This document shows, piece by piece, positions 1-23,365 of a DNA stretch of 23,365 nucleotides. The notes beneath the pieces were generated by a model. The model was not told where the DNA came from. It was given only the letters and a program-made list of their open reading frames with translations, and did no database searches. Numbering within the stretch: the first letter of the stretch is position 1; each line of letters starts with the position of its first letter. The DNA is from a virus, in IMG/VR virus record IMGVR_UViG_3300048580_000366, positions 1 through 23,365 of that record; one strand, written 5' to 3'. Position numbers and translations under genes: made by a program.

Positions 1-65
1 GTGTTGGTGGACGGGTCGTGGCCGATCTCGGTGATTTGCGAACTGGTGACGCTGTGCATGTGCAT
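1..65 (-). CDS. KTSC-domain-like protein, N-terminal fragment
   Basis: The window edge cuts this gene, leaving only the first 21 or so residues, beginning MHMHSVTSSQITEIGHDP. The pattern V-x-S-S-x-I-x-x-I-G-(H/Y)-D resembles the start of KTSC-domain proteins, small phage and bacterial proteins of unknown function related to lysyl-tRNA synthetase C-terminal motifs. An AGGAG box lies 6 nt before the ATG at 65; the second ATG at 59 is also possible. It is the most distal visible member of the minus-strand recombination operon. The call rests on a short match, so it is moderate only. Confidence 0.55.
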   Translation of the reverse strand, partial: MHMHSVTSSQITEIGHDPSTN

Positions 66-128
66 GGTTTGCTCCTGTGGTTGATTCACTTCAAGAAGCG
101 CCCGCGTTGGCAGGCGCTTGATGAAGCG

Positions 129-962
129 TTACTTTCCGATGAAGCCATGGATGATCTGGAAGCCGAGCATCGACTTGACGAGATCAAGTTCAGTTTGAAC
201 GGCGGTCTTGAAAACACGATCCGGGCGGATCAATTCAAACCAGTAGGTCAGCTTGCCGCTGCTTTCGCGGTACTTGAGGCGAGCTTCGAGCGGGTAGGCA
301 TCCTTGCTGCCGTCGAATACCGGAATGCCGAGCATGAAGCGCTGGAAAACCTGCATGGTCGTCTTGGTCTTTTCGTCGTCGTCCTCGGCGAACTCGAACT
401 GCACGTTGCCGTTTTGCAGGTTGATCTTGCTGCGCACGCGCTTGGTCGAATTGGCTTCAAAGCCCAAAGCCATGGCCAGCATTTCCGCGCCGCTGGGGAA
501 GCCGTCGACGGTGGCGATGTCGCCAAGGTTGTCCTCGATGAAGGTGGCGAAATCGGCCTGGTTGAAGTTCTTGCGGTCGGCGCCCGTCCAGCGGCTCCAC
601 TCGATGGCCAGCTTCGGCGTCAGTTCGCAACGGAAGTCGCGCCACTGCGGCTTATCGTCACCGTGATCATTGATGACGCCGACCAGCTTGAAATGGCTCT
701 TGTCGGAGTCGACATCGGCGTAGATGGTGCAGTCGTCCAAGCTGCCGTGCTTCTTGGTGTAGGCGATGAAGCTCTCGGTATTGCTGGTGATGACCTGGCC
801 GCGCTTGCGAACCGGGTTGATCATCATGGATTCGAGATTTTCGGAACGGCAGCCCTCCGGTACGACGATGAACGGCTGGCCGTCGCCGAACGAGCGCGGT
901 TCCATGCTGGCGATGGAAATGTCCTTGATGGTCTGGGCGAAATTGGTGTTGAGTTCAGTCAT
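129..962 (-). CDS. DUF2303 family phage protein (YfdQ-like)
   Basis: The 277-residue product resembles the DUF2303/YfdQ family found in many proteobacterial prophages next to recombination genes. Visible family-like segments are the early 'PFIVVPEG' stretch, 'TESFIAYTKKH' near residue 65, a 'YADVDSDKSHFKLVGVINDH' region followed by 'PQWRDF', and a C-terminal 'ARLKYRESSGKLTYWFEL' block. No catalytic motif is evident and no signal peptide or membrane segment is seen, so it should be cytoplasmic. It lies downstream of the YqaJ exonuclease gene in the same minus-strand unit, and that context suggests a role in phage recombination or early takeover. Function is unknown for the family. Confidence 0.85.
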   Translation of the reverse strand: MTELNTNFAQTIKDISIASMEPRSFGDGQPFIVVPEGCRSENLESMMINPVRKRGQVITSNTESFIAYTKKHGSLDDCTIYADVDSDKSHFKLVGVINDHGDDKPQWRDFRCELTPKLAIEWSRWTGADRKNFNQADFATFIEDNLGDIATVDGFPSGAEMLAMALGFEANSTKRVRSKINLQNGNVQFEFAEDDDEKTKTTMQVFQRFMLGIPVFDGSKDAYPLEARLKYRESSGKLTYWFELIRPDRVFKTAVQTELDLVKSMLGFQIIHGFIGK

Positions 963-999
963 GGTGATGTCCTGTCAGGTTGTGCTGTGGGTAATGCGA

Positions 1000-1356
1000 T
1001 TAGCCGGCGACGGTTCTCAGTTCGCGGGCCGGCTCGGCTTCTACCTGGCGCAGCGGCAGCTTGGCTTGGCGGGGATCTTCGGCCATGAGGTTGCCTTCGG
1101 GCGTCGGCCAGAGCAGGGATTCGGCCGGCATGCCCTTCGGCTTGTTGATGTTGCATTCCGCCTTGACAGCCAAGGTGCCGGCCGTGGAGGGCTTGATGGC
1201 GAGCTTCAGGGTAAGCGTTCCGGCCTTGTTGTTGTCGGTGACGGCTTTGATCAGGTCGGAGAACTTGGACCCGGCGTATTCCATAACCGGGATCAGGTCG
1301 CCATCTTCGGTTTCGATGCGGACGGCGTTGAGGTTTTCATTCAGTGGCTTCGACAT
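1000..1356 (-). CDS. Small phage protein of unknown function in the recombination operon
   Basis: The 118-residue product starts MSKPLNENLNAVRIETEDG and is rich in Lys/Thr/Ala in its middle part ('TLTLKLAIKPSTAGTLAVKAECNI'), suggesting a beta-rich core. I recognise the general type as a hypothetical protein that travels with DUF2303 and YqaJ genes in phages, but no function is known to me. AAGGAG lies 10 nt before the ATG at 1356, a slightly long spacing. The gene is separated from the exonuclease gene by 118 bp that can fold into a branched RNA structure, so its translation might be controlled. Confidence 0.7.
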   Translation of the reverse strand: MSKPLNENLNAVRIETEDGDLIPVMEYAGSKFSDLIKAVTDNNKAGTLTLKLAIKPSTAGTLAVKAECNINKPKGMPAESLLWPTPEGNLMAEDPRQAKLPLRQVEAEPARELRTVAG

Positions 1357-1408
1357 TCGTTTGCTACTCCTTTTCAGGTGGTTGTTGGTGTTTCGGTAAA
1401 AACATGGG

Positions 1409-1467
1409 TGGGGTTGGTTGCCTACCCGCCAATAGGCACTTCTCAGGCGTTTGCTGCGCCAACCCCA
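1409..1467 (-). other. Potential structured RNA element between recombination genes
   Basis: In the transcript direction the 59-nt segment has a perfect 9-bp outer stem (plus-strand TGGGGTTGG at 1409-1417 and CCAACCCCA at 1459-1467). Inside it are a 6-bp hairpin (TGCCTA at 1419-1424 with TAGGCA at 1433-1438) and a short GCG/CGC hairpin, which together would make a three-way junction. It lies just after the exonuclease stop codon and about 50 nt before the next start. It has no U-tract, so it is not an ordinary terminator. It could be an mRNA stability element, a translation regulator or chance. Confidence 0.4.
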
Positions 1468-1474
1468 TTGATCG

Positions 1475-3280
1475 TTACGCGGCCAGCTTTGTCGTCATGC
1501 CTACGCGCAAGGTGTGGTCGGAGATTCGCCGGCAGATGGCCAGGAAGCTCGCCTCGTTGTAGAGCTTGGCGTTCTTTTCGGTGGTCGCCTCGAAGCCGAG
1601 CGAGGCGAGGAATTCAGCCGACACCGTGTAGCCAAGGCGGGTGCAGATTTCACCGAGCTTGATCTTCGGTAGGCAAGCATCGGCAGGCAGCGCAATGCGC
1701 GCGCCGAGAACGGGCTGCGGAATTTCGTCAGCGATGGCGGCCGGTTGTTGCTCACTGGCGATAGACAAAGCCGGTTGTGTCTCAGATTTCGGCTTTTCTT
1801 CAACACAAGCGGCAGGCTTCTCGATCTGCGGCTGATTGCTGGCGACAGCCTGGGCATTCCGGCGGGCCAGTTCTTCGGCTTCGCGTTGCGCCTTTTCAGC
1901 CTCAAGCCGTGCTTTTGCAGCCGCCGTTTCCTGCTCGGCATTGATCCGGGCGATTTCTTCCTGGCGGATTCGTTCGCGCTCGGCTTCCAGTCGCTTGGCT
2001 TCCTTTTCCTTGTGCTGCGACACGCGGGACATCAGCAGGGCGGTGAAATCGTCCTTGGCCTTGGCGCAGACGGAAGCCAGATCCGGAAACAGGAACCGCC
2101 AGTCGAATCCTTCGCCTTCGAGGGTCTTGATGTTGTACTCGATGCGGTCGGCAATCTCGCTGGTGGCAATCTTGCAGCGGGCCAGTTCGGCATCCACCTT
2201 TTCGCGCATGGAGTCGAGCGACTTCAGGCCTTTGACGGCGCCGCCAAAGTTGCTTTCAAAGGGGGGCATGTAGCCGCCGATACGGTCATTGAGCGCCCGC
2301 CAGTAGTCGCCCATGGCGTCAGCGCCAGCGCGCACGATGTCTTCCTTGCGCCGGTCTTTTTCCTCGGTGATCTTCTTGTCGAGCGCCTTGCGCACGTCGC
2401 CGGCCATCTTGGCAACTTCATCCAGGGCGCGATGTAGTTCGGCAATGCTGGTCGTCTGGTCAAGGGCGTTCTGCTTGGCGCGCTTGGCGTTGTCCTCAAC
2501 GTCCTTGAGGTACTTCACGGCCGCCGAGGCGTCGACAAAATCCTGATCGGTGACGAGCTCAGTCTTGATGCTGGAGATCACGGCATTGGCCGCAGCCTTG
2601 AATTCAACCAGATTGCTGTGGGTGACGCGGCCGGTGACTTCGACAACCAGGGCCGGCAGGTTGTTGATCGGATTGGCGGTCAGGATCGGCTTGGCTTCGA
2701 TGACTTCGGGCTGGTAGTTGCGCACGTCTTCATCGAACTGCTTCCACACCGGGCGAATAGCCGCCTTGGCTTCGGCGCTCGGGTAGTACCAGCAATAGAC
2801 GCAGTTTTCGGGCGTGCCATCCGTAACCATAAACAGGATGCTTTCAAAGCCGAAAACTTCGCCTTGCTGGTCAAGCTGTCCAACGTGTGTCTTGGGAACG
2901 ATTCCGTTGGCGACGGACTCGGCAAGTTCAGCGTTCCACTGCTTGCACTCCCATCCCTTATCCATAAGCATGGTTGCGCCATCAGAACTGGCGCCGAGAT
3001 AGCCATCATCTGAAGTAGCAACCAGCGGATACAGGTCTTCCCCGATGATCATTTCTGCCATCGGCCTGGCCAGTTCTTCTACTCGGTGGCCATTGGCAAG
3101 AATTTTCTCTTGCCAATCGGTGAACTCAGGCTCGATACCAGTCGCGGCTTCGCGGACCAGTTTGGAGCGCGACCGGGTTTTGCTCAAGCCCTGAGCTACC
3201 GGGTAGTCGCTGGCGTTGTGCGTCGTCTTGCGATGCGCTTTCCATCCTTCCGTTCCTTGGGCGTGGTCGATGATGATCAT
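1475..3280 (-). CDS. YqaJ-type viral recombinase/exonuclease with a coiled-coil C-terminal extension
   Basis: The 601-residue product begins with a YqaJ-like PD-(D/E)XK nuclease domain (about residues 1-200). Motifs seen are 'ASDYPVAQGLSKTRSRSKL', an 'NGHRVEELARP' helix, and the core 'YLGASSDG' followed by 'WECKQWN', which supply the Asp and Glu-x-Lys of the active site. Family members are alkaline 5'-3' exonucleases acting with a single-strand annealing protein. Residues 260-420 form a helical DUF1351-like region, then comes a charged coiled coil (AKRLEAERERIRQEE onward) and a conserved-looking C-terminal domain. YqaJ nucleases alone are typically about 200-330 residues, so this is an extended or fused form. 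The ATG at 3280 has GGAG 7 nt upstream; the ATG at 3286 would overlap the previous stop but has poor spacing. Confidence 0.85.
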   Translation of the reverse strand: MIIIDHAQGTEGWKAHRKTTHNASDYPVAQGLSKTRSRSKLVREAATGIEPEFTDWQEKILANGHRVEELARPMAEMIIGEDLYPLVATSDDGYLGASSDGATMLMDKGWECKQWNAELAESVANGIVPKTHVGQLDQQGEVFGFESILFMVTDGTPENCVYCWYYPSAEAKAAIRPVWKQFDEDVRNYQPEVIEAKPILTANPINNLPALVVEVTGRVTHSNLVEFKAAANAVISSIKTELVTDQDFVDASAAVKYLKDVEDNAKRAKQNALDQTTSIAELHRALDEVAKMAGDVRKALDKKITEEKDRRKEDIVRAGADAMGDYWRALNDRIGGYMPPFESNFGGAVKGLKSLDSMREKVDAELARCKIATSEIADRIEYNIKTLEGEGFDWRFLFPDLASVCAKAKDDFTALLMSRVSQHKEKEAKRLEAERERIRQEEIARINAEQETAAAKARLEAEKAQREAEELARRNAQAVASNQPQIEKPAACVEEKPKSETQPALSIASEQQPAAIADEIPQPVLGARIALPADACLPKIKLGEICTRLGYTVSAEFLASLGFEATTEKNAKLYNEASFLAICRRISDHTLRVGMTTKLAA

Positions 3281-3282
3281 GG

Positions 3283-4251
3283 TCATTCTCCGTAATTGAC
3301 GGCCAAATCTTCGATGGCCAGTTTCTGGTTGTCGGTCAGGACGTACTTGGTCAGCGTCGTCGAAATGATCTGCGCCGGCTTCAGCTTCCCGGCCTTGACC
3401 GCTTCTCGCCACTTGGGAAGTTCGAGGTTGAACTTGTCGGCGGGCATTTCGGGCAGGGCTTCGGGCTTCTTCGGCTCGGCCGGCTTCGTTTGCTTGGCTG
3501 CGCCGTCATCGGCAGCGAAAGCCTGCTCGGGCGTGGTGTCGCCTTCCTTGAGCGCAGTGATCAGGCCGCGCAGGGTGACGAGGTGATCAAGGCCGATGTC
3601 AGCAGCGCCTTCCACGCCCAGCTTGGCGAAAACCTGCTCTTGCGTGACGCCGTAGGCAACCAATGCCTTCAGGGCGTCGGCCCGGCGATTGGCCAGTGTC
3701 GAGAAGTCACCCATGACGACGGCGCGTGCGGCCTGGTACATGTCGTCCCAGAAGGCTTTCGGCACCCCTTTGAGGATGGCATTGCGCAGGGCAATCGACG
3801 ACGCGGCATTGCCGGTGACGCCGATCATGTCGGCATTGAAACGGCGATTGTTCTTGTCGGTGATGCGGCGCTGTACCTCGTAGGTGATGGCGACGTTGCG
3901 TTCAAGGTCGTGAAAGACGCCTTGCGCGGTGATGAAGTCGCCAGCATCCGAGACGACGCGGGCGCCGGCCCGGCAGTTGCCCCAGGCCGAGGCGACGACT
4001 TCGGCAAAGCGGGCGCTCGGCCCTTCGATGGTCTTGTTGCCACGCGGCAGGGCATAGATACAGGACTCAGCGACGGATTCATTGAGCGTCACCATCTGCA
4101 AAGCTTCCTGGCGGAAGCGCTTAATGGAGCGCGGGAACTTGTGAGCAGTGGCTACCTGCATGTCGATTTCACTGCGGTTGAGCAGAGCGACGGTGCCGCC
4201 TTCCACGGACATGGCCGAGACTTCCCGGCCGTCTTCGTATTGGTCGTTCAT
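3283..4251 (-). CDS. Phage protein paired with the YqaJ exonuclease; candidate single-strand annealing protein
   Basis: The 322-residue product starts MNDQYEDGREVSAMSVEGG and has a conserved-looking core: 'RSIKRFRQEALQMVTLNESVAESCIYALPR', 'IEGPSARFAEVVASAWGN', and 'VTGNAASSIALRNAILKGVPKAFW'. These match a family common in proteobacterial phages just upstream of exonuclease genes. Position and co-translation with the YqaJ gene (stop at 3283-3285 within a few bases of the next start) suggest a RecT/Erf-like annealing role, but I see no diagnostic RecT motif, so this is inference. The C-terminal 110 residues after a Lys/Pro/Glu-rich linker may be a separate protein-binding domain. GAGG lies 5 nt before the ATG. 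Confidence 0.75.
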   Translation of the reverse strand: MNDQYEDGREVSAMSVEGGTVALLNRSEIDMQVATAHKFPRSIKRFRQEALQMVTLNESVAESCIYALPRGNKTIEGPSARFAEVVASAWGNCRAGARVVSDAGDFITAQGVFHDLERNVAITYEVQRRITDKNNRRFNADMIGVTGNAASSIALRNAILKGVPKAFWDDMYQAARAVVMGDFSTLANRRADALKALVAYGVTQEQVFAKLGVEGAADIGLDHLVTLRGLITALKEGDTTPEQAFAADDGAAKQTKPAEPKKPEALPEMPADKFNLELPKWREAVKAGKLKPAQIISTTLTKYVLTDNQKLAIEDLAVNYGE

Positions 4252-4271
4252 GATTTCCTCTTGGAAGTTAT

Positions 4272-4490
4272 TCAGGCCAGGCGCCAGGTTCGGCGATGAC
4301 CAACGGGAAGCAGCGAATTGAGGGCCGAGCGGAGCCGCGTCCGCTCACGGCGGGCGATGCTCCGGGCAATCTCAATGCGGAATTGGAGGACAGGATCGCC
4401 AATGCAGGCGAGCGCTTCGGTCTGTCCGGCGATGGTGATGTCCAGGGCGTAAATCTGGAACATCAGGATCAGGCGTTTGATGCTTTTCAT
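4272..4490 (-). CDS. Small basic phage protein, first gene of the recombination operon
   Basis: The 72-residue product (MKSIKRLILMFQIYALDI...) has a hydrophobic N-terminal helix and a basic C-terminal half rich in Arg ('ARSIARRERTRLRSALN'). I recognise the general look from betaproteobacterial prophages, where it is annotated as hypothetical. The ATG at 4490 is chosen because GGAGG lies 8 nt upstream; an upstream in-frame ATG at 4568 would lie at the promoter and has no ribosome site. It is the first gene after the promoter at 4540-4568. Function unknown. Confidence 0.7.
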   Translation of the reverse strand: MKSIKRLILMFQIYALDITIAGQTEALACIGDPVLQFRIEIARSIARRERTRLRSALNSLLPVGHRRTWRLA

Positions 4491-4539
4491 GTGATCGACC
4501 TCCGTTGTCGATGGGATGCAATGCGCATCCCGTATGACA

Positions 4540-4568
4540 ACTATAGAAGATTGATTAACGGAAAGCAA
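4540..4568 (-). promoter_or_regulatory. Sigma70-type promoter of the recombination operon with overlapping operator
   Basis: On the minus strand TTGCTT (plus 4563-4568) and TATAGT (plus 4540-4545) are separated by exactly 17 bp. The -35 box overlaps one copy of the 8-mer GCAATCAC (4565-4572), and an imperfect partner TTAATCA lies inside the spacer. This arrangement fits repression by the adjacent HTH regulator. The transcript would run to 1 and beyond. Confidence 0.75.
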
Positions 4569-4580
4569 TCACCTTGATGC

Positions 4581-4603
4581 AAAAAAATCCCGGTCATCCG
4601 GGC
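4581..4603 (-). terminator. Rho-independent terminator of the regulator unit
   Basis: The minus-strand reading is CCCGG-ATGA-CCGGG followed by ATTTTTTT: a 5-bp GC stem, 4-nt loop and seven T. The hairpin overlaps the last codons and stop of the gene at 4594-4824, so it ends the repressor transcript just before the next minus-strand promoter. Confidence 0.8.
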
Positions 4604-4824
4604 GATTGCTGCACGGTAGGCAATCTCCCAAATTCTTTACTAAGGCGCTGCCGTGCGGTCGTGCGAATCACTGACGCCAGCAGGACAAGCTGGCGGGCAA
4701 TGTGGTCGGCGTAGCCGGCATCAAACTCGCCGGCCGCGACAGTAGAGAGCTTCCCGTCTTCGAGAAGCGATACGCCAAAAAATGCGATTGATGGCGGTGT
4801 TGGTGACTGGTTTCCATTGTTCAT
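4594..4824 (-). CDS. Small phage protein co-transcribed with the regulator
   Basis: The 76-residue product (MNNGNQSPTPPSIAFFGVSL...) has a Pro/Ser-rich start, a short beta-like segment and a helical C-terminal half ('YADHIARQLVLLASVIRTTARQRL'). I do not recognise the family. The ATG at 4824 is preferred because AGGGGG lies 5 nt upstream; in-frame ATGs at 4866 and 4863 lack a ribosome site. It lies 74 bp downstream of the regulator gene and ends inside the terminator hairpin, so it belongs to the repressor transcript. Confidence 0.6.
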   Translation of the reverse strand: MNNGNQSPTPPSIAFFGVSLLEDGKLSTVAAGEFDAGYADHIARQLVLLASVIRTTARQRLSKEFGRLPTVQQSPG

Positions 4825-4898
4825 TGCTGCCCCCTTGGGTTGTTTAGGTTTGTATTCGTTCATCATATTGAATATATCCAATCTGGTTGTGAGAAAAA

Positions 4899-5303
4899 TC
4901 ACGAACTGATGTCTTTAGGGTCGATCACGATTCCAATGCCGGTTTTCTGTGCGGGCAGCTTCATGCTTCGTCCGGCCAGCCATTCAGCTATTGCCAGGAC
5001 GAGTTCTTTGTCGGTGTCGGGGGCGTTGGCGAGAACGGCGCAAAGCTGCGACAGGTAGGGGTCTTCGTTGCCCAATTGTTTCGGCGGCGGGGTATCGAGC
5101 GAACCGGGGTTCAGGCCAAAAGCGGTTTCGATCATAGTGGCCATTCGGTTCCCGATATTGCGCTGTGGATTGGGGCCGGCAATCTGGGTGATGTAGCTGT
5201 TCTTCTTGCCCATGATTCTGGCGGCTTCGTTGGTTCCATCAACACTTCGGATGATTTGCCGGAAATTCCACAGCCTGTTTTTTTGTATTTCTTCGTTGTT
5301 CAT
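4899..5303 (-). CDS. Cro/CI-like helix-turn-helix transcriptional regulator
   Basis: The 134-residue product carries an N-terminal XRE/Cro-type DNA-binding fold: 'LWNFRQIIRSVDGTNEAARIMGKKNSYITQIAGP', with the turn and recognition helix around residues 22-40, then 'RNIGNRMATMIETAFGL' and 'PGSLD', a usual end of such HTH domains. The C-terminal part is short ('QLCAVLANAPDTDKELVLAIAEWL') and helical, likely for dimerisation. No LexA/S24 autopeptidase domain is present, so RecA-driven self-cleavage is not expected. GGAGG lies 5 nt before the ATG at 5303. It faces the replication genes across the divergent control region and is the best candidate to bind the GCAATCAC sites. Confidence 0.8.
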   Translation of the reverse strand: MNNEEIQKNRLWNFRQIIRSVDGTNEAARIMGKKNSYITQIAGPNPQRNIGNRMATMIETAFGLNPGSLDTPPPKQLGNEDPYLSQLCAVLANAPDTDKELVLAIAEWLAGRSMKLPAQKTGIGIVIDPKDISS

Positions 5304-5555
5304 ATTGGCCTCCGATGCCAATTCTCGCTTGCGTTACGACGAGGACGTGATGTAGAGTTTTGATAAACGCCGATTAATCATCGGTAATCACTATGGTTAT
5401 ATTGCCCTTTCATCATAAAAGATAAGCGGCAAGTAAGCAACGAATACAGTCTTCTCAATGGGCAAGCGCCGGCCAGCGCGCCTACTGTTACCGCGAGTTC
5501 CCGGTAGGCAGCCCACCCTTTTCTCAAGGTCACGAACTCGCACGAAGGAACCGCG
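5304..5555. promoter_or_regulatory. Divergent control region between repressor-like gene and replication module
   Basis: This 252-bp gap holds no credible gene. Positions 5370-5384 form an inverted repeat (CCGAT TAATC ATCGG), followed directly by GTAATCAC (5384-5391), one mismatch from the 8-mer GCAATCAC found in two other phage promoters. A plus-strand -10-like TATATT lies at 5398-5403, with TTAATC 18 bp upstream as a weak -35. On the minus side the promoter is unclear. Positions 5480-5509 can form competing hairpins (GCCTAC/GTAGGC and TACCG/CGGTA) in the leader of the replication transcript. Confidence 0.55.
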
Positions 5556-6473
5556 ATGGCAAGGTATCGAAAAGTCGATCCAAGAATCTGGAACGACGCG
5601 AAGTTTCGATCGTTGAGCGATAGCTCAAAGCTGATATTTTTCTTTCTTCTCACGCACCCACACATGACGGCTATCGGCGCGATGCGCTCGTCGGCTCCAG
5701 GGCTGGCGGCTGAAATCGGATGGTCGACGGAAGCCTTTGCGGAAGCCTTCCATGAAGTCACTCGAAAGGGTATGGCAGAGCATGATGAAAAGGCTTCGTT
5801 GATATGGCTTCCCAACTTCGTCAGGTACAACCCGCCAGAGTCGCCAAACGTCGTCAAGGCATGGGCAAGCGCCCTTGAAATGCTCCCCGAGTGCAGCCTG
5901 TTAAACCGCGTTGTTGCTGGTTCCGTAGCCTTTGCCCAATCCTTAAATAAAGGCTTTATTGAAGCCTTGCCGGAAGCCTTCGCGAAGGGTATGCCTTATC
6001 AGGAGCAGGAACAGGAGCAGGAACAGGAGCAGGATAAAAGCGTTGACGCGCCGCCGGCTTCGCCGCCGCCTCGGCCGAAAAAACCCAAGGCCGAGTCGGG
6101 TGATGAAACAAGGATTCAGGCGGCTTGCCGTGAAACATTCAAGGCTTACGCCAGTGCCTACTGGGACAGATACCAGACTGAGCCGGTTGTGAATGTCAAG
6201 GTCAGGTCGCAGATAAAGCAGTTCGTGCAGCGCCTGCCCTACGAAGAGGCGCCTTTGGTGGCAGCCTTCTACGTTGGCCATCCGTCCGCGTTCTATGTTC
6301 GCAAGGGTCACGATGTTGGCTCTTTGTTGGCCGATGCCGAGAAGCTGCGTACCGAATGGGTGACAAATCGCTCCATGACTGACACGCAAGCTCGGCAGGG
6401 CGATCGGCTGGCGGCGAACGCCAATAGCGCCGATGAGGCGATGCGGATTCTCGAAGCGCAGGGGGCGGCGTAA
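5556..6473 (+). CDS. Phage replication initiator-like protein (O-like)
   Basis: The 305-residue product opens 'RYRKVDPRIWNDAKFRSLSD', then 'SKLIFFFLLTHPHMTAIGAM', a typical N-terminal winged-helix segment of phage replication organisers that bind the origin. Residues 150-180 are a low-complexity linker (QEQEQ run, then Pro/Lys-rich), and the C-terminal half ('AYASAYWDRYQTEPVVNVKVRSQ', 'YVGHPSAFYVRKGHD') resembles the helicase- or partner-binding part seen in such proteins. AAGGAA lies 5 nt before the ATG. As first gene of the rightward early operon it fits lambda O by position. The exact mechanism is inferred. Confidence 0.75.
   Translation: MARYRKVDPRIWNDAKFRSLSDSSKLIFFFLLTHPHMTAIGAMRSSAPGLAAEIGWSTEAFAEAFHEVTRKGMAEHDEKASLIWLPNFVRYNPPESPNVVKAWASALEMLPECSLLNRVVAGSVAFAQSLNKGFIEALPEAFAKGMPYQEQEQEQEQEQDKSVDAPPASPPPRPKKPKAESGDETRIQAACRETFKAYASAYWDRYQTEPVVNVKVRSQIKQFVQRLPYEEAPLVAAFYVGHPSAFYVRKGHDVGSLLADAEKLRTEWVTNRSMTDTQARQGDRLAANANSADEAMRILEAQGAA
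6001..6035 (+). repeat. 12-bp tandem repeat inside the replication gene
   Basis: The unit GAGCAGGAACAG occurs twice and then once partially, encoding an alternating Gln-Glu run of about 11 residues. It probably serves as a flexible linker between DNA-binding and partner-binding domains. In lambda the origin iterons also lie inside gene O, but this purine-rich repeat lacks dyads and may simply be a slippage product. Confidence 0.6.
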
Positions 6474-7246
6474 TGGCAATGAATGACATCGTGAAGGCTA
6501 TTGCCGTGACGGCAGAACTTACCGGGGCCAGCTTGTCGGGTCCGGCGGTGGCGACAATGGCCAAGGATCTGACGGCGCAGCACCGGGAGGAAGCCATCCT
6601 GCGTGCACTGACGCGCTGCCGAAAGGAGTTGTCTAGGCCGCTGACGGCCGGGGCTGTGTTCGAGCGACTGGCCGAGGATGACGGTAGGCCATCTGGTGAT
6701 GAGGCGTGGGCGATCGCTCTGCAATCGTCCGATGAAGCGGAAACCGTTGTCTGGAATGGCGAGATTCAGAAGGCGATGGCGGCAGCGCGGCCGATCCTTG
6801 ATGCTGGCGACAAGATCGGCGCCCGCATGGCGTTCCGTGAAGCATACGAGCGGATTGTCCGGAACAATCGGGAGGCCGGAATCATGCCTACATGGGAGGC
6901 TTCGCTCGGGTGGGACAAGGAGCGCAGGGCATTGGCTATCGAATCGGCTCATAGCCTCGGGCTGCTGTCTGCGCCGCAGGTTGTTGCGCTGCTGCCGTCG
7001 CCGACTTCTGAGGGTTTCGTCGAGTCGGCTTTGTTCGGCAGCGGAAAGATCGAGATTCCGGCCGACGATGCGGAGCGGGTGACGCGCTGGATTGCGCAGA
7101 TCAAGGCTGATCTGAAGCGGGCGCAGGCCGAGAAGTCGGCGCGGCGTGAAGCCGAGGCCATGGCGCAGCGCAAAGACCTGGCCGAACGCAAGCGCCGGGC
7201 GGCCGAATTGGTCGACGCCGGAATCAAAAAGCGCGCCGGCCAGTGA
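6473..7246 (+). CDS. Phage protein, possible replication partner
   Basis: The 257-residue product starts MAMNDIVKAIAVTAEL. Its N-terminal third ('ATMAKDLTAQHREEAILRALTRCRKEL', 'LTAGAVFERLAEDDGRPSGDEAWAIA') resembles a segment found in phage replication proteins that follow an O-like initiator. The C-terminus is a long charged helix ('KADLKRAQAEKSARREAEAMAQRKD'). The start overlaps the previous stop by one base (TAATG), showing translational coupling. The position matches lambda P (helicase loader), but no ATPase or DnaC motif is visible, so that role is only suggested. The stop codon sits within one arm of a perfect inverted repeat (7243-7268). Confidence 0.6.
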   Translation: MAMNDIVKAIAVTAELTGASLSGPAVATMAKDLTAQHREEAILRALTRCRKELSRPLTAGAVFERLAEDDGRPSGDEAWAIALQSSDEAETVVWNGEIQKAMAAARPILDAGDKIGARMAFREAYERIVRNNREAGIMPTWEASLGWDKERRALAIESAHSLGLLSAPQVVALLPSPTSEGFVESALFGSGKIEIPADDAERVTRWIAQIKADLKRAQAEKSARREAEAMAQRKDLAERKRRAAELVDAGIKKRAGQ

Positions 7247-7268
7247 TTGCCTAACGATGAGCAATCAC
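7243..7268. repeat. Perfect inverted repeat across a stop/start junction, operator candidate
   Basis: GTGATTGC (7243-7250) and GCAATCAC (7261-7268) are exact complements separated by 10 bp. The left arm contains the stop codon of the upstream gene and the right arm is part of codons 2-4 of the next gene. The same 8-mer occurs in predicted promoters at 4565 and 13915. It could bind the phage regulator or form an RNA hairpin hiding the next start codon. Confidence 0.5.
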
Positions 7269-7436
7269 AAATCCAGGCTTCCGACGTTGAAAGAGGCCAT
7301 CGAGATCGTCACCAACTGCATCGACCTCCGGGAGCAGGGCCGGCAACTGTCGTTCATGCGGGAAACGCAGGGCGAGGAATACGCCCAGCAGGTCCATGAC
7401 AAGGTGAAGGCGGCCGGCGGGGTGAAGAAGAAATGA
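7257..7436 (+). CDS. Small phage protein, unknown function
   Basis: The 59-residue product (MSNHKSRLPTLKEAIEIV...) is hydrophilic and helical, with a Lys-rich end. It begins 10 nt after the previous stop and ends in an ATGA overlap with the next gene, so it is part of one operon. No good Shine-Dalgarno is seen; the start lies between the arms of the inverted repeat at 7243-7268, which may limit its translation. I do not recognise the family. Confidence 0.65.
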   Translation: MSNHKSRLPTLKEAIEIVTNCIDLREQGRQLSFMRETQGEEYAQQVHDKVKAAGGVKKK

Positions 7437-7951
7437 GCCGCGTCACGATCCTGCGCACGAACGAGCCTTTCCCAGCGGAAAGCATCCTGGCGGGCGTGCG
7501 CAACTTCCTGTTCGGCATCTTCGATGGCTGGCGCAACGACGACAAGAAGGGATGGCGCCGGATCTGGAAGCGCTTGATCGATCTGGAGCCCGGAGAATTC
7601 GCGGTGATCGAGTTCGTGATACCGCGATCGACGCCGGCCCATCGCCGGCACATGAAGATCATCAGCGATGTTTTCGACGGCCAGGAGCGATTCGAGGATT
7701 TCGACCAGTTCTGGATCTGGCTGAAGGTCGGCGCCGGCTGGGTGGATTGGTGCGCTGGCCCGAAGGGCGGCGTGGTGCCGATTCCCAAGAGCATCAGCTA
7801 CGCCAAGGCTGACCAACACGAATTCGAGCAGTACCACGCCAAGGTAATGGCGTTTCTTCGCGGGCCGCATGCCGCTGCTTTCCTGTGGAAGCACTTGGGC
7901 AACGACGCGCATTGGTCGATGGATGCAATTCTTTCGGAGTTCGGAGAATGA
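7433..7951 (+). CDS. DUF1367-like phage protein
   Basis: The 172-residue product matches the pattern of DUF1367 phage proteins: the 'RRIWKRLIDLEPGEFAVIEF' segment, 'TPAHRRHMKIISDVFD' and 'FWIWLKVGAGWVDWCAGPKG', then the diagnostic 'PKSISYAKADQHEFEQYHAKVMAFL' block. Members lie in early or nin-like regions of lambdoid phages and are thought to act in DNA metabolism; the biochemical role is not established to my knowledge. It overlaps both neighbours by 4 nt, and the frame choice is supported by the ATGA couplings. Confidence 0.75.
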   Translation: MSRVTILRTNEPFPAESILAGVRNFLFGIFDGWRNDDKKGWRRIWKRLIDLEPGEFAVIEFVIPRSTPAHRRHMKIISDVFDGQERFEDFDQFWIWLKVGAGWVDWCAGPKGGVVPIPKSISYAKADQHEFEQYHAKVMAFLRGPHAAAFLWKHLGNDAHWSMDAILSEFGE

Positions 7952-8247
7952 AGATAGCCCAGCATCCAACGGCGTGCGATGCCTTCCACGCCAACAGCGA
8001 AAACGGCCTGGCCAGCGGCCAGCGCAACACGATTCTGCGCTTCATCGAGACGGCCGGCGGTTCGTGGTCGATCGGCGAACTGGCCGATGCGCTCGGGATG
8101 CAGAAAAGCACGGTCAGCGCCCGGCTGAATGAAATGCTGCACGACTTCGGAATGCTGATTGAAAAGCCGAAGCGCAAGGACCGATTGAGCAATATCACGA
8201 TTCGGCCCGTTGGGTTGCCGGCGAAGCAACTGGAGTTGCTGCAATGA
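7948..8247 (+). CDS. Winged-helix/HTH phage protein
   Basis: The 99-residue product has a clear winged-helix reading: 'RNTILRFIETAGGSWSIGELADALGMQKSTVSARLNEM' (helices 1-3, recognition helix at QKSTVSARL) and a wing ('GMLIEKPKRKDRLSNITIRPV'). It could be a DNA-binding regulator or an adaptor for DNA processing. The ATG at 7948 overlaps the previous stop (ATGA), with GGAG close upstream; a longer frame exists but would overlap the previous gene deeply. The next gene also overlaps by 4 nt. Confidence 0.7.
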   Translation: MKIAQHPTACDAFHANSENGLASGQRNTILRFIETAGGSWSIGELADALGMQKSTVSARLNEMLHDFGMLIEKPKRKDRLSNITIRPVGLPAKQLELLQ

Positions 8248-8732
8248 GCATGGGCGGACATCAAAGTGCTGCGATGCTCAAGGATGAATGGCTGACGCCG
8301 CCGCATATCCAGCAGGCGCTGGGCAGCTTCGATCTTGATCCTTGCGCGCCGATCAATCGTCCATGGGATACCGCGAACTGCCACTACACCATTTCCGATG
8401 ACGGATTGAAGCAGGAATGGTTCGGCCGCGTCTTTTGTAACCCGCCGTATGGCCTTGAGGCGGCAACCTGGCTTGATCGATTGGCCAGCCACGGCAATGG
8501 TATCGCGCTGATCTTCGCGCGCACCGAGACGCGCATGTTCTTCGACCACGTATGGCGCCGGGCAGACGCCGTTCTGTTCATCGAAGGGCGGCTGCACTTC
8601 CACCACGTCGACGGCACGCGTGCCAAGGCGAACGCCGGGGCGCCGTCGTGCTTGATCGCCTACGGAAAATACAACGCGCACACGCTGATGGATTGCGGCC
8701 TTGGCCATTTTGTAAGGCTGGACGGCCAATGA
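8244..8732 (+). CDS. Phage DNA N-6-adenine methyltransferase (Dam-type)
   Basis: The 162-residue product fits the phage Dam family (PF05869 type). It contains 'DEWLTPPHIQQALGSFDLDPCA' near the start, the catalytic 'FCNPPYG' (NPPY motif IV) around residue 63, and 'FARTETRMFFDHVWRRADAVLFIEGRLHF' in the second half. It should transfer methyl from S-adenosylmethionine to adenine N6 in DNA, protecting phage DNA from host restriction or timing replication. The length is near the usual 160-180. GGAG lies 8 nt before the ATG, and the gene overlaps both neighbours by 4 nt. Confidence 0.9.
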   Translation: MSMGGHQSAAMLKDEWLTPPHIQQALGSFDLDPCAPINRPWDTANCHYTISDDGLKQEWFGRVFCNPPYGLEAATWLDRLASHGNGIALIFARTETRMFFDHVWRRADAVLFIEGRLHFHHVDGTRAKANAGAPSCLIAYGKYNAHTLMDCGLGHFVRLDGQ

Positions 8733-8878
8733 ACCTCGAATACCAGATCGAGCAGCACGCCGTTCTTCTTGAGCGCTGGTTTTCTCCTGAGAAGGCGAGG
8801 CGCGAAGCCAGGCGCCGGGTGTCGGCTGGGCAGTGCTGGAAGTGGCCGGAGCCGGTGCAGATGGAGTTGTTCGCATGA
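8729..8878 (+). CDS. Very small phage protein, unknown function
   Basis: The 49-residue product (MNLEYQIEQHAVLLERWFSP...) is helical and basic, with 'EKARREARRRV' in the middle and a 'PVQMELF' tail. Start and stop overlap the neighbouring genes by 4 nt (ATGA at both ends), which is the main support that it is real. It might be a small DNA- or protein-binding factor; nothing more can be said. Confidence 0.6.
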   Translation: MNLEYQIEQHAVLLERWFSPEKARREARRRVSAGQCWKWPEPVQMELFA

Positions 8879-9117
8879 TTCATGCACCGAACCAATCATC
8901 GGTCTGGAAATTGATGGATGACGCGAAGAGAGGTCTCCTACCCGGTATGCGTGTTCAATGCTCATTGTTCGGGCGGGTGTATCCGGTGCGGAGCCATGCG
9001 GGGGAGTTAGTCGGCGAAATCCCCGCATGGTTGCAGCGTGAGGCGCGAAATCACGGATTCATGGTTATTGGCGCTGACTGGCGAGGCGGCAAATACACGT
9101 TTGAGATATTGCCATGA
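8875..9117 (+). CDS. Small phage protein, unknown function
   Basis: The 80-residue product starts MIHAPNQSSVWKLMDDAKRG and ends 'GADWRGGKYTFEILP'. The region 'GRVYPVRSHAGELVGEIPAWLQREARNHGF' could be a compact alpha/beta fold. The ATG at 8875 has GGAG 8 nt upstream and overlaps the previous stop (ATGA); its own stop overlaps the next start. It resembles hypothetical proteins placed before phage nuclease genes, but I do not recognise a named family. Confidence 0.6.
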   Translation: MIHAPNQSSVWKLMDDAKRGLLPGMRVQCSLFGRVYPVRSHAGELVGEIPAWLQREARNHGFMVIGADWRGGKYTFEILP

Positions 9118-9461
9118 TCGCAAAGCGCCGCCCATACCGCAACCGCAAGCTGCTGGATCTAGCCCACCAGATCAATGAATGCCAGGTGCGCATTCCGGGA
9201 GTGTGTATTGGCTACTCGGTTGAAGGATGTGAACCGGCCCATTCGAATCAACATATTCACGGCAAGAGCGCTGGGCAGAAGGCCGACGATAACTATCACG
9301 TCGCAGCCTGCCACCAGTGCCATGTAGCCATCGACCAAGGGCCGATGCCGAGAGCCGATAAGGTAAGGCTGTGGGATGCGGCATTCGAGCGCACCAGGGC
9401 GCTGTACATCAAACGGTTCAACATTGATTTGGAGGCGTGCGTAAATGCTGCGCTGGTCTGA
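9114..9461 (+). CDS. DUF1364-type phage nuclease (HNH-like)
   Basis: The 115-residue product matches the DUF1364 phage pattern: 'INECQVRIPGVCIGY' (paired Cys), 'EPAHSNQHIHGKSAGQKADDNYHVAACHQCHVAIDQGP' with His and the C-x-x-C-H zinc/His-Me finger layout, and a helical end. HNH-like nucleases of this family are found in nin-like regions near RusA or recombination genes and presumably cut branched or double-stranded DNA. It overlaps the previous gene by 4 nt and the next by 17 nt. Confidence 0.8.
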   Translation: MIAKRRPYRNRKLLDLAHQINECQVRIPGVCIGYSVEGCEPAHSNQHIHGKSAGQKADDNYHVAACHQCHVAIDQGPMPRADKVRLWDAAFERTRALYIKRFNIDLEACVNAALV

Positions 9462-9912
9462 GGAACAACTGCGCGAGCATCACGCCAAGCGCCAGGGTAG
9501 GGCAGCGGCCAAGGCCGAGGCGAAGGCGCACCAGATCGATCAGCCGAGATCGAAGCACCGCAACAAACGATGCGAGATCAGCGGCGAGAAGTTCGACAGC
9601 AAGGCCGAGGGCGCGCGCTTCGTTCAGCTTCGCCGGATGCAGGAGGCCGGGATTATCTCCAACCTGCGCCGCCAGGTTTCGTTCGAGCTGGCGCCGGCGG
9701 TGAAGATACCCGGCAAGGGGCGGATGTCGCCGCCGCTGCGATACTTCGCCGACTTCACCTACGAACAGGACGGGAAGACGGTCATCGAGGACGTGAAGGG
9801 CCAGGAGAAAGTGACCGAGGGATTCCGCATTAAGCGGCACTTGATGGCGCTGCTCGGGCATCAGATTATCGAGGTCAGAAAATCCCGTACCCGGAAATCC
9901 AATCCTGTGTAG
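9445..9912 (+). CDS. DUF1064 phage protein, PD-(D/E)XK-like nuclease
   Basis: The 155-residue product has the DUF1064 layout: a basic N-terminus, 'KFDSKAEGARFVQLRRMQEAG' (Ser-x-x-Glu helix), 'ISNLRRQVSFELAP', then 'RYFADFTYEQDG' and 'TVIEDVKGQ', giving the D...E-x-x-K pattern of an endonuclease fold (Asp in ADF, Glu/Asp-Val-Lys). This family often replaces RusA-like resolvases at the end of phage early operons. GGAGG lies 9 nt before the ATG. It is the last gene of the rightward early operon, followed by tandem hairpins. Confidence 0.8.
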   Translation: MLRWSEEQLREHHAKRQGRAAAKAEAKAHQIDQPRSKHRNKRCEISGEKFDSKAEGARFVQLRRMQEAGIISNLRRQVSFELAPAVKIPGKGRMSPPLRYFADFTYEQDGKTVIEDVKGQEKVTEGFRIKRHLMALLGHQIIEVRKSRTRKSNPV

Positions 9913-9929
9913 AATTTCCCCTGCTTGAC

Positions 9930-10020
9930 CGGAGCGCGGCCGGACTCCGAAGGCATCCTGGCCTTCCGCGCAAGGAAAGAATAAGCCCGCCAAGCGCGGG
10001 CTTAGTCTTGTCCTGTTTCT
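9930..10020 (+). terminator. Tandem hairpins ending the rightward early operon
   Basis: Three consecutive hairpins follow the DUF1064 gene: CGGAG/CTCCG (9930-9949), GAAGGC/GCCTTC (9949-9966) and a strong 9-bp TAAGCCCGC-CAAGC-GCGGGCTTA (9982-10004). The last is followed by a pyrimidine-rich stretch (TCTTGTCCTGTTTCTCCTG) in place of a perfect U-tract. On the minus strand the same stem is followed by TTCTTTCC, so it may also stop the leftward transcript coming through the cassette array. Confidence 0.6.
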
Positions 10021-10075
10021 CCTGTTCAAATATGCAGCACATTCGGTAAGTTGATTGCGCTGCAATGGTTTTGGC

Positions 10076-10121
10076 TGTCCAGTATTCCGGCTTATTGGAC
10101 AAATGCTGGAATATTGGACAA
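10076..10121. repeat. Compound inverted and direct repeat next to the cassette insertion point
   Basis: TGTCCAGTATTCC (10076-10088) and GGAATATTGGACA (10108-10120) are complementary with one mismatch. TATTGGACAA also occurs twice in direct orientation (10093-10102 and 10112-10121). The rest of 9913-10141 holds no convincing gene. The element ends 20 bp before the first cassette boundary and may be part of an attachment site, a protein-binding site or a bidirectional hairpin. Its nature is unknown. Confidence 0.55.
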
Positions 10122-10141
10122 CAGGTGTCGTCTACTTCGCG

Positions 10142-10369
10142 TTAGGTGCCGGCCTTCTTGCCAAGTAGCATCGGCTCGGGGCCATCTTTTCCGCCCAGCA
10201 GTTGCACAAGCATTCGCAGCCCATCTGCACACTCGCGCAATCCTTGGCGGCGTCCGTGCGCCTCGGCGTTTCGTGCCGTAGCTTCCGGTGATCCGTCTTC
10301 GCATTGCGGCGGCGTCGCGTCGTACTCCCACTTGGCCGCCAGTTCAACAAGTACTGCATCTTTCATCAT
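10142..10369 (-). CDS. Cassette 1 gene: small phage-like protein
   Basis: The 75-residue product (MMKDAVLVELAAKWEYDA...) has the pattern 'ELAAKWE...SPEATARNAE...RQGLRECADGLRMLVQLLG', which I recognise as a type of small helical protein common in phage accessory regions, function unknown. GAAGG lies 4 nt before the first of two ATGs. The stop TAA is the complement of the TTA at the cassette border (10142-10144), so the gene fills the cassette exactly. It is antisense to the attC direction. Overlapping frames of similar length have no ribosome site. Confidence 0.7.
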   Translation of the reverse strand: MMKDAVLVELAAKWEYDATPPQCEDGSPEATARNAEAHGRRQGLRECADGLRMLVQLLGGKDGPEPMLLGKKAGT

Positions 10370-10395
10370 GGTTCCTTCCGTGTTTAAAAATCGTC

Positions 10396-10483
10396 ACCTA
10401 ACTGTGCCTTCAACCGGACGCGGTGAACCTGCGTCCTTCGCAATTACTACTCGTCGCCGCGCTCGGTTAAGGCGGCGTTAGAT
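10396..10483 (+). repeat. attC site 1 (88 bp)
   Basis: Core boxes are ACCTAAC (10396-10402) and GTTAGAT (10477-10483). Inner boxes GCCTT-C-AACC (10406-10415) and GGTTAAGGC (10465-10473) pair perfectly except for an unpaired C at 10411. This extra base in the left inner box sets the polarity as plus. The left half is nearly identical to attC sites 3 and 5. Confidence 0.88.
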
Positions 10484-10693
10484 TTCGCTGCTGCCCACGT
10501 CGGTATGCACGTCGCACACAATCTTCCAGTCGCGCTGGTCGTTCTTGGCTTTGGCAAGTTGCAGTAGCGTAATGGCCGCGCCAATGTCGCTACACTCGTT
10601 GCCGAAAGTGTTGTTGTCCATCCCGCCTTCGGTCGGCTCGAAATATTGCACGCTGAATGTAACTGTGTGCGTCGTTACGCTCTTGATCTTCAT
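10478..10693 (-). CDS. Cassette 2 gene: hypothetical protein
   Basis: The 71-residue product (MKIKSVTTHTVTFSVQYFEP...) looks like an alpha/beta protein: two beta strands first, then 'ECSDIGAAITLLQLAKAKND' as a helix and 'DWKIVCDVHTDVG' as a strand. I do not recognise a family. GGAG lies 6 nt before the ATG at 10693, only about 20 nt from the core box of attC 2. The stop TAA is made by the core box GTTAGAT of attC 1 (10478-10480). Like its neighbours it runs against the attC polarity. Confidence 0.68.
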   Translation of the reverse strand: MKIKSVTTHTVTFSVQYFEPTEGGMDNNTFGNECSDIGAAITLLQLAKAKNDQRDWKIVCDVHTDVGSSEI

Positions 10694-10712
10694 ATTTTTC
10701 TCCAAAGTAAAA

Positions 10713-10771
10713 TCTAACTTTTCAATCAACCAGACCGGCTAGACGCCGGCTGGTTATCTCAGGCGTTATAC
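10713..10771 (+). repeat. attC site 2 (59 bp, short type)
   Basis: Core boxes are ATCTAAC (10713-10719) and GTTATAC (10765-10771). The arms AT-C-AACCAG (10726-10734) and CTGGTTAT (10750-10757) pair with C10728 unpaired. The stem continues as CCGGC/GCCGG (10736-10740 and 10745-10749) with a 4-nt loop. The position of the extra C again gives plus polarity. Confidence 0.88.
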
Positions 10772-10775
10772 GTCG

Positions 10776-10967
10776 CTACCATGAACGCAGCACAACCTGT
10801 TTCCCGCAGCGCGGGCAGTCAATCCACTCCTTGCCGTCTGATCCTCCGGAGTAGTCTTTGCCGTGGTATTCCTTCACCTCGGACGGCGTGTATTCCAGCA
10901 CGGCTGCGCAATTCCGGCAGGTCGTCCGCTTCACGGCTTGCGGGTCGTTTCCAACAATCTGAACCAT
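10776..10967 (-). CDS. Cassette 3 gene: zinc-ribbon protein
   Basis: The 63-residue product has two C-x-x-C pairs, 'CRNCAAVLEYTP' near residue 17 and 'DCPRCGKQVVL' near the C-terminus, forming a probable zinc ribbon. A Gly/Lys/Asp-rich loop ('EYHGKDYSGGSDGKEW') lies between them. Small zinc-ribbon proteins of this sort are frequent among phage accessory genes and usually bind nucleic acid or protein. GGAG is 6 nt before the ATG at 10967; a TTG at 10979 is an unlikely alternative. The stop lies 10 bp inside the cassette border. Confidence 0.72.
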   Translation of the reverse strand: MVQIVGNDPQAVKRTTCRNCAAVLEYTPSEVKEYHGKDYSGGSDGKEWIDCPRCGKQVVLRSW

Positions 10968-10987
10968 CGTGTTCTCCAAAAATCAAC

Positions 10988-11075
10988 GTATAACTGTGCC
11001 TTCAACCGGACGCGGTGAAACGCCGGTCGTTTCCTCAACCATCAGTCGCCGCGCCCGGTTAAGGCGGCGTTGTGC
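10988..11075 (+). repeat. attC site 3 (88 bp)
   Basis: Core boxes are GTATAAC (10988-10994) and GTTGTGC (11069-11075). The arms GCCTT-C-AACC (10998-11007) and GGTTAAGGC (11057-11065) pair with C11003 unpaired. It has the same length as attC 1 and nearly the same inner arms, while the central loop differs. Polarity is plus. Confidence 0.87.
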
Positions 11076-11377
11076 GTCACGTCACGGCAGCGAATGCTTC
11101 TCGCGCCAAGCAGAGCGCGCTCGCCCTTGTGGTTTTTCAGTTCCACCCATGCTCTGTCGCCCTCAAGCGCGACCACAGTTGCCGGGTACCAGTACATTTG
11201 CCTTGCGCGAGCACGGCGAACACACACGCTAACCGTGCTTCCAACCGTCACGGAATCTTGTCGGCCATCGTGTCCATACGTCAGCAGGTTCAGCGAGTGC
11301 CGCACAACATTGCGGTCAACGCGACCGTTCGCGGCAATAGCAGCCGTGCCTTCGTTTTTCTTTCGTTCGCCGCTCAC
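11042..11377 (-). CDS. Cassette 4 gene: Tudor/SH3-like small protein
   Basis: The 111-residue product contains 'TVGSTVSVCVRRARARQMYWYPATVVALEGDRAWVELKN', which reads as a beta-barrel of Tudor or SH3 type (V-x-V-R...WYPATVV...AWVEL). The likely start is the GTG at 11377, overlapping the previous gene's stop (GTGA) with GGAGG 9 nt upstream. That start lies inside attC 5, so about 25 N-terminal residues come from attC sequence; a later start is possible. The C-terminus also runs about 9 codons into attC 3. Function unknown. Confidence 0.6.
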   Translation of the reverse strand: MSGERKKNEGTAAIAANGRVDRNVVRHSLNLLTYGHDGRQDSVTVGSTVSVCVRRARARQMYWYPATVVALEGDRAWVELKNHKGERALLGARSIRCRDVTHNAALTGRGD

Positions 11378-11401
11378 GTCGCGTTACCTCCAGCGTTAGA
11401 G
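11302..11401 (+). repeat. attC site 4 (100 bp)
   Basis: Core boxes are GCACAAC (11302-11308) and GTTAGAG (11395-11401). The arms GGT-C-AACGCGAC (11314-11325) and GTCGCGTTACC (11378-11388) pair perfectly apart from C11317. Although its sequence differs from sites 1 and 3, the layout is the same, which argues for structure-based selection. Polarity is plus. Confidence 0.87.
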
Positions 11402-11598
11402 CGCGCTTCCGCATGGCACTCGTAATCGTGTTCGCATCGCGTGCAGTTCTGCCCAACGTTATCGCCTTCGAACTTGTCGCACACCGGCGGCAGGTTGTAC
11501 GGGTCGCCCCATTCGTTTGCGTCGCAAATGCACCCGTCCGGCCGTTTCACTTCTGGTTCAATTCGTTCCCCGCAGTGCGGGCAGTGGGTAATGCTCAT
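11374..11598 (-). CDS. Cassette 5 gene: cysteine-rich zinc-binding protein
   Basis: The 74-residue product has 'HCPHCGERIEPEV' at the start, 'GCICDANEW' and 'NCTRCEHDYECH' further on, making at least two candidate zinc sites. GGAGGAAAGA directly precedes the ATG, the best ribosome site in the array. The start codon overlaps the stop of the upstream open frame (ATGA). The last eight or so residues are read from attC 4 because the frame misses the TAA in the core box. It is the cassette gene nearest to the phage operon and probably the first expressed. Function is unknown. Confidence 0.7.
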   Translation of the reverse strand: MSITHCPHCGERIEPEVKRPDGCICDANEWGDPYNLPPVCDKFEGDNVGQNCTRCEHDYECHAEARSNAGGNAT

Positions 11599-11720
11599 TC
11601 TTTCCTCCGTAAAAAGTGCGCTCTAACTGTGCCTTCAACGGCGACCGCCCTTACGGGCGGCGCATCATCTGGCGGGTATCCAGCATGCCGCTCGAAGTGT
11701 TCTTCTTCTCGGCGGGTCAT
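11595..11720 (-). CDS. Chimeric 41-residue open frame spanning the phage/cassette junction
   Basis: The frame starts MTRREEEHFERHAGYPPDD, overlapping the upstream gene's stop (ATGA), and then reads through the truncated attC half into a stop that overlaps the start of the cassette 5 gene. The first 22 residues look like the N-terminus of a native small phage gene; the rest derives from attC sequence. It would couple translation from the phage operon into the cassettes. It may be a remnant and not a functional protein. Confidence 0.5.
   Translation of the reverse strand: MTRREEEHFERHAGYPPDDAPPVRAVAVEGTVRAHFLRRKE
11620..11655 (+). repeat. attC site 5, left half only
   Basis: GCTCTAAC (11620-11627) followed by TGTGCCTTCAACGG matches the left halves of attC sites 1 and 3, including the extra-C context TTCAAC. 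GACCGCCC-TTAC-GGGCGG then folds back. The expected right half (a GGTTAAGGC-like box and GTTAGAGC) is missing, and the sequence passes into a phage gene. Confidence 0.75.
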
Positions 11721-12172
11721 GTCGAACCTCCGAATTCCTTGGCTTGGGCAAGTTGTTCGTCCGTCATCCGGTCATGTTGTCCGATGCCGAGTAGCTTGCG
11801 GATAGGCTGTCCGATGTGACTGCTGCCGCCTTGATGGTGCCATAGCGTCCAGAGCAATGCGGATTCCATCTGCTGCAGCTTCGGGTGATGCTCGATGCAG
11901 TCGGCGTCCGGATCAATGCACTCGTTCGACGGATCGCAGACAACGGCCATGCCAATGATGACGCGGCCAATACTGCCGCGATTAAGGAGGCGCTTGAGGT
12001 TTTCGATCAGGCGTTCGTATTGCTCGTTGTCGTCGGTATCAATCCACTCGGTCGATTCTGATTCATGATCGCTGAATCGGTACGGGAAGTAGCCCCTTTC
12101 GATGTCGTCGAGAACGCTGATCAGATCCAGCGCCATGTCGATGTCGGCCTGTGAGGCTTTGGCCATTTTCAC
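11717..12172 (-). CDS. Acidic phage protein, unknown function
   Basis: The 151-residue product is acidic and helical: 'SQADIDMALDLISVLDDIERGYFPYRF', 'ERLIENLKRLLNRGSIGRVIIGMAVVCDPSNECIDPDADC' and a C-terminal 'WTLWHHQGGSSHIGQPIRKLLGIGQHDRM'. The last part resembles the tail of phage proteins such as the Ea22/accessory group, but I cannot name a family. Start may be the GTG at 12172 (AGG 7 nt upstream, overlapping the previous stop) or the ATG at 12166. Its stop overlaps the chimeric frame at the cassette junction. Confidence 0.65.
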   Translation of the reverse strand: MKMAKASQADIDMALDLISVLDDIERGYFPYRFSDHESESTEWIDTDDNEQYERLIENLKRLLNRGSIGRVIIGMAVVCDPSNECIDPDADCIEHHPKLQQMESALLWTLWHHQGGSSHIGQPIRKLLGIGQHDRMTDEQLAQAKEFGGST

Positions 12173-12558
12173 GGCGCCACCTCTTCGCCAAGGCTGCCGG
12201 CCGGGTAAAAGATGATGGCCGGTATAGTGGTTTCGTTTTCTGCCGATTTATCCGGATGACCGTAGCTTTTTGCGCTGGCGATGGCGGCTCTGGCTTCGCT
12301 GACGGCTTCCCGTGTCCCGATGTCGTCGCCGTGGTCGCGCATCCACGCCGACAATTCCTTGCGGCATTTCTCAAGAGCCGCCAGCAGATCGTCGCGCTGC
12401 TTCCGAATATTGGATACGCGCAAATCAGGATCATCGCCCAGAACGGCCCGCACTCGGCCAATGAAATCCTCTTTCGATTCGTGCCGGTAGGTGCAGAGCC
12501 CGGCGATGGCCCGGATCGTCTCGGCCATGGCGTCCGCTTTGTCTTGTAGGGTGGTCAC
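12169..12558 (-). CDS. Phage accessory protein with coiled coil
   Basis: The 129-residue product has a central helix suited to coiled-coil formation ('VSNIRKQRDDLLAALEKCRKELSAWMRDHGD'), preceded by 'TYRHESKEDFIGRVRAVLGDDPDLR' and ended by 'GSLGEEVAP'. Such 'RDDLLAALEKC' segments are common in phage accessory proteins of unknown function. The start is a GTG at 12558 overlapping the previous stop (GTGA), with GAGG 9 nt upstream. The stop overlaps the next start as well. Confidence 0.65.
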   Translation of the reverse strand: MTTLQDKADAMAETIRAIAGLCTYRHESKEDFIGRVRAVLGDDPDLRVSNIRKQRDDLLAALEKCRKELSAWMRDHGDDIGTREAVSEARAAIASAKSYGHPDKSAENETTIPAIIFYPAGSLGEEVAP

Positions 12559-12782
12559 GATACTTTTTCCTCAACAGTGAAATACTTGGTGAATTGACGC
12601 GGCACGGCGCATTCGTAGTAGTCGCCGGCCTTGTCCGGATAAACCCGGTAGTAGCGGGGGTGCGGTCCGGCCGGCTTGACCATTTCGCACCGGTACGACT
12701 CGCCACGCTGGTAGCCTTCAAGCCCGCACTCGCCGCGCGGTTCGTAGTGGCAGACGGCCACCATTTCGGTGATTGCCTCCAT
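12555..12782 (-). CDS. Small phage accessory protein, unknown function
   Basis: The 75-residue product (MEAITEMVAVCHYEPRGECG...) carries three Cys and many Tyr/Arg ('EGYQRGESYRCEMVKPAG', 'RYYRVYPDKAGDYYECAVPRQFTKYF'), suggesting a compact beta-rich fold. It resembles small phage proteins with a KTSC- or SH3-like look but no family is assigned. The ATG at 12782 overlaps the preceding stop by one base (TGATG). A GCAATCAC 8-mer occurs in codons 3-5, probably by chance. Confidence 0.6.
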   Translation of the reverse strand: MEAITEMVAVCHYEPRGECGLEGYQRGESYRCEMVKPAGPHPRYYRVYPDKAGDYYECAVPRQFTKYFTVEEKVS

Positions 12783-12895
12783 CACAGCAGCACCTTGGCC
12801 AGCAGGACGCACCAGCCGAGCGTGACGACGATGCAGCCGACCGCAACAACGGCCAAGGCAGGGCTCTGAATGCACTCTTGAATGATTCCGTTCAT
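12782..12895 (-). CDS. 37-residue membrane microprotein
   Basis: The product (MNGIIQECIQSPALAVVAVG then a hydrophobic run to LLAKVLL) has one transmembrane segment of about 22 residues ('LAVVAVGCIVVTLGWCVLLA'). The ATG at 12895 overlaps the upstream stop (ATGA). Phage membrane microproteins often interfere with host functions or superinfection, but nothing specific is shown here. It is supported by the tight overlaps at both ends. Confidence 0.6.
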   Translation of the reverse strand: MNGIIQECIQSPALAVVAVGCIVVTLGWCVLLAKVLL

Positions 12896-13128
12896 GGCTT
12901 GACTCCGTGGACGTCTCTCATGTGATCGGCGAGGCCGGCTTTCTTCACGCGCTTGCCGCACGTTAGGCAAGCCGTCTTCGCCACGATTTTGGTACGCAGA
13001 TGGCCGCTAGATCCTCCGGGCTTTTTGCAGCTTCCGCAGGTACGCGGATAGCCGACCGCTTCGCCCAGGTAGGCGCCGCATTCCTGGCAGGATTCGCCTT
13101 CGATGATCATGTCGGCGTATTCACCCAT
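12892..13128 (-). CDS. Double zinc-finger phage protein
   Basis: The 78-residue product has two metal-binding modules: a four-Cys ribbon 'CQECGAYLGEAVGYPRTCGSC' (residues about 13-33) and a C2H2-like finger 'CLTCGKRVKKAGLADHMRDVH' near the C-terminus. The first module resembles those of phage proteins with a 'CQxCGxxLGxAVGYPRTC' signature common in proteobacterial phages. It may bind nucleic acid or a host protein. The ATG at 13128 is preferred over an upstream frame start at 13161 because the family begins with 'MGEYADM' and it overlaps the small frame upstream. Confidence 0.72.
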   Translation of the reverse strand: MGEYADMIIEGESCQECGAYLGEAVGYPRTCGSCKKPGGSSGHLRTKIVAKTACLTCGKRVKKAGLADHMRDVHGVKP

Positions 13129-13234
13129 GGCTGGCCTCGTTCTTTCGCTGATACAGAACAAACGCCGAGGCCCACTCGAAGTAGGAAATCTCGGTGACGA
13201 TGTAGGTGTGCGGGGTGATGTAGTCGACGAGCAC
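13121..13234 (-). CDS. Possible 37-residue small gene
   Basis: Starting at a GTG (13234), the frame reads VLVDYITPHTYIVTEISYFEWASAFV and ends 'KNEASHG'. Amino acid use is natural, unlike the competing Arg-rich frames over the same bases. It fills the only gap in the tightly packed operon and overlaps the next gene by 8 nt. The ribosome site is weak, so this is a tentative call. Function unknown. Confidence 0.4.
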   Translation of the reverse strand: MLVDYITPHTYIVTEISYFEWASAFVLYQRKNEASHG

Positions 13235-13236
13235 GA

Positions 13237-13548
13237 TCAGCCGCCATTCGCTTGGGCGATGGCCTGGCGGGCACGCATGATGTACTCGACGGTGGGGCAA
13301 CCGCCTTCACAGGCCGGGTGGTGGTGGCTGTGCAGTTGAGACAGCTCGGCGGTGACGTTCTCCAGGGCGGCGAGAAGGTCCGGGGCGGCAGCGATCAATT
13401 GAGCATTAGCCAACTGCTCGCCATACAACTTCTCACCGTTCTGCCGGAAAGAGATAATCCAGCGCGCACCGCTGGTCAGCAGGCAATAGTCGTTCGCGTC
13501 GCCCTGCGCGTGCCAATTCCAAGGGCCTGGCGTGTGTTTGTTGCCCAT
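13237..13548 (-). CDS. Common phage accessory protein ('HTPGPW' type)
   Basis: The 103-residue product starts 'GNKHTPGPWNW' and contains 'EQLANAQLIAAAPDLLAALENV', the two signatures of a small protein found in very many tailed phages with unknown function. A His-rich segment ('QLHSHHHPACEGGCPTVEY') and a terminal helix follow. GGAG lies 7 nt before the ATG at 13548; the longer upstream frame lacks a ribosome site. It is the second gene of the leftward accessory operon. Confidence 0.75.
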   Translation of the reverse strand: MGNKHTPGPWNWHAQGDANDYCLLTSGARWIISFRQNGEKLYGEQLANAQLIAAAPDLLAALENVTAELSQLHSHHHPACEGGCPTVEYIMRARQAIAQANGG

Positions 13549-13611
13549 GATTCGTCTCCGTAAGCGAGTGGATAGGTGGATGCCCCCAAGCGGAGGCATG
13601 GGCCTAGCTAC

Positions 13612-13878
13612 TCAATTAACGCTGTACTGGCCGGCGAGGAAGTTGCCTTGAAACGTCCAGGGGCGGCCGTGCATGATGTATCCCTGCGTTTCACTGCCGC
13701 CGATACAGACCGAAGGAGCAACCGCGCAATCGCATGGACCATGAGCGGTTATGAGGTGAGCGGCATACGGGCGATGACCTTGAGATTCGCGCGCGTCCTC
13801 GGTAACTTCAAATTCGGCGCCATACCAATGAACGATGTCGCCCTTCTTGAATTCGTGAATGAACTTTTGACTTGACAT
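13612..13878 (-). CDS. First gene of the leftward accessory operon, unknown function
   Basis: The 88-residue product (MSSQKFIHEFKKGDIVHWYG...) begins with a beta-barrel-like 'FKKGDIVHWYGAEFEVTEDAR' and continues 'HLITAHGPCDCAVAPSVCIGG', with three Cys, and 'HGRPWTFQGN'. It resembles phage proteins with a small SH3-like start but I cannot name it. GGAG lies 6 nt before the ATG at 13878. It is the first gene downstream of the promoter at 13923-13950. Confidence 0.65.
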   Translation of the reverse strand: MSSQKFIHEFKKGDIVHWYGAEFEVTEDARESQGHRPYAAHLITAHGPCDCAVAPSVCIGGSETQGYIMHGRPWTFQGNFLAGQYSVN

Positions 13879-13900
13879 TTTGCACTCCGATGTAAAATGG

Positions 13901-13930
13901 TTGATGTTCAGTAAGCAATCACAGTATAGC
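13901..13930 (+). promoter_or_regulatory. Possible weak promoter for the packaging module
   Basis: TTGATG (13901-13906) and TATAGC (13925-13930) are separated by 18 bp, with the GCAATCAC motif inside the spacer. It is weaker than the leftward promoter on the other strand, with which it overlaps. Late phage genes may need an activator or antiterminator, so this is a tentative call. Confidence 0.35.
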
Positions 13931-13950
13931 AAACGGGTAAATTATGGCAA
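13915..13950 (-). promoter_or_regulatory. Promoter of the leftward accessory operon with operator motif
   Basis: On the minus strand TTGCCA (plus 13945-13950) and TATACT (plus 13923-13928) are separated by 16 bp, each one base from consensus. The 8-mer GCAATCAC (13915-13922) directly follows the -10 box, at the start site. The -35 box overlaps the start codon of the rightward gene at 13944. The transcript would run through the accessory genes and into the cassette array. Confidence 0.7.
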
Positions 13951-14120
13951 GCGAATCTTGTGCAGCAAACGGAGAGCGGCAGGAGGTGTTGGCGATGTTC
14001 CGCTCGGGGAAGTCGAAGGCAGACATCGGCCGCGAACTCGGCAAGGACAAAAAGGCCGTGGGGAAGATCATCGCCCAGGCGATGCGCGCCAAGGAGGGTG
14101 CCCGTGGCTCTGCTCGATAA
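13944..14120 (+). CDS. Small HTH protein at the start of the packaging module
   Basis: The 58-residue product (MASESCAANGERQEVLAMFR...) contains a helix-turn-helix of the resolvase or terminase type, 'GKSKADIGRELGKDKKAVGKIIAQ' (about residues 22-45). It could be a late regulator or a DNA-recognition helper of the terminase. The start codon lies in the leftward promoter's -35 box, so binding of RNA polymerase or a repressor there would affect both directions. No strong ribosome site is seen. Confidence 0.6.
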   Translation: MASESCAANGERQEVLAMFRSGKSKADIGRELGKDKKAVGKIIAQAMRAKEGARGSAR

Positions 14121-14394
14121 GGCGAAAGCCGCCGGCCTGTTCCTGTGGGATTTCCTGATCCCGCAATTCATCACCGAGGATGTCGCGCTGCGCTATGTCG
14201 GCGACGACTTCACGGCCACATGGTCGGAGTGGGACGACTACGAGATTGCCTGTTCGCTGACGGATGTGGAGCCGGGCGAGTATTTCGACGGGATTGCCGA
14301 GGTCGATTGCTTTACCTGGCTCGGGATTGGCTTCGCGTACCGGCTCGGGAACTTCCGGGCGTTCGTGAATCCACATGGAGTTCGCCGTGGTTGA
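14104..14394 (+). CDS. Small phage protein before the terminase, unknown function
   Basis: The 96-residue product starts with GTG (reading as M-A-L-L-D-K-A-K-A), with AAGGAGG 6 nt upstream, the strongest ribosome site in this area. It overlaps the preceding gene by 17 nt. The sequence is acidic and aromatic ('GDDFTATWSEWDDYEIACSL', 'EPGEYFDGIAEVDCFTWLGIGF'), perhaps a compact beta fold. I do not recognise a family; the upstream extension of the frame is not coding. Confidence 0.6.
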   Translation: MALLDKAKAAGLFLWDFLIPQFITEDVALRYVGDDFTATWSEWDDYEIACSLTDVEPGEYFDGIAEVDCFTWLGIGFAYRLGNFRAFVNPHGVRRG

Positions 14395-15043
14395 GAAAGC
14401 GAAGCGCCCGCCCGTCGATTGGGAAGCGGTAGAGCGCGAGTATCGCGCAGGGATTCGCAGCCTCCGCGATATTGGTGGCGAGTTCGGATGCACTGAGACG
14501 GCAATCCGCAAGCGCGCCAAGCGCGACGAATGGGAGCGCGATGTCTCGGCGAAGGTAAAAGCGAAGGCCGATTCGCTGGTTCGCAAAATGGAGGTTCGCA
14601 AAGAAGTTCGCAGCGAAACCGCTATTTCAGAGCGCGAACAGATCAATGTCAGTGCGCAGATGATGGCCGACCGGGTTATCAATCAGCGCGAAGACATCCG
14701 ACGCGCTCGTTCCATGGTGCAGCGCCTGTGGGAATTGGTGGATGCCGAGCTTGATCATCCTGATGAGCTGAAGCAGTTGGGCGCGATGCTGGCAGCACCG
14801 GATGAGTTCGGCAATGACAAGCTGAACGATATGTACTTCGCGGCGATTGGTCTTCCGCAGCAGATCAAGAATGCGAAGCTGCTGGCCGATGCGCTGAAGG
14901 TGTTGATCGAGCTTGAGCGCAAGGTGTTGCGCATTGATGAGCAGAAGCCGGTTGAGGTTAATCCGCTGGCTGAGTTGCTGAAGGCCGTGAGCGGTTCGGC
15001 TCTGCCGATTGCCAAGCACGTCGATGATGGCGACGACGAATAA
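14375..15043 (+). CDS. terS: Terminase small subunit-like protein
   Basis: The 222-residue product has an N-terminal HTH ('VDWEAVEREYRAGIRSLRDIGGEFGCTETAIRKRAKRDEWERD', about residues 14-56) of the sort that recognises the packaging site, followed by a long helical oligomerisation region and a C-terminal 'ALKVLIELERKVLRIDEQKPVEVNPLAELL' segment. Small subunits form rings that bind pac DNA and pass it to the large subunit. It lies directly before the large terminase gene, with which it overlaps by about 20 nt, and that context makes the call firm. Confidence 0.82.
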   Translation: MEFAVVEKAKRPPVDWEAVEREYRAGIRSLRDIGGEFGCTETAIRKRAKRDEWERDVSAKVKAKADSLVRKMEVRKEVRSETAISEREQINVSAQMMADRVINQREDIRRARSMVQRLWELVDAELDHPDELKQLGAMLAAPDEFGNDKLNDMYFAAIGLPQQIKNAKLLADALKVLIELERKVLRIDEQKPVEVNPLAELLKAVSGSALPIAKHVDDGDDE

Positions 15044-16592
15044 CCTGTTCGTTCCGAAGACTCCCGATGAAGCGGAGCTTCTGCGCAACCTGGCTGATCC
15101 GATGTGGCGCCTGTGTTCTGGTGCGCTCTACAAGATCATGGTCAAGTCGGATGATGGCTCTGGCTCGGTCATTCCGTTCGTGCCGAACCGTGCGCAACGT
15201 CGGCTGATCAAACGGCTGTGGCATCGCAATCTGATCCTGAAGGCCCGCCAGCTTGGCTTCACGACGCTGATAGCCATCATGTGGCTGGATCACGCGCTGT
15301 TCAATGATGACCAGCGTTGCGGGATCATCGCCCAGGACCGCGAGGCCGCCGAGGTGATCTTCCGCGACAAGGTGAAGCTGGCCTATGAGCGTTTGCCGCA
15401 GATCCTGCGCGATGCAATGCCGCTGGCTACCGAGAACAAGAGCGAATTGCTGTTCGGCCACAACAACAGTTCGATCCGTGTGGCCACGTCGATGCGCTCC
15501 GGCACGATTCACCGACTGCATGTGTCGGAGTTCGGGAAGATTGGCGCGAAGTTTCCGGACAAGGCCAACGAGGTTGTCACCGGCTCGCTGCCTGCCGTGC
15601 CGCTGGATGGCATTGCCATCATTGAATCGACCGCCGAGGGCCAGGATGGCGAGTTCTATTCGATGTGCCAGCGCGCCATGGCGTTGGCAGAGAAGGGCGA
15701 AGACCTTTCGCAGCGCGATTATCGCTTCCATTTCTATCCGTGGTGGCAGGAGCCTGGCTATCGGATGAGCGGCGCCGGCGTTGTGATCACCGAGAAGGAC
15801 CGCGAGTATTTCGGGATCATCGAGGCCGCCATGAATTGCGTGCTGGATGATGAGCAGCGCAATTGGTACGTCGCCACCCGCGATGCCGATTTCTCGGGCG
15901 ACCCCGAGAAAATGTGGCAGGAATACCCAAGCACCCCAAAGGAAGCATTCCAGCAGTCGACCGAAGGGACGTATTACGCCACGCAGCTTGCAACTGCGCG
16001 CAAGAGTGGCCGCATCGGATTGTTCCCGCACGCCGAAGGTATCCCGGTGAATACCTTTTGGGACATCGGCAACTCTGACGGCACGGCCATCTGGTTTCAC
16101 CAGCGGATTGGTGCCGAGAACCGATTTATCAAGTTCGTCGAGGGCTGGGGAGAGCCGTATAGCTTCTTCATCAACCAGATGCAGGCCATGGGCTATGTGT
16201 GGGGGTCGCACTACCTGCCGCATGACGGCGATCACAAGCGCCAGCAGGGCGACAAGGTTCAGTCGCCTATCGACATGCTTAGGAAGTTCCAGATTGGCGG
16301 CAAGTGGCTGATCGTGCCGCGTGTCGAGGATGTGAATCACGGCATCCAGTCTTTGCGCAGCGTGTTCTCGCAATGCACGTTCGACGAATCCGGATGCAAG
16401 GAAGGCTTGGCGCACGTTGCGCAATACCGCAAGGAGTGGAATTCCAGGCTTGGCACATGGAGTGATCGGCCGCGCCACGATATTCATTCAGAAGCTGCCG
16501 ACGCCCTTCGTCAGTTCGCGCAGGGGTTTAACCCAAAACCAGTCATCGAACAAACCAGCCGCAGACGTGAAGCGCCAGATTGGCGAACATAA
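15024..16592 (+). CDS. terL: Terminase large subunit (ATPase/nuclease)
   Basis: The 522-residue product is the DNA-packaging motor. Near residue 75 the Walker A-like 'ARQLGFTT' follows 'NRAQRRLIKRLWHRNLILK'. The DExx-like 'LHVSEFGKI' and the coupling-type 'IESTAEGQ' come next. The C-terminal nuclease half has 'NTFWDIGNSDGTAIWF', 'HYLPHDGDH' and 'HSEAADALR', which supply the acidic metal-binding residues. Family members pump DNA into proheads and cut it. The tracked frame begins with a TTG at 15009; the ATG at 15024 (or 15027) is more likely, although no strong ribosome site is seen. Confidence 0.92.
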   Translation: MMATTNNLFVPKTPDEAELLRNLADPMWRLCSGALYKIMVKSDDGSGSVIPFVPNRAQRRLIKRLWHRNLILKARQLGFTTLIAIMWLDHALFNDDQRCGIIAQDREAAEVIFRDKVKLAYERLPQILRDAMPLATENKSELLFGHNNSSIRVATSMRSGTIHRLHVSEFGKIGAKFPDKANEVVTGSLPAVPLDGIAIIESTAEGQDGEFYSMCQRAMALAEKGEDLSQRDYRFHFYPWWQEPGYRMSGAGVVITEKDREYFGIIEAAMNCVLDDEQRNWYVATRDADFSGDPEKMWQEYPSTPKEAFQQSTEGTYYATQLATARKSGRIGLFPHAEGIPVNTFWDIGNSDGTAIWFHQRIGAENRFIKFVEGWGEPYSFFINQMQAMGYVWGSHYLPHDGDHKRQQGDKVQSPIDMLRKFQIGGKWLIVPRVEDVNHGIQSLRSVFSQCTFDESGCKEGLAHVAQYRKEWNSRLGTWSDRPRHDIHSEAADALRQFAQGFNPKPVIEQTSRRREAPDWRT

Positions 16593-16603
16593 GGAGCAAT
16601 ACC

Positions 16604-18922
16604 ATGAATCCAATGACCGCCGGGATGGCAGGCCAGGAGTACGAGAACCGCGCTGAAGAGAAGCTGGAAGGCGAGGAAAGCCAAGGGCTTGATCTGCTGA
16701 CCTTCACGCAATGGGTGACGGAATGCGAGCAGCAGCCGGCCTGGCGCGTCAAGGCTGACCGTGAATGCGACTACTACGACGGCAATCAACTGGATTCCGA
16801 GGTAATGCGCCGGGCTCGGGAGCGTGGCTTACCTCCGGCCATCGAGCCGTTGATCGGGCCGACCATCGATTCCGTTCTTGGCATGGAAGCCAAGACGCGC
16901 ACCGATTGGCGCGTGATCCCTGATGGCGACAAAAAGAACGACGACGTTGCCGAGGCACTGAACTATCGGCTGAACCAGGCCGAGCGCCATTCCAAGGCCG
17001 ACGCCGCATGCTCGGCAGCCTACGCCGGACAGATCAAGGTAGGGCTTGATTGGGTTGAGGTGGCGCGCAACCAGAACCCGTTCGAGTATCCCTACACTTG
17101 CAACGAGATCCACCGTAACGAAATCTGGTACGACTGGCTGGCCAAGCCGGATATGAGCGATGCGCGCTATCTGATCCGCCGCAAGTGGATGGAGCGCGAC
17201 AAGGCGGCGCTGATGTTCAAGGACAAGGCCGAACTGATCGAGCATTCCGGTTCTGGCTGGACGCAGTTCGACCCGGGCATGCTGGGCATGGATGGCGGGA
17301 AGATGACCGACCTGGCCAGTTCGTGGATCGATGAGCGCGGCTGGTCGATTGAAGAACAGCAATGGCGCGATGCCCACAACAAACGCGTCTGCCTGTTTGA
17401 AGTCTGGTATCGGAAGTGGGAGAGCGTGACGGTCATCACGGCGCCCGATGGCCGCGTGGTTGAGTATGACCCGACCAGCATCATGCACGACCAGGCGATT
17501 GCGCTGGGCATGGTCAAGGTATCGCAGGTCATCATGGGCAAGGTCCGGCTGGCCTGGTACATGGGGCCGCACCGACTGAGCGACAAGCCGAGCCCGTACA
17601 AGCACAACAAATTCCCCTATGTGCCGTTCTGGGGCAAGCGCGAAGACCGTACCGGCGTGCCGTATGGCCTGATTCGCGGCATGATCTACCTGCAAGACGA
17701 GGTGAACGCCCGTATTGCCCGGATGCAATGGGGCTTGGCCGCCACGCGCACGACGCGCACCGAAGGCGCCGTGAAGGATAGCGATGCTGTCTTCCGCGAC
17801 GAAGTTGGGCGGCCCGACGCCGACATCATTCTGGATGCGGAGCATATGAGCCAAGCGGGCGCGACGTTCAAGGTCGAGCGCGACTTCGAGCTGAACCGCC
17901 AGCAGTATGACCGCCTGGTTGATGCACGCGAGGGGATCAAGCGCACTGGCGGCATCAACGATGCTTTCATGGGCTCGGCGCAGGGCAATTCAGGCGTGGC
18001 CAATGCCGGTTTGCTGGAGCAGAGCAACCAGATGCTGGCCGACATCAACGACAACTTCAAGGATTCCCGGCAGGCCGTGGGCGATCTGCTGCTGTCGCTG
18101 ATCATCGAGGACATGATTGGCAAGCGGGAAACGGTGTTCATCGACGGCCAGGCGCTGAAGGATGACCGAATCGTTGAATTGAATGTGCCGATGGTCGACG
18201 AGGCAACCGGCGTTCGCTACCTCGACAACAACGTTGAGCGCACAAAACTGAAGGTGACGCTGGCCGACGTGCCGAGTACGCCGAACTTCCGGACGCAGCA
18301 ACTGGCCGCAATGAGCGAGGCGTTCAAGTCGGCGCCACCGGAATACCAGAAGGTGATGATGCCGCACTTGTTCAGCCTGATGGATGTTCCGAACAAGCAG
18401 GACATCGTGAAGGCGATCAAGGCACTTGGCAACGCGCCGACGCCCGAGCAGATCCAGCAGCAGATCGAGGATGCGGTTGCCCAGGCGCTGCTGAAGGCGA
18501 ACATCGACCTGAAGAACCGCGAACTGGATATGAAGGCACCGCTGATCGAGGCGCAGACCAAGAAGACCAAGGCCGAGTCGGTCAACAAGAACGTCGAGGC
18601 GCAGTTCGGCGCGATCCAGACCGCCCAGACGATCACGGCCATTCCGCAGACGGCGCCGCTGGCCGACATCCTGTTGCAGTCTGACGGCTTCGAGGACGCC
18701 AACGGCGGCACGATCATGCCGGCCGCCCCGGTTCCTGTGGCTGGCGCCATGCCCGCCATGGAAGGGCGCCCGGTGCAACTGGACCCGACGCAAGTTCAGG
18801 CGATCCAACGCGAGAACCCGAGAACGTCGCGGCAAGCGCTCGGCATTCGCCGCAATACCAATCCGCTGACCCCGCTCAATCCGGCCACCGGCATTGATGC
18901 GGGGATCGAAGGCGGCCAATGA
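16604..18922 (+). CDS. P22-type portal protein
   Basis: The 772-residue product matches the P22-like portal family in length (P22 gp1 is 725) and in segments such as 'RECDYYDGNQLDSEVMRRARERGLPPAIEPLIGPTIDSVLGMEAK', 'CNEIHRNEIWYDWLA', 'FPYVPFWGKREDRTGVPYGLIRGM' and 'GVANAGLLEQSNQML'. It forms the dodecameric ring through which DNA enters the head. A C-terminal helical barrel is indicated by the Gln/Ala/Lys-rich 600s. AAGGAG lies 7 nt before the ATG at 16604; the upstream TTG at 16580 is not favoured. It overlaps nothing and follows terL by 11 bp. Confidence 0.9.
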   Translation: MNPMTAGMAGQEYENRAEEKLEGEESQGLDLLTFTQWVTECEQQPAWRVKADRECDYYDGNQLDSEVMRRARERGLPPAIEPLIGPTIDSVLGMEAKTRTDWRVIPDGDKKNDDVAEALNYRLNQAERHSKADAACSAAYAGQIKVGLDWVEVARNQNPFEYPYTCNEIHRNEIWYDWLAKPDMSDARYLIRRKWMERDKAALMFKDKAELIEHSGSGWTQFDPGMLGMDGGKMTDLASSWIDERGWSIEEQQWRDAHNKRVCLFEVWYRKWESVTVITAPDGRVVEYDPTSIMHDQAIALGMVKVSQVIMGKVRLAWYMGPHRLSDKPSPYKHNKFPYVPFWGKREDRTGVPYGLIRGMIYLQDEVNARIARMQWGLAATRTTRTEGAVKDSDAVFRDEVGRPDADIILDAEHMSQAGATFKVERDFELNRQQYDRLVDAREGIKRTGGINDAFMGSAQGNSGVANAGLLEQSNQMLADINDNFKDSRQAVGDLLLSLIIEDMIGKRETVFIDGQALKDDRIVELNVPMVDEATGVRYLDNNVERTKLKVTLADVPSTPNFRTQQLAAMSEAFKSAPPEYQKVMMPHLFSLMDVPNKQDIVKAIKALGNAPTPEQIQQQIEDAVAQALLKANIDLKNRELDMKAPLIEAQTKKTKAESVNKNVEAQFGAIQTAQTITAIPQTAPLADILLQSDGFEDANGGTIMPAAPVPVAGAMPAMEGRPVQLDPTQVQAIQRENPRTSRQALGIRRNTNPLTPLNPATGIDAGIEGGQ

Positions 18923-18959
18923 TTTTTCAACCAGCAGCACAACATCGGAGTAAATCCAA

Positions 18960-19286
18960 ATGACTGACCAAGCAATCGAACAGGAAATCCAGGCCAAAGG
19001 TCTGACGGCGCCGCGCATAAAGCCGTCTGACATCGAGGCGAACATCGTTGATACGGAAATCGTCAAGCACGTTTCCAAGACAGGGCAGGTTCTGCGCTGG
19101 GCTATTCTGACTACGCGCAATGGCTTCGCTGTTGTCGGGAAGCCGTCCTGTTCAGTATCGAGCGCGAACGACAATGCCGAGATCGGCGAGGAGGTGGCCA
19201 TCGGCAACTCCAAGGACGAACTGTGGCCGCTGATGGGCTACGAACTGCGCAGCGCCATTCACGCAGCCGAAGAGGCTTGCCGATGA
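18960..19286 (+). CDS. Gp49-family phage protein
   Basis: The 108-residue product carries the Gp49-type block 'DTEIVKHVSKTGQVLRWAILTTRNGFAVVGKPSCSVS', ending 'AEIGEEVAIGNSKDELWPLMGYEL', which covers most of the protein. Proteins of this family are frequent in phage head or early regions; their function is unknown. GGAG lies 9 nt before the ATG. The stop overlaps the next start by 4 nt, coupling it to the DUF2829 protein. Confidence 0.82.
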   Translation: MTDQAIEQEIQAKGLTAPRIKPSDIEANIVDTEIVKHVSKTGQVLRWAILTTRNGFAVVGKPSCSVSSANDNAEIGEEVAIGNSKDELWPLMGYELRSAIHAAEEACR

Positions 19287-19798
19287 TGCGCTATATCGGT
19301 GTAAAGCTGATCAACGCTACGGCGATGACCCGCGAGGAGTACAACGAACTGCGCGACTGGAAAGTGCCGGCCGACGAGAATCCGGATGATGAAGGCTATC
19401 TGGTCGAGTACGTTGATGGTGGCAAGCCGAACCATCCGGATTTCGCCGGCTACATCAGTTGGTCGCCGAAGGATGTCTTCGAGCGCGCCTACCGCCCGGT
19501 GCAGAACATGACCTTTGGCATGGCCATCGAGGCGCTGAAGTCCGGCAAGAAGGTTGCGCGCATCGGCTGGAACGGCAAAGGCATGTGGCTGTCGCTGTCC
19601 GGCCATGGCGGCGGAAGCCTGGTTCATTGGTCCGATTTCTGGTCGACGAACAACGCCAATTTCGCCGCCGCCCAGGAAGAACAGAGCGCGATCGTGCTGC
19701 CGTGCATCACCATGAAGACGGCAGACGACAAGATCCTGATGGGCTGGCTGGCATCGCAGACCGACATGCTGGCCGAGGATTGGTGCGTCGTTGAATAA
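19283..19798 (+). CDS. DUF2829 (Tad2-like) protein with N-terminal extension, anti-Thoeris candidate
   Basis: The 171-residue product has two parts. Residues 1-70 ('RYIGVKLINATAMTREEYNELRDWKVPADENPDDEGYLVEYVDG', 'YISWSPKDVFERAYR') form a domain seen in many phage proteins. Residues 72-171 are DUF2829: 'MTFGMAIEALKSGKKVARIGWNGKGMWLSLSG' and 'LMGWLASQTDMLAEDWCVVE'. DUF2829 includes Tad2, a sponge for the gcADPR-type signal of Thoeris defence. The start at 19283 overlaps the previous stop (ATGA). The anti-defence role is inferred from the family, as not every member need bind nucleotides. Confidence 0.82.
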   Translation: MMRYIGVKLINATAMTREEYNELRDWKVPADENPDDEGYLVEYVDGGKPNHPDFAGYISWSPKDVFERAYRPVQNMTFGMAIEALKSGKKVARIGWNGKGMWLSLSGHGGGSLVHWSDFWSTNNANFAAAQEEQSAIVLPCITMKTADDKILMGWLASQTDMLAEDWCVVE

Positions 19799-19818
19799 AA
19801 AGACGTTTGACTTTTTTC

Positions 19819-19903
19819 CAAAGTGATAAACTTTGATTCATTGCTGTGAAGCAATTTGTTCCCGCAGCCGGAGCTTCCCCCGAAAGAGGGAAGCATTGTT
19901 TTA
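19819..19903 (+). terminator. Three successive hairpins with terminator before the scaffold gene
   Basis: Hairpins CAAAGT-GATAA-ACTTTG (19819-19835), ATTGCT-GTGA-AGCAAT (19840-19855) and GCTTCCC-CCGAAAGA-GGGAAGC (19873-19894) follow each other. The last is followed by ATTGTTTT, a fair U-tract. This lies in the 189-bp gap after the DUF2829 gene and would separate it from the scaffold and capsid genes. It may terminate part of the transcript and let the capsid genes be set apart. Confidence 0.6.
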
Positions 19904-19987
19904 ACCGCTCACATACCGCGTCACGGCGATAAGTGATCGGCTTGGCCCCGCTGGTAAGCGATGCCAATCCCGAAGATGGAGCGCGAA

Positions 19988-20986
19988 ATGTCAGGTCGTA
20001 CCATTGATGATTTCTTGGATGATGCCGATGCGTTCAACGCATTGAGCGACGAAGATAAGGCGCTGCTGGTTTCCGGCGGTGTTCTTGAGGGCGAAACCAA
20101 AGCCGGCCCGGTTGATCCGGAGCCCAAGGCAGAGGAAAACGGCGAACCGCCCGCCGCCGTGGCCGTCGAGCCCGAGAAGTCAGCCCCTACCGATGTTGTT
20201 GAGCCCGTCGTGTTGGCCAAGGATGGTCAGCACACGATTCCGTTCTCCGAACTGGAAGCAGCCCGAGAGCGCGCCCGCCAGCTTGAGCAACAGGTTCATG
20301 AACTGCAAGCAGCCAAGGAGGTGAAGCCACAAGCCGAGCCCGCCCAGGCAGCCCCCGCAGTGACCGAACCGGCGCCCGATGAGGCGCTTGCTGCTCTGGT
20401 CAAGGAGCGTGACGAGGCGCTGTTCACCGGCGATACGGATGCTGCCCACCAACTGAGCATGAAGATCATCGGCATTCAGCAGGCGCAGGCTACACAAGCC
20501 GCCCTGGCCGTGATGGAAAGCCGCGAAGCGGAGAAGGCAGCCAAGGATGCTCAGGCATCGGCGATGACGGATGCGAAAACGCGCGCCGCCGTGCTGGTCG
20601 AGAAGTATCCCTTCCTGAATCCGCAAGGCCCGGCCACCAACACGGACGCCATTGATCTGGTTGTCGCCGAGCGCGACCGCCTGATGCAACAGGGCATGTC
20701 GTTTGCCGATGCCGTCGAAAAGGCAGTTGGCAAGGTGGCTCCCCTGTTCGACAAGGGTGTTACGACCAAGAACCCCGATCCCGTCGATGTGGCCGCCAAG
20801 GCTGCGGAGGCGGTTTCCAAAGCCAAGGCCACCGTGCCGACCAGTCTTTCCCAAGTCCCTGCCGGCGCTGCCGTGCATCACGACGAGGGCGAGGCGATCC
20901 GGAGCGATAGCGGCCTGTCTCTGATCAATCGTTTCCTGGGCAAGAGCCCGGAGGAAATCGAAAAGATCGTCAATCGCGTGATTTAG
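19988..20986 (+). CDS. Putative scaffolding protein
   Basis: The 332-residue product is acidic at first ('DDFLDDADAFNALSDEDKALL'), then rich in Ala, Pro, Glu and Lys with helices ('ELEAARERARQLEQQVHELQAAKE'), and ends with a basic-helical 'NRFLGKSPEEIEKIVNRVI'. Such composition and position directly before the major capsid gene are typical of phage scaffolds, which guide prohead assembly and then leave. GGAG lies 6 nt before the ATG at 19988; ATGs at 19961 and 19976 have weaker signals. The call rests on position and composition. Confidence 0.75.
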   Translation: MSGRTIDDFLDDADAFNALSDEDKALLVSGGVLEGETKAGPVDPEPKAEENGEPPAAVAVEPEKSAPTDVVEPVVLAKDGQHTIPFSELEAARERARQLEQQVHELQAAKEVKPQAEPAQAAPAVTEPAPDEALAALVKERDEALFTGDTDAAHQLSMKIIGIQQAQATQAALAVMESREAEKAAKDAQASAMTDAKTRAAVLVEKYPFLNPQGPATNTDAIDLVVAERDRLMQQGMSFADAVEKAVGKVAPLFDKGVTTKNPDPVDVAAKAAEAVSKAKATVPTSLSQVPAGAAVHHDEGEAIRSDSGLSLINRFLGKSPEEIEKIVNRVI

Positions 20987-21035
20987 TTTTTACCGCCCGC
21001 CGTGAGGCGCGCATTCCAACTTCAGGAGAAACACC

Positions 21036-22310
21036 ATGGCTGATACCGTCATCCCCTACGGCGCCCCGCAAGCCGTACAGGTTCAATCTGCGGGTTTGTT
21101 CGCTGCTTCCATGCAGCGACCCACCACGCTCAACCGACTGACCGGCAAGCTGCCGCAACAGTCCGATGCCGAAGGTAGCCTGCGCTTCCAGTCCGGCAAC
21201 GAAATGCCGATCGTCCGTTGTATGGACCTGGCCAAAGGCGCCGGCGATGAGGTCACTTTCGACCTGATCAACCCGATTGGCGGCAAGCCGATCATGGGCG
21301 AGCGCTACGCCGAGGGCAAGGGCGACCGCATGGACTTCTCGCAAGACTCCCTGCGCGTCAATCAAACCCGCAAGCCGATCTCGGCCGGCGGCACGATGAC
21401 CCAGAAGCGTACCCCGCACCAACTGCGCAGCCTGGCCCGCGCCCTTGGTCAGAACTACATGACCCGTCTGGAAGATCAGTTGAAGCTGGTTCATCTGGCC
21501 GGTGCACGTGGTTTCGCCAATGATATTGAATGGGCTGTTCCGCTGGCGTCCGATCCGGACTTCGCCGACATTTGCGTGAATACCATCAAGGCGCCGACCC
21601 GTAACCGTCACTTCATGTCGACCGGCTCGGGCATTGAGCAGATCGCCGCCGCCGGTAACGAAATCTCCATCGCAACGACCGACGTGATGAACATCGATCT
21701 GGTGGATGCCCTGCGCACCAAGCTGGATTCGATGCCGCTGCCGCCGCCGCCGGTTCGCTTCGAGGGCGACCAGATGAGCCAGGACGCACCGATGCGCGTG
21801 TTGCTCTGCTCGTCCGAGCAATACACCTCCCTGGTTCGTTCGACCAACTTCCGCACCTTCCAGGCCAACGCCATGGCCCGCGCCAACATGGCCAAGCAGA
21901 ACCCGTTGTTCATGGGTGAAGCCGGCCTGTGGAACGGCATCCTGATCGTCAAGATGCCGAAGCCGATCCGCTTCTACGCTGGCAACGCGCTGAAATGGTG
22001 CGCCTCGAAGACCAGCAACACGGAAACCTCCACCGATCTGGTGCCGGCCGCTTTCGGCACCAGCTACGCCGTCGACCGTGCGCTGCTGCTCGGTGGCCAG
22101 GCGCTGGCAGAAGCCTACGGCAAGGCCCGTCAAACCGGGAATCCGTACTTCTGGAGCGAGAAGGAACTGGACCACGGCGACAAGCTGGAAATCCTGCTCG
22201 GCATGATCGCCGGCTGCTCGAAGATCCAGTTCCAGATCGACCACGGCGATGCCAAGGAATACACCGATTTCGGTGTGATGGCCATCGATACCGCTGTGGC
22301 CTTGACCTAA
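21036..22310 (+). CDS. Major capsid protein, N4 gp56 family (DUF4043-like)
   Basis: The 424-residue product has the N4 gp56-type pattern: 'MQRPTTLNRLTGKLP', 'EMPIVRCMDLAKGAGDEVTFDLINPIGGKPIMG', 'QDSLRVNQTRKPISAGGTMTQKRTPHQLRSLARALGQNYMTRLEDQL', 'MRVLLCSSEQYTSLV' and the C-terminal 'FGVMAIDTAVAL'. It builds the icosahedral shell with an HK97-like fold. AGGAG lies 7 nt before the ATG. The gene is flanked by hairpins at 22317-22338, which may protect or separate the abundant mRNA. Confidence 0.9.
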   Translation: MADTVIPYGAPQAVQVQSAGLFAASMQRPTTLNRLTGKLPQQSDAEGSLRFQSGNEMPIVRCMDLAKGAGDEVTFDLINPIGGKPIMGERYAEGKGDRMDFSQDSLRVNQTRKPISAGGTMTQKRTPHQLRSLARALGQNYMTRLEDQLKLVHLAGARGFANDIEWAVPLASDPDFADICVNTIKAPTRNRHFMSTGSGIEQIAAAGNEISIATTDVMNIDLVDALRTKLDSMPLPPPPVRFEGDQMSQDAPMRVLLCSSEQYTSLVRSTNFRTFQANAMARANMAKQNPLFMGEAGLWNGILIVKMPKPIRFYAGNALKWCASKTSNTETSTDLVPAAFGTSYAVDRALLLGGQALAEAYGKARQTGNPYFWSEKELDHGDKLEILLGMIAGCSKIQFQIDHGDAKEYTDFGVMAIDTAVALT

Positions 22311-22316
22311 TCGAGC

Positions 22317-22338
22317 GGGCCGGGGTCCGCCTCGGCCC
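22317..22338 (+). other. Hairpin directly after the capsid gene
   Basis: GGGCCG (22317-22322) and CGGCCC (22333-22338) form a 6-bp GC stem with a GG/CC extension inside. It starts 7 bp after the capsid stop codon. No U-tract follows, so it more likely protects the 3' end of the capsid mRNA or slows transcription than terminates it. Confidence 0.5.
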
Positions 22339-22363
22339 CTTCTGATCAAGAAGGAGATTCAAA

Positions 22364-22840
22364 ATGGCAAATGTCACCAAGAAGCGCATCACCAAGGCGC
22401 AACAATTCACCTCGCCCTACGGCAACAAGTTTGCCCAGGCGTTCAACTACACGACCAACGCCTCCGGCGTGCTGGTCGATTCCGATCAGGCAACTGCCGT
22501 ACAGGTCAATGACGTGGTGCGCCTCGGCGTGCTGCCGGCTGGCCTCGAACTGCATGATGCCCTGGCCATCGTGTCCGACGCCTTCGCGGCTACGACCACG
22601 GCCGACATCGGTTTCCTCTACGTCGATGGCGCCGATTCGTCTGCTGTTCCGCAGGACGCGGCCTACTTCTTCGCGGCCCTGAACACTGCCGCGACTGGTC
22701 GCACCCGGGCAACCGCTGCCAAGGCGCCGGTTCGTCTGCCGAAGGACGCCTATCTGGTGCTGACCCGCAAGGGCGCCGCTGACTCGGCTGTTGGCATTGC
22801 TGATGTCATCGTCGAAGGCATCCTGCAAGGTCCGATGTAA
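22364..22840 (+). CDS. Putative head decoration protein
   Basis: The 158-residue product is small, Ala/Val/Thr-rich and beta-like ('MANVTKKRITKAQQFTSPYG', 'NYTTNASGVLVDSDQATAVQ', 'LVLTRKGAADSAVGIADVIVEGIL'). Its place just after the major capsid gene suggests a decoration or minor head protein, but I see no defining motif. AAGGAG lies 8 nt before the ATG. It is flanked by hairpins on both sides. Confidence 0.6.
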   Translation: MANVTKKRITKAQQFTSPYGNKFAQAFNYTTNASGVLVDSDQATAVQVNDVVRLGVLPAGLELHDALAIVSDAFAATTTADIGFLYVDGADSSAVPQDAAYFFAALNTAATGRTRATAAKAPVRLPKDAYLVLTRKGAADSAVGIADVIVEGILQGPM

Positions 22841-22847
22841 TCAACCA

Positions 22848-22871
22848 AAGGGCCGGCGAAAGCTGGCCCTT
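22848..22871 (+). other. GNRA-capped hairpin between head genes
   Basis: AAGGGCCGGC-GAAA-GCTGGCCCTT forms a 10-bp stem with a single G-U pair and a GAAA tetraloop. Only GTCCCATT follows, so it is not a good intrinsic terminator. It is probably an mRNA stability or processing structure of the abundant head transcripts. Confidence 0.55.
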
Positions 22872-22891
22872 GTCCCATTCGGAGTACCAAC

Positions 22892-23278
22892 ATGATCCCC
22901 ATCAAGTATATCGGCCATCGCCCCGTCTATCGTGACGGCGCGTGTGGCTCTGAACTGACCTTCGAGCAAGGTCAAACGCTGCCGGTCCCTGATGAATGCG
23001 CATTGAAGATGCTGCGCCATCCGTCCGTCTATGAGCGTGGCGATGTGGCCGCCGCTGGCGATGTCGTGGAGAAGGAACCCGACACCGGCAAGAAAGATTC
23101 CCAGGATAAGGGCGAGGAAGACGCCCAGGCTACCCGCGACACCATCGCCACAATGACCAAGGACGCCTTGGTGAACTACGCGAAGGTTCATTTCTCGGCT
23201 GACCTCGACAAGCGCCGTAGCGTGGCTGATCTGCGCACGCAGGTTACTGGCCTGTTCGACCAGTTCGGCACGGATTAA
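22892..23278 (+). CDS. Head-associated phage protein with C-terminal HeH/SAP-like segment
   Basis: The 128-residue product starts 'IPIKYIGHRPVYRDGACGSELTFEQGQ', a beta-like part seen in head genes of related phages. A charged linker follows ('EKEPDTGKKDSQDKGEEDAQ'), and the end has 'TKDALVNYAKVHFSADLDKRRSVADLRTQVTGLFDQFG', shaped like a helix-extended-helix motif. GGAG lies 7 nt before the ATG. It could be a head completion factor; its exact role is unknown. Confidence 0.65.
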   Translation: MIPIKYIGHRPVYRDGACGSELTFEQGQTLPVPDECALKMLRHPSVYERGDVAAAGDVVEKEPDTGKKDSQDKGEEDAQATRDTIATMTKDALVNYAKVHFSADLDKRRSVADLRTQVTGLFDQFGTD

Positions 23279-23281
23279 GCC

Positions 23282-23365
23282 ATGATCCTGCGCAGCCTCA
23301 TTGATTTGTTCCGTATCCGGTCGCAGGACAAGGTTCGCCCTTACCTGTGGCCGGACGATGAGCTT
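23282..23365 (+). CDS. Head-tail connector-like protein, N-terminal fragment
   Basis: Only 28 residues are present (MILRSLIDLFRIRSQDKVRPY...), then the window ends. Its start is 3 bp after the previous stop. The pattern 'RIRSQDKVRPYLWPDDEL' resembles the beginning of small adaptor or tail-connector proteins that follow head genes in N4/P22-like phages. The rest of the gene would decide. Confidence 0.5.
   Translation, partial: MILRSLIDLFRIRSQDKVRPYLWPDDEL

Follow-up and report, generated by a model that had tools for sequence, protein, structure and literature searches.

Integrons are bacterial gene-capture platforms, and the polarity of their attC sites ensures that the captured cassettes are expressed from the Pc promoter. 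Which strand of an attC site is recombined depends on its first extrahelical base, and this dependence secures the expression of captured genes (Bouvier et al. 2009, PMC2727003). In phages, Qi et al. (2023, PMC9892861) reported 17 CALINs, that is, attC clusters without intI, in 10,705 genomes and found that five of six tested phage attC sites recombine with IntI1 and attI1. Captured integrons are also known from temperate phages and phage-plasmids, namely, Vibrio p16, P1 (L-II), and Shewanella M16-3, in which they are described as host-derived fragments, some of them with intI (PMC9892861). Phage attC sites, phage CALINs, and their recombination by IntI1 are thus already published; the new part of the present work is a reversal of polarity. 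We saw no mention of gene-versus-attC polarity in the report by Qi et al. (PMC9892861), and we found no account of reversed polarity, of phage-specific integrons, or of IntI in hundreds of viral contigs in the literature covered by our search, which excluded most subscription journals and all bioRxiv preprints.

The DNA analyzed here, referred to as the window, is a viral record of 23,365 bases, derived from a metagenome and not named in PMC9892861, that resembles the CALINs of TJE1, PH101, P12002L, and Myoviridae MW202573 (PMC9892861) in carrying an attC cluster without intI in a phage genome. It belongs to a temperate-looking tailed phage whose large terminase shares 57 to 66% identity with those of the best-matching named phages, with the Burkholderia phages DC1, JC1, and BcepIL02 at the top, and it is a genome fragment, since relatives measure about 60 kb. 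Apart from portal and major head proteins, it encodes a small terminase, a RecE-like exonuclease, a protein of a Holliday junction resolvase family, and a repressor-like gene. The attC array is located between two converging operons (Table 1). The operon that carries it lies on the minus strand, with its first gene near 13.9 kb and a terminator-like hairpin near 9.98 kb; the promoter-like site at its head is a weak candidate, the consensus scan having returned 3 sites against 2.0 expected.

Table 1. Array of the window and flanking operon features (positions in the 23,365-base window; a slash marks the recombination cut).
Feature	Position	Strand	Evidence or remark
Terminator-like hairpin, directly after the array	9982-10004	-	Inverted repeat I3; brackets the 3' end of the operon
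Left-end junction GCG/TTAGGTG (R'-type)	10139-10148	+	Direct reading; attI-like or first insertion point
Cassette gene 1, 75 aa	10142-10369	-	RBS GGAAGGA, ATG, stop in core TAAC
attC1	10396-10483	+	Covariance model, 25.9 bits; fold z -2.5
Cassette gene 2, 71 aa	10478-10693	-	RBS GGAG, ATG, stop TAA in TCTAAC
attC2	10712-10771	+	Covariance model, 36.6 bits; fold z -4.4
Cassette gene 3, 63 aa, zinc-ribbon-like	10776-10967	-	phrog_2834, E 1.4e-16
attC3	10988-11075	+	Covariance model, 27.9 bits; fold z -3.8
Cassette gene 4, start uncertain	11042-11377	-	ORF and codon score; weakest of the five genes
attC4	11302-11401 or 11402	+	Covariance model, 32.4 bits; fold z -1.8
Cassette gene 5, 74 aa, CxxC zinc-ribbon-like	11374-11598	-	RBS GGAGGA, ATG; codon score
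attC5, truncated: R'', L'' with extra C, extrahelical A, hairpin CCGCCC-TTAC-GGGCGG	about 11621-11663	+	Direct reading
Gene of the same operon, upstream of the array; may once have been a cassette	11717-12172	-	Homologues in IntI-bearing viral contigs L412 and L392
Promoter-like site TTGCCA, 16 nt, TATACT, extended -10; head of the minus strand operon	13923-13950	-	Consensus scan, weak

To assess the identity of the attC sites, a covariance model was derived from 24 bacterial examples whose orientation was set by their intI. In the window, this model matched exactly four sites (25.9 to 36.6 bits, E values of 1e-6 to 3e-4), all on the plus strand, while the next-best match reached only 10.8 bits. 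A generic finder, combining the pattern RYYYAAC...GTTRRRY with complementary inner arms, returned the same four sites and no others over the 23,365 bases, whereas first-order Markov shuffles of the window contained 0.43 sites on average and never more than 2. Both methods thus placed the four complete sites within 1 nt of where a preliminary description, made from the letters alone, had put them. Folded as plus strand DNA, three of the four sites were clearly better than shuffles, whereas attC4 was only weakly so. The half site it had noticed from position 11620 on turned out to be a truncated attC, the start of which repeats that of attC1 and attC3 and which breaks off in L', with L'-R' lost.

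The window thus displays R''-L''-L'-R' boxes, complementary arms, and extrahelical bases in a bottom-strand hairpin, with four complete sites lying within about 1 kb and one truncated site. No integron integrase was detected by a TIGR02249 search of the 23 kb record, the remaining genome lying outside it, so that of a complete integron (intI, attI, and array) only the array and an attI-like junction are present. This junction, at the left end, was absent from the preliminary description; it is cut at 10141/10142 and contains the stop codon of cassette gene 1, and in type it resembles the attI-like end GACTAG/TTAGGC of another viral contig, L195. Taken together, these data show that the window holds a genuine integron-style array of five cassettes. 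Rfam at gathering thresholds gave no match in the window. An exact scan for CCGGTTGAAGGCACAGTTA yielded a single viral-contig match (L002, AT-rich and apparently due to chance) and no match in bacterial genomes, so the source host of the window attC sites was not found.

We then considered the direction of the cassette genes relative to their attC sites. In 111 of 132 bacterial attC sites linked to intI, bulged bases (mostly C, then A) occurred in the left top-strand arm alone, and in all four complete window sites the C bulge is on the plus strand. The gene layout had initially suggested that the minus strand is the attC top strand, an idea ruled out by the position of the bulge and by the covariance model. 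The genes themselves read from the minus strand: genes 1, 2, 3, and 5 each have a ribosome-binding site ahead of the start, and the codon scores favor this strand (17.3 versus 1.4 for gene 2). Gene 4 has a GTG near 11300, just inside its cassette. Gene 1 has a homologue (46% amino acid identity) in the unrelated phage contig L217, where it forms a reversed cassette with an attC site on either side, gene 3 has homologues in 113 phage records with identities of up to 54%, and for gene 5 none was found in named phages. Since the attC sites lie on the plus strand according to bulge and model, and the genes on the minus strand according to ribosome-binding sites, codon scores, and homologues, all five cassette genes are antisense to their attC. 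As the preliminary description had it, each small frame corresponds to one cassette, within a phage and in a record without integrase; what it had missed is that the unpaired C marks an attC polarity opposite to that of the genes. Sedentary chromosomal integrons (Burkholderiales and other Gammaproteobacteria) share with the window the attC sequence, structure, and left-arm bulges, but their genes are sense to attC and point away from intI under Pc, whereas those of the window are antisense and point toward the insertion end. The window genes are thus not in the sense orientation that makes a bacterial cassette expressible by Pc; instead, they run antisense to attC in an array that closes a phage operon at its 3' end.

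The window is not isolated in this respect. Viral loci were collected from IMG/VR with one family of attC patterns (Burkholderiales/Xanthomonadales-like): a whole-attC pattern returned at least 120 contigs, and a second pattern returned 16 stretches, two of them overlapping the earlier set. Attachment sites of this kind, said in the preliminary description to be rarely described in phages, are rare in the literature, as the count of Qi et al. (PMC9892861) shows, but not in IMG/VR, where this one narrow pattern sufficed to find them in such numbers. The covariance model recognized 324 sites in the first 80 viral loci. Antisense intervals outnumbered sense ones by 85 to 4 in the first viral set (42:4 loci) and by 62 to 11 in the second (25:2 loci), giving 147 antisense and 15 sense cassettes on about 130 array-bearing viral contigs besides the window; IMG/VR contigs can include host DNA, and the one terminase family used was present on 24 of 53 searched records. 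Bacterial arrays analyzed with the same code showed 53 sense versus 5 antisense intervals (21:3 loci), and a second bacterial control, found by the model alone, showed 15 versus 0, the difference between viral and bacterial polarity being significant both by interval (Fisher P = 4e-31) and by locus (P = 5e-13). A random polarity, with genes simply following the phage operon, would predict about half of the arrays to be sense and is ruled out by the 67:6 loci. About 1 in 10 bacterial cassettes also has an antisense gene (L151, L152, L161, L176, and L178).

Antisense open reading frames (ORFs) in viral arrays matched 75 PHROG and 14 Pfam families, compared to 2 and 0 for sense ORFs, and the reversal is therefore independent of the strand choice of the gene caller. 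The families matched on antisense ORFs include DNA methyltransferases, Lar-type restriction alleviation, Mom, RNA ligase, and NinX; the viral cassette cargo is rich in DNA methyltransferases and antirestriction genes (Lar and Mom). Genes flanking the viral arrays upstream were codirectional with the cassettes in 230 of 247 cases, and those on the attI side in 202 of 312. Among the described phage CALINs, MW202573 is reversed like the window, with annotated genes on the plus strand and attC sites on the minus strand, whereas TJE1, an isolated virulent phage with recombination-competent attC, has genes and attC in the same direction and is a counterexample. One viral locus, L281, is exceptional in having six sense cassettes and may be of host origin or belong to a phage in which the ordinary layout applies. 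Because TJE1 and a few viral loci such as L281 are sense, the reversal in viral arrays is a strong rule but not a law.

Closer to the window itself, no relatives were found via the gene at 12169-12558, and no close relative of the window locus was found. In most of the other terminase relatives the array is absent, and L009 gave only one weak, truncated edge match. A second phage of the same terminase family, L011 (IMGVR_UViG_3300028841_000043), has an array of its own upstream of terL (positions 1600 to 5000), with five attC matches on the minus strand and genes on the plus strand; L010 and L011 are 100% identical and represent one phage, and this contig pair was therefore counted once.

Traces of cassette exchange were seen when viral contigs were compared with each other. 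L188 and L195 share 99.97% identity over 7,183 bases and diverge exactly at the G/TTAGGC cut, with AACG/TTAGGC (attC) in one and ACTAG/TTAGGC (attI-like) in the other, a difference that we read as a cassette insertion beside an attI-like site. This attI-like sequence, ...AAAGTTGGCATATCGACTAG/TTAGGC, occupies the insertion end of an array in a phage without intI (L195, positions 7129 to 7249). Within arrays, 56 of 217 alignment (HSP) ends fell within 20 nt of a cut, i.e., 26% versus 6% by chance. Single cassettes are common to otherwise unrelated contigs, and L250 and L253 carry the same cassette joined to different attC sites. The window takes part in this sharing: besides the L217 counterpart of gene 1, the gene at 11717-12172 has a homologue in L392 that adjoins attC sites, and the same IntI-bearing contig contains a site similar to attC4 (91% over 35 nt). 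The cassette variation in relatives anticipated by the preliminary description was thus encountered as arrays of the same kind with breakpoints at the attC cut, not in a close relative of the window locus.

Integron integrases were found on viral contigs as well. IntI exceeded the curated cutoff in 5 of 53 searched records, nearly all of them array bearing, and a scan with viral IntI queries detected IntI relatives in at least 220 viral contigs. In the best 80 of these (L348 to L426), with gene direction callable in about 20, the array lies upstream of intI, as in any integron, and the genes read toward intI (27:5 reversed); genes upstream of viral intI are almost all on the intI strand. In G703, for instance, the order is methyltransferase, cassettes, intI, phage integrase, and then a converging tail-fiber operon. 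The G703 IntI is 64% identical to the nearest bacterial IntI among 369 genomes and 77 to 100% identical to its nearest viral relatives; it is 45 to 57% identical to those of p16, P1 L-II, and M16-3, from which it also differs in being encoded in a phage operon beside a phage integrase. When 69 viral and 64 bacterial IntI were placed in one tree, for which the bacteria came from a single class and the viral sequences had been picked for their resemblance to viral queries, the viral label required 5 changes versus 44.5 by chance, two of them forced by supported branches. Viral IntI thus appear to cluster apart from the sampled bacterial IntI. A single viral clade was not borne out, as the tree needs five label changes and the G720 IntI nests among bacterial ones. 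Two further loci deserve mention: in L392 (positions 6500 to 9950), attC sites of one polarity flank the viral intI on both sides, and in the named virus Rctr41k (L427, KX853513), an IntI is annotated as xerD, a loose finder saw two attC-like sites, and the covariance model gave no match. The preliminary description had considered a host integrase acting in trans; this is possible, but since many phages carry their own IntI, it is only one of the options.

We consider that, with a probability of roughly 0.7, the window array belongs to a type of integron adapted to phages, in which cassettes lengthen a phage operon at its 3' side, and that the corresponding integrase is either missing or encoded outside the fragment. 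According to this model, the insertion end, i.e., the attI-like junction, would coincide with the downstream end of the minus strand operon. An integrase supplied by another phage, by the missing part of the genome, or by the host would recombine the folded bottom strand, here the minus strand, and would thereby add or remove cassettes at the array. Transcription would reach the cassettes by read-through from the upstream phage promoter toward the insertion end, without involvement of a Pc promoter reading away from it. Because expression would come from this phage promoter and not from Pc, the cassette genes would have to be antisense to attC, and only antisense-gene cassettes would therefore be expressed and kept. 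A bacterial Pc would leave phage cassettes silent, and bacterial cassettes would likewise be silent here; the phage pool, shared among phages, would therefore be largely separate and orientation locked. The truncated attC at the end of the window array speaks against this reading, as the array may be decaying.

The preliminary description favored a host origin, and an ordinary CALIN, taken up by the phage as a segment of a host chromosomal integron and then either carried along or used with the host IntI, would fit both the match of the window attC sequences to models trained on bacterial sites and the precedents of p16, P1, and M16-3. A captured array would, however, stay sense, whereas all five window cassettes are antisense, an orientation that is rare in bacteria (5 of 58 called intervals and 0 of 15 in the second control); in addition, the L'-R' sequence of the window attC is without an exact match in bacterial genome contigs, and gene 3 belongs to a phage protein family. 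With bacterial genes following attC polarity, phage genes opposing it, and a phage-type cargo, we regard acquisition from a host integron as unlikely. It is more doubtful still that the sites are mere hairpins, acting as terminators or mRNA structures and left from past recombination, with no present mobility in the window phage. The truncated attC5, the lack of intI in the record, and the attC4 fold, only slightly better than shuffles, would agree with such remnants, but in four of the five sites the two core boxes, the two inner arms, and the extrahelical C are preserved, and a pure terminator role would leave unexplained a polarity common to unrelated phages, which makes this the least probable of the alternatives.

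A further explanation concerns the reason for the reversal. Bottom strands of chromosomal integrons are usually on the leading-strand template, which avoids cassette loss (PMC11551772). The reversed layout puts the recombining strand on the coding (nontemplate) strand; exposure of that strand during transcription or lagging-strand replication may raise cassette turnover. Selection for turnover is compatible with the presence of the required geometry in all reversed arrays and with breakpoints that indicate cassette turnover. As the operon model accounts for the same facts without it, and the two are compatible, we think it quite improbable that turnover was what selected the reversal. Returning to the phage-adapted integron, we lean, somewhat less firmly than for the window itself, toward the broader view that aquatic and environmental tailed phages carry an integron class of their own, with their own IntI lineages, an orientation-locked pool of small and counter-restriction genes, expression from phage operons, and exchange among unrelated phages, of which the window would be an intI-less member.

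The near-universal reversal in the phage arrays checked points to a version of the integron that phages operate themselves. If this is true, phages would own a dedicated site-specific system for swapping accessory and antirestriction genes, and reversed phage integrons would provide a concrete mechanism for part of phage mosaicism. Since phage operon genes are found as attC-tagged units, phage arrays also bear on the question of cassette origin, and the rare reversed cassettes of bacteria might then derive from those of phages.
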